From Halobellus limi (GTDB taxonomy: Archaea; Halobacteriota; Halobacteria; Halobacteriales; Haloferacaceae), in assembly GCF_004799685.1 (NCBI RefSeq), contig NZ_CP031311.1:806001-870000 (forward strand): 64,000 nucleotides of DNA. The letters run 5' to 3'. Every line of letters begins with the position of its first letter. Within the stretch, counting starts at the first letter, position 1. The translations under genes and the position numbers were made by a program. This document shows, in pieces, positions 1-64,000 of this stretch. Under the pieces are notes generated by a model. It had not been told where the DNA came from and ran no database searches. It saw only the letters and a program-made list of their open reading frames with translations.

Positions 1-1
1 G

Positions 2-277
2 TTCACCGTCTCCACGCGGACCGGGAACATCAAGGCGATGATCGAGGTGTCGGTGAAAGTCGACGTCGACACCACAGAGATCACAGAACAGATGACCGAG
101 TGGGACCAGGTCGACTTCGTCTGGCAGGTCTCCGGCGAGGAGGACGTCGTCCTCGTCGTCGACGCCGCCGACACGCGCGCGGTGAACCAGCTCATCACCC
201 GCGCGCGCGAGCTCGACGAGGTCAAGAACACGAAGACGCGACTGATCCTCGACGAGCGACTCGGTCGGTCGCCGTAG
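2..277 (+). CDS. Lrp/AsnC-type ligand-binding (RAM) domain protein, 5' partial
   Basis: The reading frame is open from base 2 and ends in TAG at 275-277, so the window cuts the gene and only its C-terminal ~91 residues are present. The first internal ATG is at 38. The fragment has the beta-alpha-beta-beta-alpha-beta pattern of the Lrp/AsnC effector-binding domain: a strand (IEVSVKVDVD), an acidic helix, a hydrophobic strand pair (DVVLVVDAADT), a helix (AVNQLITRARELDEV) and a final strand (TKTRLILDE). Full-length haloarchaeal relatives carry an N-terminal winged helix, which would lie upstream of this window. Family members sense amino acids and regulate transcription, but the ligand here is unknown. 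The next gene is S17e, 82 nt downstream. A stand-alone RAM protein is possible but less likely, because the frame continues upstream. Confidence 0.7.
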   Translation, partial: FTVSTRTGNIKAMIEVSVKVDVDTTEITEQMTEWDQVDFVWQVSGEEDVVLVVDAADTRAVNQLITRARELDEVKNTKTRLILDERLGRSP

Positions 278-359
278 ACCGAGGCCGACGAGCGGGCGCG
301 ACGCGCTCGCGCCGGTCCGGAACGAATCGTTTTAGTGCGCGCTGACGGAAGAGACGGGT

Positions 360-563
360 ATGGCGATCAAACCCAAGTACGTCAAACAGCTGGGGAAGCT
401 GCTCTTAGAGAAGTATCCGGACGCGTTCAACACGGACTTCGAGACGAACAAAGAGAGCGTCTCGACGCTCACGAACGTCGAATCGAAGGGCGTCCGAAAC
501 CGGATCGCGGGTTACATCACGCGCAAGAAGAGCGGCGGCAACCAGTCCTCCTCCTCGGCGTAA
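360..563 (+). CDS. rps17e: 30S ribosomal protein S17e
   Basis: This 67-residue protein is a near-textbook archaeal/eukaryotic-type S17e of the small ribosomal subunit. It shows the lysine-rich start (MAIKPKYVKQLGKLLLEKYP), the motif FNTDFETNKESV and the closing IAGYITRKK segment, followed by a short Ser/Gly tail. Its length matches the archaeal family (about 60-70 residues; eukaryotic S17 is longer). The ATG at 360 follows an AT-rich stretch (cgttttagtg, about 330-339) about 25 nt upstream, consistent with a short-leader or leaderless archaeal promoter. It lies convergent to the pccX-pccB pair on the other strand, with 74 nt between stop codons. Confidence 0.95.
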   Translation: MAIKPKYVKQLGKLLLEKYPDAFNTDFETNKESVSTLTNVESKGVRNRIAGYITRKKSGGNQSSSSA

Positions 564-637
564 ATTCTCCTCGGAGCCGTCGACGTCGCGACAGTTCGGA
601 CCCGCGTTCGGCAGCGTCGACTGTGGCGAATCGAATA

Positions 638-979
638 TTAAAACCGGTCCGCACGCGCCGCGGCCGTCCACTTCTCGCGCGGTGCGCCGTCGGGGACGCG
701 CCGGACGCGACGGCCGCTCGACGCGGCCACGCGGCCCGCGAACGTCCACTTCTCGCCGTTCCACGTCGGTACCGACCGGGCCGTCGCGGCCGCCGCAGCC
801 GCCGCCGCGCGCTCGCCGTCGGCGACGTGGGCCGCGACCGCGGCGGCGATGGCCGCGGCCTCCTCGTCGGTGGCGTCGTCGGGGATCGACAGCCGGTCGG
901 TGACGCGGTCGGATTCGGAGACGCCGTCGGATCGATCGGATTGAGTGACGCCGCCGTCGGGATCGGTTTCGGCTCCCAT
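638..979 (-). CDS. pccX: Small propionyl-CoA carboxylase subunit PccX-like (epsilon-like)
   Basis: This 113-residue protein starts 6 nt after the stop of pccB on the same strand, so the two are co-transcribed and probably coupled. The middle is an Ala-rich helix ([26 protein letters not shown]) followed by a short [12 protein letters not shown] segment. This helix-plus-Trp pattern is typical of the acyl-CoA carboxylase epsilon-type subunits found next to carboxyltransferase beta genes in actinobacteria and in haloarchaeal pcc operons (PccX). In Haloferax mediterranei a third small subunit PccX is needed for propionyl-CoA carboxylase activity; I apply that role here by context. The N-terminal 35 residues are acidic and probably disordered. 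The biotin carboxylase/carrier subunit (PccA) is not in this window. Confidence 0.75.
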
Positions 980-985
980 CGTCGA

Positions 986-2530
986 TCAGATCGGGAGGTT
1001 CCCGTGTTTCTTCTCGGGCAGTGACTCGCGCTTCGAGCGGAGCATCTCCAGATCGGAGACGAGCCGCGAGCGGGTCTCCGGCGGCTCGATGACGGCGTCG
1101 ACGAAGCCGCGATCCGCCGCCGTGTAGGGGTTCGCGAACTCCTCGCGGTACTCCTCGATCAGTTCGTCGCGTCGCTCCTCGGGGTCCTCGGCGGCGGCGA
1201 GTTCGTCGCTGTAGAGGATGTTGACCGCGCCCTGCGGGCCCATCACCGCGATCTCGGCGGTCGGCCACGCGTAGTTGACGTCCGCTCCGAGGTGCTTCGA
1301 GGCCATCACGTCGTAGGCGCCGCCGTAGGCCTTCCGGGTGATGACCGTCAGAAGCGGGACGGTCGCCTCCGAGTAGGCGTACAGCAGTTTCGCGCCGTGG
1401 CGGATGATCCCTTCGTGCTCCTGGTCGGTGCCGGGGAGGAAGCCGGGGACGTCGACGAAGGTGACGATGGGCACGTTGAACGAGTCGCAGATGCGGACGA
1501 AGCGGGCGGCCTTCTCGGAGGCTTCGATGTCGAGCGTGCCGGCGTTGACGCGGGGCTGGTTGGCGACGACGCCGACGGAGTGGCCGTCCAGTCGGGCGAA
1601 GCCGACGAGGACGTTCTTCGCGAAGCCCTCGTGGACCTCGAAAAAGGAGCCCTCGTCGAGGACGCCCGCGAACACGTCGTGCATATCGTAGGGCTTTCGG
1701 GGCTCGTCAGGTACGACGGAGTTCAGCGACTCGTCGGCGCGTTCGGGGTCGTCCCACGGTTCGACGCGGGGCGGGTCCTCGACGTTGTTCGGCGGGAGAT
1801 ACGAGAGCAGCCGTCGGATGTCGTCGAGCGCCTCTTCTTCACTCTCGCAGGCGAACTGGGCGACCCCCGAGGTGGCGGCGTGGGTGACCGCGCCGCCGAG
1901 TTCCTCGAAGCTCACCTCCTCTCCGGTCACGGTCTTGATCACGTCGGGGCCGGTGATGAACATGTGGCTCGTGTCCTTCACCATGAACGTGAAGTCGGTG
2001 AGAGCCGGCGAGTAGACCGCGCCGCCGGCGCAGGGGCCCATGATCGCCGAGATCTGCGGGACGACGCCCGACGCCTCCGTGTTCCGACGGAAGATCTCGC
2101 CGAAGCCGGCGAGCGACTGGACGCCCTCCTGGATCCGCGCGCCGGCGGAGTCGTTGAGGCCGACGACCGGCGCGCCCACCTCGACGGCTCTGTCCATCAC
2201 CTTCGTGATCTTCTCGGCGAGCACCTCGCCGAGCGAGCCCCCGAAGACGGTGAAGTCGTGGGCGAAGACGAACGTCTTCCGTCCGTCCACCTCGCCGTAG
2301 CCGGTCACGACGCCGTCGCCGGGGAGCTGTTTCTCCTCCATCCCGAAGTTGTGGTTCCGGTGGGTCCGGAGCTGGTCGATCTCTCTGAAAGTCCCCTCGT
2401 CGAGGAAGTAGTCGATGCGCTCGCGGGCGGTCATCTTCCCCTTCTCGTGCTGGGCGTCGATGCGTTCCTGGCCGCCGCCCTTCAGCGCGCGCTCGCGCTT
2501 CTCGCGCAGCTCCTCGATTCGGTCCTCCAT
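986..2530 (-). CDS. pccB: Propionyl/acetyl-CoA carboxylase carboxyltransferase subunit
   Basis: This 514-residue carboxyltransferase transfers the carboxyl group from carboxybiotin to propionyl-CoA (or acetyl-CoA) in the cytoplasm. Family landmarks are the N-terminal [17 protein letters not shown], the acyl-CoA binding [12 protein letters not shown], the oxyanion-forming [16 protein letters not shown], a second-domain [10 protein letters not shown] and the C-terminal [14 protein letters not shown] chose the ATG at 2530, not the in-frame codon at 2665. It restores the usual family length, and on the coding strand a purine-rich ribosome-binding site (GGAGGT) lies about 14 nt upstream, whereas the extra 45 residues look like translated leader. 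pccX follows 6 nt downstream. The pathway would be propionyl-CoA to methylmalonyl-CoA, used in branched-chain, odd-chain or cofactor carbon metabolism. Confidence 0.93.
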
Positions 2531-2709
2531 CGTCACGTCGGACCACCTCCGATCATCGTCCCGTACGTACCGACGGGAGGCAAAAGGGTTTCCGCAATCC
2601 AATAAAGATAGGTTCGTCGATCGTCGATAGTTGGCGCGTAGGGGGTGCGATACATAAACAATCAATAATTATATTTATTGCCTAGCGTCGTGTGGTAGTC
2701 AGTAGCACA

Positions 2710-2907
2710 ATGGCGAGCACGAACCGGTCCCCGTTCGAGCGGCTTCGGAACCAGTACAACGAGGTCGACCTGGTCTGTCCGAAGTGCGGCTACGACGACG
2801 CCGACGGCGAGTGGCAGGCGGTGACCACCGGAGGGGTGGTGCAGTACCGACACATCTGTCCGAGCTGTGGGTCGATCCGTCGGCGGACGATTTCGCTCGG
2901 GCCGTGA
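2710..2907 (+). CDS. Small CPxCG zinc-finger protein (HVO_0649-like)
   Basis: This 65-residue protein has two paired-cysteine knuckles, CPKCG near residue 29 and CPSCG near residue 54. Together they form a four-cysteine zinc-binding site, the CPxCG arrangement common among haloarchaeal mini-proteins. The start SPFERLRNQYNEVDLVCP and the pattern VQYRHICPSCGSIRR resemble the haloarchaeal family known from HVO_0649, a name recalled from memory. An alternative in-frame GTG lies at 2692, but the ATG at 2710 gives the cleaner N-terminus. AT-rich DNA at 2655-2680 (attatatttattg) is a likely promoter with its TATA box about 30-45 nt upstream. Function is unknown; roles in regulation or protein interaction are known for some relatives. 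Confidence 0.8.
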   Translation: MASTNRSPFERLRNQYNEVDLVCPKCGYDDADGEWQAVTTGGVVQYRHICPSCGSIRRRTISLGP

Positions 2908-2964
2908 GCTGATCGTTTTTTCGAGCGCAGTCAGAAACGGGCGACCGCTCGGACTAGCGACCGC

Positions 2965-4398
2965 TCAGACCAGCGACCGCTCGGTCCGGAGTCCGACGAA
3001 CGCGACGGCGCCGGCGAGGACGGCGACGAGCACCGTCGGCCAGAAGCCGAGACTGGCGTCGACGCCGAACGTCGTCAGCAGCGTGAAAAGCAGGAAGATC
3101 GGGAGCGCAACGCCGGCCGCCAGGAGCCACGGCGTCGCCAGCGCGGCGGAGAAGCCGCCGGCCCCGGAGCGGAACTCCGCGACGGCGTCGCGACCCATCA
3201 CCCATCCGACGAAGACGAGCACCGCGGTCAGTCCGGCGGTCAAGAGCGTATCCACGAGCGGGCCCGCGACGAATCCGAACACGGCAGTCCCGGCGACGGT
3301 CGGGTTGATCGCACAGACACCGCCGGTCACCACGACGGCGGTCGTGACGAGCGCCACCGCGCGCTGCCGGGAGAGGCCGTACTCGTCGACGAGGAACGAG
3401 ACCGGAATTTCGAGCATACTGATCGAGGAGGACAGGGCCGCGAGGACGACGACGCCGAAGAACGCCGTCGCGACGAGCGCGCCCGCGGGCAACTGCGAGA
3501 ACGCGCCGGCGAGGCCGACGAACAGCGCGCCCGGTCCCGGTGCGGTCTGGGAGGGATCGACGCCGAGCGAGAACAGGAGGGGAAAGACGACGAGGCCGGC
3601 GAGCACGCCCACGAGCGTGTTCAGCACCGCGATGACCGTCCCGTCGAACGGCAGCGAGCGGTCCTCGTCGATGTAGGAGGCGTAGGTGATCATCGTCCCC
3701 GCGCCGAGCGAGAGGGTAAAGAGCGCCTGCCCGGCCGCGGGGGCGAGCACGTCGAAGAAGTTCGCACGGACGGTCGCGAGGTCGAAGCGGAGGTAGAACG
3801 CGTACGCCTCGGCCGCGCCCGGTCGCGTGCCGGCCCAGACCGCGAGGCCGACGAGCAGCGCGAGCACCGCCGGCATCATCACCTTCGTTCCCAGTTCGAT
3901 CCCGCGGCGGACGCCCGCGTAGACGACGAGCGCCGTCAGCCCGAGAAACAGCAGGTGAAAGCCGAGCGCGTCGAGGCCGGCGGCGGCCCCGCCGAAGTAC
4001 TCGCCCGGCGCGGTGAAGTACGCGGGCCGAGCGCCCGCGAGACCCAGCGCGCTCTCGCCGAAGTACCGGAGGATCCACCCGCCGACGACGCTGTAAAACG
4101 AGATCAGCGCGATGGCCGTGACGACGTAGAAGACGCCCCAGAGCCCCCACGCGCGCGACCCCGAGAGGTCTCGAAGCGCGCCCACCGGGCTCTTCTTTCC
4201 GCGTCGGCCGACGACGAACTCCCCGAGCAGGCCGGGGACGCCGACCAGCAGGACGATACCGAGGTAGACTAATAGAAAAGCGCTCCCGCCGTTGTCCGCC
4301 GTCACCCACGGGAAGCGCCAGATGTTCCCGAGGCCGACCGCCGAGCCCGCGGCGGCGAGGATGAACCCCGCGCGCGTCGCCCACGTCTCTCGTGTCAT
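2965..4398 (-). CDS. NSS-family sodium-coupled transporter (first copy)
   Basis: This 477-residue membrane protein belongs to the neurotransmitter:sodium symporter (NSS/SNF) family, relatives of LeuT. It opens with ETWATRAGFILAAAGSAVGLGNIWRFPW, the unwound TM1 signature that binds substrate and sodium. About 11-12 hydrophobic segments follow. The TM6-region motif ALFTLSLGAGTMITYASYIDED and the TM8-region ALSSSISMLEIP are also recognisable. The probable role is uptake of an amino acid or related small molecule driven by the sodium gradient, which suits a halophile. It is divergent from the TrkA-N gene. A second member of the same family lies at 7981-9354. Substrate specificity cannot be read from the sequence. 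Confidence 0.9.
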   Translation of the reverse strand: MTRETWATRAGFILAAAGSAVGLGNIWRFPWVTADNGGSAFLLVYLGIVLLVGVPGLLGEFVVGRRGKKSPVGALRDLSGSRAWGLWGVFYVVTAIALISFYSVVGGWILRYFGESALGLAGARPAYFTAPGEYFGGAAAGLDALGFHLLFLGLTALVVYAGVRRGIELGTKVMMPAVLALLVGLAVWAGTRPGAAEAYAFYLRFDLATVRANFFDVLAPAAGQALFTLSLGAGTMITYASYIDEDRSLPFDGTVIAVLNTLVGVLAGLVVFPLLFSLGVDPSQTAPGPGALFVGLAGAFSQLPAGALVATAFFGVVVLAALSSSISMLEIPVSFLVDEYGLSRQRAVALVTTAVVVTGGVCAINPTVAGTAVFGFVAGPLVDTLLTAGLTAVLVFVGWVMGRDAVAEFRSGAGGFSAALATPWLLAAGVALPIFLLFTLLTTFGVDASLGFWPTVLVAVLAGAVAFVGLRTERSLV

Positions 4399-4628
4399 TG
4401 GTTCTCAGTCCACCGCTCGCGAGTAAGTGGCTTTCGGACCGCATCTCTCTCAAATGGCCGATACAACGGACGTTCGTGAGGGATTCGGGGATCGTCGGGC
4501 CACGCACGCGGACCGGCGCTGGACCCGTGGAAGCAGCGGTTCTCACGAAGCGTGGGCAGGCGTCGCTGCTCCCGTACCGTCCCGCAGCGGTCGCCCTCTT
4601 GAAACCCACCAGTGGGCCGGGGTGACGC

Positions 4629-4634
4629 TTATTT
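4629..4634 (+). promoter_or_regulatory. Archaeal TATA box for the TrkA-N gene
   Basis: The sequence TTATTT is centred about 25 nt before the ATG at 4657. Archaeal transcription normally starts about 25 nt after the TATA box, so the transcript is predicted to be leaderless. There is no Shine-Dalgarno sequence, which fits. Confidence 0.55.
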
Positions 4635-4656
4635 GATGCTACTATAATGAACGTAT

Positions 4657-5310
4657 ATGACTGACACAGAGCACGTCGTGATCGCGGGGAGCGGACGCGT
4701 CGGACACAGAGTCGCAGAACACTTCGCCGACCGCGGTCGGTCGGTCACCGTTATCGATCCCGATCCGACCGGCGGATTCGAGAGCGACGACGTCGAAGTC
4801 GTCCGGGGCGACGCGACGAAGCCCTCGGTGCTCGAAGACGCCATCACCGAGCGGACGGGCGTCGTCGGCGCGCTCACCGATAAGGAGGACACGAACCTCG
4901 TCGTCTGTATGGCCGCGAAGCGGTACGCCACGGGGCTTCGAACCGTCGCTCGGATCGAGGACCGCGCCGGCGACGAGTACGACGAGTACGTCGACGAGGT
5001 GTACTTCCCCGAGCGCGCCAGCATCCGTGCGGCGGTCAACGCGCTCACCGGGAGCGACGTCCGAACGATCGAGGAGGTCACCGGCGAACTCGAAGTGCTG
5101 GACGTCCGGATCGACTACGACGCGCCCGCGGCGGGTGAGGTGGTCGCCGACGCGCTGCCCGAGGGCTCCGTGGTCATCGCCGAGTCCGGCGGCCACGTCG
5201 CCGTCCAGCACTCGACCAAACTGGTCGAGGGGCGGCGGTACCTCATCGCGGCCGACCGCGACGTCGTCGGCGACGTCATCGAGCAGTGCCGGGGAGAGCG
5301 CCCCTCGTGA
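4657..5310 (+). CDS. TrkA-N / RCK domain protein (potassium channel or transporter regulator)
   Basis: This 217-residue cytoplasmic protein begins with a Rossmann dinucleotide-binding fold: HVVIAGSGRVGHRVAEHF is the GxGxxG loop, followed by an acidic strand end VTVIDPDP. A second strand (VEVVRGDAT) and the VVGALTDKEDTNLVVCMAAK segment match the RCK/TrkA-N domain. The C-terminal ~70 residues (ELEVLDVRIDYDAPAAGEVVADALPEGSVVIAE) look like a TrkA-C domain, whose family binds effectors. Such proteins gate K+ uptake systems (Trk, Ktr) in response to NAD(H)/ATP or cyclic dinucleotides. No membrane partner lies next to it, so its transporter must be elsewhere. Haloarchaea keep very high cytoplasmic K+. 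Confidence 0.85.
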   Translation: MTDTEHVVIAGSGRVGHRVAEHFADRGRSVTVIDPDPTGGFESDDVEVVRGDATKPSVLEDAITERTGVVGALTDKEDTNLVVCMAAKRYATGLRTVARIEDRAGDEYDEYVDEVYFPERASIRAAVNALTGSDVRTIEEVTGELEVLDVRIDYDAPAAGEVVADALPEGSVVIAESGGHVAVQHSTKLVEGRRYLIAADRDVVGDVIEQCRGERPS

Positions 5311-5653
5311 ATCGCCCCGCGATCAAGCCCCGGGAACTCCCCTCGACCGCCTGTAAACGGATGAGCTGTCGTCTCACCAGGGGACTGTAACGCGCAGACG
5401 GAGGCGGGACTACGCGAGATCTTTCCCGCCCGGTTATAAGGAGGTTATACGCTTAAGCTACAGAGCAATGCAGGTACGGGTCCTCCGTTCACCCGTATGC
5501 CACAGAGAACCCGTCCCGACAGTCGAGGCAGAGCGACCGAAACGAAATTCTACCTCCCCGCGGGGGACCGCATATCGGTCGTCGCCGATCGGTTCGAGCG
5601 TGTCTGGTCGTCGCTGTTCAACCACCACGTTGGACCGCGGAGATAGATCGCTG
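5311..5653. other. 343-nt intergenic region with tandem TATA-like boxes
   Basis: Between the TrkA-N gene and the DmdA-like gene the DNA carries two closely spaced TATA-like boxes, ttataag (5434-5440) and ttatac (5445-5450), inside cggttataaggaggttatac. The aminomethyltransferase-type frame is open back to an ATG at 5468, but those 62 extra residues are low-complexity Ser/Arg and look untranslated. In another frame there is a 49-codon ORF, listed separately. I see no RNA gene. Confidence 0.4.
5497..5646 (+). CDS. Possible small ORF (49 aa) upstream of the DmdA-like gene
   Basis: This ATG-to-TAG frame of 49 codons ends 7 nt before the ATG of the DmdA-like gene. Its translation has a globular-looking core (ETKFYLPAGDRISVVADRF followed by ERVWSSLFNHHVG) that is far less Arg/Ser-rich than typical shadow frames here. 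The tandem TATA-like boxes at 5434-5450 lie 47-60 nt upstream. It could be a genuine small protein, an upstream regulatory ORF or a decayed remnant. I do not recognise the family. Confidence 0.25.
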   Translation: MPQRTRPDSRGRATETKFYLPAGDRISVVADRFERVWSSLFNHHVGPRR

Positions 5654-7021
5654 ATGTCGGGAGACAACCCCCACCCGAACCACCCCAGCGTCGACCAATC
5701 GGACCGCACCGTTCCCAGGAATCTGCGTCAAACGGGCGACGCAGACGTCGACCTCGTGATCTCGACCCGGGCCAGGAAGTCCCCGTTCTGGCACCTCTCC
5801 GTCGAGGAAGGCTGTCACGAGGCGACGGTGTACAACCATATGTACCACCCTCGGGCGTACATCGATCCCGAAGACGGCGGTTCGGAAGCCGAGTACGAAC
5901 TGCTGGTCAACCACGTGGCGCTGTGGGACGTCGCGGTCGAGCGCCAGATTCGCGTCGAGGGACCCGACGCCGAGGCGTTCGTCGACTACGTCATCACGCG
6001 GGACGCGACCGACATCGAGCCGATGCGCGGCAAGTACGCCATCTGCTGCAACTACGACGGCGGGATCCTCAACGACTTCGTCCTGTTACGGCCCGACGAC
6101 GACGAGTTCTGGTTCTCCATCGCCGACTCGGACCTGCTGCAGTGGTTGCAAGGGGTCACGGTCGGAAACGACTTCGAGGTCGACATCGACGAGATCGACG
6201 TCTCGCCGATGCAGGTTCAGGGCCCGAAATCGCCCGACGTGATCGAGTCGCTCATCGATGCCGCGGTCGAAGACGTTCCGTACTACGGACTGCTGGAGGC
6301 GACTATCGACGACGTCCCGGTGTTGGTGAGCCAGACGGGCTTCTCCGGAGAGGCGGGGTTCGAGATATACGTCCGTGAGGCGACGGAGAACGCCGAAGCG
6401 GTGTGGAACCCGGTGCTCGAAACGGTCAAAGACCACGGCGGCGCCGCGGGGCCGGTAAACGGTCGTCGACGGATCGCCGCGGGAATCCTGTCGTTGGGAC
6501 AGGACATGGACCACGAGACGTCGCCGTTCCAGGTCAACCTCGGGTATCAGGTCCCCGACGACAAGGACGCGGACTACGTCGGCAAGGCCGAACTGGAACG
6601 CCAGAAGGAGGCCATCGAAAACGGCGAGTTCCCGTTCACGCACAAACTGGTCGGTCTGAAGATGGCGGGCGACCCGGTCCTGGAGTGGGCCTCGGACTAC
6701 TGGCTCATCTCGGACCCGGAGACGGGCGACGAATGCGGCTACCTGACGTCGGCGGGGTGGAACCCGGACCTCGAGGCCAACATCGGCCTCGGATTCGTGC
6801 CGGCGGAGAAACTGCAGGCCGCGACCGACGTTCCGCTCGACGACTCGATATACGACGCGGACGTCGACTTGGAGTTCGAGGTGCACCTCCCGGACGAGTA
6901 CGCCGAGGTGCCCGGCGAACCCGTCTACGCCACGCTGGCGAAGGTCCCGTTCAAAGAGTCGGCCAACCCCAGCGCTCGCGAACAGGCCAAGATCCACGCC
7001 GGAGACGAGATGGAGGAGTAA
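5654..7021 (+). CDS. DmdA/GcvT-like folate-dependent methyltransferase (demethylase)
   Basis: This 455-residue protein is of the glycine-cleavage T-protein fold. Its N-terminal region follows the DMSP-demethylase (DmdA) pattern more closely than GcvT: RKSPFWHLSVEEG, TVYNHMYHPRAY, HVALWDVAVERQIRVEGPDA and DVSPMQVQGPKSPDV. The SQTGFSGEAGFEIYV segment is the conserved core strand and is intermediate between GcvT and DmdA. Family members move a methyl or aminomethyl group to tetrahydrofolate. The substrate here could be DMSP, glycine betaine/sarcosine or another methylated osmolyte; I cannot decide. The ATG at 5654 is preferred over an in-frame ATG at 5468, whose extension lacks family similarity. 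A Bat-type regulator follows 200 nt downstream, then a convergent NSS transporter. Confidence 0.75.
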   Translation: MSGDNPHPNHPSVDQSDRTVPRNLRQTGDADVDLVISTRARKSPFWHLSVEEGCHEATVYNHMYHPRAYIDPEDGGSEAEYELLVNHVALWDVAVERQIRVEGPDAEAFVDYVITRDATDIEPMRGKYAICCNYDGGILNDFVLLRPDDDEFWFSIADSDLLQWLQGVTVGNDFEVDIDEIDVSPMQVQGPKSPDVIESLIDAAVEDVPYYGLLEATIDDVPVLVSQTGFSGEAGFEIYVREATENAEAVWNPVLETVKDHGGAAGPVNGRRRIAAGILSLGQDMDHETSPFQVNLGYQVPDDKDADYVGKAELERQKEAIENGEFPFTHKLVGLKMAGDPVLEWASDYWLISDPETGDECGYLTSAGWNPDLEANIGLGFVPAEKLQAATDVPLDDSIYDADVDLEFEVHLPDEYAEVPGEPVYATLAKVPFKESANPSAREQAKIHAGDEMEE

Positions 7022-7221
7022 TCATTATGAGAGTCGTTCCTCCGAGGACGGGTCCGACGGACGACGGACATCCGGAAATTGCGACCGACCGACTCAGTTA
7101 AGCCACCTCGTAGCCACCGTGACAACACCGGTAGCAAGTACCGCAGTATGGATTTTCATCAAGCATCTAAAAGACTCCAATCGTACGGTTTCGCACGCTG
7201 ACACTCCTCCCTCACAGAACA

Positions 7222-7887
7222 ATGACCGATATCAAAGCGGTCGTCCGAGTTGAGCACCCGGACATCGTGCTCACAGAGACGGTCACTCACGACCCGAGTT
7301 CGAAAGTCAAGTCGGTGTCGGAAGCGGGGACTGACCCGACGTCGGGGAAGTTCTTCTATCACATCGAGTCGTCGGATTTCCCCCGGTTCGAGGACGGGTT
7401 ACGGAAGGATCGTACCGTCGGCGAGTTCGAACGGGTCATCGAGACGAGAGACGAGAAGGCGATCTACAGCTTCGAGTACACCGACGAGGCGAAGATTCTC
7501 TCCCCGGTGATTTCGGCCGCGAACGGCGTCATCCTCGATATGGAGAACGACGGGAGCGCGTGGACCCTCACGGTGTGGATGCCCGACAGAACGGATCTGG
7601 TCCACCTCTGGGACTACGCCCGACGGAACGACGTCGACATCGACTTACTGCGCCTGAACGAATACGCCGGATTAGGGAACGCGGACGCCGGGTTGACCGA
7701 TAGTCAGCGAGAAGCGCTGCTCGTCGCCTTCGAGTCGGGGTACTTCGAAGAACCGCGGGACGCGTCCCTCAGCGAGGTCGCCGGCGACCTGGACATCTCT
7801 CAACCGGCGGCCAGCGGTCTCCTTCGACGCGGGATCAGGCGGCTCATCGCCTCGTCGATGATCGACGACAGCGAGAACCCGGACTGA
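7222..7887 (+). CDS. Bat-type helix-turn-helix transcriptional regulator
   Basis: This 221-residue regulator belongs to the haloarchaeal bacterio-opsin-activator (Bat) class. Residues ~1-150 form the GAF/HTH-associated sensor-like domain seen in this family (VVRVEHPDIVLTETV at the start). The C-terminal ~60 residues are the HTH_10 domain: LTDSQREALLVAFESGYFEEPRD, then LSEVAGDLDISQPAASGLLRRGIRRLI. The helix pair around DISQPAASGLLRRG is the DNA-reading element. It has no GAF/PAS domain of its own, so its input is unclear. It follows the DmdA-like gene on the same strand, with 200 nt between them, and is a candidate regulator of it. The 3' end lies in a tandem 26-nt repeat. Confidence 0.85.
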   Translation: MTDIKAVVRVEHPDIVLTETVTHDPSSKVKSVSEAGTDPTSGKFFYHIESSDFPRFEDGLRKDRTVGEFERVIETRDEKAIYSFEYTDEAKILSPVISAANGVILDMENDGSAWTLTVWMPDRTDLVHLWDYARRNDVDIDLLRLNEYAGLGNADAGLTDSQREALLVAFESGYFEEPRDASLSEVAGDLDISQPAASGLLRRGIRRLIASSMIDDSENPD

Positions 7888-7914
7888 CCGACGACAGCGA
7901 GAATCCGGACTGAC
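7863..7914 (+). repeat. Tandem 26-nt direct repeat spanning a stop codon
   Basis: Two adjacent 26-nt copies (7863-7888 and 7889-7914) differ at one base, aaccc versus aatcc. The first copy holds the last codons and TGA of the Bat-type gene; the second lies just after the stop and would encode the same C-terminal DDSENPD plus stop. It looks like a recent slippage duplication. Confidence 0.85.
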
Positions 7915-7980
7915 CGATGGCCGCTCGGCGCAGCGGCGACGCTCTCGGCGAACGGATCGAGAAAAGCGATCGAGGCCCGC

Positions 7981-9354
7981 CTACAGCGGCGGAACGATCG
8001 CCGGGTTCTCCGCGAAGAACAGCGTCTGTACGCCGAGGGCGAGGGTGAGCACCACGCCGAGGACGACGACCGTCCGGACGAGCCACAGCCACGTCATACC
8101 GACGCCACCGCCCAGCGAGGAGCCGTTGAGGAGTTCGTCGACGGCGGGGCGGCCGAACACCCAGCCGATGAAGACGAGGACGCCGAGGACCGACACCGGG
8201 AGCAGGAGCTGGTAGGCGAGGGTGTCGAACCAGCCGAGCCAGGCGGTGTCCAGCGCCGAGGGGATCCCGAGCAGGAAGATGAGCCCGCCGAGCGCGGCGG
8301 CGATCTGCGGGCGGCGCGCGCCGTAGTTGTCGACGGCGTAGGAGACGACCACTTCGAGCAGGCTGATCGCCGACGACAGCGCCGCGATGAGGACGACGCC
8401 GAAGAAGACGACGCCGACGACGCGGCCGGCCGGGAGTTCCGCGAACGCCGTCGCGAGGCTGACGAACAGCGCGCCCGCGCCGCCGCTGCCGGGTTCGATC
8501 CCCTGCACGAACAGGAGCGGAATGACCACGAGCCCGGCGAGGATGCCGACCGCGCTGTTGAACACGACGACGGTGATGCTGTCGCCGAAGAGGCTCTGAT
8601 CCTCGCCGACGTAGGAGGCGTAGGTGATCATCGCGCCCATCCCGAGCGACAGCGAGAAGAACGCCTGGCTCACGGCGAAGGGGATGATATCCGTGAGCGG
8701 GCCGCTAAAGGAGGGCAGCGGGTCGAAGGAGACGCTCAGGCTGAGTTGTGAGAGGTCCGGCGAGAGGAAGTAGCTGTACCCGGGACTCGCGCCGGGGAGG
8801 GTGAACACCCAGACGGCGAGGACTCCCAGGATGACGACGATGCTCGGAACCATCAGCTTCGTCGCCTTCTCGATCCCGTCTTCGACGCCGCCGGCGACGA
8901 TGGCGACGACGAGGATCATAAACAGCGCGTGGAGCGCGAGGGCGTCGAGGCCGGCCGAGACCTGGCCGAAGTAGGCGGCCGGGTCGGCGAAGTACGCGCC
9001 GGTGACGCTGCCGCCCATATAGCGGAGGACCCACCCGCCGACGACGCTGTAGTACGACAGGATCCAGAAGCCGGTGCCGACGCCGAGGACGCCGACCCAC
9101 TTCCAGTTGCGGAATCCCAGTTTCTCGAACGCGCCGATGGCGTTCAGGTTGCTCTTCCGTCCGACGACGAACTCCGCGAGCATCGCCGGCAGGCCGATTC
9201 CGATCGCGGCGACCAGGTAGACGACGAGGAACGTCGCCCCGCCGTACTCGGAGGTCTTGAAGGGGAACTGCCAGATGTTACCGAGCCCCACTGCCGAGCC
9301 GACGGCGGCGAGGATGAACCCCGCGCGCGTCGCCCACGTCTCTCGTTGACTCAT
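7981..9354 (-). CDS. NSS-family sodium-coupled transporter (second copy)
   Basis: This 457-residue polytopic membrane protein is paralogous to the one at 2965-4398. It shares the TM1 signature RETWATRAGFILAAVGSAVGLGNIWQFPF and the TM6-region AFFSLSLGMGAMITYASYVGED. About 12 hydrophobic segments run to the C-terminus. It differs in the residues after the TM1 signature (KTSEYGGATF versus VTADNGGSAF), which may mean a different substrate. It converges on the Bat-type regulator and the DmdA-like gene, so it may import that pathway's substrate; this is inference from position. On the coding strand a TATA-like element (cttatc) lies about 30 nt upstream of the ATG. Confidence 0.9.
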   Translation of the reverse strand: MSQRETWATRAGFILAAVGSAVGLGNIWQFPFKTSEYGGATFLVVYLVAAIGIGLPAMLAEFVVGRKSNLNAIGAFEKLGFRNWKWVGVLGVGTGFWILSYYSVVGGWVLRYMGGSVTGAYFADPAAYFGQVSAGLDALALHALFMILVVAIVAGGVEDGIEKATKLMVPSIVVILGVLAVWVFTLPGASPGYSYFLSPDLSQLSLSVSFDPLPSFSGPLTDIIPFAVSQAFFSLSLGMGAMITYASYVGEDQSLFGDSITVVVFNSAVGILAGLVVIPLLFVQGIEPGSGGAGALFVSLATAFAELPAGRVVGVVFFGVVLIAALSSAISLLEVVVSYAVDNYGARRPQIAAALGGLIFLLGIPSALDTAWLGWFDTLAYQLLLPVSVLGVLVFIGWVFGRPAVDELLNGSSLGGGVGMTWLWLVRTVVVLGVVLTLALGVQTLFFAENPAIVPPL

Positions 9355-9672
9355 ACTACGTCGGCGTAGTCGCCGGGCGAGTGATAAGACACGCGATTAT
9401 CGGCCGAATATCGCGAGAGAAATGTACACGACCGGCTCTGGAGTGACATTTTTGTTCATTCGTGAAGGGGGCAGGCAGATCGATCGTTCCGACGGCGATG
9501 CTCGTTGTCGGCCTCCAGTCGCTGGTCTTTCCGACGTGGCCGATCGGACCGGTTCTCACGCCGCGGGATCGGCTGCGCGACAGCGACCGGAGTCGCCGTC
9601 GTCTTCGGGCCCTTCCTCCTGGTTCCCATCGTGGCGTTGCTGTGGGCGGCGCGCTCTCGAATCCGAGGTTCC
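9355..9672. other. 318-nt intergenic region, possible decayed small membrane-protein gene
   Basis: This stretch holds the promoter of the minus-strand NSS gene on its left side. Further right, two plus-strand frames each encode one plausible membrane helix: one near 9480-9560 (VPTAMLVVGLQSLVFPTWPIG) and one near 9595-9655 (GVAVVFGPFLLVPIVALLW) in a different frame. A single frameshift would join them into a small two-helix protein. No intact gene can be called. Confidence 0.3.
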
Positions 9673-10629
9673 CTACGGCGTCACCACGAGCTTCCCGACG
9701 AAGCTGTCCTCCAGGACGGCGCGCTGGGCCTCGCCGATCTCTCCGAGGCCGTACGTCTCGTGGATCACGGGCGCGATCTCGTCGCGGACGGCGAGGTCCG
9801 CCAGTCGAGCGAGCACCGCACCGATGTCGTCGGCGTTGTACATCGACATGAACTGGTACCGGACCTCCTTGCCCTTCGTGACGCCGATGTCGGTGAATCC
9901 CCCGCTCGAAGTGTCGTTGCCGATGCCGATCACGCGCGCGCCGGCGTTCGCGACGTCCGCGTTGAACTGGAGGTACTGGTCCATATGCAGGTCGACGATC
10001 ACGTCCGCGCCGCCGGCGTCGACGACGGCGTCCGCGAGGTCCTCGCGGGCGTAGTCGAAGACCGCGTCCGCTCCGAGCGACTCGAGTTCGTCGGCGTGAT
10101 CGGGCGAGGCGGTCGCGTGGACGCGTGCGCCCATCGTCTCCGCGAGCTGGATCGCGACGTGGCCGACGCCGCCGCTGCCGCCGTGGACCAGCACCGTCTC
10201 GGCGGGTTCGGCGGCGGCGTGGTGGACGAGCCCCTGCCAGGCCGTCGTCCCGACGAGCGCGAGCGCCGCGGCGTCGTCGAAGGCGACCCCCTCGGGGAGG
10301 TGTGCGAGGAAGTCCGCGGGCGCGGCGACGCGCTCGGCGTACGATCCGGGCATCCCGTTGCCGAGTCCCGTGCCGAACACGCGGTCGCCGACCGCGAAGT
10401 GCTCGACCCCGTCACCGACGGCCGCGACGGTGCCGGCGACGTCCGATCCGCCGACGAACGGCAGGTGCGGGACGGGGTACTCGCCCTCGCGGAAGTACGT
10501 GTCCACCGGGTTCACCGCCGCGGCCTCGACGTCGACGAGTACCTGTCCGTGATCGGGGTCGGGGTCGTCGACCTCGTCGACCGTCAGTACCTCGGGGCCG
10601 CCGTGCTCGTGGAATCTGGCTGCGCGCAT
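9673..10629 (-). CDS. NADPH:quinone reductase-like MDR oxidoreductase
   Basis: This 318-residue medium-chain dehydrogenase/reductase is of the zinc-free quinone oxidoreductase type. The N-terminal GroES-like domain has the motifs RFHEHGGPEVL, AAAVNPVDTYFREG and GSDVAGTVAAVGDGV. The Rossmann domain carries the nucleotide loop VHGGSGGVGHVAIQLA (around residue 150) and ends in EDSFVGKLVVTP. No structural-zinc cysteine quartet is present, which places it with QOR/zeta-crystallin-like enzymes rather than alcohol dehydrogenases. Typical reactions are NADPH-dependent reduction of quinones or enones in the cytoplasm. It is divergent from sucC, with 166 nt between starts. The physiological substrate is unknown. 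Confidence 0.85.
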   Translation of the reverse strand: MRAARFHEHGGPEVLTVDEVDDPDPDHGQVLVDVEAAAVNPVDTYFREGEYPVPHLPFVGGSDVAGTVAAVGDGVEHFAVGDRVFGTGLGNGMPGSYAERVAAPADFLAHLPEGVAFDDAAALALVGTTAWQGLVHHAAAEPAETVLVHGGSGGVGHVAIQLAETMGARVHATASPDHADELESLGADAVFDYAREDLADAVVDAGGADVIVDLHMDQYLQFNADVANAGARVIGIGNDTSSGGFTDIGVTKGKEVRYQFMSMYNADDIGAVLARLADLAVRDEIAPVIHETYGLGEIGEAQRAVLEDSFVGKLVVTP

Positions 10630-10764
10630 CGAGACGAGGTTCCGTGCGGAGGGTGATAAAAGACGCCGAAGCGAACGAGCCCTCGCGTCGGGTGCATTCG
10701 AATTCGAGTGAGTCCGCCGCTCACGGACGAACTCCGCCGAGTTGCGGAAACGATATCGACGGGC

Positions 10765-10770
10765 TTTATG
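10765..10770 (+). promoter_or_regulatory. TATA box for the sucCD operon
   Basis: TTTATG lies centred about 28 nt before the sucC ATG at 10796, within gggctttatgcgg. The spacing predicts a leaderless or nearly leaderless mRNA. Confidence 0.5.
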
Positions 10771-10795
10771 CGGATACGTACCCCTCTCTCGGACG

Positions 10796-11941
10796 ATGCG
10801 CTTACACGAATATCAGGCGAAGGGCGTCTTCGCCGATGCCGGGGTACCCGTCCCCGAGTCGCACCTCGCGACGACCGTCGAGGAGGTCGTCGAGGCCGTC
10901 TCGGAGATCGGCTTCCCGGCGGCGATCAAGGCACAGGTACACGTCGGCGGCCGCGGGAAGGCCGGCGGCATCAAGATCGCGACCAGCGAGGAGGAGGCCC
11001 GACAGTACGCCGACGAGATCCTCGGGATGGACCTCAAGGGCTACACCGTCGAGAAGGTCCTCGTCGAGGCGGGCGTCGACTTCGAGAACGAACTCTACGT
11101 GGGAATCACGATGGACCGCGGCGAGGGCGAGCCCGTCGCGATGGTCTCGACCGAAGGCGGCGTCGACATCGAGTCCGTCGCCGAGGAGACGCCGGAAGCG
11201 ATCGCCCGCGAGCACATCGACCCCGCGTTCGGTCTGCACCCCTACCAGGCGCGAAAGGTCGTCTACGACGCCGGGATCCCCGGCGACGTCGCCGGCGACG
11301 TCGCGTCGATCCTCTCGACGCTCTACGACCTCTACGAGTCGAAAGACGCCTCCGAGATCGAGATCAACCCCGTGATGATCACGTCGGATCGAGAGGTCGT
11401 CGCGGCCGACGCCGTGATGAACATCGACGAGGACGCGCTGTTCCGTCAGCCCGACCTCGCGGAGATGGAAGACGAGGCCGCCGCCGACGACCTCGAGGCG
11501 AAGGCCAACGAGTACGGCTTCGACTACGTCCGCCTCTCGGGAAACGTGGGAATCATCGGCAACGGCGCGGGCCTCGTGATGACGACGCTCGACCTCGTCG
11601 ATCACTTCGGCGGTCAGCCCGCGAACTTCCTCGACATCGGCGGCGGCGCGAAGGCCGAGCGCGTCGCGAACGCGCTGGACATGGTCTTCTCCGACGAGAA
11701 CGTCGACGCGGTCGTCTTCAACATCTTCGGCGGCATCACCCGCGGCGACGAGGTCGCGAAGGGGATCAACGAGGCGCTTGAATCCTTCGAGGAGATCCCG
11801 AAGAAGGTCGTCGTCCGGCTCGCCGGCACGAACGCCGAGGAGGGAATGGAGATCCTCAACACCGACCTCGTCGACGTCGAGGCGACGCTGGAGGACGCGG
11901 TACAGCGAGCGGTCGAGAACGCACAGGAGGCATCCCAATGA
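10796..11941 (+). CDS. sucC: Succinate-CoA ligase [ADP-forming] beta subunit
   Basis: This 381-residue subunit carries the ATP-grasp fold. It has [20 protein letters not shown] at the start, the nucleotide-binding [20 protein letters not shown] and the metal-binding EINPVMI. The C-terminal CoA-ligase domain contains the [14 protein letters not shown] and NFLDIGGGA loops. With SucD it interconverts succinyl-CoA and succinate with substrate-level phosphorylation in the TCA cycle. The ATG at 10796 is chosen because it matches the conserved MRLHEYQAK start; the in-frame codon at 10742 adds unrelated residues. The stop overlaps the sucD start (ATGA), implying translational coupling. Confidence 0.97.
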
Positions 11942-12807
11942 GCATCTTCGTCGACGACGACACGCGCGTCGTGGTACAGGGAATCACCGGTGGGGAGGGC
12001 AAGTTCCACACCGAGCAGATGATCGAGTACGGCACCAACGTCGTCGCGGGCGCGGTCCCCGGCAAGGGCGGCCAGAAGGTCGCCGGCGTCCCCGTCTACG
12101 ACACCGTCGACGGGGCCGTCGAGGCCGAGGACGCCGACGCCTCCGTGATCTTCGTCCCGCCGGCGTTCGCCGGCGACGCGATCTTCGAGGCGCTCGACAC
12201 CGACCTCGACCTCGTGGTCGCGATCACGGAGGGGATCCCGACCCAGGACATGGCGAAAGTGAACAAGCGCCTCTCCGAGACCGACACCCGCCTCATCGGC
12301 CCGAACTGCCCCGGGATCATCACGCCCGGCGAGGCGAAGTTGGGAATCCTGCCCGGCAACATCTTCGAGTCGGGAGAGGTGGGCCTCGTCTCCCGCTCGG
12401 GGACGCTGACCTACCAGGTCGTCTCGAATTTGACTGAAAGAGGGCTCGGTCAGACCACCGCCATCGGCATCGGCGGCGACCCGATCATCGGGACGTCGTT
12501 CGTCGACGCGCTGGAGGCGTTCGAGGCCGACAAGGATACGAAGGCGGTCGTGATGTGCGGCGAGATCGGCGGCGAGGACGAAGAGCAGGCCGCGCAGTTC
12601 ATCGCGCAGAACATGGACACGCCCGTCGCGGGCTTCATCGCCGGCCGCACCGCGCCGCCGGGCAAGCGGATGGGCCACGCCGGCGCCATCGTCTCCGGCT
12701 CCGGAACGGGAACCGCCGAGTCGAAGATCGACGCACTCAACGACGCGGGCGTCCCCGTCGGCGACACGCCGAACGAGGTCGCCGAGTACGTCGAGGACTT
12801 CCTGTAG
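11938..12807 (+). CDS. sucD: Succinate-CoA ligase alpha subunit
   Basis: This 289-residue subunit begins with a CoA-binding Rossmann domain ([18 protein letters not shown]) and includes [15 protein letters not shown] and the SRSGTLTYQ loop. The catalytic histidine that becomes phosphorylated is His247 in [13 protein letters not shown]. The start overlaps the stop of sucC by 4 nt, as in many haloarchaeal genomes. Together the two subunits complete the TCA-cycle step from succinyl-CoA to succinate. Downstream, an inverted repeat probably terminates transcription before the convergent mazF-type gene. Confidence 0.97.
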
Positions 12808-12817
12808 CGATCTCTGA

Positions 12818-12896
12818 TACTGCCGGATAGAAGTCCGCGGGACAATTCGGCACCCCGAGGGTGCCGGTACGATTCCCATAGTTCTGTCCGGCAGTA
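12818..12896. terminator. Nested inverted repeats between convergent sucD and mazF-type genes
   Basis: An outer 15-nt inverted repeat (12818-12832 and 12882-12896) pairs at 14 of 15 positions. Inside it lies a perfect 7-bp hairpin with a 3-nt loop (12849-12855 and 12859-12865, ggcaccc/gggtgcc), extendable by one more pair. The position between two converging stop codons suggests a bidirectional terminator or processing structure. There is no T-run beside it. Confidence 0.5.
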
Positions 12897-12912
12897 CGAG
12901 TCGCCAACTCGG

Positions 12913-13266
12913 TCAATCGAGACCGAGGCTCAATTTCAACGCCTCGTCTATCTCCCGCATTGGTCCGGCATCGAGCGATCCGACGACCGAGTGGATTCGG
13001 TTTTCCACCGAAACGGTTCGAATCTGATCAAGCCGAACTGACGAGTCCTTCTCGAACGGTGAACTCGCCGCTTCTATCTGTACCTCGAACGGGTAGTCCC
13101 TATACGTCCCCGTTGCGGGAGCGATGATCGTCGTAGCGGAGTTCGCGTTCCCGATATCGTTCTGTACGACCACGGCCGGACGCGTTTTTTTGAGCTCGTG
13201 ACCTTCTGCAGGATGGAGTCGGACGATGACGACGTCTCCCCGCCGTACCGTCGGTCCCTCATCCAT
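12913..13266 (-). CDS. mazF: MazF/PemK-family toxin (endoribonuclease)
   Basis: This 117-residue protein has the MazF/PemK plug-like SH3 barrel signature: VRRGDVVIVRLHPAEGHELKKTRPAVVVQND at the start, then ATTIIAPATG, and SSVRLDQIRTVSVENRI near the end. Family members cut mRNA at short sequences and arrest growth until neutralised. The gene begins inside the 3' end of the upstream antitoxin gene (8-nt overlap), the usual antitoxin-first order with coupled translation. I see no inactivating change. Its cleavage specificity is unknown. Confidence 0.85.
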   Translation of the reverse strand: MDEGPTVRRGDVVIVRLHPAEGHELKKTRPAVVVQNDIGNANSATTIIAPATGTYRDYPFEVQIEAASSPFEKDSSVRLDQIRTVSVENRIHSVVGSLDAGPMREIDEALKLSLGLD

Positions 13267-13498
13267 CGCTCAGTTCGCCCCACGCTTCGGTCGAAGTCTC
13301 GTCCCACTCTTCGGCGAGTTCCTGGGCGCTCTCGGACGCCTCCTGATACGCTGTCGCGAGTTCCTCGGCGTCCGGTCGATCTGAATCGACCTCTACGACG
13401 GCGACGGTGACGCGCTTGTTCGCGTACTCCGTTCCGAGGTAAATTCGCCCCCGGTCGTCCGTCTCCTTCGTTCGAAGGTCTTTGGCAGTCACTTTCAT
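13259..13498 (-). CDS. Antitoxin of the MazF-type pair (AbrB/MazE-like)
   Basis: This 79-residue protein lies directly upstream of, and overlaps, the MazF-type toxin gene. Its N-terminal half, VTAKDLRTKETDDRGRIYLG followed by a VTVAVVEVD strand, resembles a swapped-hairpin AbrB/SpoVT DNA-binding fold. The C-terminal half is acidic and helical (EELATAYQEASESAQELAEEW), the part that in MazE-type antitoxins wraps the toxin. The start at 13498 was chosen because the extra residues from 13540 are Arg-rich leader. Autorepression of the operon by this protein is expected from family behaviour, but no operator is obvious. Confidence 0.75.
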   Translation of the reverse strand: MKVTAKDLRTKETDDRGRIYLGTEYANKRVTVAVVEVDSDRPDAEELATAYQEASESAQELAEEWDETSTEAWGELSDG

Positions 13499-13595
13499 CG
13501 TAGTTCGTCTTCGGACCCGCCGTAGATAGATCTTACCCACTATTACCCACGGCTGATGGATTCGATTTCACGTCCGTTCACGACTGTCACGACCG

Positions 13596-13605
13596 AATAT
13601 ATATT
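13596..13605 (+). promoter_or_regulatory. Strong TATA box for the CBS-domain gene
   Basis: AATATATATT stands out in GC-rich surroundings, centred about 28 nt before the ATG at 13629. It predicts a leaderless transcript. Confidence 0.65.
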
Positions 13606-13628
13606 CCTCGCACTTGAGGTGGTATCCA

Positions 13629-14066
13629 ATGCGCGTCAGCGACATCTGCTCCTCGTCGGTCGTGACTGTCGACCTCAACGCCTCGCTCGCGGCGGCCGTC
13701 GACCGGATGCTCGACGCCGACGTCGGGAGCGCGGTCGTCACCGACGACGGCGCGCCGGGGGGCATCGTCACCGAGCGCGACGTGCTCGAAGCGACGCACC
13801 GGACGGACGAACCGCTGTCGTCGATCGACGTCAGGCACGCGGCCAGCGCGCCGCTCGTCACGATCGGTCCCTCGGCCTCGCTCCGGCGCGCGGCCCGAAA
13901 GATGCGCGAGAACGACGTCCACCGCCTCGTCGTCGTCGACGGCATCGACGTCGTCGGCGTCGTCTCGACGACGGATCTGATCGCCAACTACGGGGAGATC
14001 CGCGAGGAGGAGCGGAAACACGCCGACGCGGAGTACGAGTGGCTCACGCGCGAGGACGTGCGGTGA
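13629..14066 (+). CDS. Tandem CBS-domain protein
   Basis: This 145-residue protein consists of two CBS motifs (Bateman module). The first is RVSDICSSSVVTVDLNASLAAAVDRM ending in GGIVTERDVLEA; the second is APLVTIGPSASLRRAARKM ending in VGVVSTTDLIANY. The ERD and TTD positions are where CBS pairs bind the ribose of adenine nucleotides (AMP, ATP, SAM). Stand-alone CBS proteins usually regulate a partner enzyme or channel. No obvious partner lies beside it. The ATG at 13629 is favoured over an in-frame TTG at 13614 because the TATA box spacing fits it. Confidence 0.9.
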   Translation: MRVSDICSSSVVTVDLNASLAAAVDRMLDADVGSAVVTDDGAPGGIVTERDVLEATHRTDEPLSSIDVRHAASAPLVTIGPSASLRRAARKMRENDVHRLVVVDGIDVVGVVSTTDLIANYGEIREEERKHADAEYEWLTREDVR

Positions 14067-14155
14067 AGGGCTCGATGCGATCGCTCGCTCGACGCGATCG
14101 TTCGCTCGACCTTCGGAACGGTCATCACCGTCGAGCCGCAAGTTCGGGAGAGACG

Positions 14156-15271
14156 ATGGCACCTTCACCTCCGACGCGGACCCACTCGGGGAGGACCCGG
14201 CGCGCGTTCCTCGGGAGCGTCGCGGCCGGCGGACTGCTCGGGACCGCCGGCTGTCTCGAGACGCTGGGGTTCCAGCGACAGTCCCTCTGGCGGGACCCGC
14301 CGCTGGCGGAGGACCGCCCCGACGCGGTCTACGTCCCGGCGGTCACCGAGGGGATGGGAATGTACGGGACGGCGACCGCCGGCCGGTACGGCGTCGCGCT
14401 CACCTACTCCTACCCGCACCGCTTCTGGACGCTGACGGGAGTCGAAAAGTCGAAGACGGTCGTCGAGGCCGACGACGACGTCCACCTGATGGCGTCGCTG
14501 TGGGACACCGAGACCGGGATGGCCCTCCCGATCGACTCCGGACTGTCGATCGAGATCCGAAACGGGGACGGGCTCGTCTCCCAGGAGGTCGCCTATCCGA
14601 TGCTCTCCCAGCAGATGGGGATGCACTACGGCGACAACTACCCGCTCGACGGCGCGGGCGCCTACGAGGCGCGGATACGGATCGGCGGCGTCTCGCCCCG
14701 TCGGACGGGCGGCTTCGCGGACGCCTTCGAGTCGGCAGAGACCGCGGCGATCGAGTTCGAGTTCCGTCCGGACCAACTCTCCGAGATCGAGATCGCCGAG
14801 AGCGAGAACGGCGGCGAGCGCGGCGCGATCCCCCCGATGGAGATGGGTGACGTGCCCGTCGGTCGCGCGCCCGGCGCCGACTCCCTTCCCGGGCGACACC
14901 TCGGACGCGGGCGCGCCGGCGACGTCGTCTTCGAGGCGTTCGCGGTCGACAGCGGGGAACTGGACGGCCGGTTCGACGCCGACCCGTACCTGTACGTCTC
15001 CGCGCGGACGCGACACAACGGGATCGTCCTCCCGATGATGGGCCTCGAAGCGACGGCGACGCGGGACGGCGAGACGGTCGCGAACGCCCGATTGACGTCG
15101 ACGCTCGATCCGGACCTCGGCTACCACTACGGCGCGGCCGGCGCCGACGTCTCCCTTCGGCGGGGCGACGAGCTGACGCTCGCGATCACGACGCCGCCGC
15201 AGATCGCCCGCCACGACGGCTACGAGACGGCCTTTTTCGACCTTCCGGACGCGTCGATTCGCGTGTCGTGA
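14156..15271 (+). CDS. Tat-exported lipoprotein, Tp34/P19-like iron-transport family
   Basis: This 371-residue protein opens with a Tat signal (RTRRAF, twin Arg at 15-16) and a lipobox GTAGC giving Cys33 as the lipid-anchored residue. The protein is therefore predicted to sit on the outer face of the membrane. The mature part begins with YVPAVTEGMGMYGTATAG, and around residues 135-165 has QQMGMHYGDNYPLDGAGAYEARI, similar to the metal-binding region of the bacterial Fe2+-transport proteins Tp34/P19. The Met/His-rich segments fit metal binding. No permease lies beside it. The ATG at 14156 places the twin arginines correctly; upstream in-frame sequence is a shadow of the CBS gene. The family assignment is moderate. 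Confidence 0.65.
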   Translation: MAPSPPTRTHSGRTRRAFLGSVAAGGLLGTAGCLETLGFQRQSLWRDPPLAEDRPDAVYVPAVTEGMGMYGTATAGRYGVALTYSYPHRFWTLTGVEKSKTVVEADDDVHLMASLWDTETGMALPIDSGLSIEIRNGDGLVSQEVAYPMLSQQMGMHYGDNYPLDGAGAYEARIRIGGVSPRRTGGFADAFESAETAAIEFEFRPDQLSEIEIAESENGGERGAIPPMEMGDVPVGRAPGADSLPGRHLGRGRAGDVVFEAFAVDSGELDGRFDADPYLYVSARTRHNGIVLPMMGLEATATRDGETVANARLTSTLDPDLGYHYGAAGADVSLRRGDELTLAITTPPQIARHDGYETAFFDLPDASIRVS

Positions 15272-15305
15272 GTGACTGTAGCGGGCTGTTCCGCTTGATG
15301 GACTT

Positions 15306-15443
15306 TCATTCGGAGTCTATGTATGACTCCACGGAAACTCCACTGAGTCGCTCGACCTCGGACGTGTTCTGGGTAACCACTGTCGCGTTCTGTTCTCTCG
15401 CGACGGCTGCGATGAGAACGTCGGAGATCCGTCGCGTCGGGTG
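15306..15443 (-). pseudogene. C-terminal remnant of a VapC-type PIN-domain toxin
   Basis: On the minus strand, in a frame different from aglB, the DNA from about 15443 down to a TGA at 15306-15308 encodes HPTRRISDVLIAAVAREQ, then NATVVTQNTSEVERLSGVSVESYIDSE. This is the closing third of a PIN ribonuclease: the Asp of SDVLIAA, the TQN motif and the final strand pair of VapC proteins. No N-terminal PIN half and no start codon precede it, because aglB coding sequence ends right there (stop at 15445). It is a truncated, presumably dead gene fragment. Confidence 0.65.
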
Positions 15444-15444
15444 G

Positions 15445-18400
15445 TCAGTTCGCCCGCGCGACGTCAGTCTGAACCGCCGAGTCGCTCAGACTCGACTGCG
15501 TGTCGGACGTTGAGCCGTCAGATCCGTCGGTACTCCCCGACTCGTCGGTAGACTCACTATCGCCGGACCCGCCGCCGATCTGCAGCTCCTGTTCGGTGCG
15601 TTCGAGTTCGACGCTCACGGTGCCGTCGTCGTCACCGTTGACGTCGCCCTCCGAGACCGAGAGGTTCGACTGGTAGGTGACGATCGACCCGTTCTCGAAC
15701 GTTCCGGGCGAGGAGATCGTGTACGGGCTCGTCGCGCGCACGCTGACGTTCGTGTAGCCGTTCTCCGGGCCGTACTCGTCGTAGCCGGCCGTCGAGTACG
15801 GCAGCGTCATCTCGAAGTTGCCGTTCTCGTCCGTCTCCGCGCGCTGGGTGTAGGCGAACGTCGAGTTCGTGTTCGGGATCCGGAGTTCGACCTGCGCGGT
15901 CACGTTGGTGTTCGCGGGCGCGCCGCTGCCCTCGACCGTCGCGCCGGGCACGCGCTCGAAGGTCTTCACCCACGCGGGGTTGCTCGGGACGGTCGCCTGC
16001 GGGTTGATGCCGGCGATCTGCGCCTCGCGGCCGGTCGTCCGGAGGATGGAGTTCGCGGCCGAGGTGTCGCTCACGTGCGCGAGACGGTAGTGTTCGAGCG
16101 CCTCGACGCGCTCGGCCGGGTACTGGCCGACGCCGCCGATCTGGGCACTGTCGTCCTCCTCGACGTAGGATTCGGCGGCGCTCATATTATCGAAGGTCTG
16201 CACGAACGTCCCTTCGCCCTGCGGGTTGGCGGGAACGGTCACCGCTTCGCCGCCGCCGGTCTGAACCTGGCGGTCCTCCCAGTCGACGACGATCGGCGAG
16301 GGCGTCTGAGCGCTGCCGTGGTAGTAGTACAGCTTCGTCATCGTGCTGTTGTAGAAGCGCTGGGTGCGAACCGAGGTGGTGCCGACGAACTGCCCCTCGT
16401 TCTCGTCGTCGAAGCGGTAGAGCGTCCGGACGAAGTCGTCGCGAGAGACGTTCTCTTCCGCGTCGTAGAAGACGGTCGGCGCGCCGAACTTCGAGCCGGG
16501 CGTCGCCATCTGCCAGTCGACCATCACGTAGCGGGTCTGATCGCCCTCGGTGCTCTGGGAAGTGAGGACCTCTTCCGATTGGGTCTCATTCGGCGCGAGC
16601 AGGAAGTTCGCGGCCGACGTGGCACCCTGCTGGAACGGGTTGGCGTTCGGAACCCGCTCGCCCTCGACGGTGATCCAGTGGCCGTAGTCCCACCAGGACA
16701 TCACGCCGTAGGCGCCCTCCGGATACTCGAAGTCGTCGGTTCGCTCGTAGGTGCCGTAGTACTGCATCTGCTCGGCGTTCCCCGCACCGCCGAGGTTACC
16801 CTCCTCGGGGGTGTTGCCCTGCATCCACTCCAGCGACTCGTCCCACACGGTGACCGCGCCTGGACCGTTGTTCTGCGCGGACTGCCACGCGGGCGACGTC
16901 TGGGTGTTGCCGACGGTGATCGGGACGGCGAGCGCCGGTCCGAGGATCAGAAGGATGGAGGCGACGACCGCGAGCACCTGATACCCGTCGATGTCGTCGA
17001 CGGCCTCGCGCGCGGAGACGTCGAGGTCCACCCAGCTGAGGATCTGTCCGAAGAGGTAGGCGTTGAAGACGGCGACGACGATGGCCAGATAGTAGTTGAA
17101 GCGCACTTGCGTGAACGCCATCGACGTGATGAAGACGGCCCAGACGACGAGGAACAGTTTGTCGGCGTCGTAGTCTGCGAGGAACGTGGAACCGACGATG
17201 AGCGCCGAGACGATGAGCAGGCCGGCGACCTGCTCGTCGACGCCGGTGACGCTCTCGATCCCGCCGGGGATGGCCGGGACGAGGAAGATGAGCGCGATGA
17301 CCGCGAGTGCGCCGGCGACGTAGCCGTACGCCCGCGTGGAGCCTCTCTTGACGAGCGGGCGTGTGTGCAACCAGACTGCGGCCGCGAGGCCGGTGAAGAA
17401 CGTCAGGCCGTATTCGATCGAGATCCGACCGGCCGCCTCGACGCCGTAGCGCTGGAGGGTCGACGGCGCGATGAAGGGCTGGGCCTCACCGATGGTTCGG
17501 GCGGTCGCGCCCGCGGAAAAGCCGACGATGCGGAGGAGGTTGTTAGCGATCGAGTCGACGACTCCGATCGGAAGGATTGCGAGAACGCCGATTCCGACGA
17601 CGGCGATACCGGCGACCGCGACGGGATAGAGGTTCGTGTCGAGGTTAGTGCTCTCCCATACGCGGGCGAGCCAGGAAAAGAAGACGGCTGCGACGGCGAC
17701 GCTCAACGCGGCCCCTGGTTGAAGCAGCGATGGGTCGTTCGTCGAAAACGACGTGATTTCGAGAGAGATCAAAGCCATCACGGCCACGACGAACATACTC
17801 GTCGCGACGGCGAACGCGGTCGGTTCGGGCGTCCGTTCATTGACGACGTCGCTCGGTATCTTGACTAGAAGGAAGACGCCGACGATTCCCACGAGGACGA
17901 CGCCCGGCGGCCACGTCCAGATGTAGATCCCGACGAGGAAACCGGCGAAGAGGCTCCACTTCAGCGGCTCCGAGAGCGTGTCGACTTCGCGCCTCTCGAA
18001 CAACTCCTCGCGTATGACTTCCCAGACCGGCATCGTTTCCTCGGCCTTCTGGAGCGCGACGACGAGTCCCGCGACGCCGAGCGCCATCACGAGCGGTTCG
18101 ACCGCGTTGTGGTCGGCGACGCCGACGAGGGTCCGGTTGAGGAACGAGCCGGGTAGCAGCATCAGCACGACTGCCCCGAAGAGACCCGAAAGTCGTCCAG
18201 CGAGGCGCTTTCCGATGAAATACACCGGAATCACCGCGAGCGCGCCGGCGACTGCGGGCGCGACGAGGAGCGTTTTTGCCACGAGTTCGGGACTGGGCGA
18301 TCCTAGACCGACGATCAGTGCGACGGTCGCGACGATCTGATCATAGAGCGTTCCGAACTGGCCGGCGAACGTGCCGTAAGGGAATCCAGTCCACGGATCG

Positions 18401-18636
18401 AACGGCATCGTAGATGGCCAGTTTTGGACCGTATACATCGTCGATCTGTAGTGATACCACGCGTCGTTTCCCGAGAAGAATACCTCACCGTCTCGGATGA
18501 AGTTCGAGTACGATTGCATCCGGAAGGCGAACATCGCACCGACCACGAGGAGGAGTGCGGGGATCTGATACCAGTCTTCCACCAGATCGAGGATCGACTG
18601 ACCCCTTCCATCGTCTGTTTCGCTGCGCGAACCCAT
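15445..18636 (-). CDS. aglB: Oligosaccharyltransferase AglB (N-glycosylation)
   Basis: This 1063-residue membrane enzyme (STT3 family) transfers lipid-linked glycans to Asn in N-X-S/T sequons on the cell surface. Its ~500-residue N-terminal part holds about 13 membrane helices; the first external loop carries the catalytic acidic motif GNDAWYHYR (Asp58), and VADHNAVEP is also present. The soluble domain contains the diagnostic WWDYG at residues 648-652. The C-terminus adds beta-rich domains and a Ser/Asp/Gly tail. The ATG at 18636 is chosen because the 164 upstream in-frame codons overlap the divergent glmU-like gene and lack family features. A VapC remnant lies just past its stop. It anchors one end of the glycan locus. 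Confidence 0.95.
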   Translation of the reverse strand: MGSRSETDDGRGQSILDLVEDWYQIPALLLVVGAMFAFRMQSYSNFIRDGEVFFSGNDAWYHYRSTMYTVQNWPSTMPFDPWTGFPYGTFAGQFGTLYDQIVATVALIVGLGSPSPELVAKTLLVAPAVAGALAVIPVYFIGKRLAGRLSGLFGAVVLMLLPGSFLNRTLVGVADHNAVEPLVMALGVAGLVVALQKAEETMPVWEVIREELFERREVDTLSEPLKWSLFAGFLVGIYIWTWPPGVVLVGIVGVFLLVKIPSDVVNERTPEPTAFAVATSMFVVAVMALISLEITSFSTNDPSLLQPGAALSVAVAAVFFSWLARVWESTNLDTNLYPVAVAGIAVVGIGVLAILPIGVVDSIANNLLRIVGFSAGATARTIGEAQPFIAPSTLQRYGVEAAGRISIEYGLTFFTGLAAAVWLHTRPLVKRGSTRAYGYVAGALAVIALIFLVPAIPGGIESVTGVDEQVAGLLIVSALIVGSTFLADYDADKLFLVVWAVFITSMAFTQVRFNYYLAIVVAVFNAYLFGQILSWVDLDVSAREAVDDIDGYQVLAVVASILLILGPALAVPITVGNTQTSPAWQSAQNNGPGAVTVWDESLEWMQGNTPEEGNLGGAGNAEQMQYYGTYERTDDFEYPEGAYGVMSWWDYGHWITVEGERVPNANPFQQGATSAANFLLAPNETQSEEVLTSQSTEGDQTRYVMVDWQMATPGSKFGAPTVFYDAEENVSRDDFVRTLYRFDDENEGQFVGTTSVRTQRFYNSTMTKLYYYHGSAQTPSPIVVDWEDRQVQTGGGEAVTVPANPQGEGTFVQTFDNMSAAESYVEEDDSAQIGGVGQYPAERVEALEHYRLAHVSDTSAANSILRTTGREAQIAGINPQATVPSNPAWVKTFERVPGATVEGSGAPANTNVTAQVELRIPNTNSTFAYTQRAETDENGNFEMTLPYSTAGYDEYGPENGYTNVSVRATSPYTISSPGTFENGSIVTYQSNLSVSEGDVNGDDDGTVSVELERTEQELQIGGGSGDSESTDESGSTDGSDGSTSDTQSSLSDSAVQTDVARAN

Positions 18637-18867
18637 TATGGAGTGACTGTTTCGGAAAGGGCGAATAAGCCTTGTGAAGTGTCGATTACAGAGATACGAT
18701 TTTTCAAACCCGCGCTGGTAAGCAATACCGTAATTACCTGTCTTCTCGGTCATAAGGCTATTTGCGGCGGTTACTCCACGCATAAAAAAGTGGGACCTGC
18801 GGGCCGTCGGGTATCGAGAATGGGTGTCCTCCGGAAAACATATCACGCGGGATACGGACCCCAATGT

Positions 18868-20031
18868 ATGAAAGCGGTTATTCTCGCGGCCGGAGAGGGG
18901 ACACGTCTCGAGCCCCTCACGGCCGTGCGGCCGAAACCGATGCTTCCAGTGGCGAACAAGCCGCTGCTCGAATACGTGGTTGAGGCCGCAGCCGAGGCAG
19001 GAATCGACGAGATCGTCATCGTCGTGGGGTACAAACGCGAGCGGATACAGAACCACTTCGGCGACGGCGACGACTGGGGCGTCGATATAGAGTACGTCCT
19101 TCAGGAGAAACAGCTCGGAACCGGACACGCGATCCTCCAGGTGGAAGACGTGGTCGGAGACGAGTTCGTCGTACTGAACGGAGACTTGATTATGGGAAGC
19201 GAATCCGTCGAGCGGCTCGTTCGACGGCGCGAGGCTACGGGAAACACGGTGATGAGCGTTATCCGCTCACGGCAACCGTCGGCATACGGCGTCGTCGAAC
19301 TCGACGGCGACACCGTGGTGAGCGTCGTCGAGAAACCACCGGAACACACCCAGCCGTCGAACCTGATCAACGCGGGTGCGTACGCGTTCGACCGGTCGAT
19401 ATTCGACGCGATACGGGAGACCGACTCGCCAGGCGAACAAGCGATAACCGACACCCTCTCGCGGATCGCCGGTCACGGCGACATCGAGGGAGTTCGGTTC
19501 GAGGGACAGTGGCTCGACGTCTCGCACCTCTGGGATCTGTTGTCGGTGAACGGGAGGATCCTCGATCATATGGCTGCCGCGGATCACCCGTCAGTATCGG
19601 TCCACGAATCGGCAGTGGTTTCCGACAACTGCGTCGTCGGCCCTGACACGTACGTCCGAGCGAACGCGACGGTCCTTCCGGGCGTTTCGCTCGGCGCTAA
19701 CGTCGAAGTTGGATCGAACGCGGTCGTCTCGAACAGTGTCGTGTTCGCGGACGCGACGATCGAACCTGGCGCGGTCGTTCGGGATTGCATCGTCGGCGAG
19801 AACGCGACAGTCGGCGAGAACGCGACAGTCAGTGGCGGCGACACCGACATCGTCGTGAACGGCAATCACTACGAGAACGTCCGTCTCGGGGGTGTCGTCG
19901 GAGACAACGCGGATCTCGGCGGCGGCGTGACGGTTTCGCCAGGGACCGTGATCGGGAACGGCACGACCGTCGCTACCGGCGCGTCCGTCTCCGGGCGGAT
20001 CGAATCGAACGCGACTGTTCGGAGGGGATAA
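18868..20031 (+). CDS. GlmU-like bifunctional sugar-1-phosphate nucleotidyltransferase/acyltransferase
   Basis: This 387-residue protein starts with the nucleotidyltransferase signature MKAVILAAGEGTRLEPLT and RPKPMLPVANKPLLEY, followed by the metal-site VVLNGDLIMG and VVEKPPE. From about residue 245 it changes to a left-handed beta-helix of hexapeptide repeats (ATVGENATVSGG, AVVSNSVVFADATIEPGAVV), the acyltransferase half. With glmS 1 nt downstream it likely makes UDP-GlcNAc: GlmS makes glucosamine-6-P and this enzyme acetylates and uridylylates glucosamine-1-P. Phosphoglucosamine mutase is not in the window. It diverges from aglB. Thymidylyl- or other NDP-sugar formation is an alternative. 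Confidence 0.85.
   Translation: MKAVILAAGEGTRLEPLTAVRPKPMLPVANKPLLEYVVEAAAEAGIDEIVIVVGYKRERIQNHFGDGDDWGVDIEYVLQEKQLGTGHAILQVEDVVGDEFVVLNGDLIMGSESVERLVRRREATGNTVMSVIRSRQPSAYGVVELDGDTVVSVVEKPPEHTQPSNLINAGAYAFDRSIFDAIRETDSPGEQAITDTLSRIAGHGDIEGVRFEGQWLDVSHLWDLLSVNGRILDHMAAADHPSVSVHESAVVSDNCVVGPDTYVRANATVLPGVSLGANVEVGSNAVVSNSVVFADATIEPGAVVRDCIVGENATVGENATVSGGDTDIVVNGNHYENVRLGGVVGDNADLGGGVTVSPGTVIGNGTTVATGASVSGRIESNATVRRG
19793..19828 (+). repeat. 18-nt perfect tandem repeat in the beta-helix coding region
   Basis: Two identical 18-nt units (tcggcgagaacgcgacag) at 19793-19810 and 19811-19828 encode consecutive GENATV hexapeptides, i.e. one rung of the left-handed beta-helix each. The perfect DNA identity points to a recent in-frame duplication of a rung. 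Confidence 0.8.
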
Positions 20032-20032
20032 G

Positions 20033-21838
20033 ATGTGTGGAATCGTCGGCTACGTCGGCAGTTCGGAAGCGCTCCCGATTCTGGCGACCGGGCTCAAGAA
20101 CCTGGAGTACCGCGGGTACGATTCCGCGGGTATCGCGCTCGCCGACGGGGACGGCATCGAAGTCCACAAGCAGGCGGGCGAGATCGACGATCTGGAACTT
20201 CCCAGCAACTCGCCTGAGACGATCGGCGTCGGGCACACGCGCTGGAGCACGCACGGGGAACCGACGGACGCGAACGCGCACCCGCACGTCGACTGCACGG
20301 GCGACGTCGCCGTCGTCCACAACGGAATCATCGAGAACTACGCGACGCTCAGAGACGAGCTGGAACGGAGCGGGCACGAGTTCACCAGTGAGACCGACAC
20401 CGAGGTCGTCCCGCACCTCGTCGAAGAGGAACTCGAAGGCGGTGCGTCGCTCCCGGAGGCCGTCGAGGCGGTCGTCGAGCGCCTGCACGGGAGTTACGCG
20501 CTCGGCGTCGTCACGCCCGAGTACGACGGCATCGTCGCGACTCGCCGAGGCAGCCCGCTCGTCGTCGGCCACGGCGACACGGGAAATTTCATTGCGAGCG
20601 ATGTCACCGCGTTTCTCGAACACACGCGTCGCGTCTCCTACATCGAAGACGGCGACATCGCCTACGTCACGGCGGACGACGTCGTCGTAGAGCAGGACGG
20701 TCAACGGGTGGAGCGGGCGGTGGAGACTGTCGAGTGGGAGGCGGAGGCCGCAGAGAAGGGCGGGTACGAGCACTATATGCTCAAGGAGATTCACGAACAG
20801 CCGACGGCGCTCAGACAGGCGATCTCCGGTCGACTGGACGAGTTACACGGCGACGTCGACCTCGACATCGAACTCCCCGAGGAGTACCTCCAGTCGCTGG
20901 AGGAAATCCAGATCGTCGCCTGCGGGACGTCGTATCACGCGGGGATGGTCGCCGCGCAGCTGTTCGAAGAGCACGCGTCGGTCCGGACGTCGGTCGAGAT
21001 CGCGAGCGAGTACGAGTTCCAGGGCGGGCGTGATCCGTGGCGGACGCTCGTCGTCGCCGTCACGCAGAGCGGCGAGACGGCGGACACGCTCTCGGCGCTC
21101 AGAAAGGCGAATCGGAGCGGCGCTCGTACGCTCGCGGTGACGAACACCGTCGGCAGCACGGCGACTCGCGAGGCGGATCACACGCTGTACATCCGCGCGG
21201 GGCCGGAGATCGGCGTCGCCGCGACGAAGACCTTCGCCTCGCAGGTCGCGACGCTCACGCTCCTTTCGGTGTATCTGGGTCGCCATCGTAGCGAGTTGGG
21301 ATCGAGTCGCGCGAGCGACGTGCTCGCGAGCGTTCGAAACCTCCCGGGAGCCGTCCAGCAGGCGCTGGACGCCGAGTCGCAGGTGCTCGAAGTCGCGGAA
21401 ACGTACGTCGACAGCGACGCGTTCTTCTTCATCGGTCGCGAGCTCGGCTATCCGGTCGCGCTGGAGGGGGCGCTCAAGCTCAAGGAGATCTCCTACGACC
21501 ACGCGGAGGGGTTCGCCGCCGGCGAGCTCAAACACGGCCCGCTCGCGCTCGTCACACCGAATACGCCCACCTTAGCCGTGCTCACAGAGGGAACGCGTTC
21601 GAAGGAGACGCTGAACAACGTCAAGGAGGTCGAATCCAGGGGGTCGCCTGTCGTGGGGTGTTCGTCGCTCGAAGACGGCGGGCTTCTGGACGCGGCGTTC
21701 GACGTCCCCGAGATCGGCGTGATGGAGCCGCTCGTCGCGAACGTCTATCTCCAGTTGTTCGCCTACCACGTCGCGAACCTGAAGGGCCGGCCGATCGACA
21801 AGCCGCGGAACCTGGCGAAGAGCGTTACGGTGGAGTGA
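20033..21838 (+). CDS. glmS: Glutamine:fructose-6-phosphate aminotransferase (isomerizing)
   Basis: This 601-residue enzyme makes glucosamine-6-phosphate. The start MCGIVGYVGSSEAL places the catalytic Cys at position 2 after Met removal, and YRGYDSAGIAL and the HTRWSTHGEPTDANAHPH loop complete the N-terminal glutaminase. Two SIS sugar-isomerase domains follow: ACGTSYHAGMVA and SGETADTLSAL, then RELGYPVALEGALKLKEISY near the end. It ends with KPRNLAKSVTVE, the typical GlmS C-terminus. It lies 1 nt after the glmU-like gene, so the pair forms an operon feeding UDP-GlcNAc to glycan synthesis. It converges on the epimerase gene with a 20-nt gap. Confidence 0.97.
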   Translation: MCGIVGYVGSSEALPILATGLKNLEYRGYDSAGIALADGDGIEVHKQAGEIDDLELPSNSPETIGVGHTRWSTHGEPTDANAHPHVDCTGDVAVVHNGIIENYATLRDELERSGHEFTSETDTEVVPHLVEEELEGGASLPEAVEAVVERLHGSYALGVVTPEYDGIVATRRGSPLVVGHGDTGNFIASDVTAFLEHTRRVSYIEDGDIAYVTADDVVVEQDGQRVERAVETVEWEAEAAEKGGYEHYMLKEIHEQPTALRQAISGRLDELHGDVDLDIELPEEYLQSLEEIQIVACGTSYHAGMVAAQLFEEHASVRTSVEIASEYEFQGGRDPWRTLVVAVTQSGETADTLSALRKANRSGARTLAVTNTVGSTATREADHTLYIRAGPEIGVAATKTFASQVATLTLLSVYLGRHRSELGSSRASDVLASVRNLPGAVQQALDAESQVLEVAETYVDSDAFFFIGRELGYPVALEGALKLKEISYDHAEGFAAGELKHGPLALVTPNTPTLAVLTEGTRSKETLNNVKEVESRGSPVVGCSSLEDGGLLDAAFDVPEIGVMEPLVANVYLQLFAYHVANLKGRPIDKPRNLAKSVTVE

Positions 21839-21858
21839 GCGTCGACATTTAACCCTAA

Positions 21859-22842
21859 TTAGGAGTTCCGGACGAGCGGTTCGTACCACTCGCGGTTCGC
21901 CTCGTACCAGTCGATGAACTTCGAGACGCCTTCGCGGATGTCCGTGGTGGGCTCGTAGTCGATCAGCTCACCGGCTTTCGAGACGTCGGCGTGGGTGTGT
22001 CGCGCGTCGGCGTCTTTCGCCTCCTCGTGGACGATGTCGACGTCTGCGCCCGTCTCGGCGACGATGTACTCGGCGAGCTCTCGGATCGAGATGTTGTCGT
22101 TCGAGCCGACGTTCATCGACTCGCCGTCGGCGTCGCTCGTCTCCAGTAGCGTGCGGTTCGCCTCGACGACGTCGTCGATGAACGTGAAGTCGCGCGTCTG
22201 CTCGCCGTCGCCGTAGATGATCGGCGGTTCCCCGTTCAGACAGCGCGAGACGAAGTTCGAGATGGCCATATTCGGACGCATCCGCGGGCCGTAGACGGTG
22301 AAGTATCGGAGATTTACGGTCGAGAGGTCGCGGAGGTCGTCGTAGACGTTGCAGTAGTGCTCGGCGGCGAGTTTCGTGACCGCGTAGGGACTCTTGGGAT
22401 GGTTCGGGTGGTCCTCGTCGTAGGGGAGGTACTCGGGAACGCCGTAGACCGAGGAGGAAGAGGCGTTCACGACGCGGTCGACGCCGTGATCCGCGGCGGC
22501 TTCGAGGACGGTCACGATGCCGTCGATGTTGCTCTCGTTGTAGGCCTTCGGGTGCTCGACGCTCGTTCGGACGCCGGCCTTCGATGCCTGATGGAAAATC
22601 ACGTCGACGTCGTTCGAGGCGACGACCTCGTCGACCAACTCCTCGTCCGTCGTCGAGCCCTCGACGAACTCGAAGTGGTCGTCACCCGCTTCGTGGCATA
22701 CTTCGAGGTTGTGTTCCTTGATGCCGAGGTCGTAGTACGGATCGAGATTGTCCAGGACGACGACGCGGTGGCCCGCGTCAAGGAACCCTTCGGCGAGGTT
22801 CGAGCCGATGAATCCGGCACCCCCGGTGACTAGCACTTGCAT
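21859..22842 (-). CDS. NAD-dependent sugar-nucleotide epimerase (GalE/WbpP-like)
   Basis: This 327-residue extended short-chain dehydrogenase has MQVLVTGGAGFIGSNLAEGF as its NAD-binding start. The catalytic set is Ser in NASSSSVYG and SPYAVTK (YxxxK), with the substrate-end motif GDGEQTRDFTFIDDVV. The family interconverts UDP-hexose stereoisomers at C4 (glucose/galactose, GlcNAc/GalNAc) or uronic acid forms. It sits 14 nt downstream of aglF on the same strand, so it may act on the UDP-glucose or UDP-glucuronate made by AglF and AglM. Exact substrate cannot be told. Confidence 0.8.
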   Translation of the reverse strand: MQVLVTGGAGFIGSNLAEGFLDAGHRVVVLDNLDPYYDLGIKEHNLEVCHEAGDDHFEFVEGSTTDEELVDEVVASNDVDVIFHQASKAGVRTSVEHPKAYNESNIDGIVTVLEAAADHGVDRVVNASSSSVYGVPEYLPYDEDHPNHPKSPYAVTKLAAEHYCNVYDDLRDLSTVNLRYFTVYGPRMRPNMAISNFVSRCLNGEPPIIYGDGEQTRDFTFIDDVVEANRTLLETSDADGESMNVGSNDNISIRELAEYIVAETGADVDIVHEEAKDADARHTHADVSKAGELIDYEPTTDIREGVSKFIDWYEANREWYEPLVRNS

Positions 22843-22856
22843 ACGGCGGCGTTCGA

Positions 22857-23600
22857 TCAGGCCTCTTTTGTCGGTTCCGGTTCCGACCCCGTGTCGGTCT
22901 GCTGTGATTCGTCGCCAGTGAGGCGTTCCTCCGCTCGGTCGCGGTTCTCGGGATACCCGACGTCGATGCGCCAGCCGTCGAGGCGGATGGCGTCGATTGT
23001 TCGGCCGGACTGAATCAGGAGATCGATCGCGTCAGGGAGTTCGTACTCGCCGCGGTCGGAGGGCTGGACCAGGTGACAGGCGTGGAGGATGGCGGGGGTG
23101 AACGTGTAGAACCCGGTCATCACCAGGTTCGACGGCGGGTCCTCGGGCTTTTCGAGGACCTCCGTGATCTCGCCGTACTTGTTGGTGTTGCAGACGCCGT
23201 AGCGACTCGCCTCCTCGACGAGGAACGCGGCGTCCGCGCGGTCTTCACGCTGTCGGCTGACGACGTCGCCGAGGTTCCCGCGGAAGATGTTGTCTCCCAA
23301 CATCAGCATAAAGTCGTCGACGTACGGCTCGGCCGTGAGGAGCGCGTGTGCGAGCCCCTTCTGCTCGCGCTGGTGCGCGTACGTGATCGGAATTCCACGG
23401 TATTCGTCGCCATAGCGCTCCATAATCTTCTCTTTGAGGTAGCCAACGACGACGAACTCCTCGGCATCGAGGTCGATAAGATCGTCGAAGACGTGCTCGA
23501 CAAGCGGCTTGTCGTTGGCTTCGACGAGGACCTTCGGCTTGTCTTCGGTGAGCGGGCGGAGGCGGGTACCCTTGCCCGCGGCGAGAACGACGGCTTGCAT
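22857..23600 (-). CDS. aglF: UTP--glucose-1-phosphate uridylyltransferase AglF
   Basis: This 247-residue nucleotidyltransferase has the signature MQAVVLAAGKGTRLRPLTEDKPK, metal site MLGDNIFRGNLGDVV, and the stretches YAHQREQKGLAHALL and ATRYG-like EEASRYGVCNTNKYGEITEV that I associate with Haloferax AglF. AglF makes UDP-glucose for the S-layer N-glycan. The C-terminal ~20 residues are an acidic tail (GDESQQTDTGSEPEPTKEA). It heads a two-gene operon with the epimerase downstream and diverges from the dehydratase gene at 23718. The sequence around residue 126-130 may be a few residues shorter than in Haloferax AglF, which an alignment would settle. Confidence 0.85.
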   Translation of the reverse strand: MQAVVLAAGKGTRLRPLTEDKPKVLVEANDKPLVEHVFDDLIDLDAEEFVVVGYLKEKIMERYGDEYRGIPITYAHQREQKGLAHALLTAEPYVDDFMLMLGDNIFRGNLGDVVSRQREDRADAAFLVEEASRYGVCNTNKYGEITEVLEKPEDPPSNLVMTGFYTFTPAILHACHLVQPSDRGEYELPDAIDLLIQSGRTIDAIRLDGWRIDVGYPENRDRAEERLTGDESQQTDTGSEPEPTKEA

Positions 23601-23717
23601 CGTGGGATTTTCTCTTGCCGCTCGGCATAAGTGATGGAATCCAAATAATACGGAATACCGATGTTTTTCAGTACCAATTCAGTAGATTGATGAGGTGGCT
23701 AAAGAAGGTTAGAGTAA

Positions 23718-24734
23718 ATGATTTCCGCTCAGAACGTTCTCCTCACCGGTGGTGCGGGCTCAATCGGTCGCTCACTCATTCCGAGACTCTTAGATCGTAA
23801 TCCGAGTGTCCTCCGAATTCTCGACAACAACGAACCTGGGCTCGCCAGATTAAAATCCCAATTCGACGACGATCGTTGTCGATTTCTGGCAGGTGATATC
23901 CGAGATAAGGAACGGTTGGAGAGGGCAATCGAGGATATTGATATCGTCATTCACACAGCTGCGATGAAACACGTCGATGTCTGTGAATACAATCCCTTCG
24001 AGGCGGTGAAGACGAACACACTCGGCCTCCAGAACGTCGTCGACGCCGCTATCGACTCAAGCGTCGAGCGGGTCCTCTTCACGAGCAGCGACAAGGCAGT
24101 CAGTCCAGCAAACACGATGGGAACGACGAAACTTCTCGGGGAAAAACTGATTACCGCTGGAAACAAACACAGCGGTCGATCTGATCTCCGTCTCGGATCT
24201 GTCCGGTTCGGGAACGTCATCAATTCCTCGCAATCGGTGATACCGCTCTTTACCGAACAGATCCGTGAAGGCGGCCCTGTCACACTCACCGACGAACGGA
24301 TGACTCGATTCTTCCTCACATACGACGACGTATTCGACCTCGTCCAGCAGGCGATCGAACGGATGCGGGGAGGGGAAGTCTTCGTCTACAAGATGCCTGC
24401 AATCCGGATCGAAGACCTCGCAGAAGCGATGATCGAAACTATCGCGCCGAAATATAACTACGATCCGACGGATATCGATATCAAACTGATCGGTCGACGA
24501 CCTGGAGAAACGTTCCACGAGGAGATTATGTCTGATCGAGAAGCAACGCGTGTATACGAGAACGATTCGTTGTATTCTATTCTTCCGGAAACTACGGAAT
24601 ACCTATCCTACGATTCTCCCAAAGGATTTGACGAAGCTAACAGTATCGTCCGCTCGTCAGAAAACGCAGAGAAGCTGACGAAGGAGGAAATCGTAACGCT
24701 TCTGGAACGGAACGGTGTTGGAGGAGACGAATGA
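23718..24734 (+). CDS. CapD/PglF-type UDP-GlcNAc 4,6-dehydratase
   Basis: This 338-residue SDR enzyme removes water from a UDP-HexNAc to make a 4-keto-6-deoxy sugar, step one of nonulosonate or bacillosamine synthesis. It has NVLLTGGAGSIGRSL at the cofactor site, and the diagnostic AAMKHVDVCEYNPFEAV (residues 81-97). The active site reads SSDK (123-126) and TMGTTK (133-138). The usual tyrosine of YxxxK is Met134, as in retaining PglF/CapD/WbpM enzymes; inverting PseB enzymes have Tyr. It lacks the N-terminal membrane helices of full-size CapD. It overlaps the next gene by 4 nt (ATGA) and heads the plus-strand operon. DNA here is visibly AT-richer than the shell genes. Confidence 0.85.
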   Translation: MISAQNVLLTGGAGSIGRSLIPRLLDRNPSVLRILDNNEPGLARLKSQFDDDRCRFLAGDIRDKERLERAIEDIDIVIHTAAMKHVDVCEYNPFEAVKTNTLGLQNVVDAAIDSSVERVLFTSSDKAVSPANTMGTTKLLGEKLITAGNKHSGRSDLRLGSVRFGNVINSSQSVIPLFTEQIREGGPVTLTDERMTRFFLTYDDVFDLVQQAIERMRGGEVFVYKMPAIRIEDLAEAMIETIAPKYNYDPTDIDIKLIGRRPGETFHEEIMSDREATRVYENDSLYSILPETTEYLSYDSPKGFDEANSIVRSSENAEKLTKEEIVTLLERNGVGGDE

Positions 24735-25678
24735 GCGAGACAGTCGTCGTTACCGGTGCTGCGGGATTCATCGGACGCTGGGTCGTCAACGAACTCCTCG
24801 ATCGTGGGTATATTGTTCGGGGTATCGACAATCTCTCGAACGGAGCCAATCGAAATATAAAACCGTTCCGCGATCACGACCGCTTCGAGTTCCGCGAGGG
24901 AGACGTGCGTGACGAGCAAATCGTCTCGGATCTCTTCGAAAACGATCCAAACGCTTGCATCCATCTCGCGGCCGAGATCGACGTTCAAGAGAGCCTAGAA
25001 GACCCACAGGCTCACTTCGAGACGAACGTCGTCGGAACGAAAAACGTCCTCGAAGCCTGTCGACGAACGGATACGCGACTCGGGCTCGTGGGAACCTGTA
25101 TGGTGTACGACGTCGCCGATTCCGACGAAGGAATCGATGAAGAGCATCCAGTCAAGCCTGCATCGCCGTACGCCGGCTCGAAGCTCGCAGCCGAGAACCT
25201 CGCGGAGAGTTACTATCACGGGTACGATCTCCCGGTCGTGACGTTGCGACCGTTCAACACCTACGGACCGTATCAGAAGACAGGAATGGCCGGAGGGGTC
25301 GTATCGATATTTACAAACCGGGATATCGCTGGTGAGCCGCTGAAGATTTTCGGCGACGGAACACAAAGTCGGGATCTCCTCTACGCAACTGACTGTGCTC
25401 GATTCATCGTTGAAGGGACGTTCTGCGATGATGCGATCGGAGAGGTACTCAACGCGGGGACCGGATCCGACATCTCGATCAATGATCTCGCCGAACTGAT
25501 CGCAACGGAGGGAACAGAGATCACGCACGTGGAACACCACCATCCCCAGAGTGAAGTCCAGACGCTCCGGTGCGATCCGAGCAAGGCCGGGGAGATGTTA
25601 GACTGGGAGCCCGAAGTTTCGCTTGAGGAGGGCGTCGATCGACTTCGGACGTGGCTGCGAGAAGAGCGGTTTGACTGA
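24731..25678 (+). CDS. SDR-family sugar-nucleotide epimerase/dehydratase in the nonulosonate operon
   Basis: This 315-residue extended SDR has VVVTGAAGFIGRWVVNELL at the NAD site, a YxxxK pair in SPYAGSKLAAENL, and FNTYGPYQKTGMAGG and FGDGTQSRDLLYATD in the substrate half. Where most relatives have SSxxVYG, this one has LVGTCMVYD. It is coupled to the dehydratase by a 4-nt overlap and followed 5 nt later by the PseC-type aminotransferase. Standard Pse pathways need no second SDR between these two; a separate C5-epimerase/reductase step as described for Bacillus (Pen/Pal) is one explanation, a C4-epimerase for another sugar is the alternative. Confidence 0.7.
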   Translation: MSETVVVTGAAGFIGRWVVNELLDRGYIVRGIDNLSNGANRNIKPFRDHDRFEFREGDVRDEQIVSDLFENDPNACIHLAAEIDVQESLEDPQAHFETNVVGTKNVLEACRRTDTRLGLVGTCMVYDVADSDEGIDEEHPVKPASPYAGSKLAAENLAESYYHGYDLPVVTLRPFNTYGPYQKTGMAGGVVSIFTNRDIAGEPLKIFGDGTQSRDLLYATDCARFIVEGTFCDDAIGEVLNAGTGSDISINDLAELIATEGTEITHVEHHHPQSEVQTLRCDPSKAGEMLDWEPEVSLEEGVDRLRTWLREERFD

Positions 25679-25683
25679 AGACA

Positions 25684-26874
25684 ATGGTGCCTGAGAAACC
25701 CGCCCGCTACGGTGGCGAGCCGATTCGTGACGAAGTGCTTGGCTATGGAGGTCAAAGCATCACCGAACGCGAGAAAGAGGCCGTCGTCGAAGCGCTCGAA
25801 GGCGACTACATCACCCGTGGACCGACCGTCACAGAGTTCGAAGAACGAGTTGCCGATCTCGTTGGGGTAGAGCACGCGATCGCGACGACGTCGGGAACGA
25901 CAGCGTTGCACCTCGCCGGCGAGGCTGCGGGATTTGGTCCCGGTGACGAGGTGATTACGACACCGCTGACGTTTGTCTCGACAGCACACGCGGCGACCTA
26001 CACCGGTGCAACTCCGGTCTTCGCAGATATCGATCCACATCGTCGGACGCTCGATCCCGACGCGGTTCGTGATCAGATTACTGATGATACAGTTGGGCTC
26101 GTTCCGATGCATTACGCTGGGCACCCAGCAGACATTGAGGGACTACTCGAAGTCGCAGACGAACAAGATCTCACAGTCATCTGGGACGCGTGTCACGCCT
26201 TTGGAGGCACCTGGGAAGGAGAACCCATCGGTGCCCAGCGTGATCTCGCTATCTTCAGCTTCCACCCCGTAAAGAGCGTAACGACCGGTGAAGGGGGAAT
26301 GGTCGTCACGGACGACGACGACCTAGCGGCACGGATTCGTCGCCTTCGATCGTTCGATATGAGCTACGATCCGGACGGTCACGAGGAGGAGCCGTGGTAT
26401 CAGGTAGCTGAAGGCGTCGGCTACAACTACAACGTTACAGACATTCAGGCAGCACTCGGCCTCACACAACTGGATCGCTTAGACGATTTCAAACGTCGAC
26501 GAGACGAAATCATCGAGCAGTATGATGAAGCGTTTGCGGAGATCGATGGGATTCGGACGCCACCCCAAGCAGCCAATGCAGACCCATTGTATCACCTGTA
26601 CGCGATTGAGGTGAGTGAAGAATTCGGTTGTGATTGCAAAGAGTTCGTGAACGCGATGCACGCGGAGAATATCGGTGTGCAGGTACACTATGTCCCGCTG
26701 CACTTTCATCCGTTGTTCCAGGACAGATACGGCTACACCGAGGGTGACTTCCCCGCAACCGAACGTGTATATGAGCGTATCGTGAGTCTCCCGTTCTTCC
26801 CCGAAATGGATTCGAGTGACGTACGGAACGTCGTGCAGGCTATCGACCGTCTCCATCAGTATCACGCGGAGTAG
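25684..26874 (+). CDS. PseC-type UDP-4-keto-6-deoxy-HexNAc aminotransferase
   Basis: This 396-residue PLP enzyme belongs to the DegT/DnrJ/EryC1/StrS family. The start GGEPIRDEVLGYGGQSITEREKEAVVEAL, the TTSGTTALHLA loop and WDACHAFGGTW (PLP Asp) are conserved. The PLP lysine is Lys197 in FSFHPVKSVTTGEGGM. The HPVK...TTGEGG form is characteristic of PseC rather than of PglE/LegC, which read GNK..TTGGGG. It puts an amino group on C4 of the 4-keto sugar. It begins 5 nt after the SDR gene, so the three form one operon. Its PseC character argues for a pseudaminic-type product, in tension with the Met-type dehydratase. Confidence 0.85.
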   Translation: MVPEKPARYGGEPIRDEVLGYGGQSITEREKEAVVEALEGDYITRGPTVTEFEERVADLVGVEHAIATTSGTTALHLAGEAAGFGPGDEVITTPLTFVSTAHAATYTGATPVFADIDPHRRTLDPDAVRDQITDDTVGLVPMHYAGHPADIEGLLEVADEQDLTVIWDACHAFGGTWEGEPIGAQRDLAIFSFHPVKSVTTGEGGMVVTDDDDLAARIRRLRSFDMSYDPDGHEEEPWYQVAEGVGYNYNVTDIQAALGLTQLDRLDDFKRRRDEIIEQYDEAFAEIDGIRTPPQAANADPLYHLYAIEVSEEFGCDCKEFVNAMHAENIGVQVHYVPLHFHPLFQDRYGYTEGDFPATERVYERIVSLPFFPEMDSSDVRNVVQAIDRLHQYHAE

Positions 26875-26879
26875 GTGGG

Positions 26880-26885
26880 TTTATC
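26880..26885 (+). promoter_or_regulatory. TATA box before the nonulosonate synthase
   Basis: TTTATC lies about 27 nt before the ATG at 26910, in the 35-nt gap after the aminotransferase. This suggests the synthase has its own leaderless promoter besides read-through. Confidence 0.4.
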
Positions 26886-26909
26886 GGTCGGGCGTTCTCT
26901 CCTTTCGCT

Positions 26910-27959
26910 ATGAGTGGTTTCGAGATCGGGGACCGAAAGATCGGTCCGAACGAACCGACGTACATCATCGCAGAGGCGGGATCGAACCACAACGGTGACC
27001 TCGAGATAGCCAAGGAACTCATCGACGTCGCCGCCGATGCAGGAGCGGACGCAGTAAAGTTCCAGACGTTCCGCGCCGAGGATATGTACGTGGAGGAGAG
27101 TGGCGAGGTCGAGTATCTCGACGACGATCGATCTATCTATGAGATCATCGAATCGATGGAGATGCCCTTCGAGTGGATTCCCAAATTACACGAGTACTGT
27201 CACGAGAGGGGAGTCCAGTTCTTATCGACACCCTTCGACGAACGTTCCGCGGAGAAATTAGAAGAGTTCGTCCCGGCGTGGAAGGTTGCTTCGTACACGA
27301 GTAGTCATATTCCATTCCTCGAACATCTCGCGAAGACGGACAAACCGATTATAATGTCCACGGGGGCTCACGAACTTGAGGAGGTGGCAGAGTCAGTTGG
27401 GGTGCTGCGTGAACACGATGTCTCAGACCTGGTTTTGCTTCAGTGTGTGGCGGCGTATCCCACGCCATTGTCGGACATCAACGTCCGCGTTGTCAAAACG
27501 CTTCAAGAGGAGTTCGATGTACTCTCGGGGCTATCGGATCACACGCTGGATCCAGTGATCGCTCCGTCTGCCGCGGTCGCACTCGGAGCGACAGTCGTAG
27601 AGAAGCACTTCACGCTCGACAAGTCAATGGAGGGTCCTGACCACCAGTTCGCGCTCGAACCTAACGAACTGGATCAGATGGTCTCGGCAATTCGGGGCAC
27701 TGAGACAGCGATCGGAGGTAGCGAAAAAAGTGTTCTCAACGTGGAAAAAGAACTGTACGAGAAAGCTAGGCGAGCAATCCACGCTGTCAACAATATCGAA
27801 AAGGGAGACAGATTCACCTCCGAGAATATAAATATACTTCGACCAGGCGAACAAAAAGCGGGGTTACATCCTAAGTTCTACGACGAGATACTTGACGAAA
27901 CTGCTTCTCGAAACGTTGAGAAAGGTGATGGAATTCATTGGGATGACGTATGCGAATGA
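26910..27959 (+). CDS. Nonulosonate synthase, NeuB/PseI family
   Basis: This 349-residue enzyme condenses a 6-deoxy-amino-hexose with phosphoenolpyruvate to give a nine-carbon sialic-acid-like sugar. The NeuB TIM barrel shows PTYIIAEAGSNHNGD at the start, DAVKFQTF, FLSTPFDE, MSTGAHELEEV, QCVAAYPTPL, GLSDHT and VEKHFTLDKSMEGPDHQFAL (metal/substrate His). The C-terminal ~60 residues are the SAF antifreeze-like domain with NINILRPGEQ and GLHPKFYDEIL. The GLHP element near the end fits PseI. It ends 3 nt before the stop of the convergent formyltransferase. Only the stereochemistry of the product is uncertain. Confidence 0.92.
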   Translation: MSGFEIGDRKIGPNEPTYIIAEAGSNHNGDLEIAKELIDVAADAGADAVKFQTFRAEDMYVEESGEVEYLDDDRSIYEIIESMEMPFEWIPKLHEYCHERGVQFLSTPFDERSAEKLEEFVPAWKVASYTSSHIPFLEHLAKTDKPIIMSTGAHELEEVAESVGVLREHDVSDLVLLQCVAAYPTPLSDINVRVVKTLQEEFDVLSGLSDHTLDPVIAPSAAVALGATVVEKHFTLDKSMEGPDHQFALEPNELDQMVSAIRGTETAIGGSEKSVLNVEKELYEKARRAIHAVNNIEKGDRFTSENINILRPGEQKAGLHPKFYDEILDETASRNVEKGDGIHWDDVCE

Positions 27960-27962
27960 GAT

Positions 27963-28637
27963 TTATTTCGTAATATCGACTTCGATATAGTAGGTTTCAC
28001 CGTCGACCTCTATCTCTGCGTTATCGTACGGCGGATATGTGAGAGCCCTAAGCCGGTCCAGGAAATCTTTGACTCGGACCTCCTCGTCGGGGTTGAGTTC
28101 GCAGAGATCGTCGAACTCATTCGTACGGTGGTATGTACCCTCGTCTTCGTTTTGACATCTCCCCGTCACTTCTTCTTTCACTACGTCCGGCCATACTTTC
28201 TGAAACAATTCTACCTGAGCGTCTTCGAGTTTCTCATTCAGATCTTTTCCATCATCCGAAAAGTCGGTTCCCACTTTCTGCTGCGCGATTATATTACCCG
28301 TATCTATACCCGGGTCCATCCAATGAAGAGTGACACCGGCTGGAGTCCCTTCAACGATACTCCAAACATTGGGATTCGCTCCTCGATTGTACGGTAAGTA
28401 TGCTGGATGGAGATTGAGACAGCCCTCATTCGGTATATTGAGTATTTCTTCGGGCACGATATGTCTATAGCCACATGAGACCACATAATCCGGCTGGGTT
28501 TCCTTGATCACCTCTAGCTGGTCCTTAGTCGTCAAAAGGGAATGAACAAATACGTTTTTTTTATCACAAAGCCAATCATAGACTCGCATTCCTGCATCGT
28601 TTACGCCAAGGAATATGATGTCAATCTCGTCGGACAT
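27963..28637 (-). CDS. Sugar N-formyltransferase (formyl-THF dependent)
   Basis: This 224-residue protein is a compact formyltransferase of the Fmt/purN fold. It holds the catalytic triad Asn75, His77 and Asp112, in GCLNLHPAYLPYNRG and MDPGIDTGNI. The short length and ending (about 40 residues after the core) match sugar N-formyltransferases such as WbkC/VioF types rather than methionyl-tRNA formyltransferase, which archaea lack. It would formylate the 4-amino group made by the PseC-type enzyme, taking the place of PseH acetylation. It is last in the five-gene minus-strand operon, 3 nt after the PseG-type gene. Formyl donor supply is assumed to be 10-formyl-tetrahydrofolate. Confidence 0.85.
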   Translation of the reverse strand: MSDEIDIIFLGVNDAGMRVYDWLCDKKNVFVHSLLTTKDQLEVIKETQPDYVVSCGYRHIVPEEILNIPNEGCLNLHPAYLPYNRGANPNVWSIVEGTPAGVTLHWMDPGIDTGNIIAQQKVGTDFSDDGKDLNEKLEDAQVELFQKVWPDVVKEEVTGRCQNEDEGTYHRTNEFDDLCELNPDEEVRVKDFLDRLRALTYPPYDNAEIEVDGETYYIEVDITK

Positions 28638-28640
28638 ATG

Positions 28641-29657
28641 TTAGATATCGCTTTCGACTATCGAGAGTATTTCGGCATAAATCCGTTCAACTCCCTTTCC
28701 ATCGACGAGTTGACGACCGTATTCCCGCCGGTCCCTTCTTAATTTGGAATCAGCTTCGTATTTTTTGATAGCATGTCGAAACGAGACTTTTCCAGCCTCT
28801 CGATCAAGTACGGTTGCAGCGTCACGTTCACGAAGCGCTTTTGCGATCGGTTCCTGATTGGCTACAACTGGGATGCTTACGATAGGCGTTCCTAGTGCGA
28901 GAAGTTCGTATGTCGTACTACTCGCTGTGCTCACTGCAAAGTCTGCTTGGAACATACGCTCTGGGAGGTCGTCGGGATCTCGTCTAACGCAGACATCAAC
29001 TGATACATTTTCAGCGACGTTTCTGATCTCCTCTTCTTGTGTATCAGAGAAACCAGGGCCTACAATAGCATCTATCTCTAAATCGAATCTATCGAACGCT
29101 TGGATAACGGTTGGTGTCTGATTGGTCATATCGCTCCCACCCATCGTAATAATAGCTCGTTTCGGTCTTTCTCGCCAGGGAGGATCTTGATCTGTAAGTG
29201 CTCGAATTTGCTCTCGAAGCGCGACGTATTTTGGACCGAGGAGCTGCTTCGGTGACGAGCCTGCAAACTCATACGAGAGACTATTTGCGTAGAGATTTCC
29301 ATTGATCAAAATATCGGCACAGATCGCGTGTCGCGTATCGTCGGACAACACTGCGGTCGCCCTTGCTGACTTTCGTAACGTCTCCTGATAGCCGGTATCT
29401 GCCTCATAGGAGTCAATCAGCACGACATTCGGCTCGTGACGTTTGATCCACTTACAAGCCGTGTTCAGTTCACCGGATTCCGGTAGCGCGACTGTGTCGA
29501 TGTCGGTCGGACAGACAGTTCCTATGTTGTCAGGAGTCTTAGTTAAATACGTTACATTCCCCCCCTGACTGAGTACTTCGTCAGCGATTGTACCGGTCCG
29601 TACGAGGTGTCCGAACCCGATCTCCGGTCCGCCGTCGGCCCGGATTGCCAGATCCAT
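28641..29657 (-). CDS. PseG-type UDP-sugar hydrolase
   Basis: This 338-residue protein resembles PseG, the GT-B-fold hydrolase that releases UDP from the 2,4-diamino-2,4,6-trideoxy-hexose before condensation by PseI. The start AIRADGGPEIGFGHLVRTGTIADE matches the PseG pattern, with His17 of GFGHLVR the presumed catalytic base. The UDP-binding half shows RAIITMGGSDMTNQT and the ASSTTYELLALGTPIVSIPV stretch. It is 2 nt downstream of the FAH-family gene and 3 nt upstream of the formyltransferase gene, so it is in one operon. NeuC/LegG-type hydrolysing 2-epimerases have different motifs and are not present in the window. Confidence 0.88.
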   Translation of the reverse strand: MDLAIRADGGPEIGFGHLVRTGTIADEVLSQGGNVTYLTKTPDNIGTVCPTDIDTVALPESGELNTACKWIKRHEPNVVLIDSYEADTGYQETLRKSARATAVLSDDTRHAICADILINGNLYANSLSYEFAGSSPKQLLGPKYVALREQIRALTDQDPPWRERPKRAIITMGGSDMTNQTPTVIQAFDRFDLEIDAIVGPGFSDTQEEEIRNVAENVSVDVCVRRDPDDLPERMFQADFAVSTASSTTYELLALGTPIVSIPVVANQEPIAKALRERDAATVLDREAGKVSFRHAIKKYEADSKLRRDRREYGRQLVDGKGVERIYAEILSIVESDI

Positions 29658-29659
29658 CG

Positions 29660-30316
29660 TCAGCGGCGTACGACAGGGTTAGTCAACTGTCCGATAGACT
29701 CGATTGAACAGGTCACTTCCGAGGCCTGGTCAAGGAGAATACTGGGATTTCCGGGATCACCCAGAGCGACGACATCGTTTTCCTGGAGTTTCACAATGTT
29801 GCTCGCAAAGGAGATCATCTCTGGAATGGTGAACGACATCTGGGCGGTCGTTCCCGATACCGACTCTTCGCCATCGGCCGTCACTGAGACATCAAGGTCC
29901 TCGTAGTGACTTAGTTCCTCTTTTTCGACGTACTCGGTTAGAATTGGCGAGAACGTCGGGAGCAATTTGTATCCGACGCCGGTGATCATTCCGTGGCCCG
30001 GGTCGGACCAGCCGGGCCAGTCGCCCGAAGCCGTAACATCATTAGAGATGGTGAACCCTTTGATCGCTTCCCACGCTTCCTGTTCGTCTGCTTCGTAGAG
30101 ATCGTCGCCAATGACCGCGGTGAGCTCTGATCCGGGTTTTACCTTTTCAACCCGTTCTGGAATCTCGATGGTCTCTCCGTCGCTGATAACAGCCTCATCC
30201 GGAACCACCCACAGATCGGGCCACCGATACCTGCGTTCCTTTTCATCGAGATGAGATTGAAATCCGCCACCGAGAGCGACGAATTTTCCGATAGTCTCAG
30301 GTAACAATTTGCCCAT
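29660..30316 (-). CDS. Fumarylacetoacetate hydrolase (FAH)-family protein of unknown role
   Basis: This 218-residue protein has the FAH fold pattern: GSELTAVIGDDL (the metal-binding Glu), EAWEAIKGFTISNDVTASGDW, a KLLPTFSPI segment and EMISFASNIVKLQENDVVALGDPGNP near the end. FAH-family enzymes cleave or decarboxylate small keto acids and bind Mg2+. Here the sequence is in the nonulosonate operon, 2 nt before PseG and 59 nt after the SpsF-type gene. I know no standard step for it; pyruvate/keto-acid chemistry on the nine-carbon sugar or its precursor is conceivable. Start: ATG at 30316 preferred; a GTG at 30331 is in frame. Confidence 0.75.
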   Translation of the reverse strand: MGKLLPETIGKFVALGGGFQSHLDEKERRYRWPDLWVVPDEAVISDGETIEIPERVEKVKPGSELTAVIGDDLYEADEQEAWEAIKGFTISNDVTASGDWPGWSDPGHGMITGVGYKLLPTFSPILTEYVEKEELSHYEDLDVSVTADGEESVSGTTAQMSFTIPEMISFASNIVKLQENDVVALGDPGNPSILLDQASEVTCSIESIGQLTNPVVRR

Positions 30317-30375
30317 AGTACGAGTTCCCACCAGCAGGCTGTTATAACTTACCGTTCGGCCACCTACTTCGTTGC

Positions 30376-31032
30376 CTACCGTTCAGCCAGCCACTCTGCC
30401 ACTGCGCGCGGTCGACTACCGACTGCCCCGACAGCATCCGACAGCAGCCAGTAGTCGTCCGGTGTATCGACAGCGAGGTGAGCGTCACTGAACCCCATCC
30501 ATCGTTCGTTGGGCGTGACGACGACATCCCATTCTCTGGGGTTGTTCCGCAGTCGGCGTACCGGATGTGTGTCGCCCAGTTCTCGGAGTTTTTCGATCAC
30601 TTCTCTGTCGATGACATCGACGGCAGTACCGATGGGCATCCCATCGGTGTGGTTCGTCGTATACCGTGCGTCGTTCTGCTCGTGTTCTTGGAACACGCGG
30701 TCGATCTCTGGGGGAGAGACGAACGGACAGTCACCCGTTATACGAACTACCGGGTCGCTGTCTGCGGTTTCGGCCGCCTGGTAATGCCGCTCCAAGAGGT
30801 CGTCTTCGGGCGCCGTATCGGCAGGAACTCCGTTTCGCTCGCACCACTCGCGGATCGCATCATTTTCAGGGCGGTCACCGACCGTTAGAACCGCCTCTGT
30901 TACGCTCTCAGCCTGACGAGCACGTTCGACCACCCAGCCGAGCACCCGCCGCGAGCCGAGTTGGTAGAGTACTTTCCCGGGGAGTCGCGTCGATCCGAGC
31001 CGAGCTTGTATCTGAATAGTTGGAGAAGTCAT
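30376..31032 (-). CDS. SpsF/PseF-like cytidylyltransferase
   Basis: This 218-residue protein begins with IQIQARLGSTRLPGKVLYQLG (residues 6-26), the CMP-sugar nucleotidyltransferase signature of the SpsF branch, and contains DPVVRITGDCPFVSPPEIDRV, which holds the metal-binding Asp. NeuA and PseF have related but different start motifs. In this operon it most likely activates the nine-carbon sugar as a CMP derivative. It follows the KpsS-like gene by 83 nt and precedes the FAH gene by 59 nt, all on the minus strand. The alternative is activation of a different acidic sugar. Confidence 0.8.
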   Translation of the reverse strand: MTSPTIQIQARLGSTRLPGKVLYQLGSRRVLGWVVERARQAESVTEAVLTVGDRPENDAIREWCERNGVPADTAPEDDLLERHYQAAETADSDPVVRITGDCPFVSPPEIDRVFQEHEQNDARYTTNHTDGMPIGTAVDVIDREVIEKLRELGDTHPVRRLRNNPREWDVVVTPNERWMGFSDAHLAVDTPDDYWLLSDAVGAVGSRPRAVAEWLAER

Positions 31033-31115
31033 ACCTCAACGAACGGCGAAACCATACTAGTAGTTTTATGAGACCACTGTTTCCAGATCCGACTCCGGTT
31101 CGCCGTAAACCGAGA

Positions 31116-32486
31116 TCACGTGTGATCCTCCACGAAGGACAGTAGCGAGTCAACGATGATCGAAAGCTGGTCGGAGTCGTTCCGTGCTGCGGCTTCGTGG
31201 ATCGGCATCCCTGGATAGGTAGCCTCTCTGAGTGAGTAGATACTCGACCGTACTACGGAGTCTGATACTGTTTCACCGAGAGCCCGCGCCATCGCCTCCG
31301 GGAGCGATGAGAGATCGGACACACGTGTGGCCGCTGGAACATCACCATAGAACGCGTTGCCAAGAACGACGAGCGGGACATTATAGAAGATCGCCTCGAA
31401 ACCGACCGTGTTATTAGTAACGACTACCCCTTCGGCCTGCTCGATAACCTCGTGAGTGTTAAACGAGGGATGCAGCAGCTCAACTGTGTTGCGGCGTGAG
31501 ACGCGTTGAATCCACGCCGGAGACTGTTTTCCCGGATGGTTCGGATGTTGCTTTACGAATAACTTGATATTACTCGGCAAAATCCGAGAGAGATAATCGA
31601 TAAGAAACGACTGATCGAAGAACTCCGGTGAGAACACAGTCAGCCGCGACTCTATCGGATACTGCAGCGGCAAGAGAACGAATTTGTTTTTCTCACACAA
31701 TTTCTTACTTTTTTTAATAGATGGGAGGATTCGATTATTGATACGCCCGTAGACGTTGGCTCGGAGCTTTCTGATACCGTACCGATACGGGTTGTTCGGC
31801 GTATTTCCTGCTACTGCTGTGCTAAGACTCTTGACGGTGTCTGTGACTTTTTTTATTATTTTTCTCGCATCATTATTTTTCATAGAATGATTGTATACTT
31901 TTTTATCAGAAGTAAACGAATTAATGTACTCATCGATATCTTCTCGCTCTCCCTGAGGAATCTCGTAATCCGGAATAGTCGTATATGAATCCCATTTTCC
32001 GTCCAGCTGCGTGCTGAATGCGGTCCGGTTTTCGAACGGTGAGAACTCACCCCAGACGCTTGCTACGTCGTGTTGCTGTGCGAGGTAGTGAGCGAGTAGT
32101 CTCTGTATTTCGCCGCCTCGTCCCTGAAATACGAAATCGAGATCCGTTTCAGCAAACGTCTGTTTCAATCCGGCTGCCATTGATCGAGACCGGAGAACGA
32201 CCTCGGATTCGGAAAGGGCAAAATACTGCTTATCAGTGAAATAGAGATGAGGTAAACTCGGAATTCCGCACTCCGATTCGATCTGCTCGGGAGTTGGGAG
32301 TTCAGACGGCTGTGACTCCAACTGCTGATACACGTTGCCGCTCAGTTTATTGCGGTCAATATGTTCTGCGGCGGGGGAAAACAGGTGAACGGTGTAGTCC
32401 CGGGTTTCCAGTTCTTCTGCCAGTTGAGATAGAGATTTGATCTCAAACTCATTCCATGAAGTTACGAGGAGAACCTCTTTCGACAT
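31116..32486 (-). CDS. KpsS/capsule-synthesis-like glycosyltransferase
   Basis: This 456-residue soluble protein has a C-terminal half resembling the capsule-synthesis family (KpsS/LipB, which includes Kdo transferases): NIKLFVKQHPNHPGKQSP, then HEVIEQAEGVVVTNNTVGFEAI and NVPLVVLGNAFYG. The N-terminal half (VLLVTSWNEFEIKSLSQLAEEL) looks like a GT-B N domain. Since family members use CMP-activated acidic sugars, it is a good candidate to transfer the sugar made by this operon. It is the first gene of the five-gene minus-strand operon. A TATA-like element sits ~30 nt upstream on the coding strand. Confidence 0.7.
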   Translation of the reverse strand: MSKEVLLVTSWNEFEIKSLSQLAEELETRDYTVHLFSPAAEHIDRNKLSGNVYQQLESQPSELPTPEQIESECGIPSLPHLYFTDKQYFALSESEVVLRSRSMAAGLKQTFAETDLDFVFQGRGGEIQRLLAHYLAQQHDVASVWGEFSPFENRTAFSTQLDGKWDSYTTIPDYEIPQGEREDIDEYINSFTSDKKVYNHSMKNNDARKIIKKVTDTVKSLSTAVAGNTPNNPYRYGIRKLRANVYGRINNRILPSIKKSKKLCEKNKFVLLPLQYPIESRLTVFSPEFFDQSFLIDYLSRILPSNIKLFVKQHPNHPGKQSPAWIQRVSRRNTVELLHPSFNTHEVIEQAEGVVVTNNTVGFEAIFYNVPLVVLGNAFYGDVPAATRVSDLSSLPEAMARALGETVSDSVVRSSIYSLREATYPGMPIHEAAARNDSDQLSIIVDSLLSFVEDHT

Positions 32487-32513
32487 AAATATTTACTTAG
32501 ATACTGGAGGATG

Positions 32514-32521
32514 GTTTTAAT
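32514..32521 (-). promoter_or_regulatory. TATA-like element of the minus-strand nonulosonate operon
   Basis: On the minus strand the sequence attaaaac (plus-strand gttttaat, 32514-32521) sits about 30 nt before the ATG at 32486. Spacing predicts a leaderless transcript of the KpsS-like to formyltransferase operon. Confidence 0.4.
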
Positions 32522-32673
32522 CAATCTTGTGGTTCAACCGGTTGGTACTGCGAATCGCCGTTCTCCACAATTAAATTATGCTCCGGTAGCGTAGAGTCCG
32601 GCAGTGTCTCAATGTAGGCGCGGTTGGACTATTAGCAGATAGCCATTTATCCATAATACTCGATAAGTATAGC

Positions 32674-32686
32674 ATAATATATATAC
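32674..32686 (+). promoter_or_regulatory. Strong TATA box for the epimerase gene at 32714
   Basis: ATAATATATATAC is the most AT-rich short run in this gap and ends 27 nt before the ATG at 32714. The rest of 32522-32673 between the divergent genes shows no other feature beyond AT-richness. Confidence 0.6.
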
Positions 32687-32713
32687 GGTGAGATCAACCT
32701 CATTATTACAATA

Positions 32714-33661
32714 ATGCGCGTGTTAATAACCGGAGGATCTGGTTTTATAGGTTCCCACCTCGTCGACCATTTGATTGACACTACTGATGCGGATATAATC
32801 GTTCTAGACGATTTTTCTACTGGGAAAAGATCAAATATCGAACATATAAAGAGCGATCGCCTCACCGTTCGCGAAGGAGATATCAGAGACGAGTCGACCG
32901 TCCGGGATGTCGTTGAGGGAGCAGATGCGATTTACCATCTCGCTGCAGCAGTTGGCGTTAAAAAAATAATCGACGATCCGCTTGACTCCTTGCGGACTAA
33001 CCTTTCCGGGACAGAAAACGTATTAAAGGCTGCAGAAAATGACAAAACACCCACATTTATTGCCTCATCATCGGAGGTATACGGCAAGACTAAAGACGTT
33101 CCGTTCGATGAAGAGGAAGATCGGGTTCTGGGACCGACAGCCTCGCTTCGGTGGAGTTATGCCACCGCAAAGGCCGCAGACGAAAGTATGGCTTTCGGTT
33201 ATTACAGAGAATATGATCTCCCGGTAGTCGTCGCCCGGTTCTTCAACATTGTCGGCCCACGACAGACCGGACAGTACGGAATGGTAATTCCGACGTTCAT
33301 TGATCAGGCGTTATCGGGAGAACCCTTGACAGTCTACGGTGACGGTACTCAGACTCGGAGCTTTACACACGTTCGTGATGCAGTTAGTATTGTTTATGAG
33401 CTATTACAAACTGAGGAGGCGTATGGAGATGTGTATAACATCGGGACTCCGGAGCCGATCAGTATCAATGAACTCGCCCGACGTGTGATAGAGATCACCG
33501 GATCGGATTCGGAAATCACACACATCCCGTTTGAGCAAGCATATAAGAAAGACTTCGAAGAGCCACTCCACCGAGAGCCAGACGTAACAAAGCTCAAAAA
33601 GACGATCGGTCGAATACCCGAGACGGACCTCAATGGAATTTTAACGGATATTATCAATTAG
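32714..33661 (+). CDS. NAD-dependent epimerase/decarboxylase of sugar nucleotides
   Basis: This 315-residue extended SDR has MRVLITGGSGFIGSHLVDHL, the active-site segments IASSSEVYGKTKDVPF and WSYATAKAADESMAF (YxxxK), and RFFNIVGPRQTGQYGMVIP with YGDGTQTRSFTHVRDAV. The pattern fits UDP-glucuronate decarboxylase/epimerase-type proteins, as well as GalE. It follows a strong TATA box and stands alone on the plus strand between minus-strand operons; it is convergent with the GT61 gene (29-nt gap). AT-rich codon use is unlike the flanking core. The substrate is not decidable from sequence. Confidence 0.75.
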   Translation: MRVLITGGSGFIGSHLVDHLIDTTDADIIVLDDFSTGKRSNIEHIKSDRLTVREGDIRDESTVRDVVEGADAIYHLAAAVGVKKIIDDPLDSLRTNLSGTENVLKAAENDKTPTFIASSSEVYGKTKDVPFDEEEDRVLGPTASLRWSYATAKAADESMAFGYYREYDLPVVVARFFNIVGPRQTGQYGMVIPTFIDQALSGEPLTVYGDGTQTRSFTHVRDAVSIVYELLQTEEAYGDVYNIGTPEPISINELARRVIEITGSDSEITHIPFEQAYKKDFEEPLHREPDVTKLKKTIGRIPETDLNGILTDIIN

Positions 33662-33690
33662 CACGCGCTGAACGCTAAATAGATCCGAGG

Positions 33691-34905
33691 TCACGTGGAG
33701 GCGTCGTCCAGAACGGTCTGCAGGAATTCAATATCGACGATCAGATCATTTTCTTCGGATTCGGAGATCAAATACTCATATTCAAATCCGAGCACATTAG
33801 CCAAGAAATAAAAATACGGGCTAATATACGATTCCGGAAAGAGTTCGACAATCGTAGCATCTTCCGAAAATATCATATTAGTCAGTCCGGCACCATGCGG
33901 AGAGACGATCGTCTCCGCATCGGCGATCACCTGAATCTGCTTTCGTATCGGGAGCGACTCCATAACGTAGGATTCGAACCCACGGGATTCGAGCTCCTCC
34001 ATCAGTTCATCGTAGTTGAGCACGGAACGTCCTCTCGCCGATTGCTGTCTGGATATGTATATCTTCTTTCCACCATCTCGATTGGTCGCGATCTCGTTTC
34101 CGGACAGCACGGTCTCCCTGAGCCACTGATAATCGCGACGCGAGTATTCGAATAGCTTCAGATCCGAGCTGTGTATATTGAAATTCGAAATGACGAGACG
34201 ATCGACTTCCGTCTCTTTTCCGTTCCACTCGATACAGCGATCCGAACCATAGCCGAGTAACGAAAGCGTTTCGACGACGAATGAGGGCGGATCCTCTGGA
34301 ATCAGGAGTTGTGGTTCGCGACCGGTTTGGCTCTCATACAACTCCAGCATTCGCAGTTTCGGGAGGTATTGCGCTATCCAATGGTAGTAGTACTGATTGA
34401 AAAAGGGTACCAGAGGAAACACTGGTGTCGTTATTATCGGTATCGAACTCGATGGAGCAGATCGTCTCAGCGTCCGTATCGGCCGGTCCCCTAAAAACGT
34501 ACCTAACCTGCTGACAAACCGTTCGCCGTCACTGCCAGCTGACTCAAGGATCAGCTCTCGTTCGTTGGTGAAACCAACCGCTGAAGGACCTACTAACCGA
34601 CATAATTCCAGTTCACAAACGAACGATCTCCCAGTGTTGACAGTGAAATCGGAGAAATTGTCCGGTGCCGGAGCAGTGAACGATTCGGCGTCAACCGACG
34701 TCTCTGGCTCGTCAAACCAAACAGAATCGTTTAGCCTGCCGATAGCTATCAATTCCTCTCTATCAATACTATTTTCAGAGCTGTGTTTTTTCGCAATGAA
34801 TTTTGTGAGATACTCGATCGCATAGGAAGGAGCACATCGAAATAACGAAACGAGGCCGTCCGTCCGTGCGATTTCAACCGCTCTATGTCTAGCCTTTTTC
34901 ACCAT
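33691..34905 (-). CDS. Glycosyltransferase family 61 (DUF563) protein
   Basis: This 404-residue protein matches the DUF563/GT61 pattern: FFNQYYYHWIAQYLPKLRML (the YYHW motif), KKIYISRQQSARGRSVLNYDEL, and ADAETIVSPHGAGLTNMIF near residue 340. GT61 enzymes include plant xylosyltransferases; prokaryotic relatives appear in polysaccharide clusters. I infer one sugar-transfer step in a surface glycan. The start (ATG at 34905) is followed by a Lys/Arg-rich segment, so it may be membrane-associated. The next feature on its 5' side is an IS6-type insertion, 259 nt away. Confidence 0.8.
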   Translation of the reverse strand: MVKKARHRAVEIARTDGLVSLFRCAPSYAIEYLTKFIAKKHSSENSIDREELIAIGRLNDSVWFDEPETSVDAESFTAPAPDNFSDFTVNTGRSFVCELELCRLVGPSAVGFTNERELILESAGSDGERFVSRLGTFLGDRPIRTLRRSAPSSSIPIITTPVFPLVPFFNQYYYHWIAQYLPKLRMLELYESQTGREPQLLIPEDPPSFVVETLSLLGYGSDRCIEWNGKETEVDRLVISNFNIHSSDLKLFEYSRRDYQWLRETVLSGNEIATNRDGGKKIYISRQQSARGRSVLNYDELMEELESRGFESYVMESLPIRKQIQVIADAETIVSPHGAGLTNMIFSEDATIVELFPESYISPYFYFLANVLGFEYEYLISESEENDLIVDIEFLQTVLDDAST

Positions 34906-35164
34906 TTCTGGTTTTATAATTGGATGTAATAAATGTGATCACTTTATCTGGTGTTGTTTAACTATAACCGAGAAATGCGTCGTAATCAGTCTCGGCTTCT
35001 ATCTGGGTACCACTCTCTTCGGCGGGAGAAGCCGTCGTCTTGGGTCCGGGTGATCCGACCGAGAGAGTATGAGTGAACTAACGGCGCTCGGTTTCTGTCT
35101 TTGCTTAGCTGGGATAACGGATCTAACTCTAATCCAAGAGGCGGGATAGCGGTAAACACCCAGG
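34906..35164. other. Intergenic region left of the insertion sequence
   Basis: It contains the AT-rich promoter area of the GT61 gene (34910-34950) and then 200 nt with only tiny ORFs, for example a 26-codon frame at 35069-35149 without recognisable features. It may be leftover DNA from rearrangement next to the IS. Confidence 0.35.
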
Positions 35165-35861
35165 GGCACTGTTCAGATTAGCTGATTGAAGCAGACGGCG
35201 AATGCTTGGAGCCACGTTTCAGCGGTTTTCGGATCAGCGTGTCTGAAGTGGTTTGCGAAGGCTTCAGTTCGGCGTTTCAACTCTTTAAACACGCGTTCGA
35301 CGGCATTCCGATTCCCGTGGGTGACGTGTTGGAATCGGAGTGAGTGGCGGTGGCAGGCCGCCTGCAGCCAGGGTGCGCCATCGACCAGGAAGATCGCGTC
35401 GTCGACGAGATGTTTCTCGCGGAGTTCCGCGAGGAACATCTCGGTCAGCGCTTCGGTTCTGGTCGGGAACAGCCGCACGTGCAGCAGGCGGTTCGTGTCG
35501 GGATCGACCGCCGCAAACAGCCAGTAGCGTTGGTCATTCACTCGAATTACAGTCTCGTCTACAGCAACGTAATTCGGATCTCGGCCCTCTGTTGGCTGTA
35601 GATCGGCCTTCTGAATCCAGTTGTGAACGGTGGAACGACGACGTTCGACACCCAAGCCAGCGAGGACAGAGACGGTATCCGACAGTGACAATCCTGCTAA
35701 ATGCAGTTGGATACCCACCTTCATCGCCGGTTCGGGTGTCGCCTCTCGCTCCACAAACTCTAACTCCGGAAAGTCGCTACACTCGATGAGGCGGTCTGGT
35801 TCTTGCATAGGCACCAACGAACTACGACCGCCTCACTTTTCGATCTTATCTGAACAGTGCC
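35165..35861 (-). mobile_element. IS6-family insertion sequence (697 bp)
   Basis: The element is bounded by 16-bp terminal inverted repeats, ggcactgttcagatta at 35165-35180 and its inverted partner at 35846-35861, matching in 15 of 16 positions. It holds one complete transposase gene on the minus strand. The 8-nt flanks (cacccagg on the left, tctatatt on the right) are not a target-site duplication, although IS6 elements normally make 8-bp duplications. Confidence 0.9.
35173..35808 (-). CDS. IS6-family transposase (DDE)
   Basis: This 211-residue transposase shows the IS6 DDE catalytic triad: Asp in NYVAVDETVIRV, Asp in IFLVDGAPWLQ and Glu in NAVERVFKELKRRTEAF. An N-terminal helix-turn-helix lies near LSLSDTVSVLAGLGVERRRSTVHNWI. 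The length is normal for haloarchaeal IS6 members (about 210-235 residues). I used the ATG at 35808; the frame opens 3 codons earlier with TTG. No frameshift or stop is seen, so it is probably functional. The gene nearly fills the element, ending 8 nt inside the left repeat. Confidence 0.92.
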   Translation of the reverse strand: MQEPDRLIECSDFPELEFVEREATPEPAMKVGIQLHLAGLSLSDTVSVLAGLGVERRRSTVHNWIQKADLQPTEGRDPNYVAVDETVIRVNDQRYWLFAAVDPDTNRLLHVRLFPTRTEALTEMFLAELREKHLVDDAIFLVDGAPWLQAACHRHSLRFQHVTHGNRNAVERVFKELKRRTEAFANHFRHADPKTAETWLQAFAVCFNQLI

Positions 35862-36106
35862 TCTATATTTTGTCCCTCGACTTCGACCCATATTAAAGTG
35901 GCACTGAATTTTCATTTTAAAACCGCCAGAATCAAAAATTATACGCGCTACTGAGATACAAATGAGACGTATCTGGAAATGGCTCCAGGAATAAACATTG
36001 ATCAGAGGCTGAATAATCCAGCTTGTATGACAATAAAACGATCTGGTGGTTTGGAAACTAGCGTCGCCATCGTACTATCGTCGAATAAAGAATTAGCAAT
36101 AACTTG
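35862..36106. other. AT-rich intergenic region right of the insertion sequence
   Basis: 245 nt of low-GC sequence upstream of the GT4 gene. It holds TATA-like runs (attttaaaac near 35915; aattatac near 35937) and a 26-codon frame (36027-36107) ending in TGATG at the GT4 start, which I regard as chance or a leader. No conserved gene is visible. Confidence 0.35.
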
Positions 36107-37228
36107 ATGAAGGTCGCTATTGTCACACCCCGGTACCCGCCGCGATCGAGCGGCGGGGGCGAGCAGAGTACGAAACTGCTCGCAACACAACTGACAACAC
36201 AAGACCGAATCGACAGAGTCACTGTCTTCTCGTTTGATGGAACCGGGTCTACGATGCGAGATGGTGTCGAGATCCGGCGGCTCGGCAGTGTATCTTCGTT
36301 TATTACGGAGCTACAGAACCTCTCCGTTGCCAGCAAACTTCGCGGTCGACTCGCTAGCTATGATATTATCCATACATATAATATGGAACTCAATCCCATC
36401 GTTGGCTATCTGTCCACGCGCGAGGGGACCCCTTCTGTAGCGTCGCTGAACTCCTATCATTTCTTCCACAGTTCAGTAACGAACACGACGGCTGAGGGCC
36501 TCGAAAGAGTGTATGAATTAGTTGGAATGCCGACAACCGGCCGTATACTTCGATATTTGATGAAGTTGAATGATGCATTCATCGCATTAAGCCGAGCGAG
36601 TCGTGAGGTATACCATCAGCACGGCTTTGATGGAATAGAAATCGATTATGTGCCGAATATGATTGACCCATCGTTTGAGCTCCCGACCCGGGACTTGACC
36701 GACGGATTTCAGCTTCTCTATGTGGGATCACTCTCCGAAAATAAGGGTGTAAGATATCTCATTGAGGCGATGTCGCGATTACCTAAACGGTATGAGTTGC
36801 GGATCGTCGGTGACGGCGAGCGGAAAGAGGACCTCCAAGCACTCACAAGAAATCTCGGCGCTGCGGACCGGACGACATTCCGCGGTCGGGTTCCCCACGA
36901 TCAGATCGGACAGGAATACGCTAGTGCTGATATATTTGTTCATCCGGGGATCTGGCAAGAGCCGTTCGGTAGGACTATTCTCGAAGCGATGTTGGCCGAG
37001 CTGCCGGTGGTCTGTACGGATATCGGAGGCCCACCAGAGATTGTCCCGACCGAGGAACTTATTTGCAAGCCGGCAGATCCTGCGGCCATATCGACGGCTA
37101 TCCAGCGTGTTGAGGAACTCCCGGATGATGTCGGTGAACGAAATCGGCGCTATGCTGTGGAAAACTACTCACCATCAGTCGTCGTTCCTCAGATCGTCGA
37201 TATCTATGAGAGGCTCGTCAGCCAGTAA
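36107..37228 (+). CDS. Glycosyltransferase family 4
   Basis: This 373-residue GT-B enzyme starts with MKVAIVTPRYPPRSSGGGEQ, the GT4 N-domain with its Gly-rich acceptor loop. The C-domain shows LLYVGSLSENKGVRYLIEA, ELRIVGDGERKEDL, and the catalytic Glu pair segment HPGIWQEPFGRTILEAMLAELPVV. It probably adds a hexose in an N-glycan or surface polysaccharide. The TTG at 36104 is in frame but ATG at 36107 is the natural start. Convergent to the sulfatase-like gene (2-nt gap). AT-rich DNA suggests it belongs to the acquired interior. Confidence 0.88.
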   Translation: MKVAIVTPRYPPRSSGGGEQSTKLLATQLTTQDRIDRVTVFSFDGTGSTMRDGVEIRRLGSVSSFITELQNLSVASKLRGRLASYDIIHTYNMELNPIVGYLSTREGTPSVASLNSYHFFHSSVTNTTAEGLERVYELVGMPTTGRILRYLMKLNDAFIALSRASREVYHQHGFDGIEIDYVPNMIDPSFELPTRDLTDGFQLLYVGSLSENKGVRYLIEAMSRLPKRYELRIVGDGERKEDLQALTRNLGAADRTTFRGRVPHDQIGQEYASADIFVHPGIWQEPFGRTILEAMLAELPVVCTDIGGPPEIVPTEELICKPADPAAISTAIQRVEELPDDVGERNRRYAVENYSPSVVVPQIVDIYERLVSQ

Positions 37229-37230
37229 GG

Positions 37231-38589
37231 TCATTTGTACCCGAGTGCCTCAAGTCTGTCTTCGGTCTCCTCACCGACCGCTGGTTCAGCCAGTTTGTCC
37301 CTCTTTGCTGCTCGGTCAAGGAAGGAGTGCATCTCCTCGCGAAAATCGTTGACGATGTCTTTTTGGCTGTCGACAGGAACTCGTTTACACTCCGGAAGCT
37401 GCCAGAGATCCCACTCTTGGTCCGGGTTTTCGGGGTTATCGATATCCCGCCACCAGACGAGTCTCCACCTTTCGTTCTGGTAGGCGAGCACGCTTGTATC
37501 CCCGAGAAACATCGAATGCTCTTGGTCTCGTGGGCCGTCCTTGATAGAGGGTACGAGGCTCTTCCCCTCCCATCGGGAGTCCTCACCGAGGTCAAACAGC
37601 CCGGCGACCGTTGGGGGGATATCCAGGAGTGAAGCGATGTCCTCGATCCGCCTGCCTTCCGGGATTCCCGGGCCGAAACAGAAAAGCGGGACGTGAAAGC
37701 TTTCTTCGTAGCCCGATGGGGGATGTCCAACCTTACCGTGTTCCCCAAACAGTTCCCCGTGATCTGATGTAACGATGAATACAGTGTCTTCTAATAGTCC
37801 CCGCTGTTTGAGCGCATCAATGAACTCACCAAGGTGGTGGTCGAGATACCGGACATCACCGCGGTAGAGCGCCTGTAAATCGGCGATGTCCTCGTCGGAA
37901 AGTTCCGTCCCATCCTCGTGCATTTTGCCGTTGACCGAGATGGCCCGGTTCTTCGAAATTGACCTGTCGGTTACATCGTCAAGAAACTCATCTGGCGGGT
38001 AGAACGGATAGTGAACGTCCATATAATGAGTCCACAAAAAGAACGGACTGTCCTTGTCACGTTCCTGATCTATCCATCGGAGTGCTTTTTCGTTGAGTGC
38101 AGGTGCTTCCGTGTAGTCGCTACTCCCGGAAGTGGTTCTGACGAAGTGATACACGCGCTTGAGTAATTTGTAGAGAACCGAGTCGCTATCCAAGTTTTGG
38201 GTGACGAGATACCGGAGACGTGAGAGCCCCCCCGCCTCGTCGTCGAAATCGTTGTAGGTGTTGAATCCGATGTCGTAGTTCTTGTCGTCACGAAGGTGGG
38301 GGTTTGTGTGGAAGCCAGCAGTAGCGTAGCCGGAATCTTGAAATTTCGAGGCGAGGAAAGGACGTTCATCGGACATATATCCGGAACCACCATAGTGGTC
38401 TGCATAGGTACCCGTGAGGATTGTCGGAAACGAGATTGGCGTTGCATACCCGTTAGCGTATGCTCGAGTAAATCGGACACCATCATCAGTATATTCGTTT
38501 ATTCGCGGCATTAGCTCAGAAGCCTTAGTCGAATGGTCTGCACGGAGACTATCTACTGTGAGAAGAACGAAATTCGGCCTCATCGTCAT
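37231..38589 (-). CDS. Sulfatase/alkaline-phosphatase superfamily enzyme
   Basis: This 452-residue protein has the metal-site start RPNFVLLTVDSLRADH (Asp13), the second metal cluster VTSDHGELFGEHG near residue 285, and the middle FFLWTHYMDVHYPFYPP. The nucleophile region reads GYATPISFPTILTG (Thr50, Ser53). It lacks the CxPxR/SxPxR formylglycine signature of true sulfatases. It could therefore be a phosphodiesterase, a phosphoglycerol/phosphoethanolamine-type transferase, or a Thr/Ser-based hydrolase acting on surface glycans. There is no signal peptide, so action is cytoplasmic or on lipid-linked intermediates at the inner face. Two ATGs are in frame (38589 and 38583). Confidence 0.75.
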   Translation of the reverse strand: MTMRPNFVLLTVDSLRADHSTKASELMPRINEYTDDGVRFTRAYANGYATPISFPTILTGTYADHYGGSGYMSDERPFLASKFQDSGYATAGFHTNPHLRDDKNYDIGFNTYNDFDDEAGGLSRLRYLVTQNLDSDSVLYKLLKRVYHFVRTTSGSSDYTEAPALNEKALRWIDQERDKDSPFFLWTHYMDVHYPFYPPDEFLDDVTDRSISKNRAISVNGKMHEDGTELSDEDIADLQALYRGDVRYLDHHLGEFIDALKQRGLLEDTVFIVTSDHGELFGEHGKVGHPPSGYEESFHVPLFCFGPGIPEGRRIEDIASLLDIPPTVAGLFDLGEDSRWEGKSLVPSIKDGPRDQEHSMFLGDTSVLAYQNERWRLVWWRDIDNPENPDQEWDLWQLPECKRVPVDSQKDIVNDFREEMHSFLDRAAKRDKLAEPAVGEETEDRLEALGYK

Positions 38590-38652
38590 AAAATCACTTT
38601 TAAATCAATAAGTAATTTTTGTTTCGTTCGTCACTGTAAGATCGTACTGAAC

Positions 38653-40089
38653 TTAGGAGATCTCCGAAAGTGAAGCTGGTAGGTTATCAGAGACAATCGA
38701 TCTGAACCGGCGTGAGAGAACTGCCAGTAGCGAAAAATACGTTACTGGTCCAACGGCGACAAGTAACAAGACGATAATAACGTTGTCAGCGATGTGACTC
38801 GATTCGAGAACCCGTCGAGTAATAAAAACGACGCCCCCCATCACTACAGCTGACGCAGACTGTCTCCCCATCTCAGCTATCGGTACCTCGAATTTCAAGA
38901 CCTGGAATAAGTATCTGAACGCAAGGATCAGTCCCACTGTCGCTGAGATGACGGTTGCGACTGCAGCACCGACCCAGCCGAACAGGTGTACGAGAATAAC
39001 GTTTAGAACGATATTAACGGTAATAAACGTTGCATTCACCCGAAACGAGAGTTCAGGACGGTCAAGTGCGTTCAAGCCGGTCATCAGCTGTCCTTGATAA
39101 TCATATATAATCATTGAAACAATCAAGAGGGCTAGGACCGTAGTGCCTCGGGTGAACTCGTCCCCGTAAATCCGCAGCAGCCGGTCCCCGATAACGAGAG
39201 CACCAACCAAGCCTGGAATAGAAATAAGGCCGGTATTCGCGATCGAGTCGGTAATTATCGTCCCGAATTGATTGTCCTGATTTCTTGCGTCGGCGTGACT
39301 GAGTTCGGGGAACGTGGTCTGCTGTATACTTGAACTGAATATCCCTACGAAGTTCGTCAGATTCCATGCGATCTGATAGACTCCAACGAGCGCTGGGGAG
39401 ACGAACGCTCCAAGAACAATAAAATCCATATCAGTAAATGAGCGGCTACTGAGATTTCCGAGCCAAGAGTATTTGGCGAAGTCGATCAGGCTTATAAAGT
39501 GTTCTTTCGCCGGCCACTGGAATCCAACCGAGAGGAACAGCAGTCCGAGACAGCTAACGAGAGCCGCACCGGCTGCGTACCCCACCAGCATCCCGGTCAG
39601 TCCCAACCCGGCAACTACGAGAGTGATTTGAATTAGACTCTGGCTCCCCACTCGAACCGGTCCAAGTAAGCCGGAGATGTGGACGAGTCGGTCGCCGTGT
39701 AACGCGGAGCTAATCAGAGACGCCGGAAGGCCGATGACGACAAGTAGGGTGACGAAGAAGGCAGCTTCGACGCCTAGATACGAATTTACTGCGTCTTTGA
39801 ATAGGACGACAGCGAGAGAGACGACGACGCAGATGCCAACAACAATAATAAGTCCGGCAGTGAAATAAGCCTCCTTTTCGTCCGATTCGCTCATCCGCTT
39901 TGTCACCGCGGACGCCACTCCGACCTCACCGCCGGTTCGTAGCCACTTGCTGACAACGAGTACGAGCGAGTAGTACCCAAGAACCTCCGCACCAACAACC
40001 CGAGCGAACACGAGCGTTGCAGCGAAGCCAAGCCCGGAACTGAGGAATTTTGAAATGAAAACGATGAACGAGGTTTGTCCAATACGCAT
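38653..40089 (-). CDS. Polysaccharide flippase, MATE/MOP family (first copy)
   Basis: This 478-residue integral membrane protein has about 12-14 hydrophobic segments and the start MRIGQTSFIVFISKFLSSGLGF. The middle contains FAKYSWLGNLSSRSFTDMDFIVLG, typical of Wzx/RfbX-type flippases. It shares its start and many motifs (SSRSFTDMD, GDRLLRIYG) with a second copy at 44852, so they are paralogues. In Haloferax, AglR has this role for dolichol-linked N-glycan. The ATG at 40089 is chosen over a TTG at 40107. It follows the sulfatase-like gene in the interior block. The substrate of this copy is unknown. Confidence 0.85.
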   Translation of the reverse strand: MRIGQTSFIVFISKFLSSGLGFAATLVFARVVGAEVLGYYSLVLVVSKWLRTGGEVGVASAVTKRMSESDEKEAYFTAGLIIVVGICVVVSLAVVLFKDAVNSYLGVEAAFFVTLLVVIGLPASLISSALHGDRLVHISGLLGPVRVGSQSLIQITLVVAGLGLTGMLVGYAAGAALVSCLGLLFLSVGFQWPAKEHFISLIDFAKYSWLGNLSSRSFTDMDFIVLGAFVSPALVGVYQIAWNLTNFVGIFSSSIQQTTFPELSHADARNQDNQFGTIITDSIANTGLISIPGLVGALVIGDRLLRIYGDEFTRGTTVLALLIVSMIIYDYQGQLMTGLNALDRPELSFRVNATFITVNIVLNVILVHLFGWVGAAVATVISATVGLILAFRYLFQVLKFEVPIAEMGRQSASAVVMGGVVFITRRVLESSHIADNVIIVLLLVAVGPVTYFSLLAVLSRRFRSIVSDNLPASLSEIS

Positions 40090-40220
40090 TATTTGTGATC
40101 CTGTCAAGCAGGCATTCTCGGATATCCCCGTAGGTGGTTTATAAGCTTTGTACTTTGTTCACCGGCGTCTCATAGACAGTATTGAACTCCATCTGTTGTC
40201 TCACAATTTGTTGTCCATAG

Positions 40221-41375
40221 TTACTGACATTTAAATTGCGTCTGAAACGATCCGAGCATTTCAGCGACAGTTGCTCGCAGCTGATCTTCGAACGACGCCA
40301 TCGAAAACTGGCCAATGAGCGATTCCGGATCTCCCGAGAGTCCTTCACGCTCTAGTTGGTTGATCGCGGAGCGGATCGATGGCGGTGAGCCATTATGCGA
40401 ATACCCGTTGATCCCGTCTTCAATAAATAGTCCCGGAAATCCCTCGTCACGAGCGAGACAGGGTTTCCCGCTTGCATTGGCTTCTATCGGGACAATTCCA
40501 AAGTCCTCGTTACGTCCATTAAATACGACTGCCCGACACCGGCCGAGGAGATCGTACTTCTCAGCCTCGGAGACGAACCCAACGTAGTCCATATTCTCGG
40601 CAGCCTGTATCCGGTCAACGACGCCCGCGTCGCCCTCACCGCCAGCGAAGACAATTCGTTTATTTATCCCTTCGAACGAGTCGACGACAGCCTTGATCCC
40701 CTTTTCTACATCAAGCCGTCCGAGGTGGAAATAGAATCCCTCGTCGCCGTGGTTTTCGTACTGGTTGAGTTTGACAGGGGGGTAGACAACCTCGGCGTCG
40801 CGCTTGTAATATTTCCATAGGCGGCGAGAAATGATAGGGCTATTGGCGAGGTAGTGGTCAACGCGGTCATCGAGCGCGCTATCGCGCATTCGGAGATAGC
40901 GGACAGCGGGTCGAGCCAACTGACCTAGGAGGGAACTTTTCCGGTCGTGGTAGAGGTCATAAAACCATCGTGGTGGCGAGTGACAGTAATTAACGTGTAG
41001 TGTCGTATCTGGCGTGATGACGGCTCGTGGTGTCGATCCGGAGGTGATGAGAACATCCGGCGATCCATAGATGCGCCAGTCGACATCCTCCCAGAGACTA
41101 TACTCTGCGGAGCGGCCAAAATGACGCTTAAATGAAGTTCCAATCCCCGATATATCAGCAGTTACGTCATAGAAATGGATATCACCGTACGGATTTGTCT
41201 CGTCTGGTTCTGGGTCACCGACGGTGTAGACAGTCGTCTTCCCGAGGGCCTCGGCCAGTTTTGTCACGAGATATTCCGAACCGCCCCAAGAATCGATGTG
41301 CCAGTGCGCGATGGCGACCTCTATATCTGAAAGAGAATTGGCATTTTTCGCATCGGATACATCTCTGTCAGTCAT
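40221..41375 (-). CDS. Glycosyltransferase family 4
   Basis: This 384-residue GT-B enzyme has HWHIDSWGGSEYLVTKLAEAL as the acceptor-domain start (after a short acidic head). The donor domain contains FHLGRLDVEKGIKAVVDSF, GFVSEAEKYDLLGRCRAVVF and a FGIVPIEANASGKPCLA segment with the catalytic Glu. This looks like mannosyl- or glucosyltransferase-type GT4 sequences (WcaA/WbaZ-like). The start lies 1 nt after the stop of the epimerase gene upstream, so both are one operon. GC content is intermediate between interior and shell. The sugar is unknown. Confidence 0.85.
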   Translation of the reverse strand: MTDRDVSDAKNANSLSDIEVAIAHWHIDSWGGSEYLVTKLAEALGKTTVYTVGDPEPDETNPYGDIHFYDVTADISGIGTSFKRHFGRSAEYSLWEDVDWRIYGSPDVLITSGSTPRAVITPDTTLHVNYCHSPPRWFYDLYHDRKSSLLGQLARPAVRYLRMRDSALDDRVDHYLANSPIISRRLWKYYKRDAEVVYPPVKLNQYENHGDEGFYFHLGRLDVEKGIKAVVDSFEGINKRIVFAGGEGDAGVVDRIQAAENMDYVGFVSEAEKYDLLGRCRAVVFNGRNEDFGIVPIEANASGKPCLARDEGFPGLFIEDGINGYSHNGSPPSIRSAINQLEREGLSGDPESLIGQFSMASFEDQLRATVAEMLGSFQTQFKCQ

Positions 41376-41376
41376 C

Positions 41377-42312
41377 TCACTCCGACCAAAAAAACTCGAC
41401 CGTTCGTTCTAATCCCTCAGCAAACCCGACTGTCGGCTCATACCCCAACAACTCCGTAGCCTTCGAGACATCCGCGTGCGAGTGCCGGACGTCTCCGGGA
41501 CGTGGATCGTCATACTCCGGTTCAATATCCGTCCCCAGCGACTCGTTCAACGCCTCAACCAGCTCGTTGACGGTCACCCGACCGCCGGTACCGACGTTAA
41601 ACGCCTCCCCGGTCACGTCGCCCTCGGCAGCCAAAATATTCGCTTCAACCGCATTCTCGATGTACGTGAAGTCTCGGGATTGTTCGCCGTCGCCGTAGAT
41701 GACCGGCCGTTCTCCCTCCAGCATCAGATCGATGAACTTCGGGATCACGGCCGCGTAGTCGCCCTCGGGATCCTGCCAGGGGCCGAAGATGTTGAAGTAC
41801 CGAAGCGCGACCGTATCTATATCGTAGAGGTCGCTGCACTGCAGCGCGAGCTTCTCCGTGAAGTGCTTCGAGAGCGCGTACGGCGACTCCGGGCGCTCTT
41901 CCATCGTCTCGACCTTCGGCAGCCGCTCGCTCGACCCGTACACCGACGAGGAGGAAGCGACGACGACGGTGTCGACGTCGGCGCGACGGGCGGCGTCCAG
42001 CACCGTCGCCGTCCCGGTGCAGTTGGCGTCGGTCGTCGTCACCGGGTCGTCGACGCTCCGCGGGACCGAGGGGACGGCGGCCTGGTGAAAGACGTACTCG
42101 ACGCCCGTCATCAGCTCGCCGATCGTTTCCTGATCACGGATGTCCGCTTCGTGGAACGTGAACCCCTCCGAGTCCCGAAGCCGCTCGACGTTCTTCTCGC
42201 GACCGGTCGCGAAGTTGTCCACGCCGCGGACTGAATAGCCTTTATCCAGAAGCGTCGCCGCGAGATTTGATCCGATGAACCCCGCCGCGCCCGTAACGAG
42301 TGCAGTCGGCAT
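41377..42312 (-). CDS. UDP-sugar C4-epimerase (WbpP/GalE-like)
   Basis: This 311-residue extended SDR has TALVTGAAGFIGSNLAATLL, VASSSSVYGSSERLP and SPYALSKHFTEKLAL (YxxxK), RYFNIFGPWQDPEGDYAAVIP and YGDGEQSRDFTYIENAV. Relatives (WbpP, Gne) interconvert UDP-GlcNAc and UDP-GalNAc or the corresponding uronic acids. It is separated by 78 nt from the dehydrogenase (aglM-like) gene upstream on the same strand, so epimerisation of the acid product is a likely job. The downstream GT4 starts 1 nt after its stop. The 5' part uses GC-rich host-like codons, unlike the interior. Confidence 0.82.
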   Translation of the reverse strand: MPTALVTGAAGFIGSNLAATLLDKGYSVRGVDNFATGREKNVERLRDSEGFTFHEADIRDQETIGELMTGVEYVFHQAAVPSVPRSVDDPVTTTDANCTGTATVLDAARRADVDTVVVASSSSVYGSSERLPKVETMEERPESPYALSKHFTEKLALQCSDLYDIDTVALRYFNIFGPWQDPEGDYAAVIPKFIDLMLEGERPVIYGDGEQSRDFTYIENAVEANILAAEGDVTGEAFNVGTGGRVTVNELVEALNESLGTDIEPEYDDPRPGDVRHSHADVSKATELLGYEPTVGFAEGLERTVEFFWSE

Positions 42313-42390
42313 ACGAAACCTCGTGTTCGGAACTCTGTTGAGTGTATCGACTTTCGGATTCTACAGGTGAGCAGGGAACTCCCCGAGTGG

Positions 42391-43671
42391 TCAGAGTCGG
42401 ACGACGTCGGCGCCATCGACATCGAGATCGGCTGTCGCGTTCCGCGTGTCGAACACGAGTGACGAGTTCCCGACGATTCGGTCGAGATCGAGCGTGCTGT
42501 GATCTGTCACGATGACTGCACAGTCTGCCTCCTGTAGTCGTTCGTTCGTCAAAGAAACCGACTCGTAGAGATTTCCGTCGACGTCGAGCGTCGGCACGAA
42601 CGGGTCGTGGTACTCGACGTTCGCCTTCCAGTCTTCGAGTCGCCTGACGATGTCCACGGCGGGCGACTCCCGCGTATCGGAGACGTCGGGTTTGTAGGCC
42701 GCTCCGATGACGACGACGTCAGCCGTCGACAATGCCATCCCCCGGTCGTTCAACTGCTCGACGATGCGCTGGACCACGTGTTCGGGCATCTCGCGGTTGA
42801 CGGTGTCCGCGAGGTGGATGAAGCGCGTGTCGATCCCCTGCTCGTTGGCCTTCCACGACAGGTAGAAGGGATCGATCGGAATGCAGTGACCACCCAACCC
42901 CGGCCCGGGATAGAAGGCCATAAACCCGAACGGCTTCGTCTTCGCCGCGTCGATGGCGTTCCAGATGTCGACGTCAAGTTCGTGAGCCACCTGTGCGAGT
43001 TCGTTGATGAGGCCGATATTGACCGCGCGGAACGTGTTTTCCAACAGTTTCACCAACTCCGCCTCCGTCGCGGAGTTCACGCGCACGACTTCGTCGAAGA
43101 CGGGCTCGTAGATCGCCTCGGCGTGATCGCCGCACTGCTGGCTGACGCCGCCCAGCACTTTCGGGATGTCTGTGGGGCCATACTCCTCGTTTCCTGGGTC
43201 GATGCGCTCCGGCGAGAACGCGAGATAGATGTCTTGGCCGACTGTTGCCCCGTTCTCGGTGAGCGCGTCGCCGACGATCTCTTTCGTCGCCCCCGGATAG
43301 ACGGTGCTCTCTAAGATGACCGTCGTCCCTTCGGGGACAACGGGAGCGAGCCGCTCGGCGGCGTCAACGACGAACGAGAGATCCGGCGTGTCCGTCTTGC
43401 GGAGCGGTGTCGGAACGCAGATCGAGACGCCGTCGACATCGGCTAGTGCCGCGTACTCCGTCGTAAATTCGATACCCTCCGCGAGTGCATCGGCGACGTC
43501 CGCGTCGTCTACGTCGCTGACCTTCGTCTCGCCGTCTCGGAGTTTCTCGACGGTCTCTTCGTCGACGTCGACACCGACGACGTCGTATCCGGCCCGGTGC
43601 ATCGCTAACGCCAGCGGGAGGCCGACGTATCCCAGTCCCACGACGCCGACCCGACCCAGCTGCGAACTCAT
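42391..43671 (-). CDS. aglM: UDP-sugar 6-dehydrogenase (AglM/WbpA-like)
   Basis: This 426-residue enzyme oxidises C6 of a UDP-hexose to a uronic acid in two steps using NAD. The Rossmann motif is VGVVGLGYVGLPLALAM. The middle carries the hinge helix ENTFRAVNIGLINE, and the active site contains PGPGLGGHCIPIDPFYL; this WbpA-like form uses UDP-GlcNAc or UDP-ManNAc in bacteria, while Haloferax AglM uses UDP-glucose. The catalytic Cys is in GGHCIPIDP. The gene name follows the Haloferax locus and may not fix the substrate. ATG at 43671 is preferred to a GTG at 43677. An aglG-like gene lies upstream on the same strand. Confidence 0.85.
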   Translation of the reverse strand: MSSQLGRVGVVGLGYVGLPLALAMHRAGYDVVGVDVDEETVEKLRDGETKVSDVDDADVADALAEGIEFTTEYAALADVDGVSICVPTPLRKTDTPDLSFVVDAAERLAPVVPEGTTVILESTVYPGATKEIVGDALTENGATVGQDIYLAFSPERIDPGNEEYGPTDIPKVLGGVSQQCGDHAEAIYEPVFDEVVRVNSATEAELVKLLENTFRAVNIGLINELAQVAHELDVDIWNAIDAAKTKPFGFMAFYPGPGLGGHCIPIDPFYLSWKANEQGIDTRFIHLADTVNREMPEHVVQRIVEQLNDRGMALSTADVVVIGAAYKPDVSDTRESPAVDIVRRLEDWKANVEYHDPFVPTLDVDGNLYESVSLTNERLQEADCAVIVTDHSTLDLDRIVGNSSLVFDTRNATADLDVDGADVVRL

Positions 43672-43736
43672 ATGCACTCAGCAACGGACTTCGGGGATTT
43701 CAGCCCATCGCTTGCGTTCGGTCGGTCACTCCCCGA

Positions 43737-44654
43737 TCACCACTTCGCGAGTCCGTACAGGTAACCGATACCCACCGTTCCGGTGAGCACGAAGAGCGTG
43801 AAGAGCTGTTTCGCCTCGGTCGTGTCCGGATCCGCGACGAGCGATTTCACTCGCGACGGAACGAACGCAAAGAGGAGCTTCTTCAGGAAGTCCGACTCCT
43901 CCTCGCTCGATTCCTCTGAGACGAGCGTCTCCATCGCACGCTTGGAGTACCCCTGCCAGAACGAGCGTTCCAGTAACCACCGCTTGTCGGTCCGCCATTC
44001 GAATACTTTGTGACCGACCTTCGCATCGGGATTGTAAATCACACCCCGCCCGTACTCTTCTCGCATCCGGGCACAGAACTCCGTCTCGTGAGCCTGGAGG
44101 TTCTTTTCACCCTGTCGTCCGACCTCGGTTGCGAACCCTCCAAGTTCCCTGAGCACCTCCGTCTTGAACGAGATGTTCGAGCCGAAGGTGTTTCGAACCT
44201 CCTCGCCGGGCTCGGCGAATCCGCGGTGAGTGACGCCGACCAGCCAGTAGAACTCCTCGGGGAGGAACTCGGGCTTTCCCGCGACCCACAGTGGTGTCAT
44301 CTTCCCGCCGACGGCGATGGCGTCCCGTTCTTCGTACACGGAGACGAGTTCTTCGACCCACCGTTCGTCCGCGACGGCGTCGTCGTCGATGAGCGCGACG
44401 ATGTCGCCGGTGACGTATTCGAGGGCGTTGTTACGACTTCCCGAGAGGCCGACGTTTTCATCGTTGCAGTGGATTTTCAGCTGCGGGTCGTCTCCGTATT
44501 CCGAGAGGATCCGCTCGTAGAGTGCTTCGTTCCCGTCGACGATTACGACGATTTCAACGTCGTCATACGTCTGGGACTGTACGCTCTCGAGGCTGTCCTC
44601 GAAGTGTTCGTACATCTCCTCGGAGTACGTACAGATGACGACGGAGACTTTCAT
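43737..44654 (-). CDS. Family 2 glycosyltransferase, AglG-like
   Basis: This 305-residue GT2 starts MKVSVVICTYSEEMYEHFEDSLESVQSQTYDDVE, as in Haloferax AglG. The DxD-type motif is ALIDDDAVAD, and ENVGLSGSRNNALEY and GSNISFKTEVLRELGGF follow. The C-terminal 25 residues contain a hydrophobic segment (LFTLFVLTGTVGIGYLYGL) that can anchor it to the membrane, where it would add an acidic sugar to dolichol phosphate-linked glycan. The start at 44654 is chosen, since the 66 upstream in-frame codons are not conserved-looking. It is divergent from the flippase. Confidence 0.85.
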   Translation of the reverse strand: MKVSVVICTYSEEMYEHFEDSLESVQSQTYDDVEIVVIVDGNEALYERILSEYGDDPQLKIHCNDENVGLSGSRNNALEYVTGDIVALIDDDAVADERWVEELVSVYEERDAIAVGGKMTPLWVAGKPEFLPEEFYWLVGVTHRGFAEPGEEVRNTFGSNISFKTEVLRELGGFATEVGRQGEKNLQAHETEFCARMREEYGRGVIYNPDAKVGHKVFEWRTDKRWLLERSFWQGYSKRAMETLVSEESSEEESDFLKKLLFAFVPSRVKSLVADPDTTEAKQLFTLFVLTGTVGIGYLYGLAKW

Positions 44655-44851
44655 TGATCGAGCGATGCCGACGCGGTACCGTAAGGGTTGTGTATACGAC
44701 TTTTCAGAGATTGATATCTGACGTAGCCGAGATGTCGGGTCACACAGGTTAGGACGACTTATCCGTCTCGAACGTCCTACCATCCTGTGAACCGTCCCTG
44801 ACGACGTCCGGCGTTCACCCAGCGACGACGTCAGTGGTTCCTCGCCCGCCA

Positions 44852-46279
44852 ATGAGAATCGGACAGACGTCCTTCGTCGTCTTCGCGTCGAAGCTCCTCG
44901 GCTCTGCGCTGGGATTCGTTGCTACCCTCTACTTCGCACGAACCCTCGGAGCCGCAGTGTTGGGGCAGTACGCCCTCGTGCTCGCGATCGTGGCGTGGCT
45001 ATCGCTGGCCGGGAATCTCGGTATTTCCGGGGCGATAACCAAACGAATGACTGAGGGAACAGACACGCCCGCGTACGCGACCGCGGGAGCACTCGTCGTC
45101 GCGGCGTTCGGCCTCGCACTCGGAGCCCTCGTGTTCCTCTTTGATGAGGCTGTAAACGCGTACGTCGGCGAACCGGTCGCGCCGCTGGTCGTCGCGCTCC
45201 TGCTGTTGGGGCTCTTTCAGTCACTCACGAACTCGGCACTTCAAGGCGAGCGGAAAGTCCACATCACGGGGCTGCTCACCCCTGTCGGGATCGCCGTCCG
45301 CAGCGTCATCCAGATCGCGCTGGTCTTCGTCGGATCCGAACTGGTTGGTATGATCGCTGGTTATGCCATCGCGAACTTTCTCGTCGCTGTCGTCGGCCTC
45401 GGGTTGCTTTCGGTCGGTGTCGCTCGTCCGTCGCGAAAGCACTTCGCGTCGCTCTACGAGTACGCGAAGTTCTCGTGGCTCGGCGGCCTCCAGTCGCGGT
45501 CGTTCAACGACGTCGACGTCCTCCTGTTGGGCGTCTTCCTCCAGTCGTCGCTCGTCGGCGTCTACTCCGCGGCCTGGAGCATCGCGAAGTTCCTCACGCT
45601 GTTCGACTCCGCCGTCAGTTCGACGCTGTTTCCGGAACTGAGCCGCGCCGACGCGGAGGGGCGGCAGAGCTCCGTCGCCGGCCTCGTCGAGGACTCGCTC
45701 ACCTACGGCGGTCTCGTCCTGATTCCGGGGCTGTTCGGCGGGATCCTGCTCGGCGATCGGTTGCTCCGGATCTACGGCCCTGAGTTCGTTACCGGCGCGT
45801 CGGTGCTCTGGATCCTGATCGCCGCGACGCTTCTGTACGGCTACCAGAAACAGCTGTTGAACGCGCTGAACGGGATCGACCGCCCGAAGGCGACGTTCCG
45901 GATCAACGCCGCGTTCATCGCGGCAAATGTGATACTGAACGTGCTCTTGATCCCGACGGTCGGCCTCGTCGGGGCCGCCGTCGCGACGGCGCTGTCCGCG
46001 GGCGTCGGCGTGGTGCTCGCGCTGGTCACGCTGCGCTCGGAGATCGAATTCGAGATCCCTCTCGGGGAGATCGCCCGACAGTTCGCGGCCGCCGCCGCGA
46101 TGGCCGCGGTCGTCGTCGGAGTCGAAACCCTCCTCCGGACGGCGATCGATCTGAACCACAACTTCGCGACCGTCGTCCTGCTCGTTGCCGTCGGTGCCGG
46201 AACGTACTTTATCACCCTCTTCGGGATCTCCGAAGCGTTTCGGTCGACGGTCTTCGATAACAGTCCGTTTCACTCCTGA
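44852..46279 (+). CDS. AglR-like flippase (second copy)
   Basis: This 475-residue membrane protein (12-14 hydrophobic segments) starts MRIGQTSFVVFASKLLGSALGF. It shares GGLQSRSFNDVDVLLLG and GDRLLRIYG with the first copy at 38653-40089. It is a MATE/MOP-type flippase and, by context in a cluster with aglG-, aglM- and aglJ-like genes, probably moves the dolichol-linked N-glycan across the membrane. In Haloferax, AglR has been tied to that role. Codons are GC-rich, unlike the interior copy. The GTG at 44834 is in frame, but the ATG at 44852 aligns with the paralogue. Confidence 0.87.
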   Translation: MRIGQTSFVVFASKLLGSALGFVATLYFARTLGAAVLGQYALVLAIVAWLSLAGNLGISGAITKRMTEGTDTPAYATAGALVVAAFGLALGALVFLFDEAVNAYVGEPVAPLVVALLLLGLFQSLTNSALQGERKVHITGLLTPVGIAVRSVIQIALVFVGSELVGMIAGYAIANFLVAVVGLGLLSVGVARPSRKHFASLYEYAKFSWLGGLQSRSFNDVDVLLLGVFLQSSLVGVYSAAWSIAKFLTLFDSAVSSTLFPELSRADAEGRQSSVAGLVEDSLTYGGLVLIPGLFGGILLGDRLLRIYGPEFVTGASVLWILIAATLLYGYQKQLLNALNGIDRPKATFRINAAFIAANVILNVLLIPTVGLVGAAVATALSAGVGVVLALVTLRSEIEFEIPLGEIARQFAAAAAMAAVVVGVETLLRTAIDLNHNFATVVLLVAVGAGTYFITLFGISEAFRSTVFDNSPFHS

Positions 46280-46327
46280 CCGACGACCTGGATCAGTATC
46301 ACTCCCCACCGACGTCTCCCACCGGCT

Positions 46328-47530
46328 TCACTCCCCACCGACGTCTCGCATCACCGTCTCACCCGGCCGTATCCCCGCCCCGCTCGCGATCTTCACGCCC
46401 GCGTTCAGGCTCACGTTGATCCCGGTCTTCACCCCGTCACCCAGCACGACGCCGAGTTTCCGCCGTCCGGTGTCGACCCGCTCGCCCTTCACGGTCATCG
46501 CCACCGACGCGTCGTCGTGCCGCAGGTTCGCGACCTTCGTTCCGGCACCCAGGTTCACGTCCCGCCCCAGGATCGAGTCGCCGACGTAGGAGAGGTGCGG
46601 CACCGCCGCGTCGGAGAACAGAATCGAGTTCTTCACCTCGACGCCGTGGCCGACGTGCGCGTCCGGGCCCACCACGGTCGCGCCCCGGACGTACGCGTTC
46701 GGACCCACCTCCGCGCCGGACATAATCAGGGCCGGCCCCTCGACGTGGACGCCGTCGCGGACGGTCGCGCCTTCCTCGACGACGACGTTCCCGTCCAACT
46801 GCGCGCCCTCGGCGACTGCCCCTCGAACATCTCCGTCGACGTCGGCCAGCAGTAGCTCGTTCGCCCACAGTAGCTCCCAGGGCCGGCCGACGTCGAGCCA
46901 CCGGCCGTCGTACTCGACCACGGAGACGTCGCGGCCATCCGAGAGCAGCAGATCGAGCGTGTCGGTGATCTCGTACTCGCCGCGCTCGCTTTCCTCTGTC
47001 CTGTCGATGTACTCGAACACCTCCGGCTCGAAGGCGTAACAGCCGACGTTCGCGAGGTCCGTCGGCGGATCCGAGGGCTTCTCGACGATCGCCGAGAGCG
47101 CGCCCGCGGCATCGACGGAGACGACGCCGTAGGAGCGCGGGTCCTCGACTGGCGTCGTCGCGATGGCGTGCCCGTCCGCGGCCGCGAGCGACGCCGGGAG
47201 CGCCGGGTCGACCAGGACGTCGCCGTTGAGCACGATGAAGCGGTCGTCGACGACTTCGCGGGCCTGTTCGATCGCGTGGGCGGTCCCCGCGGGGTCGGCC
47301 TGCTCGACGTAGCTGATCGGCGTGCCCCGATAGGCGTCGCCGAGACGGTCGGTGACGTCCGTCCCCCGGTAGCCGATCACGACGACGAACTCGTCGACGA
47401 CGTCGATGCAGGCGTCGAAGACGTGTTCGACGAGGGGGCGGCCGGCGGCGGGAAGGAGCGGTTTGGGCCGGTCGTCGGTGAGCGGTCGCATCCGTGTCCC
47501 CTGTCCGGCCGCGAGCACGACTCCGTACAT
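46328..47530 (-). CDS. Second GlmU-like bifunctional sugar nucleotidyltransferase
   Basis: This 400-residue protein opens MYGVVLAAGQGTRMRPLTDDRPKPLLPAAGRPLVEH, has FIVLNGDVLVDPAL and IVEKPSDPPTDLAN, and from residue ~240 shows hexapeptide-repeat beta-helix (GPALIMSGAEVGPNAYVRGATVVGPDAHVGHGVEV). The closing block KLGVVLGDGVKTGINVSLNAGV resembles sugar-1-phosphate thymidylyl/uridylyltransferases with a regulatory beta-helix. It may make UDP- or dTDP-glucose, or UDP-GlcNAc. It is unlinked on the strand to aglR (convergent, 48-nt gap). Start at 47530; upstream in-frame codons are shadows. Confidence 0.85.
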   Translation of the reverse strand: MYGVVLAAGQGTRMRPLTDDRPKPLLPAAGRPLVEHVFDACIDVVDEFVVVIGYRGTDVTDRLGDAYRGTPISYVEQADPAGTAHAIEQAREVVDDRFIVLNGDVLVDPALPASLAAADGHAIATTPVEDPRSYGVVSVDAAGALSAIVEKPSDPPTDLANVGCYAFEPEVFEYIDRTEESERGEYEITDTLDLLLSDGRDVSVVEYDGRWLDVGRPWELLWANELLLADVDGDVRGAVAEGAQLDGNVVVEEGATVRDGVHVEGPALIMSGAEVGPNAYVRGATVVGPDAHVGHGVEVKNSILFSDAAVPHLSYVGDSILGRDVNLGAGTKVANLRHDDASVAMTVKGERVDTGRRKLGVVLGDGVKTGINVSLNAGVKIASGAGIRPGETVMRDVGGE

Positions 47531-47692
47531 ACGAGGGGAGAACGCAACACCGCCGTATAGAAGCCTCGGTCGTGACAGCGGCTCACGGTGACGCGGATCC
47601 GATCGCCGGAGGTCGGTGACGTGGGCCCGATCGTCGGCGCGGGCCGTCCTCGGCACCGCTCCGATTACCGCCCCGTCGAGTTCCGGTACCAC

Positions 47693-47699
47693 TTTTATG
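47693..47699 (+). promoter_or_regulatory. TATA box for aglJ
   Basis: TTTTATG is centred about 26 nt before the aglJ ATG at 47722, predicting a leaderless mRNA. Confidence 0.55.
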
Positions 47700-47721
47700 C
47701 GCCCACGACGCACTCCCAGCA

Positions 47722-48636
47722 ATGCCTTCGCTCGACGACGTCACCGTCCTCGTGCCCACCTACGACGAGGCCGAGACGATCGGTCAGGTCATCGACGACT
47801 TCCGCGAGGCCGGGTTCGACGACGTCCTCGTCGTCGACGGCGGCTCCGACGACGACACCGACGACATCGCCGCCGAGCACGGCGCGCGCGTCGTCTACCA
47901 GACCGGATCCGGCAAGGGCCAGGCCGTCCGCGAGGGCGTGCGCGAACACGTCGACCGCGAGTACGTGCTGATGCTCGACGGCGACGCGACCTACCGGGCC
48001 GCCGACGCCGAGGCGATGCTCGAACCGCTCTTCGAGGGCGAGGCCGAGCACGTCATCGGCGACCGCTTCGCGGACATGCGCGAGGGCGCGATGACGCGCT
48101 TCAACAAGCTCGGAAACCGCCTGATCAACCGCGGGTTCGCGTACGTCCACGGCGAGGAGTTCGGCGACATCCTCTCGGGCTACCGCGCGTTCACGCGCGA
48201 GTCGTTCCGTCGGATGACCCTCTCTTCGGACGGGTTCGGCATCGAGACCGAGATGGCCGTCGAGTGTGCGAAGCGCGGGATCGAGACGACGGTCGTCCCG
48301 ATCACGTACCTGCCGCGGCCCTCCGGGTCGGACACCAACCTCCGGCCGATCCGCGACGGCGGGATCATCTTCCTCGAACTGTACCGCCGCGCGAAGACCA
48401 ACAACCCGCTCTTTTACTTCGGCAGTCTCGGCGTGATGTCGACCGTCGCCGGCCTCGTCATCGCCGTCTACGTCGGGATCGAGTGGGTCACCGTGAACGT
48501 CTCCCACGAGGTGCTCGCGGTCGTCTCCGCGTTCGGGATCATCGTCGGCGTCCAACTGCTGATGTTCGGCGTGTTGGCCGATCTGATCCTGACGCTGCAC
48601 CGGGACACGCTGCAGAAGATCGACGAGGAGACCTGA
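47722..48636 (+). CDS. aglJ: Dolichol-phosphate glycosyltransferase AglJ
   Basis: This 304-residue GT2 adds the first hexose to dolichol phosphate in haloarchaeal N-glycosylation. The GT-A domain shows VTVLVPTYDEAETIGQVIDD, VVDGGSDDDT and the metal motif MLDGDATYRAAD, then NRLINRGFAYVHGEEFGDILSGYRAF. Two C-terminal membrane helices follow (VMSTVAGLVIAVYVGIEWV; LAVVSAFGIIVGVQLLMFGV). The sequence strongly recalls Haloferax AglJ (HVO_1517). It marks the other end of the glycan locus from aglB. Its own promoter (TTTTATG) lies upstream. A hairpin with T-run near 48.8 kb is the likely end of the transcript. Confidence 0.93.
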   Translation: MPSLDDVTVLVPTYDEAETIGQVIDDFREAGFDDVLVVDGGSDDDTDDIAAEHGARVVYQTGSGKGQAVREGVREHVDREYVLMLDGDATYRAADAEAMLEPLFEGEAEHVIGDRFADMREGAMTRFNKLGNRLINRGFAYVHGEEFGDILSGYRAFTRESFRRMTLSSDGFGIETEMAVECAKRGIETTVVPITYLPRPSGSDTNLRPIRDGGIIFLELYRRAKTNNPLFYFGSLGVMSTVAGLVIAVYVGIEWVTVNVSHEVLAVVSAFGIIVGVQLLMFGVLADLILTLHRDTLQKIDEET

Positions 48637-48799
48637 TCGGCGTCGGTCGCTATGTCGCCTGCGTCGTTGCGTCTCTCTCCCGTCATCCGAACAGGGTGAT
48701 AGCCATCACACTGTACGGCTAGGCGAGCGGACGCGATTCCTCGATCCCGAGTTTGTCTTCGACGCTGCTGTTCCTGAACAGAGTTATTACCTGGTTGTA
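48637..48799. other. Gap after aglJ holding an orphan protein C-terminus
   Basis: On the minus strand a frame ending in TAG at 48719-48721 encodes a plausible protein C-terminus: YNQVITLFRNSSVEDKLGI then EESRPLA. No gene body precedes it, since upstream in that frame the sequence turns into hairpin-forming repeats. It may be a remnant of a deleted gene. The family is not recognised. Confidence 0.3.
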
Positions 48800-48836
48800 C
48801 CGCGAGGCGAGCGAATGCGAGCCTCGCGGCGTTTTT
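48800..48836 (+). terminator. Hairpin with T-run downstream of aglJ
   Basis: A perfect 9-bp stem (ccgcgaggc, 48800-48808; gcctcgcgg, 48821-48829) with a 12-nt loop is followed by TTTTT at 48832-48836. This is the classic form of a transcription terminator on the plus strand. Confidence 0.55.
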
Positions 48837-48853
48837 CCCTCCAGGTTTTTGCG

Positions 48854-48897
48854 CGGTGGGTTCCCGCAGCGAACGCAGTGAGCGAGGAAACCCACCG
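48854..48897. terminator. Second hairpin beside the small minus-strand gene
   Basis: Another perfect 9-bp inverted repeat (cggtgggtt at 48854-48862; aacccaccg at 48889-48897) encloses the common haloarchaeal spacer motif gcgaacgcagtgagcg. It lies 20 nt past the stop of the minus-strand gene at 48918 and may terminate it. Confidence 0.5.
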
Positions 48898-48917
48898 TGG
48901 AAAAAGGTGGGGGTGAC

Positions 48918-49241
48918 TTAGAAGGGGAGAAGCGCCCGCAGCTGTGAGAAGATCCCGCCACCGGAGGCGCGGTACTCCTCGAAGACGGGGTGCAGCGCGT
49001 CGAGTAGTTCCCGCTTGCTGTCGAACTGGCTCGGGCCGACCGCGGCGAGCGCCTCCGAGAGCGCGACCGAATTGCCGTTGGCGTCGTAGGGGATCGCGGG
49101 ATCGTTGAGTTCGCGGACGATCTCGTCGGTCGTCGCGGGAAACGAGAGATCGGTCTCCGAGAGATAAGGGGTGAGCGCCGCGATGCCGAACTCCAGGGAG
49201 TCGGGGTCGTCGCCGCCCTGCTGCGGTGGTCTGACAGCCAT
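48918..49241 (-). CDS. Conserved haloarchaeal small protein (DUF5789-like)
   Basis: This 107-residue acidic protein reads as a compact helical domain: LSFPATTDEIVRELNDPAIPY, then a short strand pair and SEALAAVGPSQFDSKRELLDAL. The pattern resembles the haloarchaeal DUF5789 family as I remember it. No catalytic motif is visible and there is no signal or membrane helix. It diverges from the ribbon-helix-helix gene at 49375. Function unknown. Confidence 0.6.
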   Translation of the reverse strand: MAVRPPQQGGDDPDSLEFGIAALTPYLSETDLSFPATTDEIVRELNDPAIPYDANGNSVALSEALAAVGPSQFDSKRELLDALHPVFEEYRASGGGIFSQLRALLPF

Positions 49242-49374
49242 CGGAGACCGCTACGGCTCGGGGGATGGAAAAACCCCCGGCTCCCGTTCGACGGGGCGAA
49301 AAGCGGCGCCGCGTCGGGCCGCAGTGCCGACTCCACAGGGTTTTGTCCGCGCGACGCCTCACACCGTCCAGACG

Positions 49375-49587
49375 ATGACCGAGTACACGACCGTCTCGAT
49401 CCCGAAGGACCTCGCCGAGCGGGTCGACGAGACCATCGAGGGGACCAGCTTTTCGAGCACCAGCGACCTCGTGCGCTTCCTCCTGCGGAGCATCGTCATC
49501 CAGTACCAGCGCGAGGGCGAACTGACGGAAGCGGAGTTCGAGGACATCGCCGAACAGCTCACGGACCTGGGGTACCTGGATCGGTAG
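49375..49587 (+). CDS. Ribbon-helix-helix (CopG-type) DNA-binding protein
   Basis: This 70-residue protein has the RHH pattern: a beta strand TTVSIPKDLAERVDETIEG, then FSSTSDLVRFLLRSIVIQYQREGEL as two helices. Such proteins dimerise and read DNA with the paired strand. The acidic tail EAEFEDIAEQLTDLGYLDR could contact a partner. The neighbour at 49593 converges with a 5-nt gap and the one at 48918 diverges, so no toxin partner is evident. It may regulate the divergent gene or itself. Start chosen at ATG 49375. Confidence 0.85.
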   Translation: MTEYTTVSIPKDLAERVDETIEGTSFSSTSDLVRFLLRSIVIQYQREGELTEAEFEDIAEQLTDLGYLDR

Positions 49588-49592
49588 CGCCT

Positions 49593-50009
49593 CTACCCGG
49601 CGACCGTCTCCTCCGGCGGCTCGACGTCGAGGACGTCGAGGTCCAGTTCGCGGTCGTTCCGGTCGAAGGCCGCACACGACGCCTCGTCCCAGGGCGGCAC
49701 CGCGACCACCAGCGCGGCGGCGAAGGTATCCTCGCGCGTCGCTTCCAGCGGCCCCTGCGGATGCGAGACGAACCGGGCGCGCCCCCGGCCCGCGGGCGTG
49801 CCGAGGTCGACGCCGAAGACGGCCGTCACGGAGCCGCTCGCCTCCGGGAAGTAGAAGTGGGTGAGCACCGGCGTCTCGGGATCGAGGTCCAGATCCGCCT
49901 GGAACTCGCCGGCCGGTGTCGACGCGAGCACGACGCTGACCGACGACGGTTCCTCCGCGTCGGCCATCTCCAAGAGGGCGTCCAAGAGCCCGCGCGTGAT
50001 GTAGACCAC
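49593..50009 (-). CDS. Conserved haloarchaeal protein of unknown function
   Basis: This 138-residue protein uses a GTG start at 50009. The read-through frame continues upstream, but the natural start VYITRGLLDALLEMADAEEP begins there. Its core, TPVLTHFYFPEASGSVTAVFG, DLGTPAGRGRARFVSHPQGP and VAVPPWDEASCAAFDR, looks like a well-conserved globular domain, but I cannot assign a family. It converges on the RHH gene. The motif THFYFP and the GRGRARFVSHPQG segment suggest an enzymatic or ligand-binding site with His residues. Confidence 0.65.
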   Translation of the reverse strand: MVYITRGLLDALLEMADAEEPSSVSVVLASTPAGEFQADLDLDPETPVLTHFYFPEASGSVTAVFGVDLGTPAGRGRARFVSHPQGPLEATREDTFAAALVVAVPPWDEASCAAFDRNDRELDLDVLDVEPPEETVAG

Positions 50010-50175
50010 GACGGGGTAAACGGCCGCACGGGTCAAAACGCCGTCGGACGTGCGGCGGTTCGGCCCGCGCGTCGCTGGGGACGGACCGGCTGTCGACGGA
50101 GGCGACCCGCGAATCGACGGAGCCGTCCGACGTATCGGTGTAGCAGCAGCCGTTCGTCGCGTTCGACCGACGACG

Positions 50176-50862
50176 CTACGACAGCAACTCCCTGAGCGCC
50201 CGCCCGTAGGCTCCCGGCAGGTTCGACCGCGCGTTGTCGAGTGCGTCCCGGAGCGCGGCTCCCGCATCGGTGGACACGCCCGCGCCGTGGCCGACGAGGA
50301 CCCGTTCGGGATCGTACCCCGAGAGCGCGCGCCGGGGCGGGACCGGACGCAGCATCGGATGGACGCCGAGGCGTTCGCCGGGCGCACAGAAGTACGAGAC
50401 GGTGCCGACCGCCTCCGGAACCAGGAGCGTTCCCTCCTCGGGGTGATACAGGCCGACCTCCTGCCACGGCGGGAGGTCGGAGTCGCGGATCCGGAAGGAC
50501 TCGTAGCCCGAATCGGCCAATTCGCTCCCGAAGCGCTCGACCGGCGCGTCGAGTTCCGCCGCCACGCCGGTCATCCACTGCGGAACGTAGACCGGGACGT
50601 CGTACCGCCTCGCGAGCGCCGCCGAGTCGCGTTTGTGTCGGTCCAGGCCGACGACGACGCCCGCGACGTCGCCGAACTCCGCGAGCAGCGCGTCGAGGTC
50701 GGGCGCGTCCACCGGATCCACCACCCAGAGGCCGCCGTCGTCGCCGACGAGCGCGTGGCTGGCTCGTTGCATCGTCTCTCCCGGATGGGCGATCCAGCCG
50801 ACGCCTCGCTCCCACCGGTCGATCTCGCGGTACCCGTCGCCGTCGCCGCCCTTCATCGGCAT
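50176..50862 (-). CDS. Metallo-beta-lactamase-fold-like protein with degenerate metal site
   Basis: This 228-residue protein reads like a small MBL-fold hydrolase: ASHALVGDDGGLWVVDPVDAPDLDALLAEF at the start and VLVGHGAGVSTDAG near the end, which resembles the late His motif of the family. But the usual HxHxDH is replaced by GLDRHKRDSAALA around residues 75-87, so metal binding is doubtful. It may be a non-enzymatic relative. Start at ATG 50862 (a second at 50856), because the longer frame is shadow sequence. It diverges from the DUF502 gene. Confidence 0.55.
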   Translation of the reverse strand: MPMKGGDGDGYREIDRWERGVGWIAHPGETMQRASHALVGDDGGLWVVDPVDAPDLDALLAEFGDVAGVVVGLDRHKRDSAALARRYDVPVYVPQWMTGVAAELDAPVERFGSELADSGYESFRIRDSDLPPWQEVGLYHPEEGTLLVPEAVGTVSYFCAPGERLGVHPMLRPVPPRRALSGYDPERVLVGHGAGVSTDAGAALRDALDNARSNLPGAYGRALRELLS

Positions 50863-51103
50863 ACCCGACACTCCGAGCGCGATCCGGATAAAGCTCCTCG
50901 CCGACGGGGACGCGCCCTGACGCGCGATTGTGGACGGAGCGGGTCGATCGGGCGAGTCGGAGCCGGTGGGTCCACCCGGGCGAGTCGGCCGAGACGAATC
51001 GAAGCGAGGCCGACCGTGGCAATCGCCTCCCCCGGAACTGGAGGGACGGAATGTCGTAGCCGGGACACCTTTGGGGGGATCACTCCTACGTGGGGAGTAC
51101 GCT

Positions 51104-52045
51104 ATGTCTGATGCACGCTCTGACGTCCCTTCGATGGGTCGGGTCCGACGCTCGATGTACGATGTCGTCCGCGAGGCGTTCATCTCCGGGCTCGCCGTCG
51201 TCGTCCCGCTCGTGATCACGGTCGCCGTCTTCCTCTTCCTGTTCAACGCGGTCTACGGGTATCTGAACCTGTTCTCGGAGGCCATCGTCGCGCTCCCGGT
51301 CGTCTCGCTCATCCCGGAGGTGCTGAACGTGAGTCCCGCGACGGTCGTCGAAGCGGCGGCGCCCGTCGTCGTCTTCGGTGCCGTCCTCGGGATCGGGCTC
51401 GTGGTGAACAGCTCGCGGTACGGCGAGCGCGCCGTCGAGTACTTCGACTACGTGATGGTGCAGATCCCGGGGATCGGCTCGGTCTACGAGAGCTTTCGAC
51501 GGATGAGCGACGTGGTGCTCGAATCCGACGCCGAGAACTTCCGCGAGGTGAAGCTGGTCGAGTTCCCCCACGAGGGCGCCTACACCATCGGCTTCGTGAC
51601 GACGGAGACGCCGGAGGTGCTGCGGTCGGCGGCGGGCCACGAGGAGATGTACACGCTGTTTCTCCCGCTCGCGCCCAACCCCGTGATGGGCGGACACCTC
51701 GTGCACCTCCCCGAGAGCCGGGTGATGGACGTCGAGATGAGCGTCGAGGAGGGCGTCCAGGCGATCGTCACGAGCGGCGTGGCGATGACCGGTCGCGGCG
51801 ACGACGGGCTCTCGCCGGAGGAGTTGAACTCGCTGTCACCGGGCGAGGTCGGAACCGCCGAGCGCGACGCGGGATCCGCGTCCGAGTCCGGTTCGGAACC
51901 CGACCGTCGAACGGGAGCCGCCGGCGACGGCGACGAACCGGCCGACCGGTACGACGACCGGATCGATCCCGAGCACGCCGAGACGCCGGCGGATCTGGTT
52001 CGCCGGGCGCGTTCGGACGAAACGGACCGCGGGGACGGCGGCTGA
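51104..52045 (+). CDS. DUF502-family membrane protein
   Basis: This 313-residue protein has two membrane helices near the N-terminus: AFISGLAVVVPLVITVAVFLFLFNAVYGYL and TVVEAAAPVVVFGAVLGIGLVV. A soluble domain follows with VMVQIPGIGSVYESFRRMSDVVL, YTIGFVTTETPEVL and FLPLAPNPVMGGHLVHLPESRV, the DUF502 signature segments. The last ~100 residues are acidic, low in hydrophobics and probably disordered. Bacterial relatives are of unknown function. Upstream gap 50863-51103 (241 nt) holds only the divergent promoters as far as I can see. Confidence 0.85.
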   Translation: MSDARSDVPSMGRVRRSMYDVVREAFISGLAVVVPLVITVAVFLFLFNAVYGYLNLFSEAIVALPVVSLIPEVLNVSPATVVEAAAPVVVFGAVLGIGLVVNSSRYGERAVEYFDYVMVQIPGIGSVYESFRRMSDVVLESDAENFREVKLVEFPHEGAYTIGFVTTETPEVLRSAAGHEEMYTLFLPLAPNPVMGGHLVHLPESRVMDVEMSVEEGVQAIVTSGVAMTGRGDDGLSPEELNSLSPGEVGTAERDAGSASESGSEPDRRTGAAGDGDEPADRYDDRIDPEHAETPADLVRRARSDETDRGDGG

Positions 52046-52146
52046 CGGGCCGACGGCGGTGATCGAGCAACGCTGACGGGTCGACGGCAGCGGGCAGACG
52101 ACGGGCGACCGGAAGACCCAGGCCCTCTCGCGCCGCTCCGGTACGT

Positions 52147-52674
52147 ATGCCCTTCGAACTTCGCGAACACACCGCCGACGTCGCCGTCGAGGCGACCGCT
52201 TCGACCCTCTCGGCGCTGTTCGGCTCGGTCGCCGACGGACTCGCCGCGGCGTCTTGCGACGCCGTCGCCGAACGCGCGGCGGGATCGGCGGCGGACGACC
52301 CCGACGGGGCCGAGCCGACGCTCCCGGCGATCGACGCCGAGACGTTCGAGGTCTCGGTCGCGTCCGAGGGTCCGGAGGCGCTCCTGTTCGACTACCTCGA
52401 CGAACTCATTTACGAACGCGACGTGCGCGGCGTCCTCCCGGTCGACAACCGCCCCCGGATCGAGGCGCCGGAGGGCGCGAGTGCGGACGACGACCAGACA
52501 GCCGACGACGAGGCCGGCGGCGACGACGCCGAATGGCGGTTAGACGCCACCTACCGCGGACTCCCGCTCTCCGAGATCGACGCGAGGGAGGTGAAAGCCG
52601 TCACCTACTCGGAGATGCGAGTAGAGCGGACCGAAACCGGCGGCTGGGTCGCGTACGTCGTCTTCGACGTGTGA
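52147..52674 (+). CDS. Archease
   Basis: This 175-residue protein matches the archease family, which activates the RtcB RNA ligase and prevents misfolding of partner proteins. It starts FELREHTADVAVEATASTLSALFGSVADGLAA, has LLFDYLDELIYERDVRGV, and ends KAVTYSEMRVERTETGGWVAYVVFDV, with the conserved Asp near the C-terminus and the D of HTAD for metal binding. It carries two acidic insertions (residues ~40-55 and ~110-132), which lengthen it over typical archeases of ~140 residues. rtcB is not in the window. Confidence 0.9.
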   Translation: MPFELREHTADVAVEATASTLSALFGSVADGLAAASCDAVAERAAGSAADDPDGAEPTLPAIDAETFEVSVASEGPEALLFDYLDELIYERDVRGVLPVDNRPRIEAPEGASADDDQTADDEAGGDDAEWRLDATYRGLPLSEIDAREVKAVTYSEMRVERTETGGWVAYVVFDV

Positions 52675-52837
52675 GTCGGCCGAGACGCGCCGTACGTCGT
52701 CGGGTACGGCGGCGAGGGCGTCGACTGCGGCGGAGGAGTCGCCCGCGAACGCCGCACCGCGCGCGTGGCAGTCCCCGGTCGGTCGCACGGTTCGTCTCGG
52801 AAGTTGTTTGTGCCCCCCGCGTCGAGAATGGCACGAG

Positions 52838-54253
52838 ATGACCGACCGCGCAGCGCGCCTCGTCTGTGTCGCCCTCGTCGTCGCCGCCGTCGTCGGGGGT
52901 ATCGGCGCGACCGCACCGGGCGCGTCGGCGCAGACGACGGACAGGATCGCCGGGTCGCAGATCGCCCCGGACGACGTCTCGATGCGTATCGAACTCCGTT
53001 CGGACGGGTCCGCGGCGTGGACGGTCGAGTACCGGGTCCGCCTCGACGACCAGAACACGACCGAGGCGTTCGAGTCGCTCCGCAGTGACATCGAAGCGAA
53101 CGAGTCCCAGTACACCGCCCAGTTCGGCGACCGAATGGCGTCGACGGCAGCCACGGCCGAGAACGCCACGGGGCGGGAGATGGCGGTTCGGAACGTCTCG
53201 GTCACCGCGACGCGACAGCAGCTCCCGCAGGACTACGGCGTCGTCACGTACACGTTCGTCTGGACGAACTTCGCGGTCGTCGAGAACGGCGAGATCCGCG
53301 CCGGCGACGCTCTCGCGGGACTGTTCCTCGACGAGGAGACGTCGCTGCAGTTCTCCTGGCCCGAGGGCTACGCCCTCGACACGGTCCAGCCCGACCCCGA
53401 CGACACGCGGCTGTCCTCCCGCATCGTCGTCTGGAACGGCCCGCTGGACTTCGGGCCGAACGAACCCACGCTCGTCGCCGCGGAACAGCCATCCGGCGGT
53501 GAGGGGACGCCCACGGACACTCCCGCGGACGACGCCGGCGCTGACGACGGCGGGAACGACGCACTCCTGATCGGCGCGCTCGTGCTCCTCGGAGGCGCCC
53601 TCGGAATCGGTGGCTGGTTCCTCTACCGGCGTCGCGACGCGGGGGGCCGAGGGACCGGTTCCGGCCGTACCGGTGGCGCCGCAGGGACGGGTACCGAAGC
53701 CGCCGGAGCGGACACAGCCGGTCGGACGTCGCAGCCGAGTGCCGGCTCCGACACGGACGGCGCGACCGCGGAAACCGCCGACGCCGAGGACCCGTCCGCC
53801 GCGGCTTCCGCGTCGGCAACCGACACCGGTGCGGCCGCCGATTCCGGTACAGACGTCGGTGCCGATGCAGACGCCGGATCCGGCGGGAGCGGTGTAGCCG
53901 GGAGCTCCGCGGGCGGCGGTGGAAGCTCCGCGGGCGACGGGGACGAAGCTCCGGACAGCGGCGGGACGGACGAGAGCGCGGCCGGCCCGGGGACGGCCGC
54001 CGCGGACGACCGGCCGTGGGAGGACGAACTCCTCAGCAACGAGGAGCGCGTGCTCGCCTTGGTCGAACACAAGGGCGGTCGGATGAAGCAGCAGGAAGTC
54101 GCCGGGACGCTGGAGTGGACCGACGCGAAGACGAGCCAGGTGGTCCGGAAGATGCGCGACGAGGACAAACTCGACGCGTTCCGACTCGGCCGCGAGAACG
54201 TGCTCGTGCTCCCGGGCGAGGGTCTCGGACCCGGCGACTCCGACGAGGAGTAG
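52838..54253 (+). CDS. Membrane-anchored protein with extracytoplasmic domain and C-terminal winged helix
   Basis: This 471-residue protein has a signal segment (ARLVCVALVVAAVVGGIGATAPGASA), an outside domain of about 210 residues with beta-strand motifs (VSMRIELRSDGSAAWTVEYRV), and a membrane helix NDALLIGALVLLGGALGIGGWFLYRRR at about 245-271. A long Ala/Gly/Asp/Ser spacer then leads to a C-terminal winged helix: LSNEERVLALVEHKGGRMKQQEVA and LEWTDAKTSQVVRKMRDEDKLDAF. It looks like a one-component signal-transmitting regulator. Similar haloarchaeal proteins carry DUF7345/DUF7343 names as I recall. No ligand is known. Confidence 0.75.
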   Translation: MTDRAARLVCVALVVAAVVGGIGATAPGASAQTTDRIAGSQIAPDDVSMRIELRSDGSAAWTVEYRVRLDDQNTTEAFESLRSDIEANESQYTAQFGDRMASTAATAENATGREMAVRNVSVTATRQQLPQDYGVVTYTFVWTNFAVVENGEIRAGDALAGLFLDEETSLQFSWPEGYALDTVQPDPDDTRLSSRIVVWNGPLDFGPNEPTLVAAEQPSGGEGTPTDTPADDAGADDGGNDALLIGALVLLGGALGIGGWFLYRRRDAGGRGTGSGRTGGAAGTGTEAAGADTAGRTSQPSAGSDTDGATAETADAEDPSAAASASATDTGAAADSGTDVGADADAGSGGSGVAGSSAGGGGSSAGDGDEAPDSGGTDESAAGPGTAAADDRPWEDELLSNEERVLALVEHKGGRMKQQEVAGTLEWTDAKTSQVVRKMRDEDKLDAFRLGRENVLVLPGEGLGPGDSDEE

Positions 54254-54385
54254 GGGCTCGACGGGACTCGCCGCGCCGTCCGCCGGTCCCGACGGCGTGG
54301 TGCGATACAATCCGGGTTAAACCGGCGAAAACCGGCGCAAGGATGTCGGAGGTATATGTGGTTCGGGGGTCTACCGGCAGTTGAA

Positions 54386-55540
54386 ATGCGACCAGCATCC
54401 ACGCTCCTCGTCGCGCTCGTCGTCGTCGTCGCGGCCGTCCCGGTCGGCGTCGCGGCGTCGACGGCCACCGGCGGGTCGCTGTCGCCCGCCGGAGGTCCGG
54501 TCGCGGCCCAGGTAACGGACGACGGCACGGCGGCGACGAACGCCACGGAGACGGAGACCGGAACCGAGTCGTCGCCGACGGCCACGCCGAGTGAGAACGC
54601 CTCCGAGGAGGCGGATTCGGAGCCGAACGCCTCGACCGAGATCGCGCCCGGCGCGAAGCTCGCCGGCGTGGTGGCGGTCCAGCGGACCGAGATCGACAGC
54701 GAAGTCGGATCACGTGCGTTCGGGCAGCGGGTCGCCGCCGCGGCGACGAACGAGTCGAAAGCGGCGGTCATCGCGGAGAACGTCAACGACAGCCGCGAGC
54801 GGATCGAGACGCTCCGGGACCGACTCGCCGAACTGGAGCGCGCCCGGGAGTCCGGCGAGATCTCCGAGGGCCGATACCGCGCCCAGACCGCGCAGGTGAC
54901 CGCGGAGATCAACTCGGTGGAGCGCCGTCTCGACCAGGCGAACGAGTCGGCGTCGTCGCTGCCGGCACCGGTGCGGGAGGCGAAGGGCATCGACGCGTCG
55001 AACATCGAGCGCCTCCGGACTGACGCGCGGAACCTCTCGGGGCCCGAGACAGCCGCGATCGCCCGCGAGATCGCCGGCGACAACCCGGGGCGGGGGATGG
55101 GCGACGCACCCGGACGGAGCGGTGACGCACCGGGTCGAGACGGTGATACACCGGGACGAAGCGGCGATGTGCCGGGACGGAGCGACGGACCGGCGGCGGG
55201 AAACGAGTCTGAGGACCGACGGCCCGAGGAGGCCGGGAACGGCGACGCGGGCCGAGCGGACGGCTCGAACTCCGGTACCGACGGCGACGGTGCCCCCGGT
55301 CGGTCCGGCGATCCCGGCGCGGACAACGACCGCCGTGAGAAGAACGCGAGCAGGAACGACGCTGACGAGTCCGCCGAATCCGGCGACGACGACGGAGGGA
55401 ACGACGCCGGACAGAGCGGTGACGGCGACGGCGACGGTGGTTCCGACGGTTCCTCCGGACAGAGCGGTGACGGGTCCGGACAGGGCGGAGACGCGCCGGG
55501 ACGGAGCGGTGACGCTCCCGGACGCGACCGCGGTGAGTAG
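54386..55540 (+). CDS. Secreted haloarchaeal low-complexity protein (DUF7096-like N-terminus)
   Basis: This 384-residue protein starts with a signal peptide (STLLVALVVVVAAVPVGVAA). After an acidic linker it has a conserved-looking domain PGAKLAGVVAVQRTEIDSEVGSRAFG, a coiled-coil-like helix (NDSRERIETLRDRLAELERARESGEISEGRYRAQ), and then about 180 residues of repetitive Gly/Asp/Arg/Ser, including RSGDAPGRDGD-type units. A ribosome-binding site-like GGAGG lies at about 54347-54351, roughly 35 nt before the ATG. Homologous architecture occurs in haloarchaea; function is unknown. It follows the membrane-anchored winged-helix gene by 132 nt. Confidence 0.65.
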   Translation: MRPASTLLVALVVVVAAVPVGVAASTATGGSLSPAGGPVAAQVTDDGTAATNATETETGTESSPTATPSENASEEADSEPNASTEIAPGAKLAGVVAVQRTEIDSEVGSRAFGQRVAAAATNESKAAVIAENVNDSRERIETLRDRLAELERARESGEISEGRYRAQTAQVTAEINSVERRLDQANESASSLPAPVREAKGIDASNIERLRTDARNLSGPETAAIAREIAGDNPGRGMGDAPGRSGDAPGRDGDTPGRSGDVPGRSDGPAAGNESEDRRPEEAGNGDAGRADGSNSGTDGDGAPGRSGDPGADNDRREKNASRNDADESAESGDDDGGNDAGQSGDGDGDGGSDGSSGQSGDGSGQGGDAPGRSGDAPGRDRGE

Positions 55541-55644
55541 GTTTCCGACGTCGAACGTGGCGGTCGACTCTCGGCCGTCCGCTCGGATTCAGATCTGATA
55601 CTGGAGGGATAGGATTATGCCGATCCGGCTGAACTGACCGACTG

Positions 55645-56058
55645 ATGGAGTACGCGTACCCGATCGTCGGGTTCATCGCTGGGATGGCGCTCGTCGCTAC
55701 CAGCGTCTTCACGGCGTTCGTCTACACGCCGACGACGACCTCCACGGTCGACACCGCGCTGACGGCCTTCACCGGCGTGACGCTCCAGGTGGGTGACTTT
55801 CTCGCCGTCGCCTCGATGACCGCGGTCGTCTTCGATCTGCTCGCGACGCAGTTGGGGGTCCGATTCTCGCTCGTGGTCCCGTTCGGGGTCGGCTATCTGT
55901 TCACGCACGTGATCATCTACTACTCGTCGCTGCGGATCACCGACGTCCAGAGCCAGCCGCTCGATCCGGATTTCGACATCCGGGAGAACCCGCTTCGGCT
56001 GGCCACCCTGTCGATTCCCGGCGCGTTGATCCTGCTACCCGCGGCACGGCGTCGGTGA
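55645..56058 (+). CDS. Small integral membrane protein
   Basis: This 137-residue protein has four probable membrane segments: YPIVGFIAGMALVATSVFTAFVY, VGDFLAVASMTAVVFDLLA, FSLVVPFGVGYLFTHVIIYYSS and LATLSIPGALILLPAA. The internal THVIIYY piece is the most polar. No known motif is seen, and it has no close gene partner. The preceding 104 nt after the secreted protein show nothing else. Function unknown; hydrophobic organisation is reliable. Confidence 0.65.
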   Translation: MEYAYPIVGFIAGMALVATSVFTAFVYTPTTTSTVDTALTAFTGVTLQVGDFLAVASMTAVVFDLLATQLGVRFSLVVPFGVGYLFTHVIIYYSSLRITDVQSQPLDPDFDIRENPLRLATLSIPGALILLPAARRR

Positions 56059-56377
56059 GCGGATAAGTGAAACAGCTCTTTGAGGCAAGGTCGCTTTTAC
56101 GTGGATCTCCCCCGTAGGCACAGGTGCCCAGGTTGGGCCGCCCGCGATTCGGTCCCCGCCGACGCGAACGCAACCGATCCCGGCCGCCTCCCCACCCCTC
56201 CCCTCCCCGCCGGGATCGGTGGCCCACCGACTGGGCACCCCCCGCTGACGCGTTCCCTCCCTCGCCTACGACGCGCCGCCTTGCCCCGCGGATGTCCCAC
56301 CTCCCGACGGAGAGCGAGACGGTAGAACCCGAAACACCCCGGAAGAGACGTCACTCGCGGTCAGAACCGTAGCGGAG
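56059..56377. other. 319-nt intergenic region with G4-forming palindrome
   Basis: No gene is visible. It contains a 12-bp perfect inverted repeat around a C-rich loop (56173-56220, listed separately) and C-rich runs, and otherwise ordinary GC-rich sequence between a membrane-protein gene and tRNA-Thr. Confidence 0.6.
56173..56220 (-). repeat. 12-bp palindrome with G-quadruplex/i-motif loop
   Basis: Arms accgatcccggc (56173-56184) and gccgggatcggt (56209-56220) pair perfectly. The loop 56185-56208 contains four CCCC tracts separated by single bases (56190-56208 on plus); the minus strand reads GGGG-A-GGGG-A-GGGG-T-GGGG, a canonical intramolecular G4 sequence. It may terminate or process the tRNA transcript, or form a cruciform. 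Confidence 0.8.
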
Positions 56378-56451
56378 AGCCAGGGGTGGGATTCGAACCC
56401 ACGAAGTCTCGATTACAAGTCGAGTGCATGAACCGCCCATGCTCCCCTGGC
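56378..56451 (-). tRNA. tRNA-Thr (anticodon TGU)
   Basis: A 74-nt cloverleaf is formed: acceptor GCCAGGG/CCCTGGC (with T discriminator), D stem GCAT/ATGC, anticodon stem CTCGA/TCGAG with loop CTTGTAA, variable ACTTC, and T arm GTGGG/CCCAC with loop TTCGAAT. Anticodon TGT reads ACA/ACG codons. No CCA is encoded. Positions 8-9 are GA, not the usual T8, and no A14 is present. It begins 14 nt after the stop of the GNAT gene on the same strand, without a clear TATA box of its own. Confidence 0.9.
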
Positions 56452-56465
56452 GCGGGTCGACCTAC

Positions 56466-57107
56466 TCAGTCCTCCTTTGAGTGTGTGTCGTTTTCGGCGG
56501 GCGGGTCCGAGGCGGTCACCGCGCCGCCGTCGGCCGGCTTCTCGAACTGGACCCGGTGGGGTTCGTAGCCCCGTTCGCGGTAGAACTCGCGGGCGCGCCG
56601 GTTCGCGGCCATCGCCTCCAGCGACAGCACTGTCGCGCCGGCGGCCCGCAGGGAAGACTCGGCGGCGTCCATCAGCGCCGTTCCGACGCCGTCGCCCCGG
56701 GCTGTCGGATCGACGTAGACGTTCCGGACGACGCCGCGCGTCTCGTCCTGCTCGTACGCCCCGCGCTCGATACCGAACGTGACGAACCCGACGATGTCGC
56801 CGTCGCGGCGCGCCACGCGGATTCCACCGGTGACCGCGTGCCGCGCGAGCGTGTCGCGGACGACGGCCCGGTTCTCGTCCGGGAGGACGTGGGAGTCGTG
56901 CGCCCGCTGGTCCGACGCGAGCGCGACCCACAGGTCGACCAGCGCGTCGACCGCGTCGAGGTCCGGACTGTCGATCGAGACCTCCCGGTCCCCGGATTTC
57001 TCTGAACCAGCCCCGGCCGATTTCGGACCCCTCTCGGTCGACTGGACGCCCCCCTCGGCCGACTGGGAATCCGCTTCGAGCGCCTCGGAGTCGTCCGGAT
57101 CGGCCAT
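56466..57107 (-). CDS. GNAT-family N-acetyltransferase
   Basis: This 213-residue protein has an acidic linker of ~40 residues and then the GNAT domain. Motif A contains VVRNVYVDPTARGDGVGTALMDAAE, giving the R/Q-x-x-G-x-G/A acetyl-CoA loop as ARGDGVG. Motif B is LSLEAMAANRRAREFYRERGYEPHRV. Substrate could be a small amine, an amino acid or a protein amino-terminus. The start at 57107 is preferred because the long frame above it is a shadow. tRNA-Thr follows 14 nt downstream on the same strand. Confidence 0.85.
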   Translation of the reverse strand: MADPDDSEALEADSQSAEGGVQSTERGPKSAGAGSEKSGDREVSIDSPDLDAVDALVDLWVALASDQRAHDSHVLPDENRAVVRDTLARHAVTGGIRVARRDGDIVGFVTFGIERGAYEQDETRGVVRNVYVDPTARGDGVGTALMDAAESSLRAAGATVLSLEAMAANRRAREFYRERGYEPHRVQFEKPADGGAVTASDPPAENDTHSKED

Positions 57108-57219
57108 ACGCTCCGTTCGACCGAGAGGCGGATATATCGTCGGGTTCGCCGACCCCGCTCCCGCAGGAGCCGCGACCCGAACGACGCGTCTTTGTCGGTC
57201 GCGTCCCCACTCGAAGGCG

Positions 57220-57783
57220 ATGGAACCGCTGCGAAACGATCCGGAACTGGGCCCGCTCGTCGAAGCCCACGGCGAACTCCCGATCGGCACGGCCGACGAC
57301 GAGTTCGCCCGCCTCGTCGTCGCGATTGTGAACCAACAGCTCTCGGTCGAATCGGCCTCGGCGATCCGCGAGCGGCTGTTCGACCGCGTCGAGGTCACGC
57401 CCGCGGGGGTACGCGACGCCGAGGAGTCGACCCTCCGCGACGTCGGCCTCTCCGGCCAGAAGATCGAGTACGTCCGCAACGTCGCCGCGGCGTTCGAGGA
57501 TCGGGACCTCTCCCGGAACGGACTCGCGGACGAGAGCGACGAGGCGGTGATCGACGCGCTGACGGAGATCCGCGGGGTCGGGGTCTGGACCGCGAAGATG
57601 TACCTCATCTACGTGCTCGGCCGCCCCGACGTCTTTCCGGTCGAGGACCTCGGCGTCCGAAGGGCGATGGCGGAACTGTACGGCTACGACGACGGGGAAC
57701 GAGCGGAGATGACCGAACACGCCGAGCGCTGGCGGCCCTACCGGAGCTACGCGAGCAGGTACCTCTGGCGCGTCGTCGACTGA
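57220..57783 (+). CDS. DNA-3-methyladenine glycosylase, AlkA-like
   Basis: This 187-residue HhH-GPD glycosylase removes alkylated bases in base-excision repair. It has the substrate-side start DDEFARLVVAIVNQQLSVESASAI, the helix-hairpin-helix LTEIRGVGVWTAKMYLIYVLG, and the catalytic Asp in VFPVEDLGVRRAM. No Fe-S cysteines follow, unlike EndoIII. The ATG at 57220 is close behind a cluster of promoter-like bases (ctttgtcgg, 57190-57198). It diverges from the GNAT gene with a 112-nt gap. The family is secure, the exact lesion set is not. Confidence 0.9.
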   Translation: MEPLRNDPELGPLVEAHGELPIGTADDEFARLVVAIVNQQLSVESASAIRERLFDRVEVTPAGVRDAEESTLRDVGLSGQKIEYVRNVAAAFEDRDLSRNGLADESDEAVIDALTEIRGVGVWTAKMYLIYVLGRPDVFPVEDLGVRRAMAELYGYDDGERAEMTEHAERWRPYRSYASRYLWRVVD

Positions 57784-57868
57784 CGGTTCGGCGACACGGA
57801 GAAACGCTGTCTGGGTTTATTTTCCGAGCGAAGGAAACGTTGAAAGACCGAGGCTCCGACGATGCGGT

Positions 57869-59875
57869 ATGGACATCGACGACGTCAACGCCGTCGCGGT
57901 TCTCGGAGCGGGAAGTATGGGACACGGCATCGCCGAGGTGGTCGCACTCGCCGGCTTCGAGGTCCGCCTCCGCGACGTCGAGACGGAGTTCGTCGAGGAC
58001 GGCTACGAACAGATCGAGTGGTCGCTCGGGAAACTCGTCGAGCAGGGACAGATCGAGGAGGCGGACGCCGACGCGGCGCTCGACCGCATCTCGACGCACG
58101 TAGCGCTCGCGGAGGCGGTCCAGGACGTCGACGTCGTGATCGAGGCCGTGCCCGAGCAGATGGCGATCAAGAAGGACGTCTACGCCGACCTGGAGGCGGC
58201 CGCGCCCGACCGGACGGTCTTCGCGACGAACACCTCCAGCCTCTCGGTCACCGAACTGGCGGGCGTGACCGACCGCCCCGAGCGGTTCTGCGGGATGCAC
58301 TTTTTCAACCCGCCGGTGCGGATGGACCTCGTCGAGGTCATCTCCGGCGCGGAGACGAGCGAGGCGACCCTGGATCTGATCTCGGCGCTCGCCGAACGGC
58401 TGGGGAAGACGCCCGTCCGCGTCCACAAGGACAGCCCGGGGTTCATCGTCAACCGCGTACTTGCCCCGCTGATGAACGAGGCGGCCTGGATGGTCGAGGC
58501 CGGCGACGCGACGATCGAGGAGGTCGACTCGACGACGAAGTACGGGCTCGGCCTCCCGATGGGGAGTTTCGAGTTGGCCGATCAGGTCGGAATCGACGTG
58601 GGCTACCACGTCCTCGAGTACATGCACGAGGAGCTCGGTGACGCCTACCGTCCCTGTCCGCTGCTCGAATCGAAAGTCGAGGACGGGAAACTCGGCAGAA
58701 AGACCGGCGCGGGGTTCTACGACTACGAGTCGGGCGAGGGCGCACAGGTCCCCTCCGATCAGGTGCGCGAGGACGTGGCCGACCGACTCCTCGCTATGCT
58801 CGCGAACGAGGTCGCCGGGCTGATCGAAAACGACGTCGCCGACGCCGAGGCGATCGACACGGCGGTGAAACTCGGCGGTCGCTGGTCCGACGGCCCCGCG
58901 AAGATGGTCGACGACGCGGATCTGGAAGCCCTCCTCGACGTCCTCGACGGGCGGTACGAGGAGACCGGCGAGGAGCGCTACGCGGCCGTCTCGTACCTGC
59001 GCGAACTCGCCGAGACCGGCGGCGGCTTCCACGCGGGCGACGGCGATGGTGCGGATGGGTCGAGTGACTCCGAGGGCGACGCAGAGACGTACGACTACGA
59101 GGACCTCTCGGTCGAGGTCCGAGACCGCGTCGGTCACGTCGAACTGGACCGGGCCCACCGGATGAACACGATCACCGACGGCATCTTAGAGGAACTCCGC
59201 GACGTCGTCGAGCGCTTCGAGGACGACGAGGCAGTCCGGGCGATCCTGATCACCGGGACCGGCGATCGCGCGTTCTCCGCTGGGGCGGACATCCAGGCGA
59301 TGGCGGGCGGCGCGGGCGACGTCAACCGCGCGGCCGACCTCTCGCGGCTCGGTCAGGAGACGTTCGGCCGGCTGGAGTCCTCCCCGCTGCCGGTCGTCGC
59401 CGGCATCGACGGCTACTGTCTCGGAGGCGGGATGGAGCTCGCGATGGGCGCGGACCTCCGAATCGCCTCGGAACGCTCGGAGTTCGGCCAGCCCGAGCAC
59501 GACCTCGGCCTCCTGCCGGGGTGGGGCGGCACCGCCAGACTCCAGCGCATCGTCGGGATGGGGAGGGCGAAGGAGATCATCTTCACCGCCGACCGCTACG
59601 ACGCCGAGACGATGGCCGACTACGGCTTCGTCAACGAGGTGGTCGCGAACGACGAGTTCGACGAGCGGGCGTTCGAGTTCGCCCGCGACCTCGCCGCCGG
59701 ACCGCCGATCGCCCAGCGGTACACCAAGCGCGCGATGCACCGCGGCTGGGACGACGTCGACGCCGGCCTCGACGTGGAGGCGCAGTCGTTCGGGTTGCTC
59801 TTCGACACTGAAGATCTAATGGAGGGGATGACGGCGTTCATGGGCGACGGCGAGCCCGAGTTCGAGGGGAAGTGA
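57869..59875 (+). CDS. 3-hydroxyacyl-CoA dehydrogenase / enoyl-CoA hydratase fusion
   Basis: This 668-residue bifunctional protein has the dehydrogenase first: NAVAVLGAGSMGHGIAEVVALAG, FCGMHFFNPPVRMDLVEVI and VHKDSPGFIVNRVL. The hydratase half starts at about residue 415, with HVELDRAHRMNTITD, FSAGADIQAMAGG, and the catalytic glutamates in GGGMELA and FGQPEHDLGLLPGWGGTA. This order is reversed from bacterial FadB/FadJ and occurs in archaea. It would catalyse the hydration and oxidation steps of beta-oxidation or crotonyl-CoA/3-hydroxybutyryl-CoA conversion. An 85-nt gap precedes it after the AlkA gene. Confidence 0.93.
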   Translation: MDIDDVNAVAVLGAGSMGHGIAEVVALAGFEVRLRDVETEFVEDGYEQIEWSLGKLVEQGQIEEADADAALDRISTHVALAEAVQDVDVVIEAVPEQMAIKKDVYADLEAAAPDRTVFATNTSSLSVTELAGVTDRPERFCGMHFFNPPVRMDLVEVISGAETSEATLDLISALAERLGKTPVRVHKDSPGFIVNRVLAPLMNEAAWMVEAGDATIEEVDSTTKYGLGLPMGSFELADQVGIDVGYHVLEYMHEELGDAYRPCPLLESKVEDGKLGRKTGAGFYDYESGEGAQVPSDQVREDVADRLLAMLANEVAGLIENDVADAEAIDTAVKLGGRWSDGPAKMVDDADLEALLDVLDGRYEETGEERYAAVSYLRELAETGGGFHAGDGDGADGSSDSEGDAETYDYEDLSVEVRDRVGHVELDRAHRMNTITDGILEELRDVVERFEDDEAVRAILITGTGDRAFSAGADIQAMAGGAGDVNRAADLSRLGQETFGRLESSPLPVVAGIDGYCLGGGMELAMGADLRIASERSEFGQPEHDLGLLPGWGGTARLQRIVGMGRAKEIIFTADRYDAETMADYGFVNEVVANDEFDERAFEFARDLAAGPPIAQRYTKRAMHRGWDDVDAGLDVEAQSFGLLFDTEDLMEGMTAFMGDGEPEFEGK

Positions 59876-59972
59876 TACTGTCGGGCGCCGCCGAACGTGC
59901 CGCCGGCACCGACGGGCGAGAGGAACGGATGCGCCGTCTAGACTTATCACCGGGCCGTCCGACCGTGTAGGT

Positions 59973-60392
59973 ATGGTGTCACGAATCCTCGTCGCGATGG
60001 ACGACTCGGAGATGGCGGCGGAAGCACTGCGCCACGCGCTCGACGCGCACGGGGACGCGGAGATCACCGTGTTGGCCGTCGTCGGCGAGCCGTCGCAGCT
60101 GATGGGACGGGCGACGGCCATCGCGACGGCCGACGATCCCCGGAGGAAGGCCGAGGAGATCGCCGCGCCCGTGCTCGATCGCGCCCGAAAGATCGCCGAC
60201 GAGCACGGCCGGGAGATCACGACGTCCGTCGGGTACGGCGCGCCGGCGCGCGAGATCGTCAACCGCGCCGAGGAGTTCGACGCCGTCGTCATCGGCAGCC
60301 ACGGCGGGACGCTCCGCGATCGACTCATCGTCGGCGACGTCGCGAAGACGGTCGTCAACCGCTCGCCGGTGCCGGTGACCGTCGTTCGGTGA
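59973..60392 (+). CDS. Universal stress protein (UspA family)
   Basis: This 139-residue protein starts SRILVAMDDSEMAAEALRHAL (nucleotide-binding Asp) and ends VIGSHGGTLRDRLIVGDVAKTVVNRSPVPVTVV. The G-x2-G-x9-G(S/T) ATP motif is present as GSHGGTLRDRLIVGD but with Asp in the last position, so ATP binding may be weaker. Stand-alone UspA proteins are common in haloarchaea and respond to stress. No operon partner is seen. Confidence 0.9.
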   Translation: MVSRILVAMDDSEMAAEALRHALDAHGDAEITVLAVVGEPSQLMGRATAIATADDPRRKAEEIAAPVLDRARKIADEHGREITTSVGYGAPAREIVNRAEEFDAVVIGSHGGTLRDRLIVGDVAKTVVNRSPVPVTVVR

Positions 60393-60464
60393 GCCGTGCT
60401 CTCGGTCGGTCACGCTCCGCCGAACGTACGCGAAGCAGTGCCGCACCGCCCCCGTAACGGAATC

Positions 60465-60470
60465 TTTAAA
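60465..60470 (+). promoter_or_regulatory. TATA box for tRNA-Glu
   Basis: TTTAAA lies about 31 nt before the tRNA 5' end at 60499, the expected spacing for archaeal tRNA genes. gtatatc follows it at 60474-60480. Confidence 0.6.
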
Positions 60471-60498
60471 CGAGTATATCCGCCACGTGTGAATGCAG

Positions 60499-60573
<75 letters not shown>

Positions 60574-60701
60574 TTTCTCTCCTAACAAATCGCCGAGCGA
60601 CAGCGAGTTGGCTTGCGCGAGCTTCTCTCACTTCGATAGCGGACCGACTCACCTCCGCGACGCGTGAGGCTCCGACGGCGGAACTCATCACCGGCGGGAA
60701 C

Positions 60702-60706
60702 TATAC
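60702..60706 (+). promoter_or_regulatory. TATA-like box of the DNA methyltransferase gene
   Basis: The core tatac of aactatacg is about 27 nt before the ATG at 60731, predicting a leaderless message. Confidence 0.45.
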
Positions 60707-60730
60707 GTGACGCTCCGTATACACGTTCTA

Positions 60731-62044
60731 ATGGAGTCCCGGCATCGGATCCGCGTCGGCGACGCGAGCGATATGTCGGACGTCGCGGCGGACGCCGTCG
60801 ACCTCGTCGTCACCTCGCCGCCGTACCCGATGATCGAGATGTGGGACGAACAGTTCGCCGAGCAGTCGCCCGCGGTCGCGGCGGCGCTCGAAGACGGCGA
60901 CGGCGAGCGGGCGTTCGAGGCGATGCACGAGTGTCTCGACGGGGTCTGGAACGAGGTCGCGCGCGTGCTCGTCCCCGGCGGCATCGCGGCCGTCGTCGTC
61001 GGCGACGCCACCCGAACGTTCGGCGGCCGATACCGCGTGTATCCGAACCACGCCCGCGTGATCGAGGCGTTCGAGTCGGCCGGGTTCGACGCGCTGCCCG
61101 ACGTCCTCTGGCGGAAGCCGACGAACGCCGCCTCGAAGTTTCTCGGGAGCGGGATGGTGCCGCCGAACGCCTACGTGACGCTCGAACACGAGCACGTCCT
61201 CCTGTTCCGGAACGGATCCGCGAACCGGGAGTTCGATCCGGGCGCGACACGGCGCTACGAGTCGGCGTACTTCTGGGAGGAGCGCAACCGCTGGTTCTCG
61301 GACGTCTGGACCGACGTTCGGGGCACGAGCCAGGAACGAACCGACGAGCGGGAACACGGCGACGGACGGATTCCCGGCGACGGGCAGGCTCTCGAAGACG
61401 AAGGGACTCCCGGCGACGGTCGGGCTCTCGACAATGAACGCACCCCCGACGACGAACGGCCCTCGGAGGAAACGGCGGACGCCGCCGATCCGCCGGAGGA
61501 GGCCGCCGTGCCCGGAGCGGGCGGGGCGGTCGACCGCGAACGCACCGGCGCGTACCCCTTCGAGATCCCGTACCGGCTCGTCTGTATGCACTCCCTCTAC
61601 GGCGACACGGTCCTCGACCCGTTCCTCGGGACGGGGACGACGACGCTCGCGGCGATGGTCGCCGGTCGCGACTCCGTCGGCTACGAACTCGACCCCGGGA
61701 TGCTCTCGGCGCTCGGCGAGCGCGTCGGCGACCTCCCCGAGCGATCCCGGCGCGTCGTCGCAGCGCGCCTCGACGCGCATCGACGGTTCGTCCGGGAGGC
61801 GCGGGCGGACGGACTGACGTTCGACTACGAGGCGACGCACTACGACTTCCCGGTGCGGACGCGACAGGAGCGAGACATCAGGCTTCGCGTCGTCGACGAC
61901 GTCCAGCGGGTCGAATCCGGCGAGCGCGCGGGCGACGTCGAGCGAGCCGGGGCCGACGAGAACGCAGGCGACGTCGCAGACGGGGAGACGGAGTTCCGGG
62001 TGCAGCACGCCCCGGTCGGCGACGTCCCCGCCGGCGACTCATAG
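60731..62044 (+). CDS. DNA methyltransferase, m4C type (Zim-like, possibly CTAG)
   Basis: This 437-residue methyltransferase has motif IV as TSPPYP (residues ~31-36), the SPPY form typical of N4-cytosine enzymes, and the SAM-binding motif DPFLGTGTTTLAAM near residue 300, so the order is IV then I (beta class). It resembles the haloarchaeal CTAG methylase Zim (HVO_0794) in length and character, by memory. Residues ~200-275 are a low-complexity acidic insertion with repeated GDGRIPGDG, GTPGDGRALD units, and the C-terminal 40 residues are similar. No restriction gene is adjacent. Confidence 0.8.
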   Translation: MESRHRIRVGDASDMSDVAADAVDLVVTSPPYPMIEMWDEQFAEQSPAVAAALEDGDGERAFEAMHECLDGVWNEVARVLVPGGIAAVVVGDATRTFGGRYRVYPNHARVIEAFESAGFDALPDVLWRKPTNAASKFLGSGMVPPNAYVTLEHEHVLLFRNGSANREFDPGATRRYESAYFWEERNRWFSDVWTDVRGTSQERTDEREHGDGRIPGDGQALEDEGTPGDGRALDNERTPDDERPSEETADAADPPEEAAVPGAGGAVDRERTGAYPFEIPYRLVCMHSLYGDTVLDPFLGTGTTTLAAMVAGRDSVGYELDPGMLSALGERVGDLPERSRRVVAARLDAHRRFVREARADGLTFDYEATHYDFPVRTRQERDIRLRVVDDVQRVESGERAGDVERAGADENAGDVADGETEFRVQHAPVGDVPAGDS

Positions 62045-62055
62045 GGCGCGTGGCG

Positions 62056-63360
62056 TCAGTCCCGAAGTCCGTCTGCGACGCGCCGTGCGCGCCCGCGGAC
62101 GTCGTCGGCGTCGCCGGTCTGGAGGCCGCCGAAGGCCTCGTCGTAGACCACGTCGCCGTCGACCATCGTGAAGGTCACGTCGTCGCCGTGCGCCGAGAAG
62201 ACGAGGTGCGAGAGCGGGTCGAAGAGCGGCGTCGCGCGCGTCAGGTCGGTATCGAGCGCGATCACGTCGGCCTGCCAGCCCTCCCGGAGCGCCCCGACCC
62301 TCTCGAAGCCCGCCGCGCGGGCGCCGCCGAGCGTCGCCATCTCGAAGACAACCTGCGCGGGCGTGGCCCGCGGGTCCAGCCGATCGACCTTCTGGAGGAG
62401 GCTCGCCTGCCGCATCTCGGTGAAGGGATCGAGCGTGTTGTTGCAGGGCGGCCCGTCGTTGCCGAGCGCGACGCTGATCCCGCGGTCGAGGTAGTCCGCG
62501 ACCGGCGCGATTCCCGAGGCGAGCTTCATGTTCGAGGAGGGGCAGTAGGTGACGTGCGTCCCCGTCCGTTCGAGGATGTCGCGCTCGCGCTCGGTCGTGT
62601 GGACGCAGTGGGCGAGCACGACGTCCTCGCCGGTCAGGCCGACCTCGTCGAGCCACGCGATGTTCCGCATTCCCGTGTCGGACTCGACGGTTTCTATCTC
62701 CTCTCTGTTCTCGCTGGCGTGCGTGTGGATCCGGACGCCGTCGTAGCGGTCGGCGATCTCCCGCGCCCCGCGGAGGCACGCCTCGGTACAGCTCACGGCG
62801 AACCGCGGGGTGACCGCGTACCGGATCCGGCCGTCGGCCGCGCCGTGGTACGCCTCAAGCAGTCGCTCTGTCGATGCGAGCGCCTCGTCGGTGTCCTCTT
62901 TTAACCCCTCCGGCGCGCGTTTGTCCATCAGCACCTTCCCGAGTCGGCCGCGGATCCCGAGGTCGATCGCCGCCTCGAAGGCCGCCTCGGCGTGGCGGAC
63001 CGAGAGGTGGTCGATTGCGGTGGTCGTCCCGCTCTCCAGCAGTTCGAGGTAGCCGAGTTCGGCCGCCGTCCGCATCTCCTCGCGGTCGAGCGACGCCTCC
63101 ATCGGGAGCACGTGCTCGAAGAGCCACTCCAGGAGCGCCGTGTCGTCGGCGATCCCGCGGCCGACGCTCTGCACCGAGTGGACGTGGCCGCCGACGAGGC
63201 CCGGCGAGAGGAGGTCGAACTCCCGGACCGGACGGTCGGGGTAGGCGTCTTCGACGTCCGCGCGCGGTCCGACGGCTTCGATCGTTCCCTCCTCGACGAC
63301 GACCGCGCCCTCCTCGTAGACGGTCTCGGGGTCGGCGACGACGGTTCCTGCGAGCAGCAT
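62056..63360 (-). CDS. Amidohydrolase, MtaD/DadD-like adenosine (SAH/MTA) deaminase type
   Basis: This 434-residue metal-dependent hydrolase shows LLSPGLVGGHVHSVQSVGRG (the HxH metal pair as HVH), WLFEHVLPMEASL, IHTHASENREEIE, VLAHCVHTTERE and ALGNDGPPCNN near the end. The pattern matches the deaminase branch that acts on S-adenosylhomocysteine, 5'-methylthioadenosine or 5'-deoxyadenosine, releasing ammonia to give the inosine derivative. This could recycle methylation by-products. The start at 63360 is chosen, since the frame above it is shadow. It converges on the methyltransferase gene, 11 nt apart. Confidence 0.85.
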   Translation of the reverse strand: MLLAGTVVADPETVYEEGAVVVEEGTIEAVGPRADVEDAYPDRPVREFDLLSPGLVGGHVHSVQSVGRGIADDTALLEWLFEHVLPMEASLDREEMRTAAELGYLELLESGTTTAIDHLSVRHAEAAFEAAIDLGIRGRLGKVLMDKRAPEGLKEDTDEALASTERLLEAYHGAADGRIRYAVTPRFAVSCTEACLRGAREIADRYDGVRIHTHASENREEIETVESDTGMRNIAWLDEVGLTGEDVVLAHCVHTTERERDILERTGTHVTYCPSSNMKLASGIAPVADYLDRGISVALGNDGPPCNNTLDPFTEMRQASLLQKVDRLDPRATPAQVVFEMATLGGARAAGFERVGALREGWQADVIALDTDLTRATPLFDPLSHLVFSAHGDDVTFTMVDGDVVYDEAFGGLQTGDADDVRGRARRVADGLRD

Positions 63361-63442
63361 CCCACCTCTCCGAGTGGACGCGTCGACAAGTGCCTTGCGC
63401 TCGGTTTTCACCTCGCGCCCGCGTGGCGCCGCCCGGCGTTCC

Positions 63443-64000
63443 CTACCCGAGGAACGCCGGCGTCGCCGTCGGCAGCGAGATCAGCCACAGGCTCACGACG
63501 GTGTAGCCGATCATCACGAAGACGAACGGGTACTGGCTCCGGATCGCCTGCAGCCGACTCGGAAAGAGCCGGTAGGCGATCGAGTGCGCCACCCAGATCG
63601 CGACCAGGTGCCCGCCGAGGACGAAGGCGATGTTCAGCGCCGACACCCACGCCGGCAGGGCGAACACGATCGGATTCGTCGGCGCCGACAGCGGCGACGC
63701 GAGCACGGCCCACAGCGAGGGAGACAGAGAGAGGAAGAACGCGAAGTAGTGCGCGAGGTGATAGCCCGCCGCGACGACCAGCAGCGACGGCGCGAAGGCG
63801 ACCGCCAGTTCCCGGGGCGTCCGCGTCGTCAGGATCCGCGCCACGGCGACCCGCGCCGCAGCGAGGAACGCGCCGTAGAAGAGCGCGAACCCGCCGACGA
63901 AGAGGAACGCGTAGACGAGTATCGGCGGGACGCCGACGCCCGCGACGCTCCCGATCGCCGCGGCCCCCTGTTCGGTCGTGACGAAGCCGCTGAAGGTGAG
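63443..64000 (-). CDS. Multi-pass membrane protein, 5' partial
   Basis: The frame is open to the right edge of the window with no start codon, so the N-terminus is missing. The visible 185 residues hold about five membrane helices: VPPILVYAFLFVGGFALFYGAFLAAA, ELAVAFAPSLLVVAAGYHLAHYFAFFLSL, WVSALNIAFVLGGHLVAIWVAHSIAY and FVFVMIGYTVVSLWLISL. His-containing HLAHYFAF and GGHLVAIW segments could be metal or heme ligands, as in cytochrome-like or copper-related membrane proteins; this is speculation. Function unknown. Confidence 0.6.
   Translation of the reverse strand, partial: LTFSGFVTTEQGAAAIGSVAGVGVPPILVYAFLFVGGFALFYGAFLAAARVAVARILTTRTPRELAVAFAPSLLVVAAGYHLAHYFAFFLSLSPSLWAVLASPLSAPTNPIVFALPAWVSALNIAFVLGGHLVAIWVAHSIAYRLFPSRLQAIRSQYPFVFVMIGYTVVSLWLISLPTATPAFLG

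Follow-up and report, generated by a model that had tools for sequence, protein, structure and literature searches.

A hairpin with a C-rich loop in the genome of Halobellus limi is very probably part of a conserved haloarchaeal small-RNA gene

The 64,000-nt stretch of the Halobellus limi genome analysed here (the window) carries, between a membrane-protein gene and a convergent tRNA gene, a perfect palindrome whose loop presents four regular G-tracts on one strand. Does this hairpin act as DNA, or does it belong to a transcribed unit? According to the original prediction, it is a cruciform with a quadruplex or i-motif loop, which could block transcription from both sides or bind a protein. 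The description of the element was confirmed in full: an inverted-repeat finder returned two 12-bp arms that are exact reverse complements, the minus strand of the loop reads GGGG-A-GGGG-A-GGGG-T-GGGG, the hairpin lies 3' of the plus-strand gene for a 137-aa membrane protein and its distance to tRNA-Thr, predicted as about 160 nt, was measured as 156 nt. The minus-strand motif GGGGAGGGGAGGGGTGGGG (56190-56208) is the sole match in the 64 kb and was found in 0 of 100 dinucleotide shuffles. Within the window, one pair of perfect 12-bp arms separated by 3-30 nt was found; five mononucleotide shuffles gave one in total, so that the arm length by itself is only mildly unusual. The palindrome combined with the G-tract loop is not explained by chance. 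The sequence comparisons described below indicate that the hairpin very probably belongs to a real, conserved small-RNA gene. All features of the locus are summarised in Table 1.

Table 1 Features of the predicted RNA gene and its neighbours (positions refer to the window)
Feature	Position	Strand	Sequence or basis
137-aa membrane-protein gene	55645..56058	+	no match in Pfam; always next to the RNA gene in Halobellus and g10
48-bp promoter block	56070..56117	+	AAACAGCTCTTTGAG box, TATA-like TTTTA (56095-56099), terminal CCGTAG; conserved in Halobellus
Predicted transcription start	56122..56126	+	start spacing of protein genes with the same block
P1, 5' arm	56123..56131	+	GGTGCCCAG; invariant in Halobellus except for one bulge position and the first bases
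P1 continuation, 5' arm	56134..56139	+	TGGGCC, paired with 56221-56226; folding
P2 hairpin	56143..56166	+	loop CCCC at 56154-56157; folding, conservation
P3, 5' arm (palindrome)	56173..56184	+	ACCGATCCCGGC; inverted-repeat search
P3 loop	56185..56208	+	CGCCTCCCCACCCCTCCCCTCCCC, 24 nt; C-rich with almost no G; minus strand carries the G4 tracts
P3, 3' arm	56209..56220	+	GCCGGGATCGGT; inverted-repeat search
P1 continuation, 3' arm	56221..56226	+	GGCCCA; folding
P1, 3' arm	56231..56239	+	CTGGGCACC; inverted-repeat search
3' tail	56240..56262	+	CCCCGCTGACGCGTTCCCTCCCT; counterpart of GCU...UUCGGCCCUCC tails elsewhere; conservation
tRNA-Thr (TGT)	56377..56451	-	convergent neighbour, outside the unit; tRNA annotation

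A DNA search of the 170 genomes of the family yielded matches in 24, comprising 12 strong matches, found in 12 of the 17 Halobellus genomes (that of H. limi included), and 12 short, weak ones among the 153 genomes outside this genus. A search of a plasmid collection gave no match. The 12 Halobellus genomes with the element are the same 12 that carry the gene for the 137-aa protein; the other five lack both. The conserved stretch begins just 3' of this gene with AAACGGCTCTTTGAG...TTTTACG...CCGTAG and proceeds through GTGCCC(A/C)GGTTGGGCCGCCCGCGATTCGGTCCCCGCCGACGCG, a variable C-rich hairpin and the 3' arm of the outer stem to CCCCGCTGACGC..YCCCTCC, so that conservation is bounded by the promoter block at its start and the tail at its end. 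The palindrome is good in most homologues; L009 and L011 have a poor version of it and L013 has none. A C-rich and G-free stretch is present in all 12 Halobellus homologues. Among the 12 homologues scored for G-tracts, including L010, which is cut off by a contig end, four GGGG tracts are kept in two (the window and L003) and four tracts of at least three G in six. The G4 motif is thus largely not conserved in close relatives and a conserved quadruplex was rejected. Copies of the tail pattern elsewhere in the H. limi genome did not exceed those of a reversed-pattern control. Tandem-like CCGYYGACG..CGTTCCCC copies resembling the tail were observed directly after a stop codon in L027 (~1488-1640; G000:C2:~348,281).

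Folding of the plus strand predicts a three-way junction, formed by P1 with its continuation, P2 and the noted hairpin as P3. In this model, a larger fold spanning 56122 to ~56262 has the hairpin as its third stem and is enclosed by a second inverted repeat (the two arms of P1) that was absent from the original prediction. The plus-strand RNA was found to be more stable than shuffled sequences (z -3.4 for 56100-56260, -4.35 for 56122-56266), while the minus-strand RNA was less marked (z -1.8 for 56100-56260). Folds of ten single homologues gave z values from -2.6 to +0.5, several of which are unremarkable. Counting pairs in the alignment of 11 full-length Halobellus sequences yielded 90% standard pairs and no pair with changes in both partners; the sequences are too conserved for pair counting to test the fold inside the genus. 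For the same alignment, RNAalifold proposed a pairing that differs from the three-stem fold. With Rfam 15 covariance models at the gathering threshold only tRNAs were detected in the window, and nothing credible was detected in the relatives' loci, by which a known Rfam RNA was rejected. Terminators of Haloferax volcanii are mainly T-stretches according to PMC7237163. No T-stretch follows the tail, hence the 3' end of the RNA at ~56262 is approximate.

The predicted RNA forms an intergenic unit with a promoter of its own, consisting of the conserved 48-bp block and its TATA-like element, as would be the case for a haloarchaeal small RNA. The block starts 11 nt 3' of the stop codon of the 137-aa gene. 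The exact pattern was matched in 29 of 392 genomes of the order. Several of the matches outside the genus, including other haloarchaeal families, show identical 48-bp spacing, after which come a C-rich stretch and the same tail. When two mismatches were allowed, at least one match was present in 139 of 283 genomes among the matches listed, many by chance or inside genes. From these matches, 60 further stretches were picked by promoter quality and many weak or coding-internal matches were omitted, so that frequencies across genomes are not to be taken as estimates.

The loci 3' of the block fall into two groups. Group A comprises protein genes: 42 of 43 listed loci have a reading frame starting mostly 6-11 nt after the block, which makes these genes nearly leaderless. 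From these distances, of which 8 nt is the commonest, transcription at our locus was predicted to start at 56122-56126. Inspection by eye assigned a lipobox signal to about 23 of the products and another signal peptide to about ten, with about five small membrane proteins and four HTH regulators; Pfam analysis of ten products named SIMPL, Beta_propel, DUF4349 and HTH_20/HVO_1552_C. The group A products resemble surface proteins, among them lipoproteins and SIMPL and beta-propeller proteins. The RNA locus therefore has its promoter block in common with genes of envelope type (lipoprotein-like, SIMPL, Beta_propel, DUF4349 and membrane proteins, with signal peptides called by eye). A shared code AAACGGYYGTTTGAG-N~10-TATA was observed before surface-protein and HTH-regulator genes of several haloarchaeal families (L168-L262), probably marking a regulon.

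In group B, no gene follows the block, but a C-rich, RNA-like sequence with the tail GCU...UUCGGCCCUCC. Group B has 46% C and 27% G, compared to 34% C and 33% G in group A. The motif GGCCCTCC was found within 320 nt at 28 of 33 loci with a convergent metallophosphoesterase, which include seven near-identical Haloferax copies, and at 9 of 75 others (counted by hand). Two or more CCCGC...UUCGGCCCUCC copies of the tail motif are present in the group B units L220, L240 and L249. In f12 (L146, L234, L235, L237), the tail motif overlaps the final codons of the convergent metallophosphoesterase gene, which ends in VEGR as read by eye.

At a typical group B site, the RNA-like unit is flanked on one side by the gene of an HTH regulator (HTH_20 + HVO_1552_C) anchored in the membrane and on the other by a metallophosphoesterase gene in convergent orientation. 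The regulator of Haloferax, encoded immediately 5' of the RNA, combines HTH_20 and HVO_1552_C and has a membrane helix at its C-terminus (by eye), and the regulator lies 5' of 17 of the 18 metallophosphoesterase-linked loci with enough upstream sequence. Such a canonical locus with regulator, promoter box, tail and metallophosphoesterase also exists in the H. limi genome itself (G000:C1:~582,500): after the regulator ortholog (C1:582655-583599) come AAACGAGAATTTGAGTTTACG...TATTTTG, then the tail GCCGCTTCGGCTCTCCACC and finally the metallophosphoesterase gene (69% identity). In the predicted fold of this copy, a stem encloses a small hairpin and a second hairpin whose long loop is C-rich; the stability is no greater than that of shuffles (z -0.51). 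The same block stands in front of a regulator paralogue (C2:242952) and a similar one at a lipoprotein-like gene (C1:2302473). Linkage to a regulator gene is a property of the canonical copies and not of the copy in the window, which, given the canonical locus elsewhere in the genome, looks like a diverged paralogue.

Pairing between the two ends of the group B units was examined by a swap test, in which the first 20 nt of each unit were combined with its own downstream sequence or with that of other units. Own partners paired better than swapped ones (mean -26.0 compared to -22.5 ± 0.44 kcal/mol, 0 of 10,000 permutations, n=51, the sequences being partly selected by their tail). The result holds without Halobellus (-25.1 and -22.3, n=41) and in a 28-sequence subset, and no effect was seen for 61 other promoter loci used as control (p = 0.16). 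Many single units rank first to fourth of 51; others are average. The set of 51 omits the protein genes L225, L228, L229, L252 and L258, the near-identical Haloferax copies L149, L152, L153 and L154, the truncated L010, and L012, whose promoter falls outside the pattern used. The stem arms vary by genus, with GAGGUCGCGCG/CGCGCGGCCUC in Haloferax and GUGUCCCGCCCCGC/GCGGGGCGGACAC in f17.

Is the RNA of the window related to the regulator-linked family? The covariance model scored near chance outside Halobellus (best E 0.004) and produced no convincing member there, so kinship is based on promoter, tail, architecture and composition; on these grounds we regard it as likely. The alternative is a small RNA invented in Halobellus and genus g10, which recruited the same promoter box. 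Neither the covariance model nor blastn provides a link to other genera, the bodies of the RNAs have no alignable sequence in common and the Halobellus tail is only loosely like GCUUCGGCCCUCC. However, copies in g10 follow the same 137-aa gene with the same promoter block, a diverged C-rich unit and intermediate tails (CCCCGCCGACGTTCGGCCCTCC or similar), and the canonical copy likewise has its enclosing stem followed by a small and then a C-rich hairpin. An independent origin is rather unlikely.

A leaderless gene for a small protein, starting at GTG 56124 with a frame of 82 codons in the window, is quite improbable. Many copies do have a GTG at +6 after the block and the frame of the N-terminal VPRLGRPRFGPRRR is open in several of them, but it meets a stop at codon 8 in L004, shifts in L009 and L011, starts with CTG instead of GTG in L007, L008 and L010, and ends at once in L186 (GTG-TAG), while nucleotide conservation extends to the wobble positions. 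Since the reading frame is not conserved, a protein-coding small gene was rejected.

The original prediction placed the hairpin behind two genes and suggested that it could block transcription from both sides. The 137-aa gene lies 5' of the element at 11 of 11 homologous loci, and the hairpin directly 3' of it both in Halobellus and in g10; termination by hairpins is possible in H. volcanii, as stated in PMC7237163. That the hairpin is a terminator or 3'-end processing site of this gene is nonetheless very improbable, because the promoter block separates the two, a T-stretch is lacking and orthologous genes in other genera have no hairpin: in Haloferax-type genomes the orthologue, often beside tRNA-Thr, is without the element, and in g9 and g16 tRNA-Thr often follows the orthologue without the unit. 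A role behind tRNA-Thr fared no better. The tRNA gene was found at 5 of 11 homologous loci within the flanks fetched, with gaps of ~159, 165, 627, 709 and 823 nt, so that the hairpin has no constant position relative to it, and a T-run is absent from the sequence. A bidirectional terminator was rejected on the basis of this variable distance, the separate promoter block and the orthologous genes lacking the element.

Other features were noted as well. In genus g26 (L136-L139), a strongly conserved unit AGACCGAGGAGGTCCAGCGGCAGACTGCGGGTAGGGGTAC...TCTGACGCTGNCTCCCGGCGCATTATC lies ~150-300 nt 3' of the homologue of the 137-aa gene; it has a TATA-like element but no AAAC...TTTGAG box and may represent another small RNA whose tail is similar. 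A search for it in 392 genomes gave only weak partial matches elsewhere, in three genomes. Within the window, G+C falls from ~0.68 to ~0.50 at 22000-46000 over an island of surface-glycan genes (NeuB, Polysacc_synt_2, DegT aminotransferase, Capsule_synth, Glyco_transf_61, sulfatase).

A functional DNA cruciform, as originally proposed, is highly improbable despite the very regular G-tracts and a stable DNA hairpin (z -3.9), given the G-tract counts in the homologues, the conserved outer stem, P2, promoter and tail, all of which lie outside it, and the variable distance to tRNA-Thr. Binding of a protein or another partner is possible, for which the C-rich strand of the RNA is a likelier site than a quadruplex in the DNA. 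If selection acts on the other strand to keep an RNA loop C-rich, a striking G4 motif can arise as its by-product.

Taken together, we slightly favour the reading as a haloarchaeal small RNA that is a diverged second copy of the regulator-linked family, belongs to a surface regulon and acts in trans; a function in an envelope regulon, taken separately, is an even call. The plus strand would be transcribed from ~56122-56126 to ~56262 into a non-coding RNA with P3 as one of its stems. A regulator of the HTH_20/HVO_1552_C family would read the AAACGGYYGTTTGAG box, and the RNA would be made in response to a need to adjust the cell envelope or protein export. It could act in trans, with the C-rich loop and the CCCUCC tail pairing with G-rich stretches of putative target mRNAs and limiting their translation, by analogy with bacterial envelope-stress small RNAs. 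According to PMC3986360, Shine-Dalgarno pairing is not used at 5'-UTRs in H. volcanii, which weakens an anti-Shine-Dalgarno mode, although such a mode is possible. More tentatively, haloarchaea may possess an envelope or secretion-stress circuit like sigma-E/Cpx, in which a membrane-tethered HTH regulator, surface genes with one promoter code and a co-regulated small-RNA family, to which Halobellus and its sister genus add a further paralogue, are connected, and in which rapidly evolving C-rich loops together with the conserved GGCCCUCC tail restrain translation. If true, this would provide archaeal small-RNA biology with a testable circuit in which an RNA of several haloarchaeal families is tied to a regulator anchored in the membrane and to a defined promoter code. 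Little is known about regulators of the H. volcanii small RNAs.

No description of the promoter, tail, RNA or regulon was found in the literature searched, where a Haloferax counterpart may stand nameless in supplements; the accessible parts of PMC3956466, PMC5892119, PMC4983044, PMC12482152 and PMC7565180 do not name the RNA. Intergenic small RNAs such as sRNA132 and s479 are known in H. volcanii (PMC6560208, PMC8155600), to which the predicted RNA is comparable as a small intergenic haloarchaeal RNA. According to PMC3956466, 22 of 27 tested H. volcanii small RNAs are confined to that species. Unlike most of these, the RNA described here has a promoter and a tail that are recognisable across haloarchaeal families. 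TssR/TssS is a name for a haloarchaeal secretion-stress pair; it was not found in the literature searched and was not used as evidence.

Small RNAs with C-rich loops are known from Gram-positive bacteria, namely RNAIII, the Rsa RNAs and LhrC. The predicted RNA resembles them in its single-stranded C-rich loops (CCUCCCC, CCCUCC), for which G-rich sites in mRNAs could be pairing partners. The setting differs, since Shine-Dalgarno pairing is reported in PMC3986360 not to drive 5'-UTR initiation in H. volcanii. The likeness is stated without a claim of homology. The enterobacterial envelope-stress small RNAs MicA, RybB and CpxQ are controlled by sigma-E or Cpx and have an Hfq-type U-rich end. Compared to these, the haloarchaeal RNA has an archaeal TATA promoter, an HTH_20/HVO_1552_C regulator in place of sigma-E/Cpx, long C-rich loops without an Hfq-type U-rich end, and targets that are putative. 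In common with them, the promoter signal of the RNA gene is also that of surface-protein genes, and the usual copy adjoins a regulator gene; if the proposed circuit is real, it would constitute a parallel to the bacterial envelope-stress small RNAs.
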